Shown here: one piece after another, positions 1-64,000 of the stretch
Layout: each line of letters opens with the position of its first letter
Position numbering within the stretch: position 1 is the stretch's first letter
Assembly (NCBI GenBank): GCA_014584695.1
Contig: JACTMI010000031.1
Span: forward strand, 1 to 64,000
Source of the DNA: Acidobacteriota bacterium
Lineage (GTDB): Bacteria; Acidobacteriota; Thermoanaerobaculia; Multivoradales; JAGPDF01
Length of the DNA stretch: 64,000 nt
Direction: 5' to 3'
The notes under the pieces: model-generated
Seen by the model: the letters and a program-made list of their open reading frames with translations, nothing else
Databases searched by the model: none
Told to the model about the DNA's origin: nothing
Position numbers and translations under genes: made by a program

Positions 1-1328
1 CGCTCGGAGCGGGCGTCGGCGTTCGAAGGCCAGCCGCTCCGGCGCGGGTCGCGCGCCGGCGCCGCGGGGGCGGTGGCCCGGCCGGCGCGCCGCTCGGCGT
101 TGGCCTTGGCGCGGGCGCGCTCCTCGGCCTTGCGGGCGCGGATGTCGGCGATCCGTTCGGCGAGCGGGACTTCGAAACGCTCGGCCGGCTTGTGCTCGTA
201 GTCGAAGCCCTCGACCACCAGGCGCGGCAGCTTCTTGCCGATCGCCCGCTCGATCGCCGCCAGATCGCCGCGCTCGGCGTCGGCGACGAAAGTCCAGGCG
301 TCGCCGGTCGCCTCGGCGCGGGCGGTGCGGCCGACGCGGTGGATGTAGTCCTCGGGCACGTTCGGCACGTCGAAGTTGACCACGTGCGAGAGCGCCTCGA
401 CGTCGATGCCGCGCGCCGCGATGTCGGTGGCGACCAGGACGCGGACCTTGCCGGCCTTGAAGCGGGCGAGCGCGTCGGTGCGCTGCGCCTGGCTCCGGTT
501 GCCGTGGATCCGGTCGGAGGAGACCCCCGCCTTGGCGAGCTTGTCGGCCAGCCGGTTGGCGCGGTGCTTGGTGCGCGTGAAGACGATCGCGTTGTGGATC
601 GTGTCGCGCCGCAGCAGCTCGAGCAGCAGGTGGACCTTCAGGTCCTCGCGCACCGCGTAGACCGACTGGCTGACGCCGGTCGCGGGCTTGGCCTCGCGGT
701 CGACCGCGATCTGCACCGGGTCGCGCAGGATCTCGCGCGCGAGCTTGGCGATCGGCGCCGGCATGGTGGCCGAGAACATCAGCGTCTGGCGCTCGCGCGG
801 CACCCGCGCGAGGACGCGCTTGATGTCGGGCAGGAAGCCCATGTCGAGCATCCGGTCGGCCTCGTCGAGCACCAGGATCTCGACGCCGTCGAGCCGCGCG
901 TAGTCGTTCTGGAGGTGGTCGAGCAGGCGTCCGGGGGTGGCCACCAGCACCTCGACGTGGGTGCGGAAGGCGCGCTCCTGCGGCGTCATGCCGACGCCGC
1001 CGAAGACCGCGGCGCCGCGCAGCCGGGTGTGGCGGGCGAGCATCTGGTGGTGCTCGGCGGTCTGCGCCGCGAGCTCGCGCGTGGGCGACACGACCAGCAT
1101 GCGCGGACCGCTCTGCGGCTTGCGCGGCGGCGTCGCCGCGAGGCGCGCGAGCGCCGGCAGCAGAAAGGCCGCGGTCTTGCCGCTGCCGGTCATGGCGCAG
1201 GCGATCAGGTCCCGGCCCGCGAGAGCGGGCGGGATCGCCTGGGTCTGGATCGGCGTCGGCGTGGTGAAGCCCTGCTCGGCGACGGCGCGCAGCAGGACTT
1301 CGGGGAGGTTCAGGGAAGCGAAGGACAT
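1..1328 (-). CDS. rhlE: DEAD-box RNA helicase, RhlE type (3' end beyond window)
   Basis: ATP-dependent RNA helicase that remodels RNA in ribosome assembly or mRNA decay in the cytoplasm. The start is ATG at 1328 and the frame stays open to the left edge, so the C-terminus is missing. Visible in order: Q motif PTPIQTQAIP (about residue 24), Walker A AMTGSGKT (about 44), PTRELAAQ, the DEAD box in VLDEADRMLD (near position 860), SAT in FSATMP (near 775), then the second RecA domain with IVFTRTKHRA, ATDIAARGID and the arginine finger region HRVGRTARA. After the core comes a short RhlE-like extension (GKKLPRLVVEGFDY) and a basic Ala/Arg-rich tail running off the window. RhlE proteins are usually 400-500 residues; about 442 are present here. 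Confidence 0.95.
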   Translation of the reverse strand, partial: MSFASLNLPEVLLRAVAEQGFTTPTPIQTQAIPPALAGRDLIACAMTGSGKTAAFLLPALARLAATPPRKPQSGPRMLVVSPTRELAAQTAEHHQMLARHTRLRGAAVFGGVGMTPQERAFRTHVEVLVATPGRLLDHLQNDYARLDGVEILVLDEADRMLDMGFLPDIKRVLARVPRERQTLMFSATMPAPIAKLAREILRDPVQIAVDREAKPATGVSQSVYAVREDLKVHLLLELLRRDTIHNAIVFTRTKHRANRLADKLAKAGVSSDRIHGNRSQAQRTDALARFKAGKVRVLVATDIAARGIDVEALSHVVNFDVPNVPEDYIHRVGRTARAEATGDAWTFVADAERGDLAAIERAIGKKLPRLVVEGFDYEHKPAERFEVPLAERIADIRARKAEERARAKANAERRAGRATAPAAPARDPRRSGWPSNADARSE

Positions 1329-1677
1329 GGAGTCCCTTTCTCGGTATCGCTCCGCGGTCGGGCGCTCGACGAGCGCACGGCGACAACGCGGACCGATGTC
1401 GTTCCGGCGAAAATTCGGAGATCGCGGGGGACTGCCGGGAGGCCAACCGCTCGGGCCCGTTGGGGCCCTGCTCGCCGCGGAGGTGGGTGTCCGGCGAGAA
1501 CGTTCTCGCGGCCCTCCGGGCTCCCGAGCGGCGAACCGGCGCGTGAGCGCGGCGCGATCGGGACGGCGAAGCGTCTCACGGATCGCGCGAAAAGGCAAAC
1601 TCGCCGCCGGGCGGCGGCCGCCCCCTTTCCGCCGGTCGCCGCGGCGCGCTCGGGGTGGCGGGGGTAACATCGGGGTC
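1329..1677. other. intergenic region between divergent rhlE and crotonase genes
   Basis: This 349-base gap holds the divergent promoters for rhlE (leftward) and the crotonase gene (rightward). No additional gene with coding bias is visible. The rhlE side has GAAAGGGACTCC just before its ATG as a plausible ribosome binding site, so about 100 bases or more of untranslated leader is possible. Only the TAACAT element by the crotonase start could be assigned. Confidence 0.5.
1665..1670 (+). promoter_or_regulatory. TAACAT, -10 like element 7 bases before start codon
   Basis: TAACAT fits the TAnnnT -10 pattern and ends 7 bases before the ATG at 1678. If it works as a -10, transcription starts at or next to the A of ATG. 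No -35 consensus is seen. The same arrangement recurs at several other genes in the window. Confidence 0.45.
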
Positions 1678-2445
1678 ATGATCGAGATCCATGACCACGA
1701 CGGCGGGGTCCGCGAGCTGCGCCTGGCGCGCCCGCCGGCCAACGCCCTCGACGCGGCGCTGATCGCTCGCCTGCGCGCCGAGGTCGAGGCGGCGGCGGGC
1801 GCCGGCGCGCGCGCTCTCGTCCTCAGCTCGGCGCTGCCGGGCCGGTTCTCCGGCGGTCTCGACGTGCCGTCCCTGCTGCGCCTGGATCGCGTCGCGATGG
1901 CCACGGTGCTCGACGACTTCTTCGCCCTCTTGCGGGCCCTCGCCCGCTCGCCCGTTCCGGCGGTGGCGGCGATCGACGGCCACGCCCCGGCGGGTGGCGC
2001 GGTGCTCGCGATCCACTGCGACTACCGCGTGATGGCGGAAGGCGACTTCCGCATCGGTTTGAACGAGGTGCAGGTGGGCTTGCCGCTGCCCGAGTCGATC
2101 CACGCCGTGCTCGAGCGGGTGGTCGGCGCGCGCCAGGCCGAGCGGCTCGGCGCCCTCGGGTTGCTGATTCCGGCCGCCGAGGCGCGCGCCATCGGTCTGG
2201 TCGACGAGCTGGTCGCCGCGGGCGAAGTCGCCGCGCGGGCGCTGGCGGTGGCGCGGGACTACCTGGCGCTGCCGCCGACGGTGATGGCGAGAACGCGCGC
2301 CATGTGCCGGCGGCCGCTGGTCGAAGCGGTCGAGCGGCTCGAGAGCGGCACCATGGAACGCTTTCTCGACGACTGGTTCTCGGCCGAGACACGCGCCGCG
2401 ATGACCGCGCTGGTCGAGCGGCTCGCGGCCCGCAAGAAGGTCTGA
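1678..2445 (+). CDS. enoyl-CoA hydratase/isomerase (crotonase) family protein
   Basis: A 255-residue crotonase fold protein. The family acts on acyl-CoA thioesters (hydration, isomerisation, hydrolysis); the substrate is unknown. The N-terminal strand motif VRELRLARPPANALDAAL, the oxyanion-hole region SGGLDVPSLL (about 60-70) and AAIDGHAPAGGAVLAIHCDYRVMA (about 100-120) place it in the family. The position usually holding the second catalytic Glu of hydratases falls in FRIGLNEVQVGLPLP (about 125-140), which resembles the isomerase-type branch. ATG at 1678 is chosen because the family's N-terminus begins here; the frame stays open far upstream only as a GC-rich artefact. It is followed after 29 bases by the carbinolamine dehydratase gene and may be cotranscribed with it. 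Confidence 0.88.
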   Translation: MIEIHDHDGGVRELRLARPPANALDAALIARLRAEVEAAAGAGARALVLSSALPGRFSGGLDVPSLLRLDRVAMATVLDDFFALLRALARSPVPAVAAIDGHAPAGGAVLAIHCDYRVMAEGDFRIGLNEVQVGLPLPESIHAVLERVVGARQAERLGALGLLIPAAEARAIGLVDELVAAGEVAARALAVARDYLALPPTVMARTRAMCRRPLVEAVERLESGTMERFLDDWFSAETRAAMTALVERLAARKKV

Positions 2446-2474
2446 ACGCATTGCCGCCCGAAGGGAGAGCCGCC

Positions 2475-2810
2475 ATGTTCGATGACCTCGCCGCCAAGAG
2501 CTGTGTGCCCTGCCGCGGCGGCGTGCCGCCACTCGCGGGGGCCGAGCTCGAGGCCCTGCTGGCGCGCCTCGGTCCGAACGGCTGGCGCGTCGTCGCCGGC
2601 CATCACCTGGAGAAGATCTACGCCTTTCCCGACTTCGCCCAGGCCCTCGCTTTCGTCGATCGGGTGGGCGAGATCGCCGAGCGCGAGGGGCACCACCCCG
2701 ACCTCCATCTCTCCTGGGGACGGGTCAAGATCGAGGTCTGGACGCACAAGATCGACGGCTTGACCGAGAGCGACTTCGTGCTCGCGGCCAAGTGCGATCG
2801 CGCGCTCTGA
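2475..2810 (+). CDS. phhB: 4a-hydroxytetrahydrobiopterin dehydratase (PCD/DCoH)
   Basis: Cytoplasmic enzyme that dehydrates 4a-carbinolamine pterin, recycling tetrahydropterin cofactor after aromatic amino-acid hydroxylation; some bacterial members instead support molybdopterin metabolism. The 111-residue length matches the family. The signature is in the second half: EREGHHPDLHLSWGRVKIEVWTH (about 74-96), with the catalytic histidine pair before PD, followed by the usual GLTESDFVLAAK ending. An unusual Cys pair (CVPC) lies near the N-terminus. GGGAGAGCC-like bases precede the ATG. No phenylalanine hydroxylase gene is present nearby, so its physiological partner is not evident. Confidence 0.92.
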   Translation: MFDDLAAKSCVPCRGGVPPLAGAELEALLARLGPNGWRVVAGHHLEKIYAFPDFAQALAFVDRVGEIAEREGHHPDLHLSWGRVKIEVWTHKIDGLTESDFVLAAKCDRAL

Positions 2811-2820
2811 GGCCGAGCGA

Positions 2821-3144
2821 TCAGCGCCCGGCGGCCGCGACGGGCCGCGTTCCGCGCAGCAGCTGCGCGCGCTCGTAGGGGAGGCGCGCCGCCGGCCAGC
2901 CGTGGCGGGCGTAGCGGATGCCGGCGAGCGTCAGCAGGTAGGAGACCAGCGCGGCGTGGTTGCGGCCGACCAGCTCCTCCTGCCGCTCGAGCGCGGCTTC
3001 GGCCGCCCGCTCGGCCTCCTCGAGACGCCCTTCGAGCTGCAGCCGGCGCGCCGTCTCGAGCTCCTGGCTCGCGCCGAGGTTGGCGGGCGAGGGCGCGATC
3101 CGATCGGTGTGGGGCCAACGTGACCTGCGGAGCGACAGCGGCAT
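2821..3144 (-). CDS. small TPR-like protein, unknown function
   Basis: A 107-residue protein. After a basic, probably disordered start (MPLSLRRSRWPHTDRI), residues about 30-95 form helical repeats of the TPR_12/kinesin-light-chain kind: LEGRLEEAERAAEAALERQ, then NHAALVSYLLTLAGIRYARHGWPAARLPYERA. TPR units bind other proteins, but the partner is unknown. The ATG at 3144 has a good site, GAGGAGG, 7 bases upstream, which decides this start over a longer reading. It lies tail to tail with phhB, 10 bases apart. It is the first full gene after a complex leader (3281-3582) and is probably controlled by it. No recognisable named family. Confidence 0.7.
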   Translation of the reverse strand: MPLSLRRSRWPHTDRIAPSPANLGASQELETARRLQLEGRLEEAERAAEAALERQEELVGRNHAALVSYLLTLAGIRYARHGWPAARLPYERAQLLRGTRPVAAAGR

Positions 3145-3280
3145 GGCGAGCCTCCTCGTCGGTGCTGCGGGTTCGGGATCGACCGGGGGAATGCTCGCCT
3201 GCCGCCGGACGGTGCGATCCACCCCTTGGCGAGGATCGATCCCTGACCTCCGTCGGGTCCGAAGCGCGCCGGAATGCAAA

Positions 3281-3314
3281 GGGGCCCCGGACCTCTCGCG
3301 AGATCCGGGGCCCC
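3281..3314 (-). terminator. strong GC hairpin, candidate attenuator
   Basis: Perfect 11-base arms (GGGGCCCCGGA and TCCGGGGCCCC) enclose a 12-base loop. Read leftward (minus) the hairpin is followed by TTTGCATTCC, a weak T tract. It sits 136 bases before the TPR-like gene and about 75 bases after the 14-codon leader ORF, so it fits an attenuator. It could alternatively end transcripts coming through from the glutamate dehydrogenase gene. Confidence 0.6.
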
Positions 3315-3315
3315 G

Positions 3316-3335
3316 GGTTTTCGTCTCGGTGGCGT
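3316..3335 (-). promoter_or_regulatory. distal strand of long-range stem with leader ORF
   Basis: On the minus strand, ACGCCACC (3335-3328) and CGAAAACC (3323-3316) are complementary, in the right order, to GGTGGCGT (3404-3397) and GGTTTCG (3415-3409) inside the leader ORF. Together they give about 15-16 base pairs with one small internal loop and one bulged A. This stem would involve the bases a translating ribosome must cover, and it abuts the terminator hairpin. Confidence 0.45.
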
Positions 3336-3376
3336 TGGGTTGCCTCCAGGCCCCCCGCGGCTCGAACGTCCGCCCC

Positions 3377-3388
3377 AGGAGGGTCCAG
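3377..3388 (-). promoter_or_regulatory. internal anti-Shine-Dalgarno, resembles 16S rRNA tail
   Basis: Minus-strand CTGGACCCTCCT begins directly after the leader ORF stop codon. It resembles the 16S 3' tail CTGGATCACCTCCT and can pair with the leader ORF's ribosome binding site (GGTCCAG as a 7-base core plus AGGAG), closing a hairpin around the whole ORF. Confidence 0.5.
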
Positions 3389-3433
3389 CTAGGAGGACGC
3401 CACCTCCACGAAACCAGGTTGGCTACTCGACAT
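3389..3433 (-). CDS. 14-residue leader peptide ORF
   Basis: Reading MSSSQPGFVEVASS then TAG. It is too short for homology, but its context is that of a regulatory leader ORF. It has an exceptional ribosome binding site just upstream and a promoter about 120-150 bases upstream. Its own bases take part in two alternative RNA pairings (with 3316-3335, and as the loop of the 3377-3388/3436-3453 hairpin). A strong hairpin follows. No run of a single amino acid is present, so classical amino-acid attenuation is not indicated; the PGF and final serines may still matter for stalling. Function is inferred from architecture only. Confidence 0.5.
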   Translation of the reverse strand: MSSSQPGFVEVASS

Positions 3434-3435
3434 CT

Positions 3436-3453
3436 CTGGACCACCTCCTCTCT
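3436..3453 (-). promoter_or_regulatory. ultra-extended Shine-Dalgarno sequence
   Basis: Minus-strand AGAGAGGAGGTGGTCCAG, then AG and the ATG at 3433. Against the widely conserved 16S 3' end CTGGATCACCTCCTTTCT it gives 18 consecutive pairs, two of them G-U. Ordinary sites pair over 4-8 bases. The core GGAGG lies 10 bases before the ATG. The match assumes this organism has the usual tail; its own 16S gene is not in the window. Confidence 0.6.
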
Positions 3454-3553
3454 GGGCGTACCCGGCGGGACCCACCCCCGCCCGGTGCGTCGGGCCGCCC
3501 CGACCCGCCGCGCCGCCGCGCCACGCCGAATGCGCCGCGCGAAGATCGCGCGA

Positions 3554-3582
3554 AGTTTGCGCCGGCTGGCGCCTGCTGTCAA
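3554..3582 (-). promoter_or_regulatory. promoter of the structured leader
   Basis: On the minus strand TTGACA (3582-3577), a 17-base spacer and CAAACT (3559-3554). The -35 is a consensus match; the -10 is poor. It lies 20 bases after the glutamate dehydrogenase stop codon and would start a transcript near 3547, giving a leader of about 400 bases before the TPR-like gene. Confidence 0.5.
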
Positions 3583-3601
3583 CCGCGAAAGGGGAAGGCG
3601 C

Positions 3602-5017
<1,416 letters not shown>

Positions 5018-5173
5018 CGGGGACAAACCTCCCTCGGGTCGGTGCGCGGTCTCGGTGGCGATGCCGACGCCGATCGGACCTGGACGGTGTCTGACGCAGC
5101 GGCGCGAGTCTTCCACCGATCCGCGGACGGTCGCAAGGCGCCGGGCGGCGAGGGGGCGGGCGTCCGGGCCGTG

Positions 5174-5179
5174 TAGAAT
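5174..5179 (+). promoter_or_regulatory. TAGAAT, probable -10 of pckA
   Basis: GTGTAGAATTCC in the gdhA-pckA divergent gap fits an extended -10 (TG at a suitable distance, TAGAAT). It would give a leader of about 70 bases before the ATG at 5254. No clear -35. Confidence 0.4.
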
Positions 5180-5253
5180 TCCGCCTCGATCCGCGAGGCG
5201 ATTCCGACAGCGAGACGAAGTCCGCGCAACGATCTGGTCGCGAGGGTGGAGCC

Positions 5254-6861
5254 ATGGAGAATCACGGTCCGGCGGTGAGCCGGCACGGTCTGGACGAGCA
5301 GGGGCTGGGTGGCGTCGCACGGGCGTTGTGGAACCTGCCGGCGGCACGCCTCTACGAGGAGGCGGTGCGCCGGGGCGAGGCCTGGATCTCGCGCGACGGC
5401 GCGCTGGTCTGTCACACCGGGGAGTTCACCGGCCGCAGTCCGCACGACAAGTTCGTGGTCGAGGAGGCCGGTTCGCGCGACGAGATCTGGTGGGGCAAGG
5501 TGAATCGCCCGTTCTCGACGGAGCGCTTCGACGCCCTGCTCCACAAGGTCCGTCGCCACTTGGCCGGCGCCGACGTCTTCGTCTTCGACGGCTACGCCGG
5601 CGCCGATCCGCGCCACCGCCTGAAAGTCCGCGTGATCACCGAGACGGCCTGGCAGTCGCTGTTCGCGAGCAACATGTTCGTGCGCGAGCACGACCCGGCG
5701 GCGCTGGCGGAGTTTCGCCCGGACTTCGTGGTGCTCGACGCCATGAACTACCGCGCCGACCCGGAAGTCGACGGCACCCGCAGCTCGACTTTCATCCTGC
5801 TCGGCATCTCGCACCGCATGGTGCTCATCGGCGGCACCCAGTACGCCGGCGAGATCAAGAAGTCGATCTTCACGGTGATGAACTACGAGCTGCCCCGGCG
5901 CGGCGTCTTCCCGATGCACTGCAGCGCCAACTACGGGCGCGACCGCGACGACGTGGCGCTCTTCTTCGGCCTCTCCGGGACCGGCAAGACCACCCTGTCG
6001 GCCGATCCCGAACGCACCCTGATCGGCGACGACGAGCACGCCTGGTCGCCCGACGGGGTGTTCAACATGGAGGGGGGGTGCTACGCCAAGGTGATTCGGC
6101 TGTCGCGCGAGGGGGAGCCGGACATCTGGGACGCCTCCCATCGCTTCGGCACCATCCTCGAGAACGTCGACATCGACCCGGAGACGCGGCGCCTCGATCT
6201 CGACTCCGCGCGGCTGACCGAGAACACCCGCTCGAGCTATCCGATCACCCACCTGCGCAACTGCGATCCGGCGGGCGTCGCCGGCCACCCCAAGGACATC
6301 GTCTTCCTGACCTGCGACGCCTACGGCGTGCTGCCGCCGCTCGCGCGGTTGACCGAGGCGCAGGCGATGTACCACTTCCTGTCCGGCTACACGGCGCGTG
6401 TCGCGGGCACCGAGCGCGGCGTGACCGAGCCGACCGCCACCTTCTCGACCTGCTTCGGCAGCCCGTTCCTGCCGCTCCAGCCCAGCGTCTACGCTCACAT
6501 GCTGGGCGAGAAGATGGCGCAGCACCACGCGCGCGTCTGGCTGCTCAACACCGGCTGGACCGGCGGCCCTTACGGCGTCGGCAGCCGGATGAGGCTCGCG
6601 CTCACCCGCCGGCTCGTCCACGCGGTGCTGTCGGGCGATCTCGCGGGAGTGGCGACCGAGCCCGATCCGCGCTTCGGCCTGGCCATCCCGGTGGCGGTCG
6701 AGGGCGTGCCCGGCGAGGTCCTGCGGCCGTGGCGGAGCTGGTCCGACCGGGCCGCCTACGACGCCGCCGCGGTGCGCCTGGCGAGGCTCTTCGTCGAGAA
6801 CTTCGAGCAGTTCGCGGCCGAGGTGACGCCCGAAGTGCGCGCCGCCGGCCCCGCGCTCTGA
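5254..6861 (+). CDS. pckA: phosphoenolpyruvate carboxykinase (ATP)
   Basis: Converts oxaloacetate plus ATP to PEP, CO2 and ADP, the first step of gluconeogenesis. At 535 residues it has the normal length. Visible: HTGEFTGRSPHDKF (substrate arginine region, about 51-64), the P-loop GLSGTGKTTLSADP (about 244-257) and the metal/nucleotide motif LIGDDEHAW (about 261-269), then NMEGGCYAKVI and the C-terminal LNTGWTGGPYGVGSRM (about 430-445). The ATP-type P-loop and length separate it from the GTP enzyme. A GAGGGTGGAG site precedes the ATG. The neighbouring divergent glutamate dehydrogenase supplies 2-oxoglutarate to the TCA cycle, so the pair suits growth on amino acids. Confidence 0.96.
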   Translation: MENHGPAVSRHGLDEQGLGGVARALWNLPAARLYEEAVRRGEAWISRDGALVCHTGEFTGRSPHDKFVVEEAGSRDEIWWGKVNRPFSTERFDALLHKVRRHLAGADVFVFDGYAGADPRHRLKVRVITETAWQSLFASNMFVREHDPAALAEFRPDFVVLDAMNYRADPEVDGTRSSTFILLGISHRMVLIGGTQYAGEIKKSIFTVMNYELPRRGVFPMHCSANYGRDRDDVALFFGLSGTGKTTLSADPERTLIGDDEHAWSPDGVFNMEGGCYAKVIRLSREGEPDIWDASHRFGTILENVDIDPETRRLDLDSARLTENTRSSYPITHLRNCDPAGVAGHPKDIVFLTCDAYGVLPPLARLTEAQAMYHFLSGYTARVAGTERGVTEPTATFSTCFGSPFLPLQPSVYAHMLGEKMAQHHARVWLLNTGWTGGPYGVGSRMRLALTRRLVHAVLSGDLAGVATEPDPRFGLAIPVAVEGVPGEVLRPWRSWSDRAAYDAAAVRLARLFVENFEQFAAEVTPEVRAAGPAL

Positions 6862-6883
6862 GCGGGAGTCGGCGCCGCCGCGG

Positions 6884-9427
6884 TCAGTCCCGCGGGCCGG
6901 CGATCGTGAGCGCCGCCGGCCGGTGCAGCGCGAAGCCCTGGCCGTAGTCGACTTCGAGCTCGCGCAGGACGCGCAGGGTCTCCTCGTCCTCGATCCCCTC
7001 GGCGATCGTGCGCATGCCGAGCACGCGCGCGATCTGCTGGATCGACTCGACCAACGCGCGCTGGATCGGATCGTTGGGGAGCTGGTGCGTGAACGAGGCG
7101 TCGATCTTGAGGAAGTCGACCGGCAGGTTCTTGAGGTAGGCGAACGAGGAGAAGCCGCTGCCGAAGTCGTCGAGCACGAAGCGGCAGCCCGCGGTCCGCA
7201 GCGCCGAGATGAAGCGCAGCGCCGAGGAGAGGTTGGCGATCGCCGCCGTCTCGGTGATCTCGAAGCAGACGCGACGAGCGTCGATGCCGCTCTCCTCGAG
7301 CTGGCTCTGCACGAAGTCGAGGAAGCCTTCCTCGCCCAGCGACTGGCCGGAGATGTTCACCGAGAAAGTCCCGGGCACGAGCTGCGCGGCGCCCGGTCGG
7401 GCGAGGCTGCGGAAGCTCTCCCGCACCACCCAGCGGTCGAGCGTGGAGATCAGGTGGTAGCGCTCGGCGGCGGCGATGAAGGCCGAGGTCACCACCGGTT
7501 CGCCGCGCTCGGAGAGCATGCGGATGAAGATCTCGGCCATCGGCTCGCGCTCGAGCCGCGGCGAGAGCGGCACGATGCGCTGCGCGTAGAGCCGGAACAG
7601 GCCGTTCTCGAACGCCTTGTGGATCTGCTGGATCCACTGCAGCTCGCCTACCCGCTGGGCGATGGCGTCGTCGCCCGGCCGGTACTCGTGGACGCGGTTG
7701 CCGCCCCGCTGCTTGGCGACGAAGCAGGCGGCGTCGGCGGCGGCCAGCGCGGCGCCGCCGTCCGGCGTCTGCGGGTGGATCTGCGCCACGCCGATCGACG
7801 CCGCGATCTCGAACACGCGGTCCTCCCACGAGAATCGCGAGCGCTCGAGCGTCGCCCGGAGCTGCTGCGCCAGCGCCACGGCTTCCGGCCCGCGCGGGTC
7901 GGGCAGCAGCGCCGCGAACTCGTCGCCGCCCAGGCGGGCGAAGGCGGAACCGGCCGGCAGGTGGGCCTGGAGCCGCTCGACGGTGCGCTTGAGCAGCTCG
8001 TCGCCGGCGAAGTGGCCGCAAGTGTCGTTGATCAGCTTGAACTGGTCGATGTCCAGGAACAGCACCGCCTGCTGCACGCGCTTCTCGCGCGCCCGGCGCA
8101 CCGCGCGCTCGACTTCTTCCTCGAAGGCCCGCCGGTTGAGCAGGCCGGTCAGCGGATCGTGGGTGGAGAGGAAGCTGCGCTCGCGCTCCATCTGGCGCAG
8201 CTCGGTGACGTCCTTGAACGCCAGCACCGCGCCGACGGTGCGGCCCTGGCGGTTGACGATCGGCGAGGCCGAGTCCCGCACGGCGATGGGGTGGCCGTCC
8301 CGGGGCTGCAGCATCCGTTCGCCGGGGAACTCGACGTAGCGCCCTTCGGCCAGGCAACGGGTCACCGGGTCGAGCAGCATGGTGTGGGTGTCGGGGTCGA
8401 TGATCAGGAAGACGTCGCGCAGGTGCTTGCCGTACGCCTCGTGGATCGGCCAGCCGGTGAGCCGCTCGGCGGCGGGGTTCATGTAGTCGATCATGCCGCG
8501 CACGTCGGTGCGGATGACGCCGTCGCCGATCGAGGCGAGCGTCACCTGGGCGCGCTCTTTCTCCTGGAAGAGGGCCTCCTCGGCGAGCTTGCGGTGGGTG
8601 ATGTCGATCGCCACGCCCAGCATCCGCTGCGGCTTGCCGGCGTCGTCCCGGATCACCTTGCCGCGCTGTGCCAGCCAGCGGGTCTGGCCGGTCGGCAGCA
8701 CCAGCCGGTGCTCGACGAAGTAGTCGCGGTCGTCCTCGAGCGCCGCCTTGAGCGCCGATTCGAGCCGAGGCAGGTCCTGCGGGTGGACCAGGGCGAAGAA
8801 CTCGCGCCCGGTGGTGGTGTCGTTGGGGCCGAGATTCAGCAGATTGCGCGCGTGGGCCGAGTAGACCAGACGGTCCTGCGGCACGTCCCAGTCCCAGACG
8901 ATGATGTCGCCCGCCTGCTGGGCGAGCTGGAGACGCTCCTCGCTCGCGCGCAGCGCCTGCTCGGCCCGCTTGCGCTCGGAGACGTCGAAGACGGTGCCGA
9001 GGCCGGCCAGCTTGCCGCGCAGGTCGATCGTGGTGAGCGACAGCTCGACCCAGCGGTCGGCGCCCTCCTTGGCCACCAGCCGCGCCTCGTAGCGACGCGG
9101 CAGGGTGTCGCGACGGCGCGCCCGGTCGGCCCAGCGCTCCGCGAGGTAGGGCCGCGCTTCGGCATCGACGAGATCGAGGGGTGAGCGTTCGAGCAGCTCC
9201 GCGCGCGAGAAACCGGTCATGCGCTCGACCGCGCGGTTGACCCAGAGGATCCGCTCGCCATCGTGGACGAAGACGCCGAGCGTCGCCGAGGCGGCCACCA
9301 CGCGCAGCCAGTCCGAGCTCGCCTCGAGGTCGTCGACCGAGAGCCGCTCGATCGGCCGGGGATCCTCGGCGAAGGGGCTGGTCAGCTCGCGCAGCGAGCG
9401 CTCGGGGGGACCGTCGCCTTGAGTCAA
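6884..9427 (-). CDS. PAS-PAS-PAS-GGDEF-EAL c-di-GMP signalling protein
   Basis: Cytoplasmic 847-residue protein with both synthesis and breakdown modules for cyclic di-GMP. Three PAS units (about 35-150, 160-290, 295-425), the first two with typical PAC strands, precede GGDEF (about 430-600; HDPLTGLLNRR then RLGGDEFAALLPD). The active GGDEF motif is intact, but no RxxD inhibitory site lies just before it. In the EAL domain (about 610-840) the first motif reads EIF rather than EAL, but the catalytic Glu is kept; DDFGSGFSSFAYLKNLPVDFLKID is intact. Both activities are therefore possible. The start appears to be TTG at 9427 because TAGACT lies 7 bases upstream. It is convergent with pckA, 22 bases apart. 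The PAS ligand is unknown. Confidence 0.9.
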   Translation of the reverse strand: MTQGDGPPERSLRELTSPFAEDPRPIERLSVDDLEASSDWLRVVAASATLGVFVHDGERILWVNRAVERMTGFSRAELLERSPLDLVDAEARPYLAERWADRARRRDTLPRRYEARLVAKEGADRWVELSLTTIDLRGKLAGLGTVFDVSERKRAEQALRASEERLQLAQQAGDIIVWDWDVPQDRLVYSAHARNLLNLGPNDTTTGREFFALVHPQDLPRLESALKAALEDDRDYFVEHRLVLPTGQTRWLAQRGKVIRDDAGKPQRMLGVAIDITHRKLAEEALFQEKERAQVTLASIGDGVIRTDVRGMIDYMNPAAERLTGWPIHEAYGKHLRDVFLIIDPDTHTMLLDPVTRCLAEGRYVEFPGERMLQPRDGHPIAVRDSASPIVNRQGRTVGAVLAFKDVTELRQMERERSFLSTHDPLTGLLNRRAFEEEVERAVRRAREKRVQQAVLFLDIDQFKLINDTCGHFAGDELLKRTVERLQAHLPAGSAFARLGGDEFAALLPDPRGPEAVALAQQLRATLERSRFSWEDRVFEIAASIGVAQIHPQTPDGGAALAAADAACFVAKQRGGNRVHEYRPGDDAIAQRVGELQWIQQIHKAFENGLFRLYAQRIVPLSPRLEREPMAEIFIRMLSERGEPVVTSAFIAAAERYHLISTLDRWVVRESFRSLARPGAAQLVPGTFSVNISGQSLGEEGFLDFVQSQLEESGIDARRVCFEITETAAIANLSSALRFISALRTAGCRFVLDDFGSGFSSFAYLKNLPVDFLKIDASFTHQLPNDPIQRALVESIQQIARVLGMRTIAEGIEDEETLRVLRELEVDYGQGFALHRPAALTIAGPRD

Positions 9428-9434
9428 GGACCGG

Positions 9435-9440
9435 AGTCTA
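9435..9440 (-). promoter_or_regulatory. TAGACT, -10 like element 7 bases before TTG start
   Basis: Minus-strand GCTAGACT followed by 7 bases and the TTG at 9427. It belongs to the TAnnnT set of near-leaderless starts. Confidence 0.45.
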
Positions 9441-9475
9441 GCGCGCGCCGCGCCGGGGGCGTCGCGCCGCCGCGC

Positions 9476-12412
9476 TCAGGGCAGGCGCGCCTCGGCGGCG
9501 AAGCGGGCCGGGATGACGAGACCGAGCCACCAGCGGGTGTCGCCCTCGAGGCGACCGTCGAGCGGGCGCGCCACGCCGGCCCGGGCCTCGAGCGTCGGCA
9601 GATCGAGGAACGGCGGCGCGGCGAGTGACCAGCGGGCCTCGAGGCCGACCAGCCGCAGTCTCTCCTCCGGGCCCTCGAACCAATCGCCGAAGAGCTCGAT
9701 CGGCACGCCGCGCCACCCCAGCCGCAAGCTCGAGTGGTCCAGCCGCTCGCCGGCGAGCGAGCCGTCGGGCAGCGCCGGATGGGCGACCCGGCCGGGCAGC
9801 AGGCTCTCGGGCAGCAGCGAGGAGGGGACGCCGCCGAGCCGCACCGGAGCCGAGCTGGCGCCCCGGCCTCGGACTTCGCGCCGACCGAGGCCGAGCTCGA
9901 TCCGGCCGCGTGGCGACGCCAGGGCGAGCGCGAGGGAGAGGCGCTGCTGCTCGCCGCGCGAGGCGCCGTCGACCGGCACCGCGGCGGCGTAGGTGAGCCG
10001 CGGCCGCGCCGACAGCGCACCGCGCGACCGGACCGTGCTCACCTCGAGGTCGGCCCAGAGCGACGTCGTCTCCGTGCCCGCGCCGGCGCCGCGCCGCCAC
10101 CGCGCCCACGCGAGCCCCCCGCCCGCCTCCACCCGCGCCGCCCCCACCCGCCGCACCCCCCGGAGCGAGAGCTCGACGCCGTCGAGCTCGGTCGGGTCAC
10201 TCTCGACGCCGTCGAGCTCGGTCGGGTCACTCTCGACGCCGTCGAGCTGGGCTTGGTCACCCTCGACGCCGTCGAGCTCGTTCCCATCCAACTCGACGCG
10301 CACCGCCTGGAGTCCGAGAGTGAGCGGGAACCCTCGCCAGGCGCCGGCGAGCCGGGCGCCCCGCGGTCCGTCACCGCCGCCGACGCTGGCGAGCGCGAGC
10401 AGCTCGGTGCGACCGAGCAGATCGCCCCAGCGGACCCCGAGCTCGAGCGGTCCCGCGCTGTCACCGCTCCATCCGGCGACGAGCGGCGAGGCCTCGAGGC
10501 GGCCCGGCCCGTACCCCCTGGGCCTCGGCGCTTCGCCCACCGCGACCACCGAGGGGGGGCGCGGCACCGAGGGCGGTGGCGCGGTTGCCGGCTGCCAGGT
10601 GGCCGCGTCGAGATCGAGGCGCGCCAGGTCGAAGCCGTCGGCGTCGGCGAGGAGGTGAAAGAGGGCCGTCCCGTCGGGCGTTGGGGTCGGGTAGAGCGCG
10701 ACGTCGGCGCCGTGCGTCACCTGGTGCCAACGGGCGCCGTCCGCGGCCGGTAGCGCCTCGATCTCGATCGCGTCGCCGCGCGCCACGGCCGCGTAGAGCA
10801 GCGTGCCGTCGGCGCGCCAGGCGAGCTGGAGCGGCTCGCCGCCGGCCGGCAGCTCGAGCTCGACCGCGGCGCCGTCGGGCAGCTGCCGGAGCCGTGCCTG
10901 CCAGCGCCCCTGCCGATGCTCGAGCCAGGCGAGACGTCCGCCGTCGAGCGAGTAACGGGGCTGATCGAAGCCGCGATCCACGGCGGGTCCCTCGAGGATG
11001 CGGACCGCACCGCCGTCGAGCTCCACCTCGACCAGCGCGGAGAAACCGTCGCGGCGCTGGATCGCCACGGCGCGTCCACCGTCCGGGTGAGGATCGGCCT
11101 CGGTGAGTCCGGCGCCACGAGTCAGGCGCCGGGCCCGGCGGTCTCCGGGCCGCCAGCGGTGAAGGTCGAAGATGCGGTCCCCCCGCGGCCCCGGCGCGCC
11201 GAGCGCCAGCAAGAGATCGCCGTCCGCGAAGAAACGAGCGCCGCCGATCTCGACGCCCGGGTCCAGCTCGCGCTCGGCGAGCCGGCGCACCGGCTCTGGG
11301 CCGGTTTCGATCGGCGGCGCGTCCTCCGGGTCGCGCGTCAGCTGGCGTGCGATCCGCTCGCGCCGCATCTGCACGGCCTCGGCATCGGGCACCGTAGCGG
11401 CGACGACCACGCGCGGCGGCCGGCGATGCCGCCGCTCGACGAAAGCGAGCCGCTCGCCGTCGGCCGCGAGGGCGAGGTGCGAGGTGGCGCCGGCGAGATC
11501 GAGCCAGAGCTCCCCGGCGCGCCGCGTCGGCGCCTGGGCTTCGGCGCGGGCGACGGCCTCGGCAGTCGTCTCGGCGGCGAAGCGGGCCCAGAGGCGGTCG
11601 GGCCGTTCACCGTAGACGCCGGCGAAGGCCTCGACGAAGGAGCGTTCGGTGCGCGCGGTCAGGCGGCGCCAGAGCCGGTCCAAGCCGCCCGGCTCGGTCC
11701 TTGTCTCCAGCCACTCGAGGTAGGCGGAACCGGCGAGGTAGGCCATCGAGCGGCCGAAGAAGGCGTCGTCGCCGGCGGAGAGCGCGCCGTAATCGGGCAG
11801 GCGTCCGGCGCGCGCGAAGCGGCGCAGCAGCGCGGGCCGCCAAGCGCCGTGCGGCCGGCCCGAGCCGGTCAGCCGCCCTTCGGCCAACGTCGCGTAGCCC
11901 TCGATGACCCATCGCGGCGCCTTGGTGGCGATCGGCGAGAGCGGCCACAGCGTCCGCTCGGCCAGCCCGCGCAGCGGTGCGCGCGAAGGGCGTGTCAGGT
12001 GGGCCAGGTGCACCAGCTCGTGCACCAGCACGAGCTCGCCCCAATCGCCGTGCGGTGACAGGGTCGAGGCCGCCGCGGGGGGCGTCGTCCACAGGATCGC
12101 CCGCGGCGAGCCGAGCAGTGGCCAGGCCGAGCCGTTGGGCGCCGCGGCGGGATCGGCGATCACCAGGTCGATCGTCCGCGCCGGGAAGTGGCCGACCGCC
12201 GCGGCGACCGCTTCCCGCGCCGGCTCGAGCCGCGCGGCGAGCCGCTCGCACCAGAGGCGCGTGGCCGCCGGACAGTGCAACCGGAAGTGCTCGGTCTCCA
12301 AGGTGAGCCAGGGCAGGTCGGGCGGCTGTGCCGGCGCGGGCGCCGCGCCGAGGAGGGCGCCGAGCAGGACGGCACCGACCAGGATGCGCCAGACGGTGGT
12401 CGGCCGCGTCAT
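9476..12412 (-). CDS. exported HEXXH peptidase with propeller and barrel-like C-terminus
   Basis: A 978-residue secreted protein. A signal peptide (about 1-30, cleavage near AQPPD) precedes a peptidase-MA-like zinc metalloprotease domain (about 35-250) with LVHELVHLAHLTR and a downstream WVIEGYATLAEG that supplies the third-ligand Glu. Residues about 280-640 are TolB/PD40-type propeller repeats (SHLALAADGERLAFVE, RYSLDGGRLAWLE). The last about 300 residues alternate short strands with glycine-rich turns like an outer-membrane barrel. A set of 10-residue acidic repeats (around DNA 10172-10291) sits inside this part. The ATG at 12412 overlaps the upstream stop by 4 bases, so translation is coupled. 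Cell-surface proteolysis or protein processing is inferred; the substrate is unknown. Confidence 0.75.
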   Translation of the reverse strand: MTRPTTVWRILVGAVLLGALLGAAPAPAQPPDLPWLTLETEHFRLHCPAATRLWCERLAARLEPAREAVAAAVGHFPARTIDLVIADPAAAPNGSAWPLLGSPRAILWTTPPAAASTLSPHGDWGELVLVHELVHLAHLTRPSRAPLRGLAERTLWPLSPIATKAPRWVIEGYATLAEGRLTGSGRPHGAWRPALLRRFARAGRLPDYGALSAGDDAFFGRSMAYLAGSAYLEWLETRTEPGGLDRLWRRLTARTERSFVEAFAGVYGERPDRLWARFAAETTAEAVARAEAQAPTRRAGELWLDLAGATSHLALAADGERLAFVERRHRRPPRVVVAATVPDAEAVQMRRERIARQLTRDPEDAPPIETGPEPVRRLAERELDPGVEIGGARFFADGDLLLALGAPGPRGDRIFDLHRWRPGDRRARRLTRGAGLTEADPHPDGGRAVAIQRRDGFSALVEVELDGGAVRILEGPAVDRGFDQPRYSLDGGRLAWLEHRQGRWQARLRQLPDGAAVELELPAGGEPLQLAWRADGTLLYAAVARGDAIEIEALPAADGARWHQVTHGADVALYPTPTPDGTALFHLLADADGFDLARLDLDAATWQPATAPPPSVPRPPSVVAVGEAPRPRGYGPGRLEASPLVAGWSGDSAGPLELGVRWGDLLGRTELLALASVGGGDGPRGARLAGAWRGFPLTLGLQAVRVELDGNELDGVEGDQAQLDGVESDPTELDGVESDPTELDGVELSLRGVRRVGAARVEAGGGLAWARWRRGAGAGTETTSLWADLEVSTVRSRGALSARPRLTYAAAVPVDGASRGEQQRLSLALALASPRGRIELGLGRREVRGRGASSAPVRLGGVPSSLLPESLLPGRVAHPALPDGSLAGERLDHSSLRLGWRGVPIELFGDWFEGPEERLRLVGLEARWSLAAPPFLDLPTLEARAGVARPLDGRLEGDTRWWLGLVIPARFAAEARLP
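10172..10291 (-). repeat. four 30-base in-frame tandem repeats
   Basis: Four head-to-tail 30-base units beginning CTCGACGCCGTCGAGCT. Units 1 and 2 are identical, and 3 and 4 have diverged. They encode 10-residue acidic units around LDGVE (for example LDGVESDPTE) inside the barrel-like part of the exported peptidase. There are no spacers, so this is a coding minisatellite and not a CRISPR array. Confidence 0.9.
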
Positions 12413-13029
12413 CGATAGGTCCTGCCGTCGAAGTCGACCTGCTCGACCCAGAGCACTTCGCAGCCACCGTCGCCGTGGTCGGTGCGCACGGTCGAGGTGG
12501 TCCAGCGGAAGCGTTCGCCTCGGATGTCGACCAGCAGGCCCCGCAGCCGCACTTCGTCGCCGCGCCCGAGCGCCAGCAGCGCGCGCCGCACGTTGGCGTT
12601 GGCGGGCAGGACGTGGGTGTTGGCCGAGTGGGAGATGACGTAAGCGGCGTCGAGATCGGCGCTGTCGGTGCGCCAGAAGTAGAAGCGCCAGCTCTGGGAG
12701 ACGTCGAGCGCCCGCCGCCACTCCGGCTCCGCCAGGTCGCCCCAGGCGAGCGCCAGGTCGACCGGCGACAGGAAGGCCAGGTCGTCGAATCGATAGCGCT
12801 CGGCGCCCAAGACGTAGGCGGCGATGTCGTAGCGGTACCGCGGCACGACGGTGAGCTCGCCGCGCCGGGTGGCGAGGATGAAAGCGGGTTGGTCGGTCGG
12901 CTCCTGCAGCGGCTCGCGGCGCCAGTCGACCAGTTCGGCCCCCGGCTCTCCGGTCGGCCGGCCGGCCGCCCAGAACGCGAGCGCCGCGGCGGCCAGCACG
13001 GCGCCGACAACCAGCCTCCGGAAGCTCAA
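12409..13029 (-). CDS. conserved exported or membrane-anchored protein, unknown function
   Basis: 206 residues. One N-terminal hydrophobic segment (RRLVVGAVLAAAALAFWAAG, residues about 4-23) acts as a signal or anchor; the rest is a compact extracytoplasmic domain. Distinct blocks: VVPRYRYDIAAYVLG (about 61-75), DDLAFLSPVDLALAWGDL (about 81-98), WRFYFWR and VISHSANTHVLPANANVRRAL (about 130-150), then DEVRLRGLLVDI. The blocks look strongly constrained, as in a conserved hypothetical family, but no function can be assigned. It lies 22 bases after the TPR gene and shares ATGA with the peptidase gene, so the three form one operon. Confidence 0.75.
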   Translation of the reverse strand: MSFRRLVVGAVLAAAALAFWAAGRPTGEPGAELVDWRREPLQEPTDQPAFILATRRGELTVVPRYRYDIAAYVLGAERYRFDDLAFLSPVDLALAWGDLAEPEWRRALDVSQSWRFYFWRTDSADLDAAYVISHSANTHVLPANANVRRALLALGRGDEVRLRGLLVDIRGERFRWTTSTVRTDHGDGGCEVLWVEQVDFDGRTYR

Positions 13030-13051
13030 GGCTGGCCGCCTCCCGCCGGAC

Positions 13052-14023
13052 TCACGAGCCGCCGCGCAGCTCCGCCAGCGTCTTCTCGACCTCGGCCGCC
13101 TCGGCCGTCTTGCCCATCGCCTTGAGGATCTCGATCTTGCGCTCGTAGGCGCGGAAGTTGCGCGGCGTGATCGCCAACGCGCGGTCGAGCTCGGCGACCG
13201 CCTCGGCGTATTCCTGGCCCGCGACGTGGATCTCGGCCAGCGCGGAGTGCGCCTGGTAGAGCTTGGGGTCGATCTCGAGCGCCTGCGCGAAGCGCTTGCG
13301 GGCGAGATCGCCGTGCTGGCTGTTCCAGGCCTCGGCGCCGGCGTTGTAGAGGAGCTTCGCGGTGTCCGGCGTGCGGTCGAGCGCGGCGAGCTGCTCCAAG
13401 GCGGCGGCCGACTCCTCCCTGCGGCCCAGGGCTTCGAGCGAGTCGAACCGGCTGCGCAGCGCCTCGACGTCGGCGGGATCGATGGCCAGCACTTTCGCCG
13501 CCGCCTCGAGCGAGCGCTCGTAGTCCTTCTGCATGTCGTAGAGGCTGGCCAGGGCTCGCCACGCTTCCTTGAAGTCGGGCTTGCCGGCCGCTGCCTCCTC
13601 GAAACGGGCGATCGCGGTCTCGGTGTCGTGCAGTTGCAGCGCCTGGACCCCCTCGTTGTAGATGGTGACGTGGTCGCGCGGCACCAGTGCGAGGCCGAGC
13701 TCGGCGGTCATGCTGCTCTTCAGCTTCTGCGCCGGCAGATCGACGGACTCCTCGCGGGCGGCGTAGCCCTCCTTACCGACCTTGAGAACGTAAACGCGGG
13801 CGAAGTCGGGCAACTCGCCCTTGAAGCGGCCCTTCTTGTCGGTGACGCCGGAGACGGTGAAGGGCTCGCCGGAGGCCGCCGTCAGCGACACCGAGGCACC
13901 TTCCATCGGGGCCTGCTCGGCGTCGGTCACGGTGACCTCGAACTTGAACTTCTCTTTGGCGAACGCGGCGCCGGCGGCCGAAACCAGGACCGCGAGGGCG
14001 AGGGCTAGGATCTTCTTCGACAC
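13052..14023 (-). CDS. exported TPR protein with N-terminal carboxypeptidase-regulatory-like domain
   Basis: 323 residues, predicted periplasmic. Signal peptide MSKKILALALAVLVSAAGAAFA. Residues about 25-105 form a CarboxypepD_reg-type beta sandwich (FEVTVTDAEQAPMEGASVSL, GVTDKKGRFKGEL). Residues about 120-320 hold about five tetratricopeptide repeats, for example AIARFEEAAAGKPDFKEAW and ARKRFAQALEIDPKLYQAH. Such proteins act as scaffolds. The start is GTG at 14023, with AAGGAG 9 bases upstream and a TATAAT element about 60 bases upstream. It is first in an operon with the conserved exported protein and the HEXXH peptidase, suggesting a shared envelope role. Confidence 0.82.
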   Translation of the reverse strand: MSKKILALALAVLVSAAGAAFAKEKFKFEVTVTDAEQAPMEGASVSLTAASGEPFTVSGVTDKKGRFKGELPDFARVYVLKVGKEGYAAREESVDLPAQKLKSSMTAELGLALVPRDHVTIYNEGVQALQLHDTETAIARFEEAAAGKPDFKEAWRALASLYDMQKDYERSLEAAAKVLAIDPADVEALRSRFDSLEALGRREESAAALEQLAALDRTPDTAKLLYNAGAEAWNSQHGDLARKRFAQALEIDPKLYQAHSALAEIHVAGQEYAEAVAELDRALAITPRNFRAYERKIEILKAMGKTAEAAEVEKTLAELRGGS

Positions 14024-14081
14024 GGTGGACTCCTTCGTGGAGTTGGGGGAGGGCGTGAGCGGGCGAAACCGTGGGAAGGCG

Positions 14082-14087
14082 ATTATA
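14082..14087 (-). promoter_or_regulatory. TATAAT -10 element of the TPR/peptidase operon
   Basis: Minus-strand CTCGTATAATCGCC is a full -10 consensus, rare in this GC-rich sequence. It would place the start near 14075, giving a leader of about 50 bases before the GTG at 14023. No convincing -35 at 16-18 bases. Confidence 0.6.
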
Positions 14088-14204
14088 CGAGAACCGCGGC
14101 AGCGAACCTGCCGGCGTTCGGTGGTCTCCTACGGCGCGCGACCGCGGCGCCAGCCCGCACCAGCAGCGGCTGGCGCGGGCGCGGCGCGGATCGCGGTGGA
14201 GATG

Positions 14205-14237
14205 AAAAGGCCCCGGCGTCTCGCGACGCCGGGGCCT
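14205..14237 (-). terminator. intrinsic terminator of the histone-like gene
   Basis: Perfect 13-base arms (AGGCCCCGGCGTC and GACGCCGGGGCCT) around a TCGC loop. On the minus strand the hairpin runs straight into TTTTCATC. It lies 26 bases beyond the stop of the Lys/Ala-rich protein gene and is the best intrinsic terminator in the window. Confidence 0.9.
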
Positions 14238-14263
14238 CGGAAGTGCGAGTTGCGTGGAGCGGC

Positions 14264-14587
14264 TTACATCGCAGGCATGGCCGGAGCCGCCGGAGCGGGG
14301 GCCGGAGCAGCCATCTTCTTGCGGGCGGGCTTCTTCGCCTTCTTGGCCTTCTTGGCGGGCTTCTTGGCGGCCTTCTTGGCGGCCTTCTTCTTGGCGGGCT
14401 TCTTGGCTGCCTTCATCTTCGCCGGCTTCTTGGCGGCCTTCTTGGCGGCCTTCTTGGCCTTCTTGGCAGGCTTCTTCGCGGCCTTCTTGGCTGCCTTCTT
14501 CTTCGCCGGCTTCTTGGCTGCCTTCTTCGCGGCCTTCTTGGCGGGCTTCTTCGCGGCCTTCTTGGCTGCCTTCTTCTTCGCTGCCAT
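14264..14587 (-). CDS. histone H1-like Lys/Ala/Pro-rich DNA-binding protein
   Basis: A 107-residue protein of extremely low complexity. It begins MAAKKKAAKKAAKKPAKK and continues as repeats of AAKK and PAKK to about residue 90, ending in a Pro/Ala/Met tail (APAPAPAAPAMPAM). This composition matches bacterial H1-like nucleoid proteins (AlgP/HctB type), which bind DNA through lysines without a folded core. The ATG at 14587 has GGAGGAGG 7 bases upstream, and a terminator follows. The gene starts in an unusually AT-rich promoter region. Repeats of this kind readily change in number between strains. A ribosome-associated role is an alternative. Confidence 0.85.
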   Translation of the reverse strand: MAAKKKAAKKAAKKPAKKAAKKAAKKPAKKKAAKKAAKKPAKKAKKAAKKAAKKPAKMKAAKKPAKKKAAKKAAKKPAKKAKKAKKPARKKMAAPAPAPAAPAMPAM

Positions 14588-14989
14588 TCGTGTCCTCCTC
14601 CGGTTCGACGACTCGCTGCGAGCCGTCCTCCTCCGCTCCGTTTGTGCGCTGCCGCCTCTCGCGCGAGATGGCCCGGCAGAAGTGGAATGCGGAGGAGACT
14701 TGTTTGACGTAATTGTCAACATTTTTCGCGAATACACAAGAGGTTGGAGCAACTTTTTTTTCGTCGCCGACGAAGAGAGCGCTCGCGGAGGAGTGGTTCG
14801 GCGCCGCGCGAAGGAGCGATTCCGTGTCGCGCGAGGGAGCAATCCGGCGTCGCGCACGTCTCCGATTCGGTGGCACGGGCGGCTCGATTCGCCGGTGTGC
14901 GACCGCCGTTCGCCGGTGAGGTCGCGACGCGGCGCGCGAGGTTGCGTAGTCTCCCCAAGACGCCGGCTGGCGGCGGCGAGGAGGCGAGG
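14588..14989. other. divergent intergenic region with AT-rich core
   Basis: This 402-base gap has no coding-like ORF. Around 14700-14765 it is strikingly AT-rich, with T runs, and contains the inverted repeat at 14704-14719. From 14806 to 14851 a 23-base unit (GCGCGAAGGAGCGATTCCGT and on) is repeated in tandem with 18 of 23 positions matching. TAGTCT at 14947-14952 is a plausible -10 for the rightward LiaI-like gene. Promoters for the histone-like gene must lie in the AT-rich part but cannot be fixed. Confidence 0.5.
14704..14719. promoter_or_regulatory. inverted repeat TTGAC-N6-GTCAA
   Basis: TTGACGTAATTGTCAA, 5-base arms with a 6-base spacer, in the AT-rich island upstream of the histone-like gene. 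Read leftward it contains TTGACA, which could also be a -35. It may be an operator; the arms are short, so chance is possible. Confidence 0.35.
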
Positions 14990-15373
14990 ATGAAGGGGAC
15001 GCAACGAGGCGGGATCGCGATCGGACGGTTGGTGATCGGCCTGGTTCTGGTCGCGGTGGGCGGCCTCTGGCTGCTCGGCAATCTCGGCGTCGTGCCGCCG
15101 TTCGACCTGGGACGCTACTGGTACCTGATTCCGTTGGTGATCGGCGCGGCGAAGCTGGCGCTCGGCCCGGACGGCGAGACGCGGCGCAGCGGTGTCTGGT
15201 TCCTGCTCGCCGGCCTCTACGGCTGGGTCTCGGTGGAGCGGATCGGCGGTCTCTCCTACCGGACCGCCTGGCCGGTCTTCGTCATCGCGGGCGGTCTGCT
15301 GCTGGCCTTCGACGCTCTCGGCGGCCGGCGGAGTAGCGCCGCGAGAGCGAAGGAGGTCGACGATGTCCGCTAG
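14990..15373 (+). CDS. LiaI-type four-helix membrane protein (DUF5668-like)
   Basis: 127 residues in the inner membrane with about four hydrophobic helices: LVIGLVLVAVGGLWLLGNLG (about 14-33), YWYLIPLVIGAAKLAL, GVWFLLAGLYGWVSV and TAWPVFVIAGGLLLAFDAL. Short helices with WLLxNLG near the start are typical of the LiaI/LiaF-like transmembrane region, a family linked to envelope-stress sensing. GAGGCGAGG precedes the ATG at 14990. It overlaps the next gene by 11 bases, so the two are translated together. The downstream LytS/LytTR pair suggests the membrane proteins and the two-component system form one module. Confidence 0.8.
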   Translation: MKGTQRGGIAIGRLVIGLVLVAVGGLWLLGNLGVVPPFDLGRYWYLIPLVIGAAKLALGPDGETRRSGVWFLLAGLYGWVSVERIGGLSYRTAWPVFVIAGGLLLAFDALGGRRSSAARAKEVDDVR

Positions 15374-16118
15374 ACAGCCCAGCTGGATCTCCGCCCGATT
15401 GGTGATGGGAATCGGCATCGCCGTGCTCGGCGGGGCGATCCTGCTCGACAACCTGGAGCTGGCCGACGCGCGCCTCTTCCTGCGCTTCTTCTGGCCGGCG
15501 TTCTGGATCACTCTCGGCGCGGCGCTGGTGGCGAACCACTGGGGGAGCCGCACCGCGCTTTGGGGTGGTGGCGCCATCGCCGCCGGCCTCTGGCTGCTCG
15601 CCGACCGGCTCGAGCTGGTCGACTTCGGGTTCTTCGAGCTGGCGCTGCCGGCGGCGCTGCTCGCCCTGGGCGGCACGCTGGTGTGGCGGGCGCTCGAGGG
15701 CCGACCGTCGCTCGGAGCCGTCGCGGCGAGCGCGCAGGAGGGAGCGCCGGCCGGGACACCGACGGGCGAGCCGGAGCCGGGTGAGAGCGACGTGGTCAAG
15801 GCGTTCGCCCTGATGAGCGGCTACGAGAAGAAGTGGACCGGGCGGGCGCTACGGGCGGGTGACCTCTCGGCGGTGATGGGCGGCGTCGAGATCGACCTGC
15901 GCGGTGCCCGCACCGTCCCCGGCGGTGCGGTGGTCGAGGTGTTCGCCTTCTGGGGCGGTGTGGTGATCAAGGTCCCCGAGAGCTGGCGGGTCGACAGCGA
16001 GATCAACGTGCTGCTGGGCGGCTACGAGGACAAGACGCGCCCGGCGGCCGGGCCACCGCAGGGCCGGCTCGTGCTGCGCGGGCTCGCCGTCATGGGTGGC
16101 GTCGAGGTCTCGAACTAG
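15363..16118 (+). CDS. LiaF-like membrane protein (cell-wall-active antibiotic response family)
   Basis: 251 residues: an N-terminal hydrophobic half (about 10-110) with four helices like its upstream neighbour (MGIGIAVLGGAILLDNLEL), a linker rich in Pro/Glu/Gly (about 115-140), then a C-terminal beta-rich domain (about 150-251) with repeating AVMGGVEIDLRGA, VFAFWGGVVIKVPESW, NVLLGGYEDKTR and LAVMGGVEV. These MGGVEI/GGV repeats are the hallmark of the LiaF/YvqF C-terminal domain. In Firmicutes, LiaF restrains the LiaSR two-component system; here the adjacent kinase is a LytS type, so the pairing is inference. The upstream reading frame overlaps by 11 bases. Confidence 0.85.
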   Translation: MSARQPSWISARLVMGIGIAVLGGAILLDNLELADARLFLRFFWPAFWITLGAALVANHWGSRTALWGGGAIAAGLWLLADRLELVDFGFFELALPAALLALGGTLVWRALEGRPSLGAVAASAQEGAPAGTPTGEPEPGESDVVKAFALMSGYEKKWTGRALRAGDLSAVMGGVEIDLRGARTVPGGAVVEVFAFWGGVVIKVPESWRVDSEINVLLGGYEDKTRPAAGPPQGRLVLRGLAVMGGVEVSN

Positions 16119-16131
16119 CGTGGGCCCGACG

Positions 16132-17193
16132 ATGCACCCGGTGCTCGCCCGTCCGGCCCGGCTGGCCGGCTACCTGGCGGTGGCGGCCGCTTTCGGCCTG
16201 CTGCTCGCGCTGCTGACGACCGCGGTGGCGCCCGGCCCGCTCGCCGAGGCGCTCTGGCTGGGCGTCCCACTCGCGCTGGTCTACGCCTTCATGAGCCTCG
16301 CCGTCTGGTACCCGGTACGGGCGCTCCTGTTCGGCGGCATCGGCACGCGAGGGATCGTCGGCATCACCGTCGCGGCCTTCGCGGCCGCCGCTCTCTGGAC
16401 CGGCCTCGGACAACTCTGGTCACGGCTGCTCGCAGCCGCAGGGCTCGCACCGGGCGCCCCCGCGCGCTTCGCCGAGGCGCAGCCGCTCTTCTTCGCGCTC
16501 GGCGTCTTCCTGTTCGCGCTCGCGGTGCTGCTGCACGGCCTCTTCGCGGCGCTCGAACGGGCGCGCGCCGGCGAACGGCGGGCGCTCGAGCTGCAGGTTC
16601 ACGCCCGGGAGGCCGAGCTGCGCGCCCTCAAGGCGCAGCTCGACCCGCACTTCCTGTTCAACAGCCTGAACTCGGTGGCGGCGCTGATCGGCACCGACGC
16701 TCCGGCGGCGCGCCGGATGTGCTTTCTGATGGCCGGGTTCTTCCGCAAGAGCCTCGGGCTGGGGCGGCGGGAGGCGATCCCCCTGGCCGAGGAGATGTAC
16801 CTCGCCGAAACCTACCTGGCGATCGAGGAGGTCCGCTTCGGCGAACGCCTCCGCCCCGTGCTCGAGGTCGCCGAGGACACGCTCTCGCTGGCCGTGCCGC
16901 CGCTCGCGCTGCAGCCCCTGGTCGAGAACGCCGTTCACCACGGCGTCGCCCACCGCCTCGAGGGGGGCGAGGTCCGCATCTCCGCGCAACGGCGCGGCGA
17001 TCTGCTCGAGCTGGCGGTCGAGAATCCGTGCGATCCCGAGCGCCCGGCCTCGCGCGGCGCCGGCGTCGGCCTCGCCAACGTGCGGGCGCGGCTCGAGGCG
17101 CTCTACGGCCACCACGCCCGGCTCGAGATCGAGGCGGCGCCGGCGCGCTACCTCGTCCGGCTGCTGCTGCCCGCCCGCGCGGTGGCGCCTTGA
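16132..17193 (+). CDS. LytS-family sensor histidine kinase
   Basis: 353-residue inner-membrane kinase. About four membrane segments lie in residues 8-150 (LAGYLAVAAAFGLLLALLTT, LALVYAFMSLAVWYPVRALL and others), then a coiled linker (ALELQVHAREAELRALKAQ) and the His_kinase domain with phospho-acceptor in LDPHFLFNSLNSVAALIG (about 165-182). The ATP-binding lid follows: LALQPLVENAVHHGV (about 260) and GAGVGLANVRARLEALYG. PHFLFN is diagnostic of the LytS/YehU class. An in-frame GTG at 16120 is an alternative start closer to the LiaF stop. It precedes its regulator by 7 bases. The stimulus is unknown, but the LiaF-like neighbours suggest envelope state. Confidence 0.92.
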   Translation: MHPVLARPARLAGYLAVAAAFGLLLALLTTAVAPGPLAEALWLGVPLALVYAFMSLAVWYPVRALLFGGIGTRGIVGITVAAFAAAALWTGLGQLWSRLLAAAGLAPGAPARFAEAQPLFFALGVFLFALAVLLHGLFAALERARAGERRALELQVHAREAELRALKAQLDPHFLFNSLNSVAALIGTDAPAARRMCFLMAGFFRKSLGLGRREAIPLAEEMYLAETYLAIEEVRFGERLRPVLEVAEDTLSLAVPPLALQPLVENAVHHGVAHRLEGGEVRISAQRRGDLLELAVENPCDPERPASRGAGVGLANVRARLEALYGHHARLEIEAAPARYLVRLLLPARAVAP

Positions 17194-17200
17194 GGCGCGA

Positions 17201-17938
17201 ATGCGGGCGCTGATCGTCGACGACGAGCCGCTGGCGCGGCAGTTCCTCGCCGAGCAGGTGGCGGCCGCCGGCGTCGAGGTGGCGGGCGAGGCGGGCAACG
17301 GCTACGAGGCGGTCAAGCTGTGCGAGCAGCTCCGCCCGGATCTGCTCCTGCTCGACATCCAGATGCCCAAGCTGTCGGGCTTCGAAGTGCTCGAGCTGCT
17401 CGGCGCGGACGCTCCGGCGGTGATCTTCGTCACCGCCCACGACGAGTTCGCCCTGCGCGCCTTCGAGGTCCACGCCGTCGACTACCTGCTGAAACCGGTC
17501 GAACCCGAACGTCTCGCGGCGGCGCTCGAGCGGGTCCGGTCGCGACGGGCGGAGCGCGCCACCGGTCCGGACGCGGCGGGCTTGGCCGCCTCCGCGCGGC
17601 CGCCGGGGCGGCCACTCGAGCGGGTGCTGGTGCGCGAGGAGGGCAAGATCCACGTGCTCGCGGCGGAGCGCATCGACTTCATCGAAGCCCGGGACGACTA
17701 CGTGGTGTTCGCGGTCGGCGCCGCCCGCCACCGCAAGCAGCAGACCCTGGCCGAGCTGGAAGCCCAACTCGACGCCGGCCGCTTCGTCCGCATCCACCGC
17801 TCCTACCTGCTGAACATCGAACGGCTGGAGCGGCTCGAAAGCTACGGCAAGGACAGCTGGCTCGCCTTTCTCGCCGACGGCAGCCGGCTGCCGGTGTCGC
17901 GCGCGGGCTACGGGCGGCTCAAAGATCTTCTGGGGTGA
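17201..17938 (+). CDS. LytTR-family response regulator
   Basis: 245 residues. Receiver domain 1-120 with acidic pair VDDEP (8-10), phospho-acceptor in LLLLDIQMPKLSG (Asp about 52), Thr in VTAHDEFALRAF and Lys in YLLKPVE. Then a flexible linker and a LytTR DNA-binding domain (about 140-245): RVLVREEGKIHVLAAERIDFIEARDDYVVF, RIHRSYLLNIERLE and a C-terminal SRLPVSRAGYGRLKDLL. LytTR regulators bind paired direct repeats and usually control surface or export functions. It follows the LytS kinase by 7 bases, so they are a cognate pair. Its 3' end overlaps the convergent DUF2911 gene by 20 bases. Confidence 0.95.
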   Translation: MRALIVDDEPLARQFLAEQVAAAGVEVAGEAGNGYEAVKLCEQLRPDLLLLDIQMPKLSGFEVLELLGADAPAVIFVTAHDEFALRAFEVHAVDYLLKPVEPERLAAALERVRSRRAERATGPDAAGLAASARPPGRPLERVLVREEGKIHVLAAERIDFIEARDDYVVFAVGAARHRKQQTLAELEAQLDAGRFVRIHRSYLLNIERLERLESYGKDSWLAFLADGSRLPVSRAGYGRLKDLLG

Positions 17939-18590
17939 GGCGCGCGTCGTCGAGCTCCGGGTCGTCGAGATCTCCGAGGCCCGGCGCGAGCTGCAGCCGC
18001 AGGCGGGTGCGCTCCCATTCGAAGCGCAGCTCGACGGCGCCCGCGGCGGCCGGCAGCGCCGTGAAGGTGAGCGTCTCGACCGGCTGGTCGAGCGACTCGG
18101 CGGGCACGTCGAAGTGCCCCACCTCGCGCGCGCGGACCTGCTCCGTGTACTCCGACTCGAGCCCCCATTGGCGAGTCGAGGCGTTGACGATCACCCGCCA
18201 GCGAGCTCGATCCGGAACGGTGTAGAGCGAGTAGCTGCCGGGCAGCAGGGCGACCGGTCCGAGCCGTGCCGCGGTGGTCAGGTGGAGCGTCGTCGGCTCG
18301 TTGGCGCCGGTGCGCCAGAGCGCGCCGTAAGGCACCGCCGCCCCCCCGATCATCTTGCGCCAGTGCAGCGACGGACGGCCGTAGCAGAGCCGGCCGGCGC
18401 GGCCGTCGAGGGTGAAGTCGACGGCCGCGAGCGGGCTCGCGCGCGGCAGCCAGGCCGGCAGCCAGGCCCAGTTGCGGGGGCAAGGCGCGCCGGCGGCGAT
18501 CCACGACGCGGGCGCCACGCTGGTGACGAGGAGCCAGGCTGCGAACGCGCCGACGGCGATGCCGGCGAGCGAGAGGAGGGATCTCTTCAC
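17919..18590 (-). CDS. DUF2911 domain exported protein
   Basis: 223 residues. An N-terminal segment (LLSLAGIAVGAFAAWLLVTSVA, about 4-25) works as signal or anchor. The body matches DUF2911: RAGRLCYGRPSLHWRKMIGG, VPYGALWRTGANEPTTLHL, GPVALLPGSYSLYTVPD and WRVIVNASTRQWG. DUF2911 proteins are common exported beta-sandwich proteins without an assigned role. The C-terminus is an acidic tail (DLDDPELDDARL). The start is GTG at 18590, with TAGGAT and a 12-base palindrome directly upstream. It converges with the LytTR regulator, the two stops lying inside each other. Confidence 0.85.
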   Translation of the reverse strand: MKRSLLSLAGIAVGAFAAWLLVTSVAPASWIAAGAPCPRNWAWLPAWLPRASPLAAVDFTLDGRAGRLCYGRPSLHWRKMIGGAAVPYGALWRTGANEPTTLHLTTAARLGPVALLPGSYSLYTVPDRARWRVIVNASTRQWGLESEYTEQVRAREVGHFDVPAESLDQPVETLTFTALPAAAGAVELRFEWERTRLRLQLAPGLGDLDDPELDDARLTPEDL

Positions 18591-18591
18591 G

Positions 18592-18608
18592 TTCCGCGCG
18601 GAATCCTA
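18592..18608 (-). promoter_or_regulatory. TAGGAT -10 and palindrome TTCCGCGCGGAA before DUF2911 gene
   Basis: On the minus strand TAGGAT (18608-18603) runs into the perfect palindrome TTCCGCGCGGAA (18603-18592), then GTG at 18590. A transcript would start inside the palindrome, giving a leader of about 5 bases; a protein bound to the palindrome would block initiation. Confidence 0.4.
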
Positions 18609-18675
18609 CCCGCCGCGCGACGGGGCGCGCCAGGATCGACCGCCGCGCCGCCCGAATCGGGGCGGATCCCGATGC

Positions 18676-18681
18676 TAGACT
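18676..18681 (+). promoter_or_regulatory. TAGACT, extended -10 before AI-2E permease gene
   Basis: GATGCTAGACTGACTTC ends at the ATG of 18688. TG one base before TAGACT makes an extended -10. Only 6 bases separate the hexamer from the ATG, so the mRNA should be leaderless. The identical 12-mer GATGCTAGACTG occurs before ispH. Confidence 0.55.
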
Positions 18682-18687
18682 GACTTC

Positions 18688-19806
18688 ATGACCGAGCCGG
18701 CGCGCGAATCGGCGAGCCCGAGTCTGCGCTGGCTCTGGGGCCTGGCGGCCGGTGTGGTGGTCCTCGGTGGCTTGCGCGCCGGCCGGGCGCTGCTCGCCCC
18801 CCTCGCCTTCTCCCTCTTTCTGGCGCTGCTGGCGCTCCCCCTCTTCGACGGCTTGCGCCGCCGGCGCGTGCCGACCGGCGTCGCGGTGCTGGTCACCATG
18901 GCGCTGATCGGCGTCGTGATGGCCCTCTTCGCCGGCTTGCTGCTCGGTTCGCTGGCCGAGTTTCGCGAGGTCGGCCCGCACTACTACCGCTCGCTCCAGG
19001 AGCGGGCGCAGTACACGGTCGAGTGGTGGGAGGGCAAGGGGATCTCGCTGCCCGACTGGATCCCGCCCCGGTATCGCAGCCCGGAGGCGATCGTCGAGCT
19101 CGCCGGCGGCACCGTGCGCGGGGCCTTCCTGCTCGCCACCGAGACGACCGTGGTGCTGCTGACGCTGGTCTTCCTGCTGTTCGAGGCCGCCGCGTTCCCG
19201 GAGAAGCTGGCGCGCCTGCCGGCACCGGTGCGCGCCGGCGTCCGTCAGTTCGCGCGCGTGTCGGGGGAGCTGCAGCGCTTCCTCTGGATCAAGACCGCGA
19301 TGTCGGCGCTGATCGGCGTCGCGGCCGGCCTCTGGGTGGCGCTGCTCGGACTGGACTTCCCGGTCCTGTGCGGGCTGATCGCCTTCGCCTGCCATTTCAT
19401 CCCGAACATCGGCGCCGTGCTGGCCGCGGCGCCGGCGATGGTGATCGCCTTCGTCCAGTACGACCCGGCGAAGGCCCTGGCGGTGGCGGTCGGCTATTTG
19501 ACGCTCGGCCTGCTGCTCGGCAACCTGCTCGAGCCGGCGCTGATGGGCCGGCGGCTCGGGCTTTCGCCGCTGGCGGTGTTCGTCTCGCTGGTGGTGTGGG
19601 GCTGGCTGTGGGGCCCGGTCGGGATGTTTCTCTCGGTGCCGCTGACCATGGCGCTCAAGATGCTGCTCGAGAGCTCGCCCGGCACGCGCTGGGTCGCGGT
19701 GCTGCTCGATGGCGGCGCCGGCGCGCCGGCGGGCGCGGCGGCGACCCCGCTCGGAGATCCGTCGACGCCGGCCGCGGCGGCGCCCCCCGTGAGCGACCGG
19801 AGCTGA
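18688..19806 (+). CDS. AI-2E family transporter (TqsA/PerM type permease)
   Basis: 372-residue inner-membrane protein with eight or so helices. Family members include TqsA (autoinducer-2 export) and many permeases of unknown cargo, some thought to be Na+/H+ antiporters. Visible: N-terminal hairpin (LRWLWGLAAGVVVLGGL, LLAPLAFSLFLALLALPLF), an amphipathic region around RAQYTVEWWEGKGI, then FACHFIPNIGAVLAAAPAMVIAF (about 230-252) and GNLLEPALMGRRLGLSPLAVFVSLVVWGWLWGPVGMFLSVPLT (about 275-320). The EP and PIxG-like stretches are the family signature. The C-terminus is a disordered Ala/Pro tail. ATG start immediately after a TAGACT element. It is followed by a hybrid kinase gene 16 bases downstream. 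Confidence 0.9.
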   Translation: MTEPARESASPSLRWLWGLAAGVVVLGGLRAGRALLAPLAFSLFLALLALPLFDGLRRRRVPTGVAVLVTMALIGVVMALFAGLLLGSLAEFREVGPHYYRSLQERAQYTVEWWEGKGISLPDWIPPRYRSPEAIVELAGGTVRGAFLLATETTVVLLTLVFLLFEAAAFPEKLARLPAPVRAGVRQFARVSGELQRFLWIKTAMSALIGVAAGLWVALLGLDFPVLCGLIAFACHFIPNIGAVLAAAPAMVIAFVQYDPAKALAVAVGYLTLGLLLGNLLEPALMGRRLGLSPLAVFVSLVVWGWLWGPVGMFLSVPLTMALKMLLESSPGTRWVAVLLDGGAGAPAGAAATPLGDPSTPAAAAPPVSDRS

Positions 19807-19822
19807 GCGGAGACTCGATCCG

Positions 19823-22255
19823 GTGACGCCGCGGGATTTCGCCTCGGACTGGTCCGGCGAGCGCTGGCTCGCCGAGGTGCTCGACGCGCTGCCGGTGGCG
19901 GTTTGGTCGGTGCGGCGCGACGGCTCGATCGCCTTCGCGCGTGGCGCCGTGATCTCGACGCTCGGCCTCGATCCCCAGGCGCTCGTCGGCCGCGACTTCT
20001 TCGCGCTCTTCGCCGTGCAGCCGGAGCTGATCAGCCAGGTGCGGCGCACGCTCGCCGGCGAAGGCTCTTTCACCCGGGCGCAGTTCGGCGGGCGCGTCTT
20101 CGAGACCCGGCTGACGCCGCTCGGGGACGGCCAGGGCGAGGTGGTCGCGGCGATGGCGGTGTCGGTCGACGTCACCGATCGCGCCCGCGACGAAGCGGAG
20201 CTCGAGCGCCGCAGCCGCCTCCTGCACGCGGTCTCGACCGTCGCCCAGCGCTTCCTCTCGACCGAGGACCTCGAGGCCTCGACCCGCCGAATTCTCGACG
20301 TGATCGGCCGGACGCTCGACGTCGGGCGCGTCTACGTGTTCGAGAACCGCTTCGAGGCGAGCGGCCGCATCGTCTCGGATCTGCGCTGGGAGTGGGTCGC
20401 CGACGGCGTGCCGCGGCAACTCGACAACCCGGAGCTCCAGCAGCTGGGGCTGCTCGACGAGCGCTTCCAGGAGATCACCGTCCCCCTGAGCTGGGGCGAG
20501 ACGGTGGCCAAGTCGACCGCCGAGTGCAGCCCGGAGCTGGCCGAGTTCCTGCGCGGGTTCGGGATCGAAACGCAGTTGGTGGCGCCGATCTTCGTCGCGG
20601 ATCGCTTCTGGGGGCTGATCGGCTGCCACGAGACCCGCGGCGCGCGCGAGTGGACGCCCGAGGAGACCGGGGCGCTGCGGGCGGTGGCGGCGCTCTTCGG
20701 CGCCGCCCGGGAGCGGCAGCGGGTGGTGGGCGAGCTGCGCGAGAACGAGGAGAAGTACCGCGAGCTGGTCGAGAACGCCACCGATCTGGTCTGGTCGATA
20801 TCTCTCGAGGGCCGGTTCCTGTCGGCCAACCGCGCCATGGCGACCCTGCTCGGCTACGAGCTCGACGAGATCGTCGGCGAGCCCTGGGAAAAGCTGATTC
20901 CGGAGCCCGAGCAGCAGGAGATCGTCCGCCGGGCGATCCGGGAGAAGGTGAGCGGCGACCGCGCGCGCACCACCTACGAGGTCCGCCTGCGGGCCAAGGA
21001 CGGTCGTTTCGTCCAGGTCGAGGTCAGCTCGCGGCTGGTCGAGCGCGACGGCCGGGCTGCGGCGATCCACGGCACCGGCCGCGACGTCAGCGAGCGGCGG
21101 CGGCTCGAGGAGCAGCTGCGGCAGGCGGTGAAGATGGAGGCGGTGGGGCGTCTGGCGGGGGGAGTGGCGCACGACTTCAATAACCTCCTGACCGCGATCA
21201 GCGGCTACGGCGAGCGGATCCTCGCCCGCCTGCGCGCCACCGATCCGATGCGCGGCGAGGTGATGGAGATCCTGAAGGCGGGCGAGCGCGCGGCCGACCT
21301 GACCCGCGAGCTGATGGCGTTCGGCCGCCGGCAGCCGGCGATGCCGAAGGAGATCGACCTCAACCGGATGATCGAGCAGCGATTGGGGATGCTGCGCCGC
21401 ATCGTCGGCGACGAGGTGGTGGTGGTCAACCTCGCCGAGGCGCGGATCGGGCGGATCCTCGCCGACCCGACGCTGGTCGAGCAGGTGCTGGTCAACCTGA
21501 TGGTCAACGCGCGCGACGCGATGCCGCGCGGCGGCCGCATCGAGCTCGCGACCGCGCCGGCCGACCCGCTCGAGATCCGCCGCCGCGGGCTCGAGTTCGT
21601 GCCGCACCCGGGCTACGCGCGGCTGTCGGTGCGCGACACCGGTGAAGGGATGGACGCCGCGACGATGGCGCGGATCTTCGAGCCCTTCTTCACCACCAAG
21701 GAGCTGGGCAAGGGCTCGGGGCTGGGCCTGTCGACGGTCTACGGCATCGTCAAACAGTGCGAGGGCTACATCTTCGCCGACTCCCATCCCGGCCAGGGCA
21801 CGGTTTTCCACGTCTACTTCCCGGAGGCCTCGCCGGCGGAACGGCCGGCGGCACGGCCGAGCGGCGAGCACCGGGTCGCGGTGCCGCAGCGCGAATCGAT
21901 TCTGCTGGTGGAGGACGAGGACCTGATCCGCAACCTGGCCGAGCAGATCCTGCTCGACCACGGCTACCGGGTCTTTGCGGCCGCCAACGCCGCCGAGGCG
22001 ATCGAGCTGTCGGGCCGCACCAGCGAGGAGTTCGACCTGCTACTGACCGACATCGTGATGCCGGGCGTGTCGGGCAGCGATCTCGCGCAGCGGCTGCTGC
22101 GCCACTACCCGAAGATGCGGGTGCTCTACATGTCGGGCTATTCGGACAGCCTGATCTTCCGCTACGGCGTCCTGCAGGAGCGCGCCGCCTTCCTGCAGAA
22201 GCCCTTCAGCGCCGACGTCCTCGAGCGCAAGGTCCGCGAGCTGCTCGACGGCTGA
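19823..22255 (+). CDS. hybrid sensor histidine kinase (PAS-GAF-PAS-HisKA-HATPase-REC)
   Basis: 810-residue soluble hybrid kinase. PAS (about 10-125), GAF (about 130-300; IVSDLRWEWVADGVPRQL), PAS/PAC (about 310-430; FVQVEVSSRLVERDGRAAAIHGTGRDVSERRRLEEQL), HisKA with acceptor His in GGVAHDFNNLLTAISGYG (about 448), HATPase with NLMVNARDAM (N box) and GKGSGLGLSTVYGIVKQ (G boxes), and a C-terminal receiver (about 690-805) with SILLVEDED, Asp in LLLTDIVMPG and Lys in FLQKPFS. No membrane segments. The start is GTG at 19823, 16 bases after the permease gene, so cotranscription is likely. The HDFNN subclass usually passes phosphate to NtrC-like or separate regulators; none is encoded next to it. Confidence 0.93.
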   Translation: MTPRDFASDWSGERWLAEVLDALPVAVWSVRRDGSIAFARGAVISTLGLDPQALVGRDFFALFAVQPELISQVRRTLAGEGSFTRAQFGGRVFETRLTPLGDGQGEVVAAMAVSVDVTDRARDEAELERRSRLLHAVSTVAQRFLSTEDLEASTRRILDVIGRTLDVGRVYVFENRFEASGRIVSDLRWEWVADGVPRQLDNPELQQLGLLDERFQEITVPLSWGETVAKSTAECSPELAEFLRGFGIETQLVAPIFVADRFWGLIGCHETRGAREWTPEETGALRAVAALFGAARERQRVVGELRENEEKYRELVENATDLVWSISLEGRFLSANRAMATLLGYELDEIVGEPWEKLIPEPEQQEIVRRAIREKVSGDRARTTYEVRLRAKDGRFVQVEVSSRLVERDGRAAAIHGTGRDVSERRRLEEQLRQAVKMEAVGRLAGGVAHDFNNLLTAISGYGERILARLRATDPMRGEVMEILKAGERAADLTRELMAFGRRQPAMPKEIDLNRMIEQRLGMLRRIVGDEVVVVNLAEARIGRILADPTLVEQVLVNLMVNARDAMPRGGRIELATAPADPLEIRRRGLEFVPHPGYARLSVRDTGEGMDAATMARIFEPFFTTKELGKGSGLGLSTVYGIVKQCEGYIFADSHPGQGTVFHVYFPEASPAERPAARPSGEHRVAVPQRESILLVEDEDLIRNLAEQILLDHGYRVFAAANAAEAIELSGRTSEEFDLLLTDIVMPGVSGSDLAQRLLRHYPKMRVLYMSGYSDSLIFRYGVLQERAAFLQKPFSADVLERKVRELLDG

Positions 22256-22279
22256 GCCGGCGCCGTCGCCGCCTGCCCG

Positions 22280-22307
22280 TTGACTTTCCGTCTCAAGTCC
22301 GTATCAT
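22280..22307 (+). promoter_or_regulatory. promoter of the suf operon
   Basis: TTGACT (22280-22285), a 16-base spacer, TATCAT (22302-22307). The start would be near 22314, right at the edge of the palindrome at 22315-22339. Confidence 0.75.
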
Positions 22308-22314
22308 TGGCGGG

Positions 22315-22339
22315 AAACAGTACTTAATCTGTACTGTTT
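22315..22339 (+). promoter_or_regulatory. palindromic operator, likely Rrf2 autoregulation site
   Basis: AAACAGTAC-TTAATCT-GTACTGTTT, perfect 9-base arms with a 7-base spacer, 17 bases before the regulator's ATG. It covers the expected transcription start and first transcribed bases, so bound protein would block the suf promoter. AT-rich in GC-rich surroundings, as expected for a conserved site. Confidence 0.8.
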
Positions 22340-22355
22340 ATCGAGGTCCCCGACG

Positions 22356-22829
22356 ATGATCCGGATGACGAAGCAGACCGACTACGGATTCGTCCTGCTC
22401 TCCGAGCTGGCCGCGGAGCCCGAGAAAGTGGCCAACGCGCCCGAGCTCGCGCACGAGACGCGACTGCCGCAGCCGATGGTCGCCAAGATCCTCAAATTGC
22501 TGGCGCGCAACGGGTTGGTCCGCTCCCACCGGGGCGTCAAGGGGGGCTACTCCCTGGCCCGCCGACCGGCCGAGATCTCCGCGGCCCAGATCGTGCGCGC
22601 GCTCGAGGGTCCGGTCGCGCTCACCGTCTGCATCGACGGCAGCCCGGGCGAATGCGAGCACGAAACCTATTGCTCGGTTCGGGCGCACTGGCAGCGGATC
22701 AACGAGGCCGTCGACACCGCGCTCGGCACCATCACGCTGGAGGACCTCGCCCGGCCCGCCGGGCCGCCGCTGATCCAGCTCGGCGCCGCCCGGCCGGGCG
22801 CCGGCGCGAGCCTGCGCCAGCCTGCCTGA
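22356..22829 (+). CDS. Rrf2-family Fe-S regulator of the suf operon
   Basis: 157-residue DNA-binding repressor. Winged helix at 1-85 ([48 protein letters not shown]). Cysteines C92, C100 and C106 lie where IscR carries its three cluster ligands, so it probably binds an Fe-S cluster and senses its supply. It resembles the SUF-specific Rrf2 group found at the head of sufBCD operons. A promoter and perfect palindrome overlap the start region, indicating autoregulation. After the wing, the Pro/Ala tail (about 130-157) is not conserved-looking. It is first gene of the operon, with sufB 46 bases on. Confidence 0.93.
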
Positions 22830-22875
22830 GGCCCCCGAAGCCCTCCGCGCCCGAGCCAACGAGAGGAAATCCGAG

Positions 22876-24327
<1,452 letters not shown>

Positions 24328-24370
24328 GCCACGCCGCCCCGGCCCAGCAACCGAACAGGACGAACCCAGA

Positions 24371-25135
<765 letters not shown>

Positions 25136-25151
25136 GGCGGGGATCCGAGCG

Positions 25152-26486
25152 ATGAGCGAGACCCTGGTCGAAGCCTCCCCCTTCGCCGCCGAGCTCGACG
25201 CGGCCCTGGCCCGCGCCGAGCCGGCGGCGCTCACCGCCCTGCGCGCCGAAGCCGCCGGTCGCTTCCGCGCCCTCGGGCTGCCGAGCCTCCGGGACGAGGA
25301 GTGGCGTCACACCAACGTCGCGCCGGTGGCCAAGCTCCGCTTCGTCGCGCCGCGACCCTGGAGTGGCGCGCGGGCGGCCGAGCTCGCCGAGGAGATCGCC
25401 CGTTTTCGCCTCGACGGCACCTGCGAGCTGGTCTTCGTCGACGGTCGGTTCGCGCCCGAGCTGTCGGCGACCCTGCTGCCCGAAGGAGTCGCCATCGAGA
25501 GCCTGGCGCGGCGGCTGGCGCGCGACGCCGGCGGGCTCGCTGCCGTGCTCGGCCGCAAGGCCCGCTTCGACGCCCACCCGTTCCTGGCGCTCTCGACCGC
25601 GCTGTTCGAAGACGGTGCGGTGGTCGAGGTGGCGCCGCGCGCGGTGGTCGAGACGGCGCTCCACCTGATCTTCTACTCGACCGCATCGCCGGAGCCCCAG
25701 GCGAGCTTCCCGCGCACCCTGATCCTCGCCGGCGAGGCGAGCCAGGCGACGGTCGTCGAGAGCTTCGCCGGCGCACCCGGCGCGATCTATCTGACCTGCC
25801 CGGTGACCGAGCTGGTGGCGGCTCGGGCGGCGGTGGTCGACCACTACAAGCTGCAGCGCGAGAGCCGGGCGGCGTTCCACCTGTCGGGGATCGCGGTGGA
25901 GACGGCGCGGGCGGCCAACGTCGCCAGCCACTCCTTCTCGCTGGGCGGCGCCATCGTCCGCCACGACATCCGCGGCGCTCTCGCCGGTGAGGGGAGCGAG
26001 GCGACGCTCAACGGCCTCTACCTGGTCGAGGACCGGCAGCTGGTCGACACCCACATGCGGGTCGACCACCTGGCGCCCCACTGCGCCAGCCACGAGCTCT
26101 ACAAGGGGGTGCTCGACGGGCGCGCGCGCGCGGTCTTCTCGGGGCGCATCCACGTCCACCCCGGGGCGCAGAAGACCGACGCCAAGCAGACCAACCGCAA
26201 CCTGCTGCTTTCCGAGGAGGCGATCGCCCACTCGCAGCCGCAGCTCGAAATCTACGCCGACGACGTCAAGTGCACCCACGGCTCGACGGTCGGCCAGCTC
26301 GACGACGAGGCGGTCTTCTACCTGCGCTCGCGCGGCATCGGCATCGAAGCGGCGCGCAGCCTGCTCACCTACGCCTTCGCCGCCGACCTGGTCGAGCGGG
26401 TAAAGGTGCCGGCGCTGCATCGTGAGCTGCAGGAGTTCCTGTTCGCCTGGGTGCCGCAGGGCGAGGTCGTGCGCGACGCCGTCTGA
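25152..26486 (+). CDS. sufD: Fe-S cluster assembly protein SufD
   Basis: 444-residue partner of SufB in the SufBC2D complex. The N-terminal helical part (LRDEEWRHTNVAPVAKLRF, about 45-63) is the usual SufD entry motif. The right-handed beta helix runs about 150-380, with VVDHYKLQRESRAAFHLSG, GEGSEATLNGLYLVEDRQLVDTHMRVDH and ARAVFSGRIHVHPGAQKTDAKQTNRNLLLSEEA. The C-terminus CTHGSTVGQLDDEAVFYLRSRGI is a strong family signature and carries the histidine used with the SufB cysteine. ATG at 25152, 16 bases after sufC. Confidence 0.96.
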   Translation: MSETLVEASPFAAELDAALARAEPAALTALRAEAAGRFRALGLPSLRDEEWRHTNVAPVAKLRFVAPRPWSGARAAELAEEIARFRLDGTCELVFVDGRFAPELSATLLPEGVAIESLARRLARDAGGLAAVLGRKARFDAHPFLALSTALFEDGAVVEVAPRAVVETALHLIFYSTASPEPQASFPRTLILAGEASQATVVESFAGAPGAIYLTCPVTELVAARAAVVDHYKLQRESRAAFHLSGIAVETARAANVASHSFSLGGAIVRHDIRGALAGEGSEATLNGLYLVEDRQLVDTHMRVDHLAPHCASHELYKGVLDGRARAVFSGRIHVHPGAQKTDAKQTNRNLLLSEEAIAHSQPQLEIYADDVKCTHGSTVGQLDDEAVFYLRSRGIGIEAARSLLTYAFAADLVERVKVPALHRELQEFLFAWVPQGEVVRDAV

Positions 26487-26520
26487 GGCGCCGCGCGGGA
26501 CGGAGGAGGACGAAGCGACG

Positions 26521-27777
26521 ATGACCATCCCGGCGCGGACGGAAACGGCGGCCGGCGCGCCGCCGCTCGAGGTCGAGCGGGTGCGGGCCGAGTTCCCGAT
26601 CCTCGGCCGCCGCTTCGGCGGCCGGCCGCTCGTCTACCTCGACAGCGCGGCCACGGCGCAGAAGCCACGCGCGGTGCTCGAGGCGCTGCAGCGGTTCTAC
26701 GGCGAGTCGAACGCCTCGGTGGCGCGCGGCGTCCACCGCCTCTCGGCCGAGGCCACGGCTGCCTACGAGGCCGCGCGCGCGACCGTCGCCGCTTTCCTCG
26801 GCGCCGCCGAGCCGTCCGAGGTGGCGTTCGTCCGCGGCACCACCGAGGGGATCAACCTGCTCGCCGCCGGGCTCGCCAGCCGGATCGGGGCCGGCGACGA
26901 GATCCTGGTCACCCGCCTCGACCACCACTCGAACTTCGTCCCCTGGCAGCGGCTCGCCGCCGAGCGCGGCGCGCGCTTCCGGATCGCCGACATCGACGCC
27001 GACGGCGACGTGACGCTCGACGAGATCGACCGCTGGCTCGGCGGGCGCACGCGGGTGGTGGCGCTGCCGCACGTCTCGAACGCCCTCGGCACCGTGCTGC
27101 CGGTGGCCGAGATCGCGGCGCGGGCGCGCCGGGTGGGCGCCCTGGTGGTGGTCGATGGGGCCCAGGGCGCGCCCCACTTGCCGGTCGACGTCGCCGCCCT
27201 GGGCTGCGACGCCTACGCTTTCTCCGGCCACAAGACGTACGGCCCGACCGGCATCGGCGCGCTCTGGATCCGGCGCGAGCTCGGCCGCGAGCTGCCCCCT
27301 TACCAGACCGGTGGCGGCATGATCCGGACCGTGGGCGACGAGACCACCGACTTCGCCGAGCCGCCGCAGCGTTTCGAGGCCGGCACGCCGGCGGCGGCCG
27401 AGGCGGTCGGTCTCGCCGCCGCGCTCGACTGGATGACCGCGCTCGGTCCGGCCCGCATCGCCGCCCACGAGTCCGCGCTCGCCGCCGAGCTGGTCGCCCG
27501 GCTCGAGCGGATCCCGCGGGTGGTGGTGCTCGGGCGGCCGCGCGAGCGCGCCGGCGTCGTCTCGTTCCTGGTCGAGGGGATCCACGCCCACGACGTCGGC
27601 ACCGTGCTCGATCACGAAGGGATCGCGGTGCGGGCCGGGCACCACTGCGCGCAGCCGCTGATGCGGCGGCTGGGCGTGCCGGCGACCGTGCGCGCCTCCT
27701 TCGCCGCCTACTCGACGGCGGCGGAGGTCGAGGCGCTGGCCGCGGCGGTCGAGAAAGCGCGCACACTGTTCGGATAG
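26521..27777 (+). CDS. sufS: cysteine desulfurase SufS
   Basis: 418-residue PLP enzyme that takes sulfur from cysteine to feed the Suf scaffold. The PLP lysine is K238 in AFSGHKTYGPTG; the persulfide cysteine is C376 in RAGHHCAQPLMRRLG. The N-terminal FPILGRRFGGRPLVYLDSAATAQKP and LDHHSNFVPW are typical of group II (SufS/CsdA). The C-terminal active-site segment is the short group II kind, which needs a sulfur acceptor such as SufU, encoded next. ATG at 26521 is chosen because the family begins at MTIPART and GGAGGA lies just upstream; the frame is open further only by overlap with sufD. Fourth structural gene of the operon. Confidence 0.96.
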   Translation: MTIPARTETAAGAPPLEVERVRAEFPILGRRFGGRPLVYLDSAATAQKPRAVLEALQRFYGESNASVARGVHRLSAEATAAYEAARATVAAFLGAAEPSEVAFVRGTTEGINLLAAGLASRIGAGDEILVTRLDHHSNFVPWQRLAAERGARFRIADIDADGDVTLDEIDRWLGGRTRVVALPHVSNALGTVLPVAEIAARARRVGALVVVDGAQGAPHLPVDVAALGCDAYAFSGHKTYGPTGIGALWIRRELGRELPPYQTGGGMIRTVGDETTDFAEPPQRFEAGTPAAAEAVGLAAALDWMTALGPARIAAHESALAAELVARLERIPRVVVLGRPRERAGVVSFLVEGIHAHDVGTVLDHEGIAVRAGHHCAQPLMRRLGVPATVRASFAAYSTAAEVEALAAAVEKARTLFG

Positions 27778-27782
27778 CGGCC

Positions 27783-28229
27783 ATGTCGGAGCTCGAAGAC
27801 CTCTACCAGGAAGTCCTGCTCGACCACTACCGCAGCCCCCGTCACCGCGGGCGGCCGGCGGGCGCCGATCACGAAGCGGAGGGGTTCAATCCGCTCTGCG
27901 GCGACCGGGTCAAGGTCTTCGTCGAGCTCGACGGCGAGCGCCTGCGCGCCGTCGGTTTCGACGGCTCCGGCTGCGCGATCTCGACCGCCTCGGCGTCGCT
28001 GATGTGCGAGGCGCTCCAGGGTCTCACGCGAGCGGAAGCCGAGCGGCTCGCGGCCGACTTCCGCGCCGCGGTGACCGGCGCGGCGTCGATCGATCCCGAA
28101 CGGCTGGGCAAGCTGGTGGCGCTCGCCGGGGTCGCCGAGTTTCCGATGCGCGTCAAGTGCGCCACCCTCGCCTGGCACGCCCTCGACGCCGCACTGGCCA
28201 GCCCCGGGACGAAGGTCTCGACCGAGTAG
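27783..28229 (+). CDS. sufU: SufU-type sulfur carrier / Fe-S scaffold
   Basis: 148 residues. Zinc or cluster ligands: C39 and D41 (NPLCGD), C64 (GSGCAIS) and C126 (VKCATLAW). The 18-20 residue insertion typical of SufU relative to IscU is present between the second and third cysteines (EAERLAADFRAAVTGAASIDPERLGKL). SufU accepts sulfur from SufS, the gene 5 bases upstream. LYQEVLLDHYRSPRHRG at the start is the family N-terminus. Last gene of the suf operon; transcription of the next gene appears independent. Confidence 0.95.
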   Translation: MSELEDLYQEVLLDHYRSPRHRGRPAGADHEAEGFNPLCGDRVKVFVELDGERLRAVGFDGSGCAISTASASLMCEALQGLTRAEAERLAADFRAAVTGAASIDPERLGKLVALAGVAEFPMRVKCATLAWHALDAALASPGTKVSTE

Positions 28230-28252
28230 CCGCCGGCGCCTTTGGCGCGTGC

Positions 28253-28258
28253 TACGCT
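28253..28258 (+). promoter_or_regulatory. TACGCT, probable -10 of the propeller sensor kinase
   Basis: GTGCTACGCTCGG after the sufU stop. It would start transcription near 28265 and leave a leader of about 30 bases with a GGAGGGG site. The same hexamer sits before serS. Confidence 0.4.
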
Positions 28259-28296
28259 CGGCGCGGCCTCGCGGCCGGGGACCGGAGGGGTGGCCG

Positions 28297-31200
28297 ATGA
28301 TGGATGGGAGCGCTCGCGGTCGGTACTCGCCCGCCAGGCGGGCGGTCCTGCTCGCGCTCCTCGCCGGCGTGTTGTCGCAGCCCTCTCGAGCCGACGCCCA
28401 GCAGCTCCCCTTCACGCTCTACACCGCCGACGACGGGCTCGCCGGGACCCAGGTCTGGGACGTCCGCCAGGACCGCAACGGCTACCTCTGGGCGGCGACC
28501 ACTTGGGGACTCGCCCGCTTCGACGGCGAGCGATTCTCGAGCCTCTCGGTGCCCGAGGGGCTGCCGAGCGCCAACGTCCGCAACGTGCTCGAGGATGGTC
28601 GCGGCCGCCTCTGGATCGGTACCAACGGTGGGTTAGCCCTCTACGACGGGCGGCGCGTCGAGGTGGTCGCCGACCTCGGCGGCCTCTCGCCCTCGCCGGT
28701 GTGGGTGAGCCGAGCCGACGGCGCGGGCCGGCTCTGGTTCGGCACCGAGCGCGGCCTGCTGCTCCACGACGGCCGCCGCATGCGCGCTTTCACGCGCGAC
28801 GATGGGCTCGCCGACGACTACGTCTACTCGCTCTGGCCGGCCGCGGACGGCTCGCTGTGGGTGGGCTCCCGGGGCGCCGGCGTGGCGCGCTGCGAGCTCG
28901 ACGGCGACGGCGGCCTGGCCGCCTGCCGGGTCTACGACGAGCGCGACGGTCTCGGGCACGGCGTGGTGCGGTCGATCACCGAGGACAGTCGGGGCCGCAT
29001 CCTGCTCGCCACGCGCGGAGGCGGGCTGGCGATCTGGGACCAGGGGAGCTTCCGCCGGCTGACGCACGCGGACGGCCTCCCCGGCGACGACCTCTACGCC
29101 CTGCTGGTGCGGCCGAACGACCAGCTGGTGATCGGCTCGAGCGACAGCGGGCTGGCGGTCTGCCAGCTGCCGTCCCTGCGCCGCTGCCTGAGTTGGCGCG
29201 AGCCGAGCGGGCTGCCGGACGATCAGGTGCGCGCGCTCTTCGAGGACCGCGAAGGAACGCTCTGGGTCGGCACCGAGGGCGGGCTCGCCCGCCTCTCCCG
29301 TAGCGATCTGTGGAGCTACGGTACGGCCGAAGGGTTGCCCGGCCGCCACGCTTACGCGCTCGCGGCCGACCCGCGCGGCGGCATGTGGATCGGCACCGTC
29401 GGCGGCTTGGCCCGGCTCGACCTCGGGCCTCATGGCGAGCCCGCGGTCGCGAGCTGGGACCGGCGCCAGGGGCTGCCCGGCAACTGGGTCTGGGCGCTCG
29501 CGGCCGAAGCCAACGGGGCGCTCTGGGTGGGGACGGAGCAGGGCCTCTGCCGGCTGCCACCGGCGAGGGGCACCTGCGAGCGCTTCGGGCGCGAGGACGG
29601 GTTGACCGCCTCCTACGTGCTCGACCTGCTGCTCGACGGCAGCGGCACGCTCTGGGTGGCGACGACGGATGGCCTGGCTCGCTCGCGCCCCGGACCGGCG
29701 GGCGGGCGGATGCGCTTCGAGATGTACCGAGAGTCCGATGGCCTCGCCAACCGGCGCTCCTACACGCTCGCGGAGGATCGCGACGGCCGCCTCTGGGTCG
29801 CCCACAACGAGGGATTGAGCTGGCGCGACGGCGACCGCTTCGCGGGCTGGACCTCCCGCCAGGAGCCCGCGGTCGCGGCGGCCCGCAGCCTCGCCCGCAC
29901 GCCCGACGGCGAGCTCTGGGTGGGAGGCTTCGGTTTCATCGCCCGCCTCGCCGGCTTCGAGGCAGGTGCGCCGCGGTTCGACCGCTTCTCGGTCGACGGC
30001 GAGCTCGGCGGCGCGCTCGTGCTCGCCATCGCGGACGGTGGCGAGGGTCGACTCCTGCTCGGCACCAACCGCGGCGTGCTGTTGTTCGATCCGCTCGGGC
30101 GCGGCGGGCGGGGCGACCTGCTCGCCCGCTTCGATCGCTCGAGCGGGACGATCGCCACCGAGGTGGCCCATTCGAGAGCGTTCGCGCGCGACCTCGCCGG
30201 GCGCGCCTGGTTCGGGTTCAAGGGGGGCGTGACCGTCTTCCCGTCGGATCTCGCCGTGCCTGCCGCGCCGTCGCCGCAAGTCACCTTCGAGCGCGTCGAG
30301 ACGAGCTCGGGTCAGGTCTATCGCGCGCCGTTCAGCGCCGTGGATCGCGGCGGGCGGTCGCGCTGGCTCGGCTCCGATCCGGTCGCGCTGGTGCCCGGCG
30401 AGCGGAGCCTGCGGGTCAGCGTGCGGGCGCTCACGTTCCGGCGCGAGAGCGGCGTCCGCTTCCAGTTCCGGATGGCGGGGCTGGACCGCGATTGGTCGGA
30501 GTCGGCGGCGCTGCCCGTGCGCGACTTCACCAACCTCGATCCCGGTCGCTACCGGCTCGAGGCGCGGGCGGCGCTGGGCGACGCGCCGTGGGGAGCGGCG
30601 TCGGCGCTGGCGATCGAGGTCCGCCCGAAGCTCTGGCAGACCGCGCCGGTGCGGCTGCTGGGCGCCCTGACGGCCGGGGCGTTGATCGCCCTCGCGGTGC
30701 TCGCGCGGACGCGACGGATGGAGCTGCGCGCGGCGGAGCTCGAGCGGGAGGTCGGCGAAAGGACCGACGATCTGGCCCGCTACGCGCGCGCGCTCGCCGA
30801 GCACCTGGCGGCGCTCGACCAGGGCGCCGCCCGGGTGCGCGACGCCGATCGCGCGCGGCGCGAGCTGTTGGCGAGCCTCTCGCACGAGGTGCGCACGCCG
30901 CTGACCTCGATTCTGGGCTTCTCCGAGCTGCTGGAGTCCTCCGCCGCCTCGAAGATGACGGCGCGCGAGCTGCGCTATCTCGCCAACGTGCGCGAGAGCG
31001 GCAATCACCTGCTGCGGCTGGTCAACAACCTGCTCGATCAGGCCAAGCTCGAAGCCGGCCGGATGGAGGTCCACAACGAGCCGGTCGATCTGGCGGCGGT
31101 GCTCGGCAGCATCGTCTCGTTGATGGAGGGATTCGCGCTCACCCGCGATGTGCGCATCGAGATTCGCGTCGAGTCGGCGCCGCCCGAGGTGGAGGTCGAC

Positions 31201-32211
31201 GTCGCGAAGCTGCGCCAGATCCTGATCAACCTGCTGTCGAACGCGATCAAGTTCTCGCCCGCCGGCGCCGCCGTGACGGTCGGCGCGCGCGCTCTCGGCG
31301 CCGCCGATTCGCGCCTCGGCGAGGAGGGCTACGAGATCGAGGTCGCCGACCGGGGACCGGGCATTCGAGCCGAGGAGCTGGCGACCATCTTCCAGCCCTA
31401 CCGCCAGGCGGGCTCGGGCGCGCCGGTGCAGCCGGGTACCGGGCTGGGCCTGCCGATCGTCCGCCAACTGGTGCAGCTGCTGGGCGGTTGGGTGGAGGTC
31501 GAGTCGCCGCCGGGACAGGGTTCGCGCTTCCGGGTGGTGCTCCCCCGCGTGGCGCACCGAGGCGAAGTCGTCGCGCCGGAGCCGGGCGACCGGGGCGTAG
31601 CCGACCGGCCGCGGGTGCTGGTGATCGAGCCCGACCGGACCCGCTTCGGCGACCTCGCCGAGGCGCTGGAGCCGGCCGACTTCCTGGCCGTCCGCGCGCC
31701 CGATGTCGAGGAGGCCCGGCGGATGCTGCCCGAGCTGCGGCCGATCGCCCTGGCGTTTGCCTTCGATCCTTCCCGCGCCGAGGCGTGGGGCGAGCTGGCA
31801 CGGCTCGAGCGTGATCTCGAGCGCGGCCACCTGCCGCTCGCGCTGGTCGCGCGCGCCGGCGCCGGGAATCGGGGTTGGGCCCTGCTGTTCGACCGGGTCT
31901 TGCCAGCCGGCAGCGAGGAGCCCGAAGTGCGCGCCGCGCTGGCGCAGCTCGGATCGGCGGCGGCGGAGGCCTTCGTTCCCGGCGGCGCGCCGGCGCCCGG
32001 TCTCGCCGAAGTAGCCCGCAACCAGATGGGCGAGGAGGCGGTACCGTGGCTCCTGGTGCTGCCCGGCGAGATTCCGGCGGCGCGGCGATTGCGCTGGTCG
32101 GCCGAAGTCGAGGCCGCGCCACCGCGCGTCGGCGAGGCGCTGTGCGCGCTGCTGCGCCGGGCCGAGCACCGGCGCGGTCCCGGCGCGGCGAAGCACGGCG
32201 GCAGCGACTAG
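28297..32211 (+). CDS. two-component propeller sensor histidine kinase with degenerate receiver
   Basis: 1304-residue membrane kinase. Signal-like N-terminus (RRAVLLALLAGVLSQPSRADA), two seven-bladed Reg_prop propellers outside the cytoplasm (about 35-690; repeated units such as GRLWIGTNGGLALYDG and LWVGTEGGLARLS), a Y_Y_Y domain (about 700-790), one membrane helix (LLGALTAGALIALAVLA, about 797-815), HisKA with SLSHEVRTPLTSILGFSELL (about 875), HATPase with NLLSNAIKFSPAG and GTGLGLPIVRQLVQLLGG, and a C-terminal receiver-like part (about 1105-1290). The receiver keeps VLVIEPD but lacks the usual Lys (FDRVLPAG) and is probably not phosphorylated. The architecture resembles the BT-type hybrid sensors but lacks the AraC output domain. 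ATG at 28297 follows GGAGGGG. The ligand is unknown. Confidence 0.9.
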   Translation: MMDGSARGRYSPARRAVLLALLAGVLSQPSRADAQQLPFTLYTADDGLAGTQVWDVRQDRNGYLWAATTWGLARFDGERFSSLSVPEGLPSANVRNVLEDGRGRLWIGTNGGLALYDGRRVEVVADLGGLSPSPVWVSRADGAGRLWFGTERGLLLHDGRRMRAFTRDDGLADDYVYSLWPAADGSLWVGSRGAGVARCELDGDGGLAACRVYDERDGLGHGVVRSITEDSRGRILLATRGGGLAIWDQGSFRRLTHADGLPGDDLYALLVRPNDQLVIGSSDSGLAVCQLPSLRRCLSWREPSGLPDDQVRALFEDREGTLWVGTEGGLARLSRSDLWSYGTAEGLPGRHAYALAADPRGGMWIGTVGGLARLDLGPHGEPAVASWDRRQGLPGNWVWALAAEANGALWVGTEQGLCRLPPARGTCERFGREDGLTASYVLDLLLDGSGTLWVATTDGLARSRPGPAGGRMRFEMYRESDGLANRRSYTLAEDRDGRLWVAHNEGLSWRDGDRFAGWTSRQEPAVAAARSLARTPDGELWVGGFGFIARLAGFEAGAPRFDRFSVDGELGGALVLAIADGGEGRLLLGTNRGVLLFDPLGRGGRGDLLARFDRSSGTIATEVAHSRAFARDLAGRAWFGFKGGVTVFPSDLAVPAAPSPQVTFERVETSSGQVYRAPFSAVDRGGRSRWLGSDPVALVPGERSLRVSVRALTFRRESGVRFQFRMAGLDRDWSESAALPVRDFTNLDPGRYRLEARAALGDAPWGAASALAIEVRPKLWQTAPVRLLGALTAGALIALAVLARTRRMELRAAELEREVGERTDDLARYARALAEHLAALDQGAARVRDADRARRELLASLSHEVRTPLTSILGFSELLESSAASKMTARELRYLANVRESGNHLLRLVNNLLDQAKLEAGRMEVHNEPVDLAAVLGSIVSLMEGFALTRDVRIEIRVESAPPEVEVDVAKLRQILINLLSNAIKFSPAGAAVTVGARALGAADSRLGEEGYEIEVADRGPGIRAEELATIFQPYRQAGSGAPVQPGTGLGLPIVRQLVQLLGGWVEVESPPGQGSRFRVVLPRVAHRGEVVAPEPGDRGVADRPRVLVIEPDRTRFGDLAEALEPADFLAVRAPDVEEARRMLPELRPIALAFAFDPSRAEAWGELARLERDLERGHLPLALVARAGAGNRGWALLFDRVLPAGSEEPEVRAALAQLGSAAAEAFVPGGAPAPGLAEVARNQMGEEAVPWLLVLPGEIPAARRLRWSAEVEAAPPRVGEALCALLRRAEHRRGPGAAKHGGSD

Positions 32212-32254
32212 CCGACGGTCGGGATGGCGGCTGGCGCGGAGCGGCAGCGCGCCG

Positions 32255-33862
32255 TCACGCGGAGACGACGGGGCCGGGGAAGACGACGACGCGGCGGTAG
32301 GGTTCGTCACCGCGGGAAGTCGAAGTCATGCCGCGGGTCTCGACCACTTGGTGCTGCAGGCGGCGGACGAAGCTGCCCTGGGGGGCGAGCTCGACTGGGC
32401 GGCCGCTGTCCTGCGCCGAGGCGATCGCGATCTCGACCTCGGCGAGGGCGCTGCGCTGCTCGTCGAGCACGTCGCCGACGTCGAACAGGCCGCGCAGGAA
32501 GCTCTCGATCTGGCCGGTGGTGCCATTGCGCAGGACGTGAATCGGCTTGCCGTCCGCCTCGGCGGCGCGCAGGGTCTTGGGCAGGCGCTTCTCCTGGGAC
32601 TTGAGCGTCACCACGCAGTCGGCGTCGGCCAGCCGGTCGACGACGTGGGCGGGCAGGCGCAGATCGCGGATCGTCCGCTCGAGGCGCGGGCTGGAAACGG
32701 CATAGGGGAGGATGCGCAGCATCCGCTTGCGCCGGCGCGCGAAGCGCTCGTCGTCGAACAGCGATGCGGCGGCGCGCGGCGCTGTCTCCTCGGGTCCCTC
32801 GCGGGGCGGTTCGACCGCCACCTGGCCGTCGGCGCCGCGCACCCGGATCTCCGGCCGCGGCACCAGGCCGCGCAGCGCGCGGTCGACCACCTCGGCGACG
32901 TCGCGGTGGACGGCGAAGCGGTCCTTGTCCTGGATCTCGATCAGGGCGTCGAACGTGGGCGGCGCCTTGCGTTCGAGCACCGTCTTCTGGGTGCCGCGGC
33001 GGCGGGCCTCCTCGTCGGAGAGGGTGACCGCCTGGATGCCACCGACCAGGTCGCTGAGCGTCGGATTCGACAGCAGGTTGTCGAGCGTGTTGCCGTGGGC
33101 GGTGGCGATCAGCTGCACGCCGCGCTCGGCGATCGTGCGCGCGGCGAGCGCCTCGGCCTGGGTGCCGATCTCGTCGATGACGACCACCTCCGGCATGTGG
33201 TTCTCGACCGCTTCGATCATGGTCGCGTGCTGCTGGTCGGGCGAAGGCACCTGCAAACGGCGGGCGCGCCCGATGCCGGGGTGGGGGATGTCGCCGTCGC
33301 CGCCGATCTCGTTCGAGGTGTCGACCACCACGACGCGCTTGCCGAGATCGTCGGCCAGCACCCGGGCGGCCTCCCGCAACAGCGTCGTCTTGCCGACGCC
33401 GGGGCGTCCGAGCAGCAGGGTCGAGCGGCCGTCCTCGATGACGTCGCGGACGACGTCGACGGTGCCGACCACGGCGCGGCCGACCCGGCAGGTCAGCCCG
33501 ACGACGTCACCGCGCCGGTTGCGCAGCGCCGAGATGCGATGCAGCGTCCGCTCGAGCCCGGCACGATTGTCGCCGCCGAAGGCCCCGACCCGCTCGATGA
33601 CGTGGGCGAGGGTGTCGCGACCGAGCGGTTCGGCCGCCAGCTCGACCACGCGGCCGGCGAAACGAGCCTCGGGCCGGCGTCCGAGGTCGAGGACGATCTC
33701 GAGCAGTCCCTCCAGGGTCCCCAGGCGCGCCAGCGCGTCGCGCAGCTCCGGCGGCAGCACGGCGAGCAGCTGTGCGAGATCGTCGGTCGGGTCGGAGGAT
33801 CGGGGCGAGCTGGGCATCCGCGAGACGGCGGGAGCGGGAGCTCCGGAGGCCGATTCTGCCAC
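32255..33862 (-). CDS. AAA ATPase of the R3H/SpoIIIAA-like (Ycf45) family
   Basis: 535 residues. Central ATPase (about 140-300) with Walker A LLLGRPGVGKTTLLREAARVL, Walker B VVVIDEIGTQAEA and the family block EIGGDGDIPHPGIGRARRLQVPSPDQQHATMIEAVENHMPE. The N-terminal LPPELRDAL and SALRNRRGDVVGLTCRVGRAVVGT are characteristic. A C-terminal extension (about 395-470) with VVTLKSQEKRLPKTL and PIHVLRNGT resembles the nucleic-acid-binding R3H end seen in cyanobacterial Ycf45 proteins. Single-stranded nucleic acid binding is known or predicted for the family; the actual role is unknown. Start taken as GTG at 33862; the ATG at 33817 is an alternative. Divergent from the DUF3108 gene across only 52 bases. 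Confidence 0.82.
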   Translation of the reverse strand: MAESASGAPAPAVSRMPSSPRSSDPTDDLAQLLAVLPPELRDALARLGTLEGLLEIVLDLGRRPEARFAGRVVELAAEPLGRDTLAHVIERVGAFGGDNRAGLERTLHRISALRNRRGDVVGLTCRVGRAVVGTVDVVRDVIEDGRSTLLLGRPGVGKTTLLREAARVLADDLGKRVVVVDTSNEIGGDGDIPHPGIGRARRLQVPSPDQQHATMIEAVENHMPEVVVIDEIGTQAEALAARTIAERGVQLIATAHGNTLDNLLSNPTLSDLVGGIQAVTLSDEEARRRGTQKTVLERKAPPTFDALIEIQDKDRFAVHRDVAEVVDRALRGLVPRPEIRVRGADGQVAVEPPREGPEETAPRAAASLFDDERFARRRKRMLRILPYAVSSPRLERTIRDLRLPAHVVDRLADADCVVTLKSQEKRLPKTLRAAEADGKPIHVLRNGTTGQIESFLRGLFDVGDVLDEQRSALAEVEIAIASAQDSGRPVELAPQGSFVRRLQHQVVETRGMTSTSRGDEPYRRVVVFPGPVVSA

Positions 33863-33902
33863 AGGCTCGGCGCGCCGCTCGGCGACGGGCGGGGTTCTTG
33901 CT

Positions 33903-33908
33903 TATCAT
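33903..33908 (+). promoter_or_regulatory. TATCAT, -10 element 6 bases before GTG start
   Basis: CTTATCATTCCCGC then GTG at 33915. Distance of 6 bases implies a leaderless mRNA for the three-gene operon. No -35 match in the 52-base divergent gap. Confidence 0.5.
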
Positions 33909-33914
33909 TCCCGC

Positions 33915-34580
33915 GTGCGCCGCTCCTCGCTCGTCCTGCTCGTCGCCCTCGCCTGCCCGGCCACCTGGGCCCAGGCCGAGGAGCGGCTGCAGTACCGCTG
34001 GCGCCTCGACGGTTTCACGGGCGTCATCGCCGGTTTGTTCTTTCCGTCGAGAGGGGAGGGGAGCCTGACCCAGGAGGCGCTGCCCAACGGCCGCTGGCGC
34101 AGTGAGCTGCTGATCACTTCGCCCGAGTCGAGGGCGGGCGAGTTCTTCCGGTACGGCGCGGAGCTCGAGCCGGTGACGCTCTCGACCGTGCGGGCTTGGT
34201 CGGCCTCGCGCTGGCGGGGCGAGTCCCGCTCGAAGGAGGCGGAGGTCACCGAAGCGGGGGTGATCGACATCGTCTCGGGCATCCAGCTGATCCGCCGCGA
34301 CCCGCCGCGGGAGCCGCGCGCGATGGAGATCTGGTCCGACGGGCGGCTCTATCCGGTGATGGTGGTGCCTCACGGCCGCGCCCAACGGCGGGTCGAGGGG
34401 CGGGAGGTGCCGGTGCGCCACTACGTCGTCCGCGGTGTCGAGCAGCCGGGCCGGCGGCTGTGGAAGGGCGGGCTGGAGCTGTGGCTCGCCGAGGACGCCG
34501 CGGCGACTCCGGTCGAGATCCTGGTCACGCGCTCGGCGGCTCGCGTCCGCCTCGAGCTCGAAGGAGGAGGTCCCCGATGA
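33915..34580 (+). CDS. DUF3108 domain exported protein
   Basis: 221 residues. Signal peptide [20 protein letters not shown], then a beta-rich domain: [40 protein letters not shown]-like blocks and a C-terminal [18 protein letters not shown]. This pattern of inward and outward strands matches DUF3108, a periplasmic lipoprotein-carrier-like fold of unknown function. GTG start at 33915 directly follows TATCAT; the longer frame upstream is antisense to the ATPase gene. Its stop overlaps the SOD ATG (ATGA), so the two are translationally coupled. Confidence 0.78.
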
Positions 34581-35302
34581 CGCTCACCCGCCGCGAAGCG
34601 CTCGGCGCGCTGGCGATTGCCGGCGTCGCGCTCGGCGCGCCCCGCCGGGGCGGAACCGCCGAGCCGCCGGCCTCGCCGCCATCGGCGCCGCCGTTCGAGC
34701 TGCCGCCGCTGCCCTACGCCGCCGACGCGCTCGAGCCGCAGATCGACGCCGAGACGATGCGCATCCACCACGACAAGCACCACGCAGCCTACGTCGCCGG
34801 GCTCAACGCGGCGGTGGCGGCGACGCCCGAGCTCGCCGGGCGGCCGCTCGAGTCGCTGCTCGCGGCGCTCGACACGGTGCCCGAGCCGGTGCGCTCGGCC
34901 GTGCGCAACCACGGCGGCGGACACTTCAACCATTCCCTGTTCTGGACCTCGCTCGACCCGCGCGGCGGCGTCGCGCCCACGGGCGAGCTGGCGGCGGCGC
35001 TCAGCGCGGCCTTCGGTTCGTTCGCGAGCTTCACCGAGGCGTTCCAGAAAGCTGGTGCCGGCGTCTTCGGCAGCGGCTGGGCCTGGCTCGTCGCCGACGC
35101 CCGCGGGCGGCTCGAGTTGACGACGACGCCGAATCAGGACACGCCGCTCGCGACCGGCCGGACCCCGCTCTTGGGGATCGACGTCTGGGAGCATGCCTAC
35201 TACCTGCGCTATCAGAACCGGCGCGCCGAGTACCTCGCGGCCATCGCGCGCGTCGTCCACTGGCCGGTGGTCGAGGAGCGCTGGCGGAGATCGCGCGGGT
35301 GA
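34577..35302 (+). CDS. sodA: Fe/Mn superoxide dismutase with Tat signal
   Basis: 241 residues. Disposes of superoxide; predicted exported to the periplasm. N-terminus [22 protein letters not shown] fits a twin-arginine signal (RR followed by a hydrophobic core), then a Pro-rich linker and a complete SOD domain from [15 protein letters not shown] (about 40). Metal ligands: His in [12 protein letters not shown], His in [11 protein letters not shown], and Asp and His in [18 protein letters not shown]. Iron versus manganese cannot be decided. The start overlaps the DUF3108 gene, and the stop overlaps the next GTG (GTGA). An exported Fe/Mn SOD is less common than exported CuZn SOD; Tat export is logical because metal is inserted before transport. 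Confidence 0.9.
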
Positions 35303-36579
35303 GGGCCACCGTCGCGGCCGCGCTGGCGCTCGCCGTCGCGGCCGCCGCCGGGGCGCAGCCGCCCGCCGGACACGGCCAGCACCAAGTCTCCTCCGTGGCC
35401 CCGCCGGCGACCCGGGCGGTTGCGCCGCCCTCGACGCTGCCGGCCGGCGCTCACGACCGGACGCCCGCCGTGGCGCCCGGAGCGTTCGCGCCGAGTCTGG
35501 CCCTCGCCGGGGACGATCTGCTGGCGACCTGGCTCGAGCCGCTGCCGGCGGGCGGACACCGTGTCCGCTGGGCACGCCATCGGGCCGGCGCCTGGTCGCC
35601 GCCGGTGACGGTGGCCGAGGGGGCGGATCTGTTCGCCAACTGGGCCGACACCCCGGGCACGGTGGCCGCCGCGGATGGCGCGCTCTACGTCTGGTGGCTC
35701 GCCAAGTCGGCGCCCGCGACCTACGCCTACGATGTGCGGCTCGCCCGCTCGACCGACGGCGGCGCGACGTTTTCGGCGCTGGGGACGCTCCACGACGATC
35801 ACTCGGCGGTCGAGCACGGTTTCGTCTCGGCGGCCGCCGAGGGCCGGGGGATCCGCTTCTACTATCTCGACGGCCGCGCGACCTCGCAGGGTGGCCCGAT
35901 GCAGCTACGCAGCGCGCGGGTCGAGGGCGCGACGATCGGGGCCAGCGAGCTCGTCGACGCCGCGGTCTGCGACTGCTGTCCGACGGCGGCGACGGCTTGG
36001 GCCGACGGCTCGGCGGTGGCCTTCCGCGATCGGACGCCGGACGAGATCCGCGACATCCGGCTGGCGCTGCGCCCGGGCACGGGCCCGGGGAGCCAGATCG
36101 AAGTGGGCGCGGAGCGCTGGCGGATCGAAGGCTGCCCGGTGAACGGCCCGGCGCTGGCGGTCGGCCGGGATCGGCTGGCGGTGGCTTGGTTCAGCGCGCC
36201 GGCCGACCGCGCCCGCGTGGCGGTCGCCGTCGGCTCCGGGCCCGCCGCCCAAATGGGGCCCGCGGTGCTGCTCGACGCCGACCGGCCGCTCGGCCGAGTG
36301 GCCGCCACGTCGCTCGCCGAGGGTTTCGCGGTGGCTTGGTTGGCGCGCGCGGGAGAGGTCGCCGAGTTGCGGCTGGCGCGGATCGGCGACCGCGGCGAAG
36401 CCTCGGCGCCGCTCGCGGTGGCGCGCACGTCGGCCGGGCGGGCGAGCGGCGTCCCACGCCTGATCCTGAGGGGTGACGACCTCTGGCTCGCCTGGACCGA
36501 ACCGGATGGGCCCGGCCTCCGCGTCGCCTCGCTCGCGGCCTCCGCCCTGCCTCGGCCGCCGCGGGCCGCCAGGCGCTAG
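35299..36579 (+). CDS. exported sialidase-like propeller protein
   Basis: 426 residues. Signal peptide ([18 protein letters not shown]), a His-rich start (GHGQHQ), then a BNR/sialidase-type propeller (about 60-400) with Asp-box-like turns: [20 protein letters not shown] and [13 protein letters not shown]-like blades. A cysteine cluster [13 protein letters not shown] (about 227) and another Cys in [11 protein letters not shown] recur in exported sialidase-like proteins of unknown substrate. Sialidase catalytic residues cannot be confirmed, so function is open; cysteines may bind metal. GTG at 35299 overlaps the SOD stop codon. Third gene of the trio with DUF3108 and SOD. Confidence 0.72.
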
Positions 36580-36620
36580 CAGTTCGCCGGTCGGGCCATC
36601 CGCGCCCGGCGCTCCGACGT

Positions 36621-36630
36621 AGAGATCTCT
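36621..36630. promoter_or_regulatory. palindrome AGAGATCTCT upstream of the ECF sigma gene
   Basis: Perfect 10-base palindrome in the 82-base gap before the sigma gene. Short, so it may be chance. No recognisable ECF-type promoter was found around it. Confidence 0.25.
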
Positions 36631-36661
36631 GGAGCGTGACCATGGCAGGATCTCTCATCCC

Positions 36662-37285
36662 GTGAGCGCCGTCGTCGAAGGGACCACGAGTCCCCACGAT
36701 GCCGCCCGGTCCGCCGCCATGAGCCTCGAGCCGACCGACGCCGAGCTGATCGCGCGCATCGCGCGCCAGGACCGCGACGCGTTCCGCCTCTTCTACGATC
36801 GCTACGGCAGCCGGGTGCTCTCCTACGTCCGGATGCTGGCGCGCCAGCGCGAGCTCGCCGAAGACGTGGTCCAGGAGGTCTTCCTCTCGGTCTGGCGCAA
36901 GGCGCCGAGCTATCGCTCGGATCGCGGCGACGTCACCGGCTGGCTCTACACCATCACGCGCAACAAGCTGGTCGATTTCTGGCGTCGCAAGGGGGGGCAG
37001 GTCGAGGCCGAGGACTTCGACTTCGGCGCGCTGCTTTCGCCGGAGAGCCACGACGAGGCGCAGATCGTGTCGAAAGCCGTGCGCAAGGCGCTGGGGTCGC
37101 TCAAGCGCGAACAGCGCGAGGCGCTCGAGCTCGCCTATTTCGGCGGGCTGACGTACGAAGAGACCGCCGAGCGGTTGGATCTGCCGCTCGGCACGCTCAA
37201 ATCACGCATCCGGGCCGGACTCGCGATCTTGCGCGGCGTCCTGTCGGAGACCCCAACGCCGGCGCCGCCGGCGAGCCCGTTCTGA
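36662..37285 (+). CDS. ECF RNA polymerase sigma factor (ChrR-partnered group)
   Basis: 207 residues. Sigma region 2 (about 28-95): DRDAFRLFYDRYGSRVLSYVRMLARQRELAEDVVQEVFLSVWRKA, with GWLYTITRNKLVDFWRRK for promoter melting; region 4 (about 130-185): LKREQREALELAYFGGLTYEETAERLDLPLGTLKSRIRAGL. The start is GTG at 36662, with AGGA 12 bases upstream; an ATG at 36719 is an alternative that lacks a ribosome binding site. The ChrR-like anti-sigma gene follows by 26 bases, so this is the ECF11-type pair known in Rhodobacter as RpoE-ChrR, responding to singlet oxygen. Target promoters are unknown. Confidence 0.92.
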   Translation: MSAVVEGTTSPHDAARSAAMSLEPTDAELIARIARQDRDAFRLFYDRYGSRVLSYVRMLARQRELAEDVVQEVFLSVWRKAPSYRSDRGDVTGWLYTITRNKLVDFWRRKGGQVEAEDFDFGALLSPESHDEAQIVSKAVRKALGSLKREQREALELAYFGGLTYEETAERLDLPLGTLKSRIRAGLAILRGVLSETPTPAPPASPF

Positions 37286-37311
37286 GCCCACTTCCCGAGG
37301 CACTGCGCGCC

Positions 37312-37971
37312 ATGATGCATCCACCCTCCGAAACCCTCCTTGCCCATGCCTCCGGCCATCTCGAGCCGGTGCTGCGGGTGGTCGTCGAGGCCCATCTCGA
37401 CCTCTGCCCGGCCTGCCGCGCCGGAATGGCGGCGATGGCCGAGCCGGGCGGCTGGCTGTTCGGCGGCTTCGAGCCGGAGGGCCGCCGGCCCGAGCCGCCG
37501 TCCGCCCGGCCCGGCCCCGACCCGCTGTGGGAGAAGCTCGAAGCCCGCCTGGCGCCGCCGGCCGCCGCCGATCCGGTCCCGGCCTCGGTGCCGCTGCCGC
37601 TCGCGGCGCGGCTCGAGCTGCCCGCGAGCCTCGGGCGCCTGCGTTGGTGGCGCCCCTTCCTGCGCGGCGCGCGGCTCGCCGTGCTCTGCGAGGACGACCG
37701 CACCGGCGCCTCGCTCGCCCTCGCGCACATGCCGGGGGGGCGGGTCTTCCCGCGCCACGAGCATCTCGGCTTCGAGCACGCGGTCGTGCTCGCCGGCGGC
37801 TACGACGACGAGCGGGGCTCGTTCACCGCCGGCGACTTCGCGATCTACGAGCCGGGCTCCAGCCACGGGCCGCACACGCTCGACGGCGACGACTGCTGGA
37901 TCCTCTTCCGCCTGGGCGGCCCGGTCCGCTTCGCCGGCTGGCGCGGCGCGGTCCAGCGCCTCTTTCTCTGA
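37312..37971 (+). CDS. chrR: ChrR-like zinc anti-sigma factor with cupin domain
   Basis: 219-residue anti-sigma factor. The N-terminal zinc anti-sigma domain has H28-x3-C32-x2-C35 (HLDLCPAC) with an upstream His, the part that holds the sigma factor. The C-terminal cupin (about 110-200) has H149, H151, E155 and H185 (PRHEHLGFEH and PGSSHGPHT); these are spaced exactly as ChrR zinc ligands H141, H143, E147 and H177 in Rhodobacter. That domain is needed for release of sigma in response to singlet oxygen. The linker 60-100 is Pro-rich. ATG at 37312. The upstream trio with SOD is a plausible but unproven target. Confidence 0.92.
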   Translation: MMHPPSETLLAHASGHLEPVLRVVVEAHLDLCPACRAGMAAMAEPGGWLFGGFEPEGRRPEPPSARPGPDPLWEKLEARLAPPAAADPVPASVPLPLAARLELPASLGRLRWWRPFLRGARLAVLCEDDRTGASLALAHMPGGRVFPRHEHLGFEHAVVLAGGYDDERGSFTAGDFAIYEPGSSHGPHTLDGDDCWILFRLGGPVRFAGWRGAVQRLFL

Positions 37972-38019
37972 GGCGCCCGCGCGCGGCGGCCCCGCCGGTC
38001 GAGCGACCGGGCCCGATGC

Positions 38020-38025
38020 TAGACT
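38020..38025 (+). promoter_or_regulatory. TAGACT, extended -10 before ispH
   Basis: GATGCTAGACTG, identical over 12 bases to the element before the AI-2E permease gene. Ten bases separate the hexamer from the ATG at 38036, so a leader of about 3 bases is expected. Confidence 0.5.
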
Positions 38026-38035
38026 GCCGCGCGTC

Positions 38036-38899
38036 ATGAGGGTCCGGCGCGCCGAGAAGTACGGCTTCTGCGCGGGCGTCCGCATCGCCGACAAGAAGGT
38101 CAAGAAGTTCGCGCGCGAGGGCCACCGCGGTGCCATCCTCGGCCAGGTGGTGCACAACGAGCGCGTGGTCGACGAGATGGACCGGCTCGGGGTCCACACG
38201 GTGCAGGAGCTCGCCGAGGTGCCCGCGGGCACGATCGTCTTCTCGGCCCACGGCGTGCCGCCGTCGTTCCACGACCGCGCCCGGCGCCTCGGCCTGGCGA
38301 TCCTCGACACCACCTGCCCGTTCGTCTACGACATCCACGACGAGGCGAGCGTGGCGCTCGCCGCGGGGGCCCATCTGGTCTTCATCGGCGATCCGAGCCA
38401 CCGCGAGGTCATCGGCTACACCCACGACCTCGACCCCGCCCGCTACCACGTCCTCCACACCCTCGAGGAGGCCGAGCGGGTCGAATGGGAGCGCTATCCG
38501 CGGATCAAGGTCTTCTACCAGACCACGTTGAACGCCGAGGACTTCGAGGCGGTCGTGCGCTACATCGAGTCGCGCGCGCCCGAGACCTCGCGCGCGGACA
38601 CGATCTGCTACGCCACCAAGGAGAACCAGGACGCCGCCCACGCGCTCGGACGCGATCCCGAGATCGGCGCCATCGTGGTCATCGGTGGCAAGCGCTCGGC
38701 CAACACGCGGCACCTGTGGGAGATCTGCCAGCGCTACAAGCCCAGCCACCTCGTGCAGGGGGCCGGGGACTTGCGTCCCGAGTGGTTCGATGGGGTCGAG
38801 ACGGTGGGCCTGACCGCGGGCGCGTCGACGCCGGACTACGTCATCGACGAGGTCGAGGCCGCGCTCCTCGCGCTCGCCGCCAGCCCGGCGCGCGCCTGA
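38036..38899 (+). CDS. ispH: 4-hydroxy-3-methylbut-2-enyl diphosphate reductase
   Basis: 287-residue iron-sulfur enzyme making IPP and DMAPP in the last step of the MEP pathway. The three cluster cysteines are C12 (YGFCAGV), C94 (DTTCPF) and C191 (TICYATKENQDA). The substrate histidines lie in VVHNERV and AHGVPP, and TTLNAEDF is in place. Length is slightly below the usual 300-320, through a shorter C-terminus. ATG at 38036 follows a TAGACT element closely. It depends on clusters made by the Suf proteins. The Pta stub and purD follow. Confidence 0.96.
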   Translation: MRVRRAEKYGFCAGVRIADKKVKKFAREGHRGAILGQVVHNERVVDEMDRLGVHTVQELAEVPAGTIVFSAHGVPPSFHDRARRLGLAILDTTCPFVYDIHDEASVALAAGAHLVFIGDPSHREVIGYTHDLDPARYHVLHTLEEAERVEWERYPRIKVFYQTTLNAEDFEAVVRYIESRAPETSRADTICYATKENQDAAHALGRDPEIGAIVVIGGKRSANTRHLWEICQRYKPSHLVQGAGDLRPEWFDGVETVGLTAGASTPDYVIDEVEAALLALAASPARA

Positions 38900-38917
38900 C
38901 CGCGAAGCGGACCGGCC

Positions 38918-39268
38918 GTGACCTTCCCTCTCGAGCGGTTGCGGGCACGGGCGCGAGGTAGCGAGGTCACGATTGCCCTGGCGGCGCGTCTCGACGCGCG
39001 CGGGCTGGCGCCCGAAGTCGCCCGCCGCAAGGCCCCGGCGAGCCCGCTCGCGGGCCGGGCCAACGTCCTGGTGTTTCCGGACCTCGACGCAGGTAACATC
39101 GGCTACAAGTTGACCGAGCGATTGGCGGGCGCCCGGGCGGTGGGGCCGCTCTTGCAGGGACTCGCCCGGCCGGTCCACGATCTGTCGCGCGGCGCGAGCG
39201 CTGACGACATCTTCGACACGATGGTGATCGCCGCCGTGCAAGCGGTGGCGTCCAGGGGGAGAGCATGA
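38918..39268 (+). CDS. truncated phosphotransacetylase (Pta C-terminal part only)
   Basis: 116 residues. From about residue 29, [79 protein letters not shown] aligns to the last third of phosphate acetyl/butyryltransferases (normally about 330 residues). The N-terminal two thirds, with most of the active site, are absent, since ispH ends just upstream. A start at GTG 38918 keeps clean codon bias and ATGA overlap with purD, so it looks maintained rather than decayed. It could be a relic, a subunit completing another Pta, or a repurposed domain. Confidence 0.75.
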
Positions 39269-40569
39269 AAGTCCTGGTGATCGGATCGGGCGGCCGCGAG
39301 CACGCGCTGTGCTGGAAGCTGCGCCAGAGCCCGCTGCTCTCCGAGCTCTATTGCGCGCCGGGCAACCCGGGGATCGCGACGGTGGCAGACCGTGTCCCGG
39401 TGGCGCCGGAAGAGATCCACGAGCTGGCCGGCTTCGCGAGCGCGATGTCGATCGACTTGACCGTGGTCGGTCCCGAGCTGCCGCTGACGCTCGGTCTGGT
39501 CGACGAGTTCCAGGCCCGCGGCCTCAGAGTGTTCGGACCCCGCAAGGCGGCGGCCGAGCTCGAGGCGAGCAAGGTGTTCGCCAAGGAGTTCCTGGCCCGC
39601 CACGGCCTGCCGACGGCGGAGTTCGTGATCGCGCACGATCGCAAGGAGGCGGAGCGGGCGGCGCGCGGGTTCGGCCTGCCGGTGGTGCTCAAGGCCGACG
39701 GGCTGGCGGCCGGCAAGGGGGTGATCGTCGCCACCACCGCGGAGGAGCTCGACCGCGGGCTCGAGCTGTTCTACGAGGAACGCCGTTTCGGCACCGCCGG
39801 GGATCGCGTGGTGGTCGAGCGGTTCCTGGTTGGCGAGGAGGTGTCGTTCATGGCGCTCGCCGACGGAACCCGCCTGTTGCCCTGCGCCACCGTGCGCGAC
39901 TACAAGCGGCTGCTCGACGACGACCGGGGCCCGAACACCGGTGGCATGGGCGCCCACAGCCCCTCGGGGCTGCTCGCGGCCGGCCAGGGCGCCGAGATCC
40001 TGGAATCGATCCTCTACCCGGCGCTCAACGGCCTCGCCGAGGAGAACCGTCCCTTCGTCGGTGTGCTCTACGCCGGGCTGATGCTCACCGCCGAAGGGCC
40101 GAAGGTGCTCGAGTTCAACGTCCGCTTCGGCGACCCGGAGTGCCAAGCGCTGATGCTCCGGCTCGAGGACGACCTGCTGCCGCTGCTCGCCGCTGGCGCG
40201 GCGGGTGGCTTCGGCGCCTCGCGGCTGCACTTTCGCAAGGAGGCCGCGGCGGTGCTGGTGCTGGCGAGCGAGGGTTACCCGGACAAGGCGGTCCAGGGCG
40301 AGCCGATCGAAGGGCTCGAGCGGGCCGCCGAACAGCCTGGCGTCGAGATCTTCCACGCCGCCACCGCGGAGCGTGACGGCCAGATCGTTTCGGCGGGGGG
40401 CCGGGTGCTCAACATCGCCGCCACCGGTCCCGATCTGGCCGAGGCGTTGCGTGCCGCCTACGCCGCCGCGCGCGAGATCGAATGGCCGTCGAAGCGCCTC
40501 CGCCGCGACATCGGGCGCCGCCTGCTTGAGCGCATGGACGCTTCGGCGGAGGGGCTCTCGAGCACCTGA
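39265..40569 (+). CDS. purD: phosphoribosylamine--glycine ligase
   Basis: 434-residue ATP-grasp enzyme, second step of de novo purine synthesis. N-terminal [26 protein letters not shown]-grasp region [21 protein letters not shown] (about 131-151), then [40 protein letters not shown] (about 193-232) and the metal site [24 protein letters not shown] (about 281-304). Complete and of normal length. ATG overlaps the Pta-stub stop. No other pur genes in the window. A canonical promoter for the next gene lies directly after it. Confidence 0.97.
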
Positions 40570-40611
40570 AGCTCAGAACCTAAATCGTTGCAACTTCGAC
40601 CCTTGTCCGTG

Positions 40612-40640
40612 TTGACAGGGCTCGGGAGGGTGGCCATAAT
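40612..40640 (+). promoter_or_regulatory. canonical sigma-70 promoter of ricT-hfq-pdxA
   Basis: TTGACA (40612-40617), 17-base spacer, CATAAT (40635-40640): the best vegetative promoter in the window. The start near 40647 leaves a leader of about 107 bases, which contains GCTGCTC...GAGCAGC and a GCGCG/CGCGC stem, so it may be structured. Confidence 0.85.
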
Positions 40641-40753
40641 GGCCGCCAGAGAGTCGGCTGCAGGGCTGCTCGGCGGAGGGGGGAGCAGCGCACCATAGGC
40701 GCGCGCCCGGGTCGCCCGCGCGTGGTACCGATCGTGCACGGAGGCGATTCGAG

Positions 40754-41497
40754 ATGTCCGGTTGCGGAGGTTGCTCGTATCGAGGCATGTCGACCGCCGT
40801 CGAGTCGACGTTCGTCGGTGTCCGCTTCGCCGAGGAGACGAACCTCACGCTGTGCGCGACCGAGGGGCGGATCTTCGCGCGCGGCGACCGGGTGATCGTC
40901 GAGGTCGAGGGCGAGCCGGCGTTCGGACAGGTCGAGCAATCGCCGGCTCCGGTGTTCAAGCCCTGTCAGAAAGCGGGGGCGAAGAAGATCCTGCGCCCGG
41001 CTTCGAACGAGGACGAGAGCGCCCACGAGCGCCAGCTCGAGCGGCAGGCCAGCGGCAAGATCTTCGTCCAGGAGCGGGCCCGCGCGCTCGGGCTCGAGAT
41101 GAAGATCTCGCGCGTCCACCTCTCGCTGTCGGGCAAGAAGGCGACCGTTCACTTCACGGCCGAGCACCGGGTGGATTTCCGCCAGCTGGTGCGGGATATC
41201 GCCCACCGCTTCGGCGCCAGGGTGCAGATGATCCAGGTCGGAGCGCGCGACGAGTCGGCCTTGCTCGGCGGCCTCGGGGTCTGCGGCCGCACCCTGTGCT
41301 GCTCGACCTGGCTCAAGGAGTTCCGGCCGATCTCGATCCAGATGGCGAAACGGCAGAACCTCTCGCTCAACCCCTCGAAGATCTCGGGCCAGTGCGGGCG
41401 CTTGCTCTGCTGCCTCGCGTACGAAGACGACCAATACAGGGGCGGGAAGCGGCCGAAGGACTCGCCGGCCGCGGCGGCCCCCGGTGACGCCGCATGA
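40754..41497 (+). CDS. ricT: PSP1 domain protein, RicT (YaaT)-like
   Basis: 247 residues. PSP1 domain about 18-190: [36 protein letters not shown], then the C-terminal signature [32 protein letters not shown] and [18 protein letters not shown], with five conserved cysteines in that stretch. In Bacillus, RicT joins RicA and RicF in a cluster-bearing complex that promotes RNase Y maturation of mRNAs. RicA/RicF are not encoded nearby. An additional CGGC near the N-terminus is unusual. The next gene is an Hfq-like RNA-binding protein overlapping by 4 bases, which supports an RNA-processing role. Confidence 0.88.
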
Positions 41498-41850
41498 GCA
41501 ACCGAAAGTTGATTCGCCCCGACCTGGGGGAGAAGCGGGCTGGCGAGCCGCGCGCGGTGACCCGTCGCAAGCAGAGCCCGCCCGAGCAGACCAACGCCGA
41601 GGAGTTCTACTACCTCAAGCAGATGGCCGCGCGCACCCCGATGGTGGTGGTGCTCGACAACGACGAGGAGCTGCGCGGCTGGATCGAGTGGTACGACAAG
41701 GGAGCGATCAAGCTGAATCGCCACTCGGGTCCGAACCTGCTGATCCCGAAGCACTCGATCCGCTACCTGTTCAAGGAGGAAGAGCTGCGCCGCGCCGGCC
41801 GCCGCCGGACGCCGGGCGCGGAGGGCGAGGGCGAGGCCGAGGGTGGCTGA
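41494..41850 (+). CDS. hfq: Hfq-like Sm-fold RNA-binding protein
   Basis: 118 residues. Residues about 32-95 match the Hfq Sm fold: [45 protein letters not shown], then [14 protein letters not shown], with KH at the Sm2 position of Hfq's YKHA motif and Q/D/K contacts of Sm1 partly changed. A basic N-terminal extension (residues 1-30) and an acidic GEGEAEGG end are atypical. The divergence means RNA preference cannot be assumed. It overlaps ricT by 4 bases and pdxA by 8, indicating tight translational coupling between two RNA-handling proteins. Confidence 0.82.
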
Positions 41851-42937
41851 GCTCACGTCGCCGCGCCGGACCACCGCGGCGCCGTCGCCGCCCGCCCCGC
41901 GCGAATCTCTCCCCTCTGGCTCGACGCCGATCTTCGCCATCACCCAAGGGGATCCGGCGGGCATCGGTCCCGAGGTGGTGCTCAAGTCGCTCGCCGCCGA
42001 CGGCCTGGCCGGCCGGGCGCGGCCGCTCGTGGTGGCGGAGCGTGCGGCGCTCGAGGCGGTCCAGGCGCTGGCGCCGGAGGCGGTCTGGGAGCGGCTGCTC
42101 TTCCTCCCGGGCATCCCGACGCGCGCGGAGCTCGCGGCGCTCGCGCCGGAGGCGATCGCGGTGCTCGACCCGGTCGGCGAGCGGCGAGCCGTGCAACCGG
42201 GTCGCTCCGGTCCGGCCGACGCGCGGGGCGCGCTCGCCGCGATCGATCTCGGGCTCGAGCTGGCGCAGGCCGGCGAAGTCGACGCCCTGGTCACGGCGCC
42301 GGTCTCGAAGGCTTCGATCGCGACCCAGGTGCTGCCCGGCTTCGTCGGCCACACGGACTATCTCGCCGAGCGCTGCGGCCTCGCGCGCTACGGTCGCGAC
42401 TACTTGATGGCCTTCCTCGCCCCGGATCTGCAGGTCGCGCTGCTGTCGGTGCATCTGCCGCTGCGGCAGGCGCTGGCCGAGCTCGCGCCGGAAGCGATCG
42501 TCGAGGCGCTCGCCTGTCTCGACCGGCACGCCGGCGGCCGGATCGCGGTCGCTGGCGTCGATCCCCACGCCGGCGAAGGGGGCCTGCTCGGGCACGACGA
42601 CGCCGAGCGGGTGGCGCCGGCGGTCGACACCGCGCGGGCGCGCGGCCTCGACGTCCACGGACCGGAGAGCGCCGACTCGCTGTTCGCGCGCGCGCGGCGC
42701 GGCGAGTTCGACTGGGTCTTGGCGCTTTACCACGACCAGGGCCTGATCGCGGTCAAGACCGCCTGCTTCGGGCTCGCCACCAACTGGACGCTCGGCCTGC
42801 CGGTCTTGCGCACCTCGGTCGACCACGGCACCGCTTTCGGCATCGCCGGCCGCGGACTGGCCGACGCCGGGCCGCTGCGCGCCGTCTACGCGACCACCCT
42901 CGAGCTCGCCGCGGCGCGCGGCGCGCGCCGCACCTAG
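41843..42937 (+). CDS. pdxA: 4-hydroxythreonine-4-phosphate dehydrogenase
   Basis: 364-residue NAD-dependent enzyme of the DXP-dependent vitamin B6 pathway. [18 protein letters not shown] (about 34-51), metal histidines in [13 protein letters not shown] (about 168) and [13 protein letters not shown] (about 240), then [16 protein letters not shown] and [23 protein letters not shown] disordered N-terminal stretch (1-30) is longer than usual; ATG at 41843 lies inside the Hfq-like gene. A frameshifted segment with coding bias follows its stop codon. Confidence 0.94.
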
Positions 42938-43100
42938 ACGAGGCCCTGCGCCGCCTCGTCGGGGAGGCGCTCATCCCGCCGCGGCTGGCGACCCGCACCG
43001 GCGTCGACTACTGCCGCGAGCCGGGCGGCGGTGTCCTCAACCAGGTCGCCTCCACCGGGCGGCCGGCGCCAATCGGGACGACCGGCGCCGGCCAACTTGC
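42938..43100 (+). pseudogene. orphan coding-like segment after pdxA
   Basis: In the frame one base back from pdxA, codons from 42937 on read [40 protein letters not shown] and on, with G or C in the third position of almost every codon for about 50 codons. That bias equals the surrounding genes and is absent in the other frames. There is no ATG, GTG or TTG to start it; bias is lost again before the frame ends at a TAG near 43159. It may be the end of a lost gene, or an old frameshifted extension. I do not recognise the sequence. Confidence 0.4.
43061..43093. terminator. inverted repeat between convergent genes
   Basis: GGCCGGCGCC, 13-base loop, GGCGCCGGCC; perfect 10-base arms in the gap between pdxA (rightward) and the IPTL-CTERM gene (leftward). 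It probably serves as a bidirectional terminator, though no T tract follows on either strand. Confidence 0.45.
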
Positions 43101-43101
43101 C

Positions 43102-46100
43102 TCAGGCAGCTCCGCCGCCGGCACGCCGACGCAGGCGCCAGATCCAGCCCACGGAGAGCGCCGCCAGCAGTAGCGCGAGCCCCGCGGTGCCCCTGCCGCT
43201 CAAGGTGGGGATCTCCTGGATCGACTGCAGACCCAAGCTCACCTCGAAGGCGCAGATCGCCGCGTTCTGCGCCGCGTCGGTCGCGGTGCAGGCGACCGTC
43301 GTCTGCCCGGCCAGGAACTCGCTGCCCGAAGGCGGCGCGCAGGAGGCGACCGCCGAGCAGTTGTCGCTCACGACGGGGGGCGGGAAGTTGACCACGAGCC
43401 CCGCGGCGCCAGGCGGCAGAGCCAGGGAGATGCTGGCCGGGCAGGAGATGAGCGGCGCCTCCAGGTCCTGCACGGTGACGCTGCCGCCACCGGGCGTCGC
43501 GTTGCCGGCGCCATCGGTCGCCGTGCAGACGATCGGCGTGACCCCGACCGGGAAGGTCGAGCCCGAGGGGGGCGTGCAGCTCGCGGTGACCCCGGGGCAG
43601 TTGTCCGCGGTCACGGGCGCCAGCGGCACCGCCGCCGAACAGAGGCCGGGGTCGTTGCCGACCACCGGATTCGGCGCCGTGATCGAAGGTGGCTCGACGT
43701 CTTGGACGGTCACGGTGCCAGGCGCCTGCGCGGTGTTGCCCGCCGCATCGGTCGCGGTGCAGAGGATCGGCGTCACGCCGACCGGGAAGGGAGAGCCCGA
43801 CGGGGGCGCGCAGCTCGCCGTGACGCCCGGGCAGTTGTCGACCGCGGTGGGCGAGAAGGCCACGGTTGCCGAGCAGAGTCCGGGGGTGTTCGGGACCACC
43901 GGGTTCGGGGCCGAGACCGTGGGGAGCTGGACGTCCTGGACCTGCACCTGGAAGGTGACCGCGAGGCCGAGATCCCCGCCAGCGTCGCAAATGACCGGGG
44001 TGGAACCGACCGGGAAGACGCTCCCTGAAGGCGGCACGCAGGAGACGGCGGCTCCGGGGCAGAAGCCGCTGGCCACCGGCAGCGAGTAGGTGACGGCCGC
44101 GCTGCACAGCCCCGCGTCGTTGCCGACCGTGACGTTGCCGGGTTGGGAGAGCGAGCAGGGCAAAGCGCAGGTCGAAGCGCACTCCGGGACCCGCAGCTCG
44201 ACATCGTCGATGCGCCAACCCTGGCCGGAGACCGCGTTGTCCGAGCCGAACCGCCAGCGCAGCTGGATGCTCTGCCCCGCCGTCGCCGCCGGCAGGTCGA
44301 CGATCGTCAGCCAGTAGCTGCTGCCATCGAGCGTCGGACCGTTGCCCGTCCACGCCTGCCGGCCGGCGATCGGCGAGGCGAAGCTGAGCGCCAGCGTCTG
44401 CACGTAGCCGCGCTGGACAAAGGCGCCGCCGGCCGCCAGGATGTCGACGAAAGGCCCGCCGCCGATCGCGATCTCGAGCGTGCCTCCGTCGGCGCCCAGC
44501 TCGGTGTTGAAGCGATTGCGGAACGACAGCCGCCCCCCCGCCGCCGGCACGAAGATGGCGGGCGAAGTCAGCCGCTTGTCGCTGACCGAGGCCGGGTTGT
44601 CGATGCGCGCCGAGTGCGGGGTGCTGAAGAAGCCCGGAGTCGGGTTGCTGGCGCCGGTAGCCTGCCAGACGGCGCCGGTGCCGACGACGTTCTGCTGCGT
44701 CCAGCCGGCCGGCAGGGTGCCTGCGGTGACCGAATCGAAGTTCTCGGAGAAGACCAGAAGCGTGGGCGGGCTCGCCGCGAACGGCGCGGTCGCGGTACCG
44801 TGCGACGTGGCGCCGTCCTGGAGCGCGATCGTGACGCTCACCGGCGTGCCGCAGGGTAGCGTGGGGTCGACGGTGAAGAGGAAGTTGCGGCACACCGCCG
44901 GCCCCCCCGCGACGACCACGCCGTAGTTCTGCGCGACCGTGATCGGAAGCACTCCCGCGCTCGCCTGCAGCGTGCCGATCAGGTTCACCGTGTTCGCCAG
45001 CCCGAGGTTCTCGACGCAGAAACTGACTTGCGCGGACTCGCCCGGATCGAGCGTGCCGTTGCCGGGGGTGCAGCTCTCGGCGAGCAGAGCGGTCGAGGAG
45101 CTGGTCGCGAGCTCCGGCGCCGGTTGCAGGCAGAGCGCGACCTGCGTGGTCGAGCCGTTGGCGAGCACGACCCCGGCCTGGGTGGCGGTGGAGTAGCCGA
45201 AGGCCGAGGCGATGACGTCGTAGGTGCCCGCGGGCATGAGGTCGAAGTCGGCGGCGCCGGTGGCGTCGGTGTGGCGGAGGAAGCCGTGCACCGCCGCGAC
45301 CGTGGCGCCGCTGATCGGCGCGCCGGTGCCGCAGACGGAGACCTGGACCTCGAGCGCCGCGCGCGGCGCCGGATCGCACTCGCTGAAGCGGAAGCTGCCG
45401 AAGCGGGTGGTCCAGCGGAAGGCGTTGCTGCTCCCGGTGCCGTTGAAAGTGGAGTTGCGGTACTCGTTCGTGTACCAGAAGGTGCAGTCGTCCACGGGAT
45501 CGACCGACAGCGCGCTGTAGTCGCCCCAGCGTCCGTTGGTGGTCTGCTGCACGCCGTTGGCGACATGGAGCGACGATTCCGGCCCGAGGGTGTTCGCGGG
45601 GTCTGCGGCGAGACGCCCCGCCAGGTAGATGCCGGGGAAGATCGTCGTCGACGACAGGCTGTAGGTGAGCGCCAGATTGCCCTGGTGATCCTGCGCGGCG
45701 CTGGCGTTCCAACGGTTGCCGCCGGTGGTCGGAACGCCCGGGTCGGGCGAGAAGGTGGCGTTGTGGAGCGCGCTCATCGCGCCGGTCACCGGATCGCGAC
45801 GCAGCTCGAACCAGCGCGGCGCCGCTTGGTGCGTGTTGGAGTTGGTCGGGTTGACGCCGCTGACGTTGACCACGAAGTTGCCGACGTAGGAATGGACCGG
45901 AGCGGCTTGCGTGCCGAGGTTGCGATAGGCCAGCCGGTGCATCAGGGTGAGGGGAATCGGGTCGAGCCGCTGGGTGGCGGTGGCCGGCGCCGGCTGCTCG
46001 ATGACGTTGCGCGCCGAGGGGGCGCGGCCGTCGAAGGGGGTCAGCGGAATGGCGGCGAGCGGCGTGATCGTCGAGCTGTCCGGATCGTCGAAGTTCGGGA

Positions 46101-47130
46101 CGATCTCGTAGGGAAGCAGCGCGTCGCCGGGCGACGGCGTGCATTCGACGAACTCGTCGGCGCAGAACTCCAGGATGACCGCCGGCGTCCCGGGCGGCGG
46201 CGGCATCAGGCCGTCGAGATCCGGCGGCATCGCGCCGCCGGAATTCGGCCGATCGAAGTAGATCAGGCTCGCGTCGGGGTCGCCGGCGAGCATCCGCGCG
46301 CGATCGAAAGCGTAGAAGCCCGCGCCGTGGAAGTCGAACCAGCTGAACTGGTTGACCGTCATGTAGTAAGCGTCGGGCCAGACCCCGACCTTGGGATAAT
46401 CGGGGAAGAGCGTGTTCGGCGTCGTGAAGTTCCAGGCGTAGTACGGGCCGGTCGGGTCGCTGGTGACCGAGATCGCGATCTGCTGGAAGTAACGGCCGAA
46501 GTCGGCGCCCTGGGTGTCGCCCGGGCCGACGCAGAACTGAGAGAGCAGCCACCGGTCGGCGAGGGGATCGTAGAGCGTGATCGGATCGCCGTCGTCGACG
46601 GCGAAGCAGGGCCCGCCCAGGCTGGCGAACAGCGTGCTGAGCGCGAAGGCGGCGGTTACCGGCGCTCCGGACTTGTCGAAGACGCGGGTCACCAGGTTGA
46701 CCGACTGCACGTAGTGATTCGGCCCGACGTCGCCCACCGGGTCCGGGGGCATCACGAGAAACCCGAGCACGGCCGCGCTGTCGTTGCTGCTGATCCCCTC
46801 GAGCGCGAGCCCGGGAACGGGGGTCGGCGCCTGCGGGGAGCCCGCCTCGCCGACGAGCGAGAGGTCGGGCCGGTCGCCGATGCCGTCGAGATAGTGGCGG
46901 CGGGGAGGCTTGTTCGGCCGGACGTACTCGCCCTCCGCCTCGCCGACCTCGAAGTTGGTCTTGCGCCGGGTCACGCCGACGCCGGTCGGATGCTCGGGCA
47001 GGTCGCGCAGGGGCGGCGTGATGGCGAAGGCGGTCGGTCGCAAGACCGTCGGCCGGGCTTCGGCGCCGAGCGCTGGCGTCGCCAGGCCGAGGACGGCCAA
47101 GGCGAGGACGAGACGGGCATATCTGGACAT
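43102..47130 (-). CDS. large exported surface protein with HYR repeats and IPTL-CTERM signal
   Basis: 1342 residues. Signal peptide (RLVLALAVLGLATPALGA), a long N-terminal domain resembling exported proteins with VGDVGPNHYVQSVN (about 125-560), a carboxypeptidase-regulatory-like domain (about 640-715), a middle region of jelly-roll type (about 830-1010), then four HYR-like modules (about 1025-1310) marked by repeats of VPPSGSxFPVGxTPVxC and TATDAAGNTA, each with paired cysteines. The C-terminus IPTLSGRGTAGLALLLAALS followed by an Arg-rich end is an IPTL-CTERM sorting signal, known to be processed by an exosortase-type enzyme, so the protein should be anchored or released at the surface. No exosortase gene lies in the window. 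Adhesion is plausible but unproven. Confidence 0.87.
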   Translation of the reverse strand: MSRYARLVLALAVLGLATPALGAEARPTVLRPTAFAITPPLRDLPEHPTGVGVTRRKTNFEVGEAEGEYVRPNKPPRRHYLDGIGDRPDLSLVGEAGSPQAPTPVPGLALEGISSNDSAAVLGFLVMPPDPVGDVGPNHYVQSVNLVTRVFDKSGAPVTAAFALSTLFASLGGPCFAVDDGDPITLYDPLADRWLLSQFCVGPGDTQGADFGRYFQQIAISVTSDPTGPYYAWNFTTPNTLFPDYPKVGVWPDAYYMTVNQFSWFDFHGAGFYAFDRARMLAGDPDASLIYFDRPNSGGAMPPDLDGLMPPPPGTPAVILEFCADEFVECTPSPGDALLPYEIVPNFDDPDSSTITPLAAIPLTPFDGRAPSARNVIEQPAPATATQRLDPIPLTLMHRLAYRNLGTQAAPVHSYVGNFVVNVSGVNPTNSNTHQAAPRWFELRRDPVTGAMSALHNATFSPDPGVPTTGGNRWNASAAQDHQGNLALTYSLSSTTIFPGIYLAGRLAADPANTLGPESSLHVANGVQQTTNGRWGDYSALSVDPVDDCTFWYTNEYRNSTFNGTGSSNAFRWTTRFGSFRFSECDPAPRAALEVQVSVCGTGAPISGATVAAVHGFLRHTDATGAADFDLMPAGTYDVIASAFGYSTATQAGVVLANGSTTQVALCLQPAPELATSSSTALLAESCTPGNGTLDPGESAQVSFCVENLGLANTVNLIGTLQASAGVLPITVAQNYGVVVAGGPAVCRNFLFTVDPTLPCGTPVSVTIALQDGATSHGTATAPFAASPPTLLVFSENFDSVTAGTLPAGWTQQNVVGTGAVWQATGASNPTPGFFSTPHSARIDNPASVSDKRLTSPAIFVPAAGGRLSFRNRFNTELGADGGTLEIAIGGGPFVDILAAGGAFVQRGYVQTLALSFASPIAGRQAWTGNGPTLDGSSYWLTIVDLPAATAGQSIQLRWRFGSDNAVSGQGWRIDDVELRVPECASTCALPCSLSQPGNVTVGNDAGLCSAAVTYSLPVASGFCPGAAVSCVPPSGSVFPVGSTPVICDAGGDLGLAVTFQVQVQDVQLPTVSAPNPVVPNTPGLCSATVAFSPTAVDNCPGVTASCAPPSGSPFPVGVTPILCTATDAAGNTAQAPGTVTVQDVEPPSITAPNPVVGNDPGLCSAAVPLAPVTADNCPGVTASCTPPSGSTFPVGVTPIVCTATDGAGNATPGGGSVTVQDLEAPLISCPASISLALPPGAAGLVVNFPPPVVSDNCSAVASCAPPSGSEFLAGQTTVACTATDAAQNAAICAFEVSLGLQSIQEIPTLSGRGTAGLALLLAALSVGWIWRLRRRAGGGAA

Positions 47131-47166
47131 GAGGCCCTCCGATTCGAACGCGTCAGACTTCGGGCC

Positions 47167-47172
47167 AGTCTA
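47167..47172 (-). promoter_or_regulatory. TAGACT, probable -10 of the IPTL-CTERM gene
   Basis: Minus-strand GGCTAGACTGG with a TTGACT 22 bases upstream, too far for a normal -35. The leader would be about 30 bases with a GGAGGGCC site before the ATG at 47130. Confidence 0.45.
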
Positions 47173-47294
47173 GCCACCGGATTCCGCCGCCGACAGTCAA
47201 CTTTGGATCTACATCCTTCGTTGCCGATCGATCCCGCCCAGCCGGACGGGCAGCGGCGAGCCGGCCCGACGGCGCTGCCGCCGCCGGGACGGTC

Positions 47295-48743
47295 CTACGA
47301 AGCGCCGCGGCCCGAGAGGACGACCGGGACGGTCTTGGCGAGGATCTTGAGGTCGAGCCAGGGGGACCAGCTGTCGATGTACTGCAGGTCGAGCTCCATC
47401 CAGCGTTCGAAGTCGAGCTCGTTGCGGCCCGAGATCTGCCACAGACAGGTGAGGCCCGGTTTCATCGCCAGCCGCCGGCGCTGCCAGCGTGCGTACTGGG
47501 CGACCTCCTCGGGAATCGGCGGGCGCGGGCCGACCAGGCTCATGTCCCCCTTGAGCACGTTCCACAGCTGCGGCAGCTCGTCGAGGCTGAACTTGCGCAG
47601 GAAGCGGCCGAGCCAGGTCACGCGCGGATCGCGTCGGGCCTTGAACACCGGGCCGTCCATCTCGTTGAGGTGCGCCACCTCGTGGCGGCGCTCCTCGGCG
47701 TCGGCGACCATGGTGCGGAACTTGTAGAGCGTGAAGCGGCGGCCGTTGAGCCCGCAGCGGGTCTGGCGGAAGAGCACCGCGCCGCCCGAGGTGACGCGGA
47801 TGGCGAGCGCCACGAACAGCACCACGGGCAGCGCGAGCACCAGCAGCAGAGCCGATAGCGCGACGTCGAGCGCCCGCTTCCAGGCGAGCTGGAACACCCC
47901 GGTCGGGCTGGTCGCGAAAGTCGCGAGCGGCACCCCGTCGAGCTCCTCGAGTCGGACGCGCGCCTGCGTGTGGGGAAAGAAGTCGAGCGCGAAGCGGGTC
48001 AGGATCCCCTGTTCCTGGAGGGCGAGGAAGAGGTCCTCGAAGCGGTCGAGCTCCTTGCGCGAGACCGCGAAGATCACCTCGTCGACCACCTCCCGCTCGA
48101 GCAGGGCCGGCAGATCGGCGAGCGTGCCCAGCAGCGGCTCGGCTTGCGGATCGGCCGGCTCCCCCCCCTCCTCGTTGGCGACGAAGCCGAGCACGCGGTA
48201 GCCCCAGTAGCGGTGGGCGCGGATCGACTCCGCGAGCGCGCGCGCCGAGCGGTTCGTACCCACCAGCAGGACGGTGCGGAAGTTGAAGCCGCGCGCGCGG
48301 ACGTGGCGCGAGGTGACCCGGAGCGCGAGTTTCGAGGCGAGCACGAACAGCCCCGCGAGCAGCGAGAAGAGCAGGATCCAGGCGCGGCTGACGCGGTCCG
48401 AGTCGAGCAGCCGCTCGTCGAGCCGGAGGGCCCAGACCGCCAGCGCGAAGAGCACCGAGGCGGTCACCGCGACCCGCACCACCGCGGCTGCCTCCTCCAG
48501 GAGCGGCACCGTGCGGTGAGAGCGGTAGCGGCCGGAGGACCAGAGCAGGACCGACCAGATGAACAGCGCCGGAGGCAAGAGCGGCAGGTAGCGCGCCACC
48601 GGATAGAGACCCGAGGCGCCGAAGCCGAGCGCCGGCAGCAGCGCGTCGCGCAGGGCGTGAGCGAGCAGGAACGCCAGCGAAACGAGGGCGAGGTCGAGCA
48701 GGAAGACCGCGCCGGCGATGAGTCGGGCCTGCTGTTTGAGCAT
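47295..48743 (-). CDS. polyprenyl glycosylphosphotransferase (exopolysaccharide initiation)
   Basis: 482-residue inner-membrane enzyme that transfers a sugar-1-phosphate to undecaprenyl phosphate, starting a polysaccharide repeat unit. About four helices (10-130), a Rossmann-like CoA_binding_3 domain (about 150-270; VLLVGTNRSARALAESI), a further helix (LDVALSALLLVLALPVVLFVALAI) and a bacterial sugar transferase domain (about 295-478) with FRTMVADAEERR, KARRDPRVTWLGRFLRKFSLDELPQLWNVLKGDMSLVGPRP and KPGLTCLWQISGRNELDFERWM. The sugar is unknown (WbaP/EpsL-like class). ATG at 48743; its own promoter lies at 48792-48797. It is transcribed along with, or just after, the glycosyltransferase cluster. 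Confidence 0.94.
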   Translation of the reverse strand: MLKQQARLIAGAVFLLDLALVSLAFLLAHALRDALLPALGFGASGLYPVARYLPLLPPALFIWSVLLWSSGRYRSHRTVPLLEEAAAVVRVAVTASVLFALAVWALRLDERLLDSDRVSRAWILLFSLLAGLFVLASKLALRVTSRHVRARGFNFRTVLLVGTNRSARALAESIRAHRYWGYRVLGFVANEEGGEPADPQAEPLLGTLADLPALLEREVVDEVIFAVSRKELDRFEDLFLALQEQGILTRFALDFFPHTQARVRLEELDGVPLATFATSPTGVFQLAWKRALDVALSALLLVLALPVVLFVALAIRVTSGGAVLFRQTRCGLNGRRFTLYKFRTMVADAEERRHEVAHLNEMDGPVFKARRDPRVTWLGRFLRKFSLDELPQLWNVLKGDMSLVGPRPPIPEEVAQYARWQRRRLAMKPGLTCLWQISGRNELDFERWMELDLQYIDSWSPWLDLKILAKTVPVVLSGRGAS

Positions 48744-48791
48744 GGCGATCGTCGCGCGGGCGGGCGCCGTCGCGCGCCTCCCGCCTCCCGA

Positions 48792-48797
48792 ATTCTA
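48792..48797 (-). promoter_or_regulatory. TAGAAT, probable -10 of the glycosylphosphotransferase gene
   Basis: Minus-strand GTTAGAATTCGGG in the 104-base gap after the glycosyltransferase operon. It would give a leader of about 40 bases before ATG 48743. Confidence 0.4.
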
Positions 48798-48847
48798 ACG
48801 GACCAAGGGGGTGGGTCGTCGCGCGGAGGCCGACGCCCCCGCGGCGC

Positions 48848-50002
48848 TCAGCTCCGCGGCGCCTCCGCCCGAGCGCCGCGCAGTAGTGCCGCGTAGCGAT
48901 CCGCGATCGCCTCCCAGTCGTAGCGCGCGGCGGCGCGCGCCGCCGCGGCCCCGCCCAGGGACCGCGCCAGCTCCGCGTCGGTGCGCAGCCGCTCGAGCGC
49001 GGCCGCGAGCGAGGCGGGAGCCGCGGCGTCGAAATAGAGCGCCGCGTCGCCAGCCACCTCGCGGTTCTCCGCCGTGTCGTGCACCACTGGCGCCGCGCCG
49101 TGGCCCATCGCTTCGACCAGCGCCGGATGGGTGCCGCCCACCTCGGTGGCGTGAACGTAGGCCAGGCAGTGGCGGAGCAATTGGCGGTAGCCGCGGCCGT
49201 AGATGGCGCCCGGAAAGCGGATGCGTCGATCGGCGCCGCGGGTGAAGGAGTCGATGAAGGCGGAAGCGTAAGGCGCGGTGCCGACCATCACCAGCGGCAG
49301 CTCGCCGCCGACGCTCCGATAGGCCTCGGCGACCCGGTGCGGGTTGTTCTCGGGCTCGAAGCGCGAGACGTAGAGGAAGTAGCCGCCCGGCTCCAGGCCC
49401 AGGAGCCGGAGCACCCGCCGCCCCGTGCCGGGGCGCGCGTCGACGCCGTAGGTCACCACCGTCGATGGCGCGCCGTAGCGGGCGAGGTAGTGGCTCCGGA
49501 TGACCTCCGCGTCGGTCACCAGCCGGTCCGGCAGCACGCAGGCGAGCCGCTCGGAGAGGGCGTAGACGGCGCGTCCGAACGGTCCCCACTTGGCGCGCCG
49601 CTTCTCGATGCCGTCGACGTTGAGCACCGTGGCGACGCCCGCGGCCGACAGGAGCGGCAGGAAGAGCGCGTTGGCCGAGTTGACGACCAACGCCGCGTCG
49701 TAGCGCTGGCCGGCGGCGTGGAGGCAGGCGAGCAGCGTGTGGACCGGCGTGTCGAGATGCTTCGTGCGCACGGTGGGCAGGACCACCAGGCGGGCGCCGC
49801 GGTAGCGCCCGACGCGCCGGCGGACGTAGTGGGCGCGGCCGTAGACGGTGACCTCGAAGCCGCGCGCGACCAGCCGTGGCGCGAGCTCGGCCATCAGCGT
49901 CTCGTAGCCGCCGTAGCGGGCCGGCACACCGCGGCTGCCGATCAGCGCCACGCGCGGCCGGTGCCCGTCCGGCGGACTCCCGGCGTGCCCCGTCGCCGTC
50001 AT
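48848..50002 (-). CDS. GT4-type glycosyltransferase with DUF1972-like N-terminus
   Basis: 384 residues, GT-B fold, cytoplasmic. The N-terminal half has RVALIGSRGVPARYGGYETLMAELAPRLVARG, as in rhamnosyl/fucosyltransferases with DUF1972. The C-terminal half has the group 1 donor site: FLYVSRFEPENNPHRVAEAY, GAIYGRGYRQLLRHCLAYVHATEVGGTHPALVEAMGHG with catalytic Glu in HPALVEAMG. Donor and acceptor sugars are unknown. ATG overlaps the previous gene's stop by 4 bases. Last of six tightly packed genes. Confidence 0.9.
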   Translation of the reverse strand: MTATGHAGSPPDGHRPRVALIGSRGVPARYGGYETLMAELAPRLVARGFEVTVYGRAHYVRRRVGRYRGARLVVLPTVRTKHLDTPVHTLLACLHAAGQRYDAALVVNSANALFLPLLSAAGVATVLNVDGIEKRRAKWGPFGRAVYALSERLACVLPDRLVTDAEVIRSHYLARYGAPSTVVTYGVDARPGTGRRVLRLLGLEPGGYFLYVSRFEPENNPHRVAEAYRSVGGELPLVMVGTAPYASAFIDSFTRGADRRIRFPGAIYGRGYRQLLRHCLAYVHATEVGGTHPALVEAMGHGAAPVVHDTAENREVAGDAALYFDAAAPASLAAALERLRTDAELARSLGGAAAARAAARYDWEAIADRYAALLRGARAEAPRS

Positions 50003-51012
50003 CGCGCCGCCTCGGGCAGCGGCCGAGCGCGGCGGAAGAACCAGCGTTCGAGCGCGCCGGCCGGCGCCGTGCGGCGCGCGGCGAGCTGTCGCCGGCGCTC
50101 GAACAGCTCGCGCCGGTGGCGCCAGAGCCAGCCGTAGGCGGGCAGTGACGCGCGCTCGGCCAGGAGCACCCAGAGCAGTGCCGCCAGGTCCCGGGCGAGG
50201 GTGAAGGGCAGCGTCCAGAGGAGATTGGCGAGCGTCTGGTGGTAGATGCGCAGCAGGTAGCGATTGCGCAGCGAGTTCCGGTTGGCGAGCTCCGACAGCC
50301 GTCGGCGCCGCCCGGGGAGCACGGTGCGGCGGTGCAGCGCGCGCGCGGCCGGCTCGTAGAGCGTCGTCCAGCCGCGGGCGGCGAGGCGGAAGGCGAGCTC
50401 GGCGTCCTCGCGGAAGGTGTGGAAGCGGGGATCGAACATCTCACCCGGCGCGAGCGCCACGTCCTCGACCGCGGCACGGCGCCAGAGCGTCGCCGCGCCG
50501 GTGCCGCCGAAGACGATCTCGGGCGCATCGTACTGTCCGCGATCGCGCTCGCCGGAGCCGCGATCGAGATGGCGCCAGGCGGGGACCAGGTAGAAGCCGC
50601 AGGCGTCGAGCGTCGGTTCGTCGCCGGGGCGGGCGAGGCGGCCGGTGACCGCTCCCGGCCGCACCGCCGCGGAGCGCCGCGCGCGTTCGACCAGCCGCTC
50701 GACGTAGTCCGGCGTCAGCGTGGCGTCGGCGTTGAGGGTCAGCAACCAGGGCGCCGAGGCGGCGCGAAACGCGGCGTTCATGCCGCCGGCGAAGCCGAGG
50801 TTCTCCCCCGATTCGAGAATCCGCAACGGCAGCTCCGGCGGCGCGTGCCGGCGGGCCGTCGCGGCCGAGCCGTCGCGGCTCGCGCAGTCGACGACGACGA
50901 GCTCGAGCGGGCGGTGACTCTGGGCGCCGACCGCGGCGAGGCAGGGCGGCAGATCGAGCGCGTCGTCGTGGGTGACGATCGCCACCGTGACGGCAGCCTC
51001 GCCGGTGCTCAT
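49999..51012 (-). CDS. GT2 glycosyltransferase (rhamnosyltransferase-like)
   Basis: 337 residues. GT-A fold: VTVAIVTHDDALDLPPCLAAV at the start, ENLGFAGGMNAAF (about 78), DXD-like LTLNADATLTP (about 96) and FGGTGAATLWRRAAV, FREDAELAFRLAARGW (about 185), where ED is the conserved catalytic pair. A C-terminal helical part (about 235-337) with LLRIYHQTLANLLWTLPF may sit on the membrane. The start at ATG 51012 shares bases with the upstream stop; the frame is open further only by overlap. Confidence 0.9.
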   Translation of the reverse strand: MSTGEAAVTVAIVTHDDALDLPPCLAAVGAQSHRPLELVVVDCASRDGSAATARRHAPPELPLRILESGENLGFAGGMNAAFRAASAPWLLTLNADATLTPDYVERLVERARRSAAVRPGAVTGRLARPGDEPTLDACGFYLVPAWRHLDRGSGERDRGQYDAPEIVFGGTGAATLWRRAAVEDVALAPGEMFDPRFHTFREDAELAFRLAARGWTTLYEPAARALHRRTVLPGRRRRLSELANRNSLRNRYLLRIYHQTLANLLWTLPFTLARDLAALLWVLLAERASLPAYGWLWRHRRELFERRRQLAARRTAPAGALERWFFRRARPLPEAAR

Positions 51013-51914
51013 CGCGGCGCCTCCGCCGGCGCCGGAAAGCCGCGCCACGCCGCGCGCGCGACGCTGGCCAGGGCGCGCGCCGCCTCGCGGCGGCTGGTGG
51101 CCCGGCGCGGCGGCAGCAGCGGCACCAGGGCCAAACGGGCGAGTGCGCCGACCGGCACCAGGGCGGTGAAGAGCGCCGCCCAGACCGGGCCGTGATGACG
51201 GGCCAGATAGTGGCGCAGGTTGCGGTCGTAGGCCTCGAGGAAACCGCCGTAGCCGAGCGCTGGGAGGCTGCCGCCGAGCCGGTGCTGGAAGGTGGCCGCC
51301 GGCCAGTAGAGCAGCCGCTCGCCAGGCGTCGCCAGCCGCTGGGCGAGGTCGACGTCTTCGAACCAGGCCGGCCAGTAGCGCTCGTCGAAGCCGCCCACCG
51401 CCGCGAAGGCCTGGCGCCGCAGCGCCAGCGCCGCCGCCGCCGGCTGGGCGATCGCCGCTCCCGCCGGAGGCTCGACGCGCGGGCCGCGCACCGGGTTCCA
51501 GAAGAAGGCGTGCGCGACGAGCGCCGCCGGCGAGGGCAGCGGGCGCAGCTGCCAGGCGCACTGGGAGGCGCCGTCCTCGCCCACCAGGCGGGGCACCAGC
51601 CCGGCCGCGTCGGCGTGCCGCTCGAAGCCCTCGAGCAGCGCCTCGAAAGCGCCGGGGAGCGGTCGCGCGTCGGGGTTCAGGAACAGCAGCAGCTCGGCGC
51701 CCGCCGCGCGCGCGCCGGCGTTCGAGCCGGCGCCGAAGCCGAGATTGCGCCCCGGGCGGACCAGCCGGACGAAGTCGGGCAGCGACAGCTCGCCGCTATT
51801 GTCGACCACGACCAGCTCGAAACGGGGATCGCGGGGGAAGGCCGCGGCGAGCTCGGCCGCGTCGCGCCCGGAGCGCCAGGCGACGACGACCGTCGACAGG
51901 CGCGGCGAAGTCAT
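51009..51914 (-). CDS. GT2 glycosyltransferase
   Basis: 301 residues, GT-A fold: LSTVVVAWRSGRDAAELAAAF, LVVVDNSG, GRNLGFGAGSNAGARAAGAELLLFLNPDARPLPG (DXD position NPDA at about 79) and GGFDERYWPAWFEDVDLAQRLA (catalytic ED at about 177). An amphipathic C-terminal end is rich in Arg/Ala. It resembles WbbL-type rhamnosyltransferases; sugar unknown. Both ends overlap its neighbours by 4 bases. Confidence 0.9.
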   Translation of the reverse strand: MTSPRLSTVVVAWRSGRDAAELAAAFPRDPRFELVVVDNSGELSLPDFVRLVRPGRNLGFGAGSNAGARAAGAELLLFLNPDARPLPGAFEALLEGFERHADAAGLVPRLVGEDGASQCAWQLRPLPSPAALVAHAFFWNPVRGPRVEPPAGAAIAQPAAAALALRRQAFAAVGGFDERYWPAWFEDVDLAQRLATPGERLLYWPAATFQHRLGGSLPALGYGGFLEAYDRNLRHYLARHHGPVWAALFTALVPVGALARLALVPLLPPRRATSRREAARALASVARAAWRGFPAPAEAPR

Positions 51915-52861
51915 CGCGCCGAGACTACCCGGAAGCGGTCGACGGCGGCGAGCGGTGGCCGGGGCGCCCCCAGCCGGACGAAGCGGGGCAGAAGCACGAC
52001 CGCGCGCGCCCAGCCGCCGAGCACGCCGGCCGCCGCGGCGCCGTCGCCCCGGGCGAGCGCCCGGACGAGATCGATCAGGTCGCGGCTCACCAGCCGGGGC
52101 AGCGCGAGCGGCAGGCGGCGCCCCTGCCAGCCCGCCACCACCGCCCAGCGGTTGCCGCGAATCGCCGCCCAGCGCGCCGCCGGCCGCCGGCCGGCGGTGG
52201 CCGAACCGGCGTGGGCGGCGCGCGCCGCGGCCACGCTCCAGGCGCTCCAGCCGCCGGCGCGCAGGCGCAGCGCCAGGTCGGCGTCCTCGTAGTAGCTGCC
52301 CAGCCGCGGGTCGAAGACGGCGGCGCCGCGGCGCGCTACCTGGTCGAGGGCCGCGCGGCGAAAGAGCGCCGCGGTCGCCGAGACGCCGAAGACCTCCTCC
52401 GCCGCCGCGGGTGTTCCGTCCTCCCGCGCGCCGTGGCCGAGCTGCACCGCCTCGTGCCAGCGGTTCCAGGCGAGGCCGCGGCCGTCGAGCCGGTCGGGGC
52501 GCTCGAGCTGCACGATCCGGCCCTGCGCGGCGGCGGCGCGCGGCCGCTCGGCGAGCGCCGACAGGAGCGCGGCCAGCCAGCCGGGCTCGACCCGGCAGTC
52601 GTCGTTGACGAGCGCCACCCACTCGACCTCCGCGAGGGCCGCGAGTCCGGCGTTGGCGGCGCGGGCGAAGCCGACCGGATGCGGCAGGTCGATGCGGCGC
52701 TCGCCGGGCTGGTCGAGCGCCGGCGCCGAGCTGGCGTCGCCCTGGTGGACCCAGACCAGCGCTCCCCGCAACGGCGCGAGCTCGTGGCGCAGCGCCGCGA
52801 GCGCCTCGGCCCCGAGCGGCGACAGGCCGAGCGAGGGCACCACCGCGCCGACGGTGCTCAT
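51911..52861 (-). CDS. GT2-like glycosyltransferase, divergent N-terminus
   Basis: 316 residues. GT-A elements: PVGFARAANAGLAAL (about 62), EWVALVNDDCRVEPGWLAAL (DD at about 87), FGVSATAALFRRAALDQV and FDPRLGSYYEDADLALRLRAGG (catalytic ED at about 190). The first strand (VGAVVPSLGLSPLGAE) lacks the usual nucleotide-binding pattern, so donor handling may differ. ATG 52861 overlaps the previous gene's stop (ATGA); an in-frame TTG two codons earlier is disregarded. Confidence 0.85.
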   Translation of the reverse strand: MSTVGAVVPSLGLSPLGAEALAALRHELAPLRGALVWVHQGDASSAPALDQPGERRIDLPHPVGFARAANAGLAALAEVEWVALVNDDCRVEPGWLAALLSALAERPRAAAAQGRIVQLERPDRLDGRGLAWNRWHEAVQLGHGAREDGTPAAAEEVFGVSATAALFRRAALDQVARRGAAVFDPRLGSYYEDADLALRLRAGGWSAWSVAAARAAHAGSATAGRRPAARWAAIRGNRWAVVAGWQGRRLPLALPRLVSRDLIDLVRALARGDGAAAAGVLGGWARAVVLLPRFVRLGAPRPPLAAVDRFRVVSAR

Positions 52862-55020
52862 CGCCAATCGAGCTCCACGCGGTCGATCACGAAGCCGTTC
52901 TTCGGCGGCGCGCCCTCGGGGGCCGCGGTGCGGAAGGCGAGCCGGGTGCCGGCGGTCCAGTCGTAGGGGCCGAGCGTCGTTCGCTGCCAGTCACCGGGGG
53001 TGCGCGGCGCGAGGTGGGCGAGGCGGGCTTCGCCGGCCAGCACCTCGAGCGCGATCGGGGTGTCGTCGTTGCGGATCACCGTCCACTCGAGGGTGAGGGT
53101 CACCTCGCGGCCGCCCGGCACCGGGCGCGCGCTGGCGCTCGCGCCCTCGGGCAGCAGCGCGCCGCCGCGGAAGCGGGTGCGGTCGATGATCCAACGCTCG
53201 GGATAGACCAGCGTGCCCTGGCGGGCCACCCACGGATCCTCGAGCTCGATCGCGCGCGTCGGCAGCCGGTGCGCGCCGATCAGCAGCAGGGCCCAGCCCG
53301 CGAGCAGCGCGGCGACACCCCAAGCGGCGGCGCGGCGGGGCCGCGCCGCGCGCACGCGCGTCGCGACCAGGGCGAGCCCGACGGCGGCGAGCGGCACGAT
53401 CCAGGTCGCGGCGCTCGGGCGGACGGCGCTCGGCAGGAAGCGAAGCAGATCGGCATCGAAGCGTCCCCCCAGCGCGCTCATCAGCTGGCTGCCGCCGTCG
53501 GCGAGGGTGTAGGTCCAGCCGGGGACGGTGAGCGCGGCGAGGCCGAGAAGCGCCGTCGCGCCGACGAGCGCCGCGGCCAGGGCGCGGTGGAGAGCGCCGC
53601 GCGGCCGCGAGGCCAGATGCGCGATCGAGAGGGCCAGCACCGGCAGGAAGACCAGCCCGTAGCGGAACGGCGGCGACCAGCCGCCATACCACTCCCGCCG
53701 GGAAGCCACGGCGAGCAGGTAGGGCGCGAAGGCCGCGAGCTCGAGGCTCAGAGGCTCGCGTCGCCGCAGCACCAGCAGCGCCGCTGGCACCGCCAGCAGC
53801 CAGAGGGGCGCCGCCGCGACCAAGCCGAAGGCGTGATCGAAGAGGAGGCCGACACCGCCGCGCAGGATCCGCTCGATCGGCAGCTGGCTCGGCGCCAGCT
53901 CCTCGACCGAGTGCATCTTCAGGGGATTGCCGTAGGCGAGCTGGTTGACGGTCAGCAGCGTCGCCACCAGCGCCAGGAAGCCGATCACCAGCGCCACCTG
54001 GAGACGTCGGCTGCGGCGCAGGCCGGTCACCACCAGCAGCGCGAGCGGCGCCGCGACCAGCAGCAGGCGCAGCTTGAGCAACGGCAGCGCGGCGAGCGGC
54101 AGCGCCAGCCGCAGCCAGTCGCCCGGGCGGGTGCGGCCGCGCGTGGCGCGCAACCGCGCGCGCGCCTCGATCACCAGCACCACGGCGAGCGCCGCCGGCA
54201 CTTCGACCCAGATCTGATGACACATGACCAGCAGCGGTGGCGCGAAGGCGAACAGCGCCCAGGCGCGGAAGGCGCCCCGCGCGGTCACCCCGGGCTGGGC
54301 GAGCGCCGCCGCGAGCAGCCGCCCGGCGGCGAGGGCGGCGAGGGCGGCGAGCAGCGCGCGCGCGCCGACGACGCCGCCGGCGGCGTAGAACGGCGCCAGC
54401 AGCAGCGGCAGCAGCGGCTCGTGGCGCGAGAAGACCTCGCCGCCGGGGCCGACCGGATCGCCCGGCTGCGGCTCGAGCTCGTGCCGGCTGAAGGCGCGCC
54501 AGACCTCGTCGCGGTATTCGTCGGCCAAGTCGATGTCGAAGTCCTCGGCGAGGCTGTGCGCGAGCAGCAGGTAGTAGGGCTCGTCGCCGTCGGGCGGACG
54601 CAGGGCGGTGACCCACGGCAGCGCCGCCAAGTAGACCGCCAGCGGCAGCAGCACGAACGGCGCGAGCTGCCGCGGCCGGCGGTCGCGCGCGAGGCGGCGG
54701 CGCAGCGCGAGCGCCAGGCGGAGCGTGCGGTGGCCGAGCCAGAGCGCGCCGGCGACGGCCAGGAGCGGCGCCGCGAACGGCAGCCCGAGGGCCTCGCCGC
54801 GCAGGGCCGCGGCGAGCAGCAGGAGACCGGTGAAGATCTCCGCGCCGCGCGCTCGCGCGGCCGGCAAGCGCCGCCCCAGCGCCGCGAACAGCGCCAGCGG
54901 CACCGGCGCGAAGGCGACCGTGGCGCGCAGCGCCGGCTCGCCGAAGGGGGGCAACCAGCGGTCGAGCGCGGCGGCGGCGGCGACGGCCGCGAGCAGCTGC
55001 AGGAGGTCGCGGCGCGTCAT
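52858..55020 (-). CDS. GT-C-like integral membrane protein with C-terminal extracytoplasmic domain
   Basis: 720 residues with about 12-14 helices. After two or three helices and basic loops, the first large outer loop carries [27 protein letters not shown] (about 135-160), whose DGDEPYY is the Asp/Glu-bearing loop of GT-C glycosyltransferases that use polyprenyl-linked donors. The last about 120 residues (from [20 protein letters not shown]) lie outside and look like a beta-sandwich carbohydrate-binding or lectin domain. Adjacent GT2/GT4 genes support a role in modifying the same glycan. Substrate unknown. ATG overlaps the upstream stop by 4 bases. Confidence 0.78.
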
Positions 55021-56363
55021 CGCCCGGTCGCCACCTCGAACAGCGCGAGCGCGGTCGCCTCCGGCAGCGCCGGATCGCGCTCGAGGACCAGGCGCGTCGC
55101 GGCGAGCGGCAGCGCGACGGCGCGCCGGGCGCGGTAGTGGTGGCCGAAGAAGCGGCCGGCGGCGGGGATCCAGGAGGTCCAGGCCGGCGGCGCGGGGCAG
55201 GCGAGCGCCGCGGCGACGTCGGGTCGCTCGGCGGCCCACTCGGCCGAGTCGCGGCCCACCTCGAGGTCGAACGCGAGCGAGCCGGCAGGCGCGGCGACCT
55301 CGACCCGGGCGAGGCGCGTGCCGCAGGGCAGCGCGACCGACTCGACGAGGTAGCTGTCGATCGTCACGGCGCGGATCGCGCGCCCGGACAGCTCGAGCTC
55401 GAGCCGCGGCTGGGCCGCCGTCAAGACCACCGCGTGACCTTCGACCGGCCGATCGACCACCGACGCCGGCCGGCCGACGAGCGCCCCGAGAAACGCCGCC
55501 GCGGGCGCTGGCCGCCGCCACGGCAGCGCCGCCGCGAGCGTGGCGCCGACGACCAGCAGCGCGAGCGCGCCGCGCGCGGCCGCCGCCACGCTCCGCCCGG
55601 GTGCCAGCGCGGCCACTCCCAGGCCAGCGAGAGCGACCGCCAGCCAGCGCGGCTCGTCGCTCGCGAGCAGCGCCGCGGCCGGCAGCAGCGCCGCGGCGAG
55701 ATCCGCGACGGCGCGGTTGCGGGCTTCGGCGACGCGCACGGCGCCGGCGGCCAGCGCCAGCGCCGCCACCCCCGCGATCCCCCAGCCCGGTCCGGCCGCG
55801 AACGCCACCAGCGCGGCGGTTCCGGCGCGCCGCGCGCCCTGGCGCCCAGTCGCGGCGAGCGCCGCGAGCGCCAGGCCGGCCGCGAGCGGCAGCGCCACCA
55901 GCTCGGCCCAGCGGGCCGGCCGGTCGACGCCCAAGAGCAGCAGCTCACCGCGGGCGACGAGCTGCGCCGCGGCGGCGAGCGCGAGCCAGGTTGCCAGAGG
56001 CGGCCGGTGCCGGAGCGCGCGCGCCCCGAGCAGCACGACGGCGGCGGCGAGCAGCGCCACGACGACCGCGGAGCGGAGCACGCCGACGTGCGGCAGCCCG
56101 ACGAGCGCCGCCGCCGCCGCCAGGCTCACGACCCCCAGCCGGACGCCGTCGGCCACGGCGAAGGCGAGCGCGCCGAGGACCCCCGCGGCGAGCAGGCCGA
56201 AGAGGGCGAGCGTGGCCGCCTCGCCGGCGTCGGGCGTGAAGGCGGCGGTGGCCGCGACCGCCGCGGCGAGCGCCGAAGGCGGCAGCCAGGGGGCGAGGCG
56301 GAGCCGCGCCCGGGGCGCGTCGGCCGCGAGGGACGGCGGTGCGGAACGGTCGCGAGCGCCCAT
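55017..56363 (-). CDS. multi-helix membrane protein of the polysaccharide operon, unknown function
   Basis: 448 residues. About ten hydrophobic segments rich in Ala/Leu fill residues 35-300 (for example [52 protein letters not shown]). The C-terminal about 130 residues are extracytoplasmic and beta-rich ([41 protein letters not shown]). The shape recalls uncharacterised polysaccharide-assembly proteins, but no flippase or polymerase family is recognised. ATG at 56363 lies 11 bases after TAGACT, so it heads the six-gene operon. Divergent from serS. Confidence 0.65.
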
Positions 56364-56374
56364 GGCTGCCAGCA

Positions 56375-56380
56375 AGTCTA
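56375..56380 (-). promoter_or_regulatory. TAGACT, -10 like element heading the polysaccharide operon
   Basis: Minus-strand CGTAGACTTGC, 11 bases before ATG 56363. The expected leader is about 4 bases. It stands back to back with the serS element at 56425-56430. Confidence 0.45.
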
Positions 56381-56424
56381 CGGCGCCGGGGCGCCGCGCG
56401 TTGACGGCCCGCGCCGCGGAGGGC

Positions 56425-56430
56425 TACGCT
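56425..56430 (+). promoter_or_regulatory. TACGCT, -10 like element before serS
   Basis: GGCTACGCTCGTCGG, 11 bases before the ATG at 56442; a leader of about 4 bases is expected. Confidence 0.4.
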
Positions 56431-56441
56431 CGTCGGCCGCG

Positions 56442-57731
56442 ATGCTTGCCCGCGAGCTGCTGCGCAGCGATCCCGACCGCGTCCGTCGCGCCCTCTCCGA
56501 CCGCGGCGCCGCGCCCGGCGGCGCCGATCCGGTCGCCGCCTGGCAGGCGCTCGACCGCGAGCGGCGCGAGACGCTCGCGCGCCTGGAGGAGATCAAGCGG
56601 CGGCGCAACGAGGCGAGCCAGGCGATCGGCCGCTTGAAGGCCACGGGCGCGGACGCGGCCGCCGAGATCGCCGCGGTGTCGGCGCTCAAGGCCGAGATCG
56701 AGGCGCTCGAACCGCGGCTCGCCGAAGCCGACCGCCGACTCGGCGAGATCGAGCTCGGGTTGCCCAACCTGCCCCACGAATCGGTGCCGCGGGGCGCCGA
56801 CGAGCGCGCGAACCGGGTCGAGCGGACGATCGGCGAGCCGCGCCGCTTCGACTTCGCCCCCCAGGCGCATTGGGACCTGGGCCCGGCGCTCGGCATCCTC
56901 GACTTCGAGCGCGGCGCCAAGCTCGCCGGGGCGCGGTTCACCGTCGCCTTCGGCGCCGGTGCGGCGCTCGAGCGGGCGCTCGCCGCCTTCATGCTCGACC
57001 TGCACACCCGCGAGCACGGTTACACCGAGGTGCTGCCGCCCTACATCGTCAACTCCGCCTCGCTCGTCGGCACCGGCCAGCTGCCGAAGTTCGAGCAGGA
57101 CCTGTTCCATCTCGAGGGGCTCGACTATTTCCTGATCCCGACCGCCGAGGTGCCGGTGACCAACCTGCACCGCGGCGAGATCCTCGACGAGGCCGCTCTG
57201 CCGCTGCGCTACGCGGCCTGGACCCCCTGCTTCCGCAGCGAAGCGGGCTCTTACGGCAAGGACGTGCGCGGCCTGATCCGTCAGCACCAGTTCCACAAGG
57301 TCGAGCTGGTCCACTTCGCGACGCCGGAGACGAGCTTCGACGAGCTCGAGACGATGGTCGGCAACGCCGGCCGGGTGCTCGAGCGGCTCGGACTGCCCTA
57401 CCGGGTGGTCTGCCTGGCGACCGGGGACATGGGCTTCTCGGCGGCCAAGACCTACGACCTCGAGGTCTGGCTGCCGGGCCAGAACGCCTACCGCGAGATC
57501 TCCTCGTGCTCGAACTGCGGCGACTTCCAGGCCCGCCGCGCCGACCTGCGCTGCCGAGCCGAGGGGGGCAAGCCCCGCTTCCTGCACACGCTGAACGGCT
57601 CGGGCTTGGCGGTGGGCCGGACGCTGATCGCCCTGCTCGAGAACTACCAGGAGGCGGACGGCACGGTGACCGTGCCGGCGGCGCTGCGTCCCTACTTGCA
57701 CGGCCTGGAGCGGATCGTCCCCCGCGGCTGA
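56442..57731 (+). CDS. serS: seryl-tRNA synthetase
   Basis: 429-residue class II aminoacyl-tRNA synthetase. The N-terminal long coiled-coil arm (about 30-100) binds the long variable arm of tRNA-Ser. Motif 1 region LEVLPPYIV, motif 2 [26 protein letters not shown] (about 256-281) and motif 3 [18 protein letters not shown] (about 385-402) are intact. [12 protein letters not shown] is typical. It ends 38 bases before the tRNA-Ser(UGA) gene, an association of synthetase and substrate that may reflect shared regulation, though the tRNA has its own -10. Confidence 0.97.
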
Positions 57732-57754
57732 CCTCCGCCCTCCGGCCCTGGCGG

Positions 57755-57760
57755 TAGACT
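57755..57760 (+). promoter_or_regulatory. TAGACT, -10 of the tRNA-Ser gene
   Basis: GGTAGACTCGGG, 9 bases before the tRNA 5' end. It serves as an internal calibration for the TAGACT elements in front of protein genes. Confidence 0.6.
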
Positions 57761-57769
57761 CGGGCCGCC

Positions 57770-57859
57770 GGAGGGGTGGCAGAGTGGTCGATCGCGGCGG
57801 TCTTGAAAACCGCTGAGCCTCAACGGGCTCCGGGGGTTCGAATCCCTCCCCCTCCGCCA
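57770..57859 (+). tRNA. tRNA-Ser (anticodon UGA)
   Basis: 90 bases including an encoded CCA. The acceptor GGAGGGG pairs with CCCCTCC, discriminator G. The anticodon arm GCGGT-CTTGAAA-ACCGC reads TGA. A long variable arm (around GAGCCTCAACGGGCTC) is diagnostic of class II serine tRNA. The T arm GGGGGTTCGAATCCCTCC is regular. It follows serS directly. Confidence 0.98.
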
Positions 57860-57901
57860 GCGCCTCCCCGCTCGCCGACCCTCGCCGCCAGGAGAACCGC
57901 C

Positions 57902-58432
57902 ATGTCCTTCGCCCGCCGACTCGTTGCCGCCGCCTCGATCTTCGCCTTCGGCCTCGCCGCGGGCGCGTTCGCGGCCAAGAAACTCCAGGTCACGCCCGCC
58001 GCTTTCACTGGCAAGGAGCCGGCGGCCGCCGCCGGCGAGCTGCTGGCCGCGGCGGCGACGCTCGCCGAGCGCGGCAGCTGGGAGAACATCGCCGTGGCAC
58101 GCGTTCACTACCTCGCTGGCCAGAGAGCCGAGGCTCAGGCCATCCTCGACCGGGTGATGGCGGGCAAGACCAAGGCCGGCGACATCATCCGCGTGGCGCG
58201 GATCTACCAGCGCGCGGGCGAGTGGGAGAAGGCCAGGCCGCTGTTCGACAGCGTCGTCCAGATGGCGCCCGACGACCAAGACTGGCTGGCCGAGATCGGC
58301 GCCTACTATCTGCTCGCCGGCGACCGCGGCCACGCCGAGGAGCTGTTCGCCCGCGCACTCGAGCAGGATCCGTCCAGCCTCTACAACACCCTCCGCATGG
58401 CCGGCGCCTATCTCGGCCTCGCCCCCGACTGA
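57902..58432 (+). CDS. exported small TPR protein
   Basis: 176 residues. Signal peptide MSFARRLVAAASIFAFGLAAGAFA, then Ala-rich helices and about three tetratricopeptide-like repeats (VARVHYLAGQRAEAQAILD, VARIYQRAGEWEKARPLFDSVV, IGAYYLLAGDRGHAEELFARALEQDP). Predicted periplasmic scaffold or assembly helper; no named family. ATG at 57902 follows GGAGAACCGCC. It lies 42 bases after the tRNA and may be read through from it. The next gene is a receptor-type protein kinase. Confidence 0.78.
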   Translation: MSFARRLVAAASIFAFGLAAGAFAAKKLQVTPAAFTGKEPAAAAGELLAAAATLAERGSWENIAVARVHYLAGQRAEAQAILDRVMAGKTKAGDIIRVARIYQRAGEWEKARPLFDSVVQMAPDDQDWLAEIGAYYLLAGDRGHAEELFARALEQDPSSLYNTLRMAGAYLGLAPD

Positions 58433-58537
58433 GCGGCAGCCTCGGCGGGGCGGCGCCTGGGGTGTCCGGACCCGCCTCTTGCGCGGGCCCGGGCGCGCGT
58501 CGAGAATGGGCCGCGGGACCGACCGACGAGGAGGGCC

Positions 58538-60289
58538 ATGCCCGCGAAGAAGCGTGACGGTGACGAGCCGCCGCCGACGGTGCTGCTCGCCGCCGACGGA
58601 TTCACCCGCACCGAGCCGGTGGCGGCGCCGGAGCTCGCGGAGCTGCTGGCGGCCGAGGGTGGCGCGCCGCCGGCGCCGCCGCCCCGGTCAAGCCTGAACT
58701 GGACCGCGGGGGGGCGGCCGCTCGATGGCCGGTACGAGCTCGTCGGGCGCATCGGCGAGGGGGGCATGGGCACGGTCTACCTCGCCGAGGACCTCCTGCT
58801 CCAGCGGCGCGTGGCGGTCAAGACGCTGTGGGCCGAAGGCTCCTTCGGCGACGAAGAGGTGGCCCGCTTCCGGCAAGAGGTGGCGCTGGCCCACGCGGTG
58901 AGCCACCCCAACGTCGCGCGCACCTACGATCTGGGCGAGACCGACGGCGTCTCCTTCCTCACCATGGAGTTCCTGGAGGGCGAGACGCTGGCGGCGCGCC
59001 TGCGCCGTGGCGCGCCGCTCGCCGCGAGCGAGATCCGCGACCTCGCGGTGCCGCTCTGCCGCGGCCTCGCCGCGGCGCACCAGGCCGGCATCGTCCATCG
59101 CGATCTCAAGCCGGCCAACATCCTGCTCGTGCCGGGGCCGCGCCGGGTCGTGATCCTGGATTTCGGCATCGCCGGCTGGGCCGCCGGCGCCCGGGAAGCC
59201 GCCGCGGAGGCGGCGCCGCGCGGGATCCGTGCCGGTTCCGGCCGCCATGTCACCTCGGCCGGCTACGGCACGCCGGTCTACATGGCGCCCGAGCAGTGGC
59301 GGCGCGCGCCGGGCGACCCGCGCACCGACATCTACGCCCTCGGCGTGATCCTCTTCTACTGCCTGACCGGTCGCCCGCCCTACGATTCGGAGTCGCTCGA
59401 GGAGCTCGAGAGGCTGCATCGCGAAGAGCCGGTGCCCGACCCGCGCCGGATCGCGCCGAATGCCGACGCGGGGCTCTGCCGGCTGGTCCGCCGCTGCCTC
59501 GAGAAGTCGCCGAGCGACCGGCCGCAGTCGGTCGAGGAGATCCTCGAATGGCTCGAGATGCCCGCCCGGCGCCGGCGCTTCGCCTGGCGCATGGCGTGGA
59601 TGGGAACGGCCGCCGCGCTGCTGCTCGCCGGGTTCGGCTGGATCGTGCTCGGCGTCGCCGAGAACGCGATCCTGCGCGAGATGCGCCCCAGCCTGCGGAG
59701 CTTGGCCGAGCTGCTGGCGCGCGACCTCGACCCCGCCGACCTGGACCGGCTGCGCGCGCCGGCGGATGCCGGGACGGAGGCGTTCCACGCCGTCGCCGCG
59801 GCGATCAACGCGCGGATGCTCGCCTTCGGCGAGCCCCTCGACGCTTACGTCCTGCGACCCGGCGAGGCGCCGGGGCACTATTTCTTCGTTTTCGATCCGC
59901 AGCCGGAAGACATCGATCTCGACGGCGATGGCGTCTTCTCGGCGGGCACCGACGAGAAGGGCTTTCCACCGGGCAAGCCCTACGACGGCACCGCTTTTCC
60001 CTGGATGGCGCGCGCGCTCGAGAGCGGTCAGCCGGTCGCCGAGCCCGACTTCACCATGGACCAGGGGCGCTACGTCCTGACCGGCTACGCGACGGTGCCG
60101 ACGGCGGGTCCGGAGGGCCCCTACCTGGTCGGCGTCGACGCCCCCCACGACCGCCTGACCGCGCTGGCGCAGAACGTCCGCGTCGCCTTGGGCGCGGTCT
60201 GGCTGGCCGTCCTCGCCGCGCTCGCGGCCATCTTCCAGCCTCGCCGCCAGCTGCGCCGCAGCTGGGCGCGGTGGGCCCGGCGAGCCTGA
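58538..60289 (+). CDS. receptor-type Ser/Thr protein kinase (PknB-like) with periplasmic sensor domain
   Basis: 583 residues. A disordered N-terminus (1-60), then the kinase (about 65-340): GRIGEGGMGTVYLAED, VAVKTLW (Lys), HRDLKPANILL, LDFGIAGW and the activation end GTPVYMAPEQW. All catalytic residues are present. One helix (about 353-380; WMGTAAALLLAGFGWIVLGVA) leads to an extracytoplasmic domain (about 385-545), probably Cache/PAS-like, with a calcium-type loop DIDLDGDGVFSAGTDE (about 455-470), and a second helix (VRVALGAVWLAVLAALAAIF) returns the C-terminus to the cytoplasm. The domain order suggests that an outside ligand or metal controls the kinase. GAGGAGGG precedes the ATG. Convergent with cydB. 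Confidence 0.88.
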   Translation: MPAKKRDGDEPPPTVLLAADGFTRTEPVAAPELAELLAAEGGAPPAPPPRSSLNWTAGGRPLDGRYELVGRIGEGGMGTVYLAEDLLLQRRVAVKTLWAEGSFGDEEVARFRQEVALAHAVSHPNVARTYDLGETDGVSFLTMEFLEGETLAARLRRGAPLAASEIRDLAVPLCRGLAAAHQAGIVHRDLKPANILLVPGPRRVVILDFGIAGWAAGAREAAAEAAPRGIRAGSGRHVTSAGYGTPVYMAPEQWRRAPGDPRTDIYALGVILFYCLTGRPPYDSESLEELERLHREEPVPDPRRIAPNADAGLCRLVRRCLEKSPSDRPQSVEEILEWLEMPARRRRFAWRMAWMGTAAALLLAGFGWIVLGVAENAILREMRPSLRSLAELLARDLDPADLDRLRAPADAGTEAFHAVAAAINARMLAFGEPLDAYVLRPGEAPGHYFFVFDPQPEDIDLDGDGVFSAGTDEKGFPPGKPYDGTAFPWMARALESGQPVAEPDFTMDQGRYVLTGYATVPTAGPEGPYLVGVDAPHDRLTALAQNVRVALGAVWLAVLAALAAIFQPRRQLRRSWARWARRA

Positions 60290-60346
60290 GTCAGGGGCGA
60301 CCGTGCGACGCCGATTGGGGCCGGGCGGAGCGGCAGAGCGTGGCCA

Positions 60347-61393
60347 TCAGTACCCCTCGCCCTCGGGCGCGGCCTGCGCCTTGCCACGGTGGAGCCGGAA
60401 CAGGACCGTGGCGTAGACGAGCGCCAGCACGAAGCCGAACGGCCACCACCAGAGGCCGGCGGTGAGCGAGGCCGGGCTCGCCGCGTGGGCGTGCGCGGTG
60501 AGCGAGAAGCCGGGGTCGACGGTCGAGCGCAGCCAGACCGGGAAGACCGCCGTGGCGGTCGCCGCCAGGACGCCGAGCAGGAAGGCGGCCGAGCCGAGGA
60601 AGGCCGCGAGCTCGCGCCCCCGGCGCCGCGCGAAGAAGCTCACCGCGAGGCCGCCGATCGCGAGCGCGGTCGTCGCCCAGGCGAGCGGACGCGCCGCCAG
60701 GCCCGAGACCAGACGGGGCGCGAGCGCGGCGGAGGCGGCGCCGGCGGCGAGCCAGAGCAGCAGCGTCGCCGGAAAGAGCCGCCCCGCCCAGCGCAGGCTG
60801 CGCTCGCGCACCGCGCCGTCGGTCTTCCAGACCAGGAACAGCGCGCCGTGATGGAGGATCGCGGCGAGCGCGGTCACGCCGCAGAGCACGGTGTACCAGT
60901 CCAGGATGCCGAGCGCGCCGGTGGGCGAGAAAGAGTCGAACAGCGGCAGCGCGAACCAGCCGTGTTCGTCGAGCGGCACGCCGCGCAGGACGTTGCCGAG
61001 CGCGGCGCCGAGCAGGACCGGCGCGAGCGTCGAGGCGAGCGCGAAGGCCGCGTCCCAGAACGAGCGCCACATGCCGTCGCCGACGTGGGAACGGAACTCG
61101 ATCGAGATGCCGCGCAGGATCAGCACCCAGATCAGCAGAAAGATCGCCAGATAGAAGCCCGACAGTCCGGAGGCCAGCACCTTGGGGAAGGCGAGGAAGA
61201 GGACGCCGCCGCCGGCCAGGAGCCAGACCTCGTTGCCGTCCCAGAACGGGCCGATCGCGGCCAGCACTTGCCGGCGCTCACGATCGCTGCGGGCGACCGC
61301 GAGATGCAGCGCGCCGGCGCCGAAATCGAAACCGTCGAGCACCACGTAGGCCGCCACCATCACCGCGGCGAGAGCGAACCAGAGGGTCTCCAT
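60347..61393 (-). CDS. cydB: cytochrome bd oxidase subunit II
   Basis: 348-residue, eight- or nine-helix partner of CydA in the inner membrane quinol oxidase. VLDGFDFGAGALHLAVARSDRERRQVLAAIGPFWDGNEVWLLAGGGVLFLAFPKVLASG near the start is the CydB signature, followed by FVLALVYATVLFRLHRG at the end. ATG at 61393, 13 bases after cydA on the minus strand. A tiny reading overlapping the cydB stop is not CydX-like. High-affinity oxygen respiration. Confidence 0.96.
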   Translation of the reverse strand: METLWFALAAVMVAAYVVLDGFDFGAGALHLAVARSDRERRQVLAAIGPFWDGNEVWLLAGGGVLFLAFPKVLASGLSGFYLAIFLLIWVLILRGISIEFRSHVGDGMWRSFWDAAFALASTLAPVLLGAALGNVLRGVPLDEHGWFALPLFDSFSPTGALGILDWYTVLCGVTALAAILHHGALFLVWKTDGAVRERSLRWAGRLFPATLLLWLAAGAASAALAPRLVSGLAARPLAWATTALAIGGLAVSFFARRRGRELAAFLGSAAFLLGVLAATATAVFPVWLRSTVDPGFSLTAHAHAASPASLTAGLWWWPFGFVLALVYATVLFRLHRGKAQAAPEGEGY

Positions 61394-61406
61394 GGCGATC
61401 TCCCCG

Positions 61407-62747
61407 TCAGCCGTGGGCCGGTCGGTCGAGCGCGCGCGGGCCGTGGCCGACCTCGCGCGCGACCAGCATCAGGAAGAGCACGCCGAGCACCAGGTAGAGG
61501 CCGGCGAAACCGAGCGTGGTGAACAGCGTCGAGCCGCCGTGCACGGTGGGCGAGCCGCCCTCGGCCGTGCGCAGCAGGCCGTAGACCAGCCAGGGCTGCC
61601 GCCCGAGCTCGGCGGTCAACCAGCCGGCGGTGTTGGCGATGAACGGGAACGGGAAGGCGAGCGCGAGGATCCAGAGCATGAAGCGGCTGCGCTCGAGCCG
61701 GCCGCGCCAGAGCAGCAGCGCCGCCACCGCCATGGCGGCGATGAACAGCGTGCCGAGGCCGACCATGACGTGGAAGCTGTAGTAGAGCAGCTCGATGTTG
61801 GTCGGCCAGTCCGCCTCGGGAAAGTCGTTCAGGCCGCGCACGTCGGCCGAGAAGTCGCCGTAGGCGATGAAGGAGAGGAGGGCCGGCAGGTGGATCGGGT
61901 TGTCGAGCTTGCGCGCCTCGACGTTGGGTTGGCCGATCACCGCCAGCGGCGCCCGCGGACCGCTCTCGAAGTGACCCTCCATGGCGGCGAGCGCCACCGG
62001 CTGGTGGCGGGCGACCAGGCGGCCCTGGTGGTGCCCGGTCGGCATCGCCACCAGGATCGAGGCGGCGAGGCCAGCGACGACGCCGGTCGAGAGCGAAACC
62101 CGCGCCACCTGCGCGTGCTCGCCGCGCAGCATCCAGTAGGCGCCCACGGCGGCCATCGCGAAGGCGCCGGTGACCACGGCGCCGACCATGGTGTGGGCGT
62201 ACTGCGCGATCGCCCAGGGATTGGCGAGGTAGGCGCCGAGGTCGGCGATCGAGAAGACGCCCGCGGCGTCGCGCGTGAAGCCGACCGGATGCTGCATGAA
62301 AGCGTTCGTGGTGACGATGAAGTAACCCGACAGCCAGCTGCCGACGAACAGCGCCACCGCCGCCAGGAAGTGCTTGCGCGGCCCCAGGCGCCGCTCGCCC
62401 CAGATCAACAGGGCGAGGAAGCTCGACTCGAGGAAGAAGGCGAAGATCCCCTCCATCGCCAGCGTCTGTCCGATGACGCCGCCGGTCATGGCCGAGAACT
62501 GCGCCCAGTTGGTGCCGAACTGGAACTCCATCGGAATGCCGGTCACCACGCCCATCGCGAAGGCGAGGCCGAAGATCCGGATCCAGAAGCGCGCCGCGTC
62601 GTGGAACTCGGGCCGGCCGGTGCGCAGGCCGATCGACTTGAGCACCACGATCAGGAGCGCGAGCCCCATCGTGATCTGCGGGAACAGGTAGTGGTAGGTG
62701 ATGGTGAAGCCGAACTGCAAGCGGTGCCAGAACAGCGGATCGCTCAA
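61407..62747 (-). CDS. cydA: cytochrome bd oxidase subunit I, short Q-loop
   Basis: 446-residue catalytic subunit. HRLQFGFTITYHYLFPQITMGL carries the heme b595/d ligand His; the Q-loop is around GHHQGRLVARHQPVALAAMEGHFESG, with GRQPWLVYGLLRTAEG later. The Q-loop is short, as in the CIO/short-Q group and unlike E. coli. The start is TTG at 62747, chosen because the family begins MSDPLFWHRLQF here and GGGAGGGCGGG lies upstream. Works with cydB in reducing oxygen without proton pumping, often induced at low oxygen or under oxidative stress. The cydCD assembly genes are not in this window. Confidence 0.95.
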   Translation of the reverse strand: MSDPLFWHRLQFGFTITYHYLFPQITMGLALLIVVLKSIGLRTGRPEFHDAARFWIRIFGLAFAMGVVTGIPMEFQFGTNWAQFSAMTGGVIGQTLAMEGIFAFFLESSFLALLIWGERRLGPRKHFLAAVALFVGSWLSGYFIVTTNAFMQHPVGFTRDAAGVFSIADLGAYLANPWAIAQYAHTMVGAVVTGAFAMAAVGAYWMLRGEHAQVARVSLSTGVVAGLAASILVAMPTGHHQGRLVARHQPVALAAMEGHFESGPRAPLAVIGQPNVEARKLDNPIHLPALLSFIAYGDFSADVRGLNDFPEADWPTNIELLYYSFHVMVGLGTLFIAAMAVAALLLWRGRLERSRFMLWILALAFPFPFIANTAGWLTAELGRQPWLVYGLLRTAEGGSPTVHGGSTLFTTLGFAGLYLVLGVLFLMLVAREVGHGPRALDRPAHG

Positions 62748-62816
62748 AGCCCGCCCTCCCGAACGGCCCTCACCCGCCGCCCTGGTGCCGATTGTCCCGC
62801 TCTTTGCCGGCGAGCG

Positions 62817-63521
62817 CTAGGGGGCGGCCGGCGCGACCAGGATCTCGGTGCCGGTGCGGAACAGGTGGTGCAGGCTGCGCGCGTCCTCGGCGTCGACCAC
62901 CAGGGTCACCAGCGGCGGGTGAGCCGGCGCGCGGCCGCGGACGCGCAGCCAGCCGTCCTTCGCCGAGGCGGCGAAGCGGCGCAGCCAGCCGAAGCGCGGC
63001 GGCCGGTCGACCAGGAAGAGCTGCCAGCCGTTGTCGAGCGCCACGCGGTAGCTCGCCGGCTTCTCGCGTTCGCCGGGCGGCGGCGCGGCGGTGCCGCCGG
63101 GCACCGGCGTGGGCGTCGGCGGCGCCATCTCCTCCTCCTCGGAGTAGGGGCGCAGCGTCGTCGGCGCGATCGTCTCGCGGTCGGTGTCGCCCGGGCCCTG
63201 CTCCACCGTCCAGACCGCCGGCGCCGCGAGCTGGGGCGGCTCGCCGCCGCCGAACAGCGGCCGGTAGGAGAGCAGCGTGAGCGCGCGCAGCTCGACGGTG
63301 TGGAGAACCAGGCCGCGCGCGCGCACGGTCAGCCGCTGGGCCGCCGGCTCGAGCACCAGGTAGAGCGCGGGCCGCTTGGCGAGCGCGGTCTCGAGCTCCG
63401 CCAGGCGCAGCGCGAGCGCGGCCTCGGTGGCGGCCGCCGCCGGCGCGGCGGCGAGCGCCCAGGCGAGCGCCAGCCTAGTAGAGGAAGACGCGAGCGCCGA
63501 CCGGAACCGTCTTGTACGCAA
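62817..63521 (-). CDS. exported protein, unknown function, paired with L,D-transpeptidase
   Basis: 234 residues. N-terminal signal-like segment (RLALAWALAAAPAAAA), helical stretch ALALRLAELETALAKRPALYLVLEPAAQRLTVRARGLVLHTVELRAL, then a Pro/Glu linker (EEEEMAPPTPTPVPGG) and a C-terminal domain with ASYRVALDNGWQLFLVD and VTLVVDAEDARSLHHLFRTGTEILV. The start is probably TTG at 63521, overlapping the transpeptidase gene by 47 bases, since no ATG or GTG lies nearby. Function unknown; its neighbour suggests peptidoglycan work. Confidence 0.6.
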   Translation of the reverse strand: MRTRRFRSALASSSTRLALAWALAAAPAAAATEAALALRLAELETALAKRPALYLVLEPAAQRLTVRARGLVLHTVELRALTLLSYRPLFGGGEPPQLAAPAVWTVEQGPGDTDRETIAPTTLRPYSEEEEMAPPTPTPVPGGTAAPPPGEREKPASYRVALDNGWQLFLVDRPPRFGWLRRFAASAKDGWLRVRGRAPAHPPLVTLVVDAEDARSLHHLFRTGTEILVAPAAP

Positions 63522-64000
63522 ACTCGAGGTCCTCGTCGCCCAACCGGATGCAGCCGTGGGTGACCCGTCTGCCGAGCAGGGTCTGGAAGATCGTGCCGTG
63601 GATGATGTAACCGTCGCGCATGTAGAGTCCGTAGCCGCCGAGCGAGAAGTCGTCGACCCGGTCGCGCAGGTTCTTCGGCGGCTCGTAGCCCTCCTCGATG
63701 AACGCCCAGTCGGGCTTGACCCAGACCGGGTTCTTCACCTTGCGCAGGATCTTGAGCTCGCCCTGGGGGGTGTCGAAGATCCACTCCTTGCCGTTGCGCG
63801 GATCCTTGAGGCGCACGCCGGAGCCGGTCGAGCAGACCGCTTCGCGCAGCAGCTCGTCGCCGCGGTAGATGCGCAGGCGATTGCGGTAGCTGTCGACGGT
63901 GACGTAGACCTCGCGGTCGCGCACCGGACTCGCCAGCCGCTGCGCCAGCCGTTCGGCGCGCGCGGCCGGTTCCTTCGGCAGCTCGTCGGGCCCCGGCAGA
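63475..64000 (-). CDS. L,D-transpeptidase (YkuD family), 5' end beyond window
   Basis: At least 174 residues are visible; the frame is open to the right edge, so the N-terminus with its signal is missing. The YkuD domain has VYVTVDSYRNRLRIYRGDELLREAVCSTGSG, then HGTIFQTLLGRRVTHGCIRLGDEDLEFAY, where the catalytic Cys lies in THGCIRL with the upstream His. Periplasmic enzyme that forms 3-3 crosslinks or attaches proteins to peptidoglycan. YEPPKNLRDRVDDFSLGGYGLYMRDGYIIHG is family-like. Confidence 0.92.
   Translation of the reverse strand, partial: LPGPDELPKEPAARAERLAQRLASPVRDREVYVTVDSYRNRLRIYRGDELLREAVCSTGSGVRLKDPRNGKEWIFDTPQGELKILRKVKNPVWVKPDWAFIEEGYEPPKNLRDRVDDFSLGGYGLYMRDGYIIHGTIFQTLLGRRVTHGCIRLGDEDLEFAYKTVPVGARVFLY

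Follow-up and report, generated by a model that had tools for sequence, protein, structure and literature searches.

A conserved dyad at the suf promoter of an acidobacterium, a predicted operator of a RisR-like Rrf2 regulator that may also read iron-acquisition promoters

The suf operon described here lies in a 64-kb window (the whole stretch of DNA that was analyzed) of an acidobacterial genome whose closest named relatives are Thermoanaerobaculia, Acidobacteriota. Its genes run in the order rrf2-sufB-C-D-S-U, with 46 bp between the rrf2 stop codon and the sufB start. Upstream of the operon (19823–22255) is a large gene that resembles a sensor kinase and carries a response-regulator tail, and downstream (28249–32211) is a beta-propeller-plus-kinase-like protein, both assigned from translation alone. 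The features of the operon and its promoter are as follows.

22280..22285, + strand: −35 element TTGACT of the rrf2-suf promoter (from the sequence; relatives have TTGACA/T at the same place)
22302..22307, + strand: −10 element TATCAT, 16-bp spacer (from the sequence; TATCAT/TATGAT kept in close relatives)
22315..22339, no strand: 25-bp predicted operator AAACAGTAC-N7-GTACTGTTT with 9-bp arms, over the inferred start site (comparable dyad at ≥15/18 in 75/87 rrf2-sufB loci, a partly circular count)
22356..22829, + strand: Rrf2-family regulator, TIGR02944 SUF system regulator, 157 aa (TIGR02944 128.6 bits, cut-off 110.65; Pfam Rrf2 2.8e-36)
22380..22382, + strand: Asp9 codon, residue matching cluster ligand Asp8 of NsrR (phmmer, against NsrR 5n07; Asp in 86/87)
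22629..22631, + strand: Cys92 codon, predicted cluster ligand (kept in 86/87 orthologues)
22653..22655, + strand: Cys100 codon, predicted cluster ligand (kept in 87/87)
22671..22673, + strand: Cys106 codon, predicted cluster ligand (kept in 87/87)
22876..24327, + strand: sufB (NF008773 2e-276)
24371..25135, + strand: sufC (TIGR01978 4.7e-108)
25152..26486, + strand: sufD (TIGR01981 3.9e-82)
26521..27777, + strand: sufS, start codon inferred (TIGR01979 3.7e-156)
27783..28229, + strand: sufU (TIGR01994 1.4e-43)

The promoter TTGACT-N16-TATCAT had been proposed in the original prediction, and it is present at 22280–22307. Seven bases separate TATCAT from the dyad AAACAGTAC-TTAATCT-GTACTGTTT (22315–22339), which would cover the transcription start of rrf2-suf. 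In relatives, the typical suf promoter is TTGACA-N16-TATCAT or TATGAT, with its first base 29 to 39 bp upstream of the site; a −35/−10 pair within 3.5 penalty units was found at 54 of the 75 suf loci with a site and lay upstream of the site in 50 of these 54. This recurring geometry indicates that the promoter was correctly identified and that the dyad sits over the inferred start point. The element had also been called a perfect 25-base palindrome. Both 9-bp arms are perfect and lie where the start was expected, but the 7-bp center is asymmetric, so that the element is a perfect 9-7-9 dyad and is not palindromic across all 25 bases. With up to three mismatches allowed, it is the sole match in the 64-kb window (0.00 expected) and in the 4.35-Mb genome (0 for a backward-pattern control).

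Related loci came from two sources: named contigs, which contributed 80, and a set of 59 genomes drawn from the same order or closer, among them the window's own. Pooling gave 138 loci. We removed L001 along with 24 duplicates, recognized by identical first 100 residues; from the remaining 113, we kept 87, including the window's own, in which sufB lies within 400 nt at ≥50% identity, and set 26 aside. Expected counts came from 50 dinucleotide shuffles of each upstream region and serve as a comparison rather than as probabilities, since the relatives are not independent. With the window's word alone as the probe, at least 13 of the 18 arm positions matched in 50 of the 86 other loci (0.22 expected), and at least 12 matched in 67 (2.1 expected); the top score in a same-length coding-region control was 11. 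A degenerate form derived from the set scored at least 15/18 in 75 of the 87 rrf2-sufB loci, a count that is partly circular because the motif comes from the same loci (the 50/86 figure is not), and by the same measure, the other 12 loci had no good site. Some of the site-bearing loci are labeled Planctomycetota, Alphaproteobacteria, Gammaproteobacteria, or cyanobacteria. In a 149-genome sample of the phylum, the strict pattern occurred at 15 sites in 14 genomes, with 9 of the 15 adjoining an Rrf2 match by position; the backward control occurred once. A palindrome confined to this one operon would have spoken against the proposed operator; instead, the suf dyad is an evolutionarily conserved, operator-like site of the suf promoter. 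One acidobacterium (L023) has two adjacent operator-like dyads before rrf2-suf. In a further group (L056–L080), most of whose members are Gemmataceae or other Planctomycetota, the neighbor of a related Rrf2 gene is a SufS-like aminotransferase (∼28% identity) instead of sufB; the upstream words, AAATAGNACTTG among them, suggest a different operator.

The consensus of the 75 suf sites is A-A-(A/T)-(C/T)-N-G-(G/T)-A-C-N7 followed by its mirror image. Half-sites pair as GGAC-N7-GTCC in 44 sites, as GTAC-N7-GTAC in 14, and in other combinations in 17, which makes the window's own GTAC word a minority variant; the same-genus relatives L002 and L004 carry the GGAC form. A search, over 738 tests, for regulator residues that track GTAC versus GGAC had its lowest p (4e-5) at T8, and we did not use it because it is confounded by relatedness. 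The commonest form, GGAC-N7-GTCC, contains GAC-N7-GTC, the footprinted core at which holo-RisR of Myxococcus xanthus is described as repressing suf and isc (PMC9973013). The broader motif is thus not IscR-type; the original remark was that the site differs from the Escherichia coli IscR sequences. The accompanying suggestion that the site could define the motif of its clade is not supported, given the minority standing of the GTAC form and the precedent for the core in the published RisR description (PMC9973013).

The adjoining Rrf2 protein has the three cysteines that had been described as IscR-like, and they are conserved as listed above. Their spacing among the 87 orthologues is 7/5 in 67 (the window's protein included), 6/5 in 17, 9/5 in 2, and 4/5 in 1; Lys44 and Arg59 are kept in all 87. 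The IscR label itself is not supported. According to the respective reports, IscR recognizes DNA through Ser40, Glu43, and Gln44 (PMC9973013), and Caulobacter IscR has a His ligand three residues past the third Cys (PMC11475020); here, the corresponding residues are Pro40, Ala43, and Lys44, and Arg109 stands in place of the His. In NsrR, Asp8 is reported as a cluster ligand supplied by the partner subunit (PMC5411485) and Lys45 as a candidate major-groove contact (PMC9338935). The combination of an NsrR-type Asp with the missing IscR recognition residues and His points to an NsrR/RisR-like sensor, probably of the [4Fe-4S] kind, in which Asp9 may act as a ligand. Models of the characterized families all score below their cut-offs: IscR (TIGR02010, 61.7 bits of 207.55; PRK10857, 37.6 of 275), RirA (PRK11920, 68.6 of 193), and NsrR (PRK11014, 40.9 of 182).

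A conserved dyad at the suf promoter and an adjoining three-cysteine Rrf2 together make cluster-dependent autorepression of sufBCDSU, the regulation originally proposed, the best reading of the locus. It has two competitors. The protein could be an IscR orthologue with a [2Fe-2S] cluster acting at a variant of the IscR type 1 site, in keeping with its three cysteines, the rrf2-suf gene order, and the Rrf2 fold; we rejected this identification on the TIGR02010 score, the P/A/K triplet, Arg109, and the NsrR-like Asp9, and consider it very improbable. An inverted repeat across a transcribed start could also form a hairpin in the RNA, or the dyad could have arisen by chance and have no regulatory role. 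Here, what is conserved is the sequence itself and not mere symmetry, even at sites with differing half-sites, and the copies that lie between −35 and −10 elements (below) are untranscribed, so that this explanation is the least credible of all. We consider it likely, although well short of certain, that an Fe-S-sensing, autorepressing Rrf2 of the TIGR02944/RisR kind has the dyad as its operator and that the same protein reads the iron-acquisition sites described next.

The original prediction was confined to suf and overlooked what is most likely a wider iron regulon marked by the same motif. A relaxed pattern, AAWYNGKAC-N7-GTMCNRWTT with two mismatches, matched six extra places in the window's genome, with none for the backward control. 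One site stands before a Fur-family gene with feoB behind it (L139), another before a TonB-dependent receptor gene (L144), and a third before a long sufT gene (L140:1501–1525). A near-match before a class-V aminotransferase gene (L141) has no promoter context. We set aside this near-match and the last two, L142 and L143, as chance or unclear; L143 lies inside a gene, and L142 likewise has no promoter context. We also discarded sufT as a general target: only 2 of 30 sufT upstream regions scored at least 15/18, both in the window's genus (L140 and L186).

Across the 59 genomes, 117 motif sites were found at up to one mismatch, against 5 for the backward pattern. Pfam assignments of neighboring genes included TonB receptors (L165, L248, L254, L261, L273, L274, L275, L284, L285, L287, and L290, the last with another reading frame between site and receptor), solute-binding proteins (L167, L249, L265, L267), ApbE (L252, L253), PepSY (L271, L282), a ChaN-like protein (L291), Fe/Mn superoxide dismutase (L255), CRP-type regulators (L251, L261), and the Fe-S carrier Mrp/ApbC (L174). 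Among the matches listed, 13 of the 33 non-suf, non-fur places have a nameable iron- or Fe-related neighbor and 20 do not. Upstream regions of fur scored at least 15/18 in 18 of 30 cases (0.03 expected). At L254, two sites (1239–1263 and 1317–1341) lie 78 bp apart between divergent genes, one of them a TonB receptor.

The iron-uptake promoters share an architecture distinct from that of suf. All 18 motif-bearing fur promoters read TTGACA-N18-CAGAAT, and the motif fills the spacer and overlaps both hexamers; its right half, GTCCAGAAT, is invariant in these 18, which we attribute to a double duty as operator and −10 element. Farther downstream, 10–15 bp from the motif sites of iron promoters, stands a second dyad, TTGAGA-N5-TCTCAA. 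With up to one mismatch, it occurs beside 34 of 71 distinct non-suf sites as against 0 of the 75 suf sites; copies are found at L139:1538–1554, L144:1472–1488, and 31 further loci (some of them overlapping copies), and in the window's own genome, the distance is 12 bp at both the fur-feoB and the receptor promoter. The Fur-family protein encoded with feoB probably binds the second dyad, as a candidate for autoregulation: at embedded promoters outside the fur loci, the dyad accompanies 13 of 17 sites in genomes with a Fur orthologue and 1 of 3 where Fur was not found, a small and circumstantial co-occurrence. The second dyad may bear some resemblance to the Irr box of rhizobia.

Only the suf site might belong to the suf-linked Rrf2, with the iron sites read by another regulator, either an unrelated dimer or an Rrf2 paralogue, and their likeness to the suf dyad due in part to the overlapped −35 and −10 elements. 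The iron-promoter sites are asymmetric, as this would have it, and their near-invariant CAGAAT right edge doubles as a −10 element; moreover, the window's genome encodes two further Rrf2 paralogues, potential binders of some sites. However, the GGAC-N7-GTCC core between −35 and −10 keeps its N7 spacing, which a promoter does not need, and the sites at mrp/apbC (L174) and sufT (L140) belong to Fe-S genes yet lack the embedded-promoter context. In genome G014, the only Rrf2 gene detected is that linked to suf, and nine motif sites occur, which favors one reader for all of them. Three genomes (G003, G016, and G032) have motif sites without a detected suf-linked Rrf2, and their sufB is absent or fragmentary, so that an assembly gap is the likely cause. 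We regard a separate reader as an unlikely alternative, although one with an appreciable chance of being right.

With a single Rrf2 reader as the preferred reading, the following mechanism can be proposed. When clusters are plentiful, the holo-dimer, holding a probable [4Fe-4S] cluster through Cys92, Cys100, Cys106, and Asp9 of the partner subunit, would sit on the 25-bp site that covers the start point and block transcription of rrf2-sufBCDSU; under iron shortage or oxidation, the cluster would be lost and the repressor released from the suf site. The same protein would most likely read AAWYNGKAC-N7-GTMCNRWTT on the fur-feoB and TonB receptor promoters of the window's genome and, in relatives, on receptor, ApbE, PepSY, and solute-binding-protein promoters. 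At these iron-acquisition promoters, where the site fills the space from TTGACA to CAGAAT, often followed by the putative Fur-family box, the presence of both elements leads us to propose that both signals must be relieved. Whether the RisR-like sensor acts as a global iron regulator of the lineage in this way, as a two-input gate with its operator in the −35/−10 spacer and 10–15 bp upstream of a Fur-family box, is to our minds an evenly balanced question. If so, iron import would open only when two inputs are low together, Fe-S status and a second signal, metal or redox, and suf would respond to the Fe-S input alone.

Comparison with characterized regulators places the predicted system nearest to RisR of M. 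xanthus, which belongs to Rrf2 group IS6, a group said to include Acidobacteria (PMC9973013). As far as the published description of RisR extends, both have an Rrf2 gene at the head of the suf operon, three cysteines, and a motif with AT-rich flanks over the promoter (PMC9973013); the GAC-N7-GTC core of RisR is contained in the commonest form here, GGAC-N7-GTCC, and the window's own site reads GTAC-N7-GTAC. They differ in cysteine spacing (9/5 in RisR, with C92, C102, and C108, against the prevailing 7/5 here), in the tolerance of the core here for G or T (GKAC), and in the presence of the motif on iron-uptake promoters, the described RisR targets being isc and suf (PMC9973013). Rhizobial RirA, too, is reported as an Rrf2 regulator with a [4Fe-4S] cluster and as a repressor of iron uptake (PMC6748827); it belongs to another phylum, has the IRO box as its site, and its model does not recognize the present protein. 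IscR of Caulobacter and E. coli autoregulates Fe-S assembly, and the described targets of the Caulobacter protein include a TonB-type gene and sodB, in overlap with the Fur regulon (PMC11475020), but its His ligand, recognition residues, and motif are not those seen here. Streptomyces coelicolor NsrR shares the Asp8-type ligand position (PMC5411485), and NsrR also has a Lys at the equivalent position in its recognition helix (PMC9338935); unlike the sensor proposed here, it responds to NO. The stacked-operator iron regulon would thus be comparable in role to those of RirA and Caulobacter IscR, with a different protein subgroup and motif. We found no paper linking GGAC-N7-GTCC or a RisR-type site to iron uptake in a literature search that reached only a minority of subscription papers.

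For a widespread, little-cultured soil phylum, these sites suggest an iron regulatory logic at the sequence level, and they would bring iron import, besides Fe-S assembly, under RisR-type regulation, with binding and the sign of regulation predicted from conservation, placement, and co-occurrence. The motif gives a means of annotating iron regulons in metagenome-assembled genomes and brings with it a candidate new Fur-family DNA box, and the single-operator suf promoters and double-operator uptake promoters offer a natural contrast.
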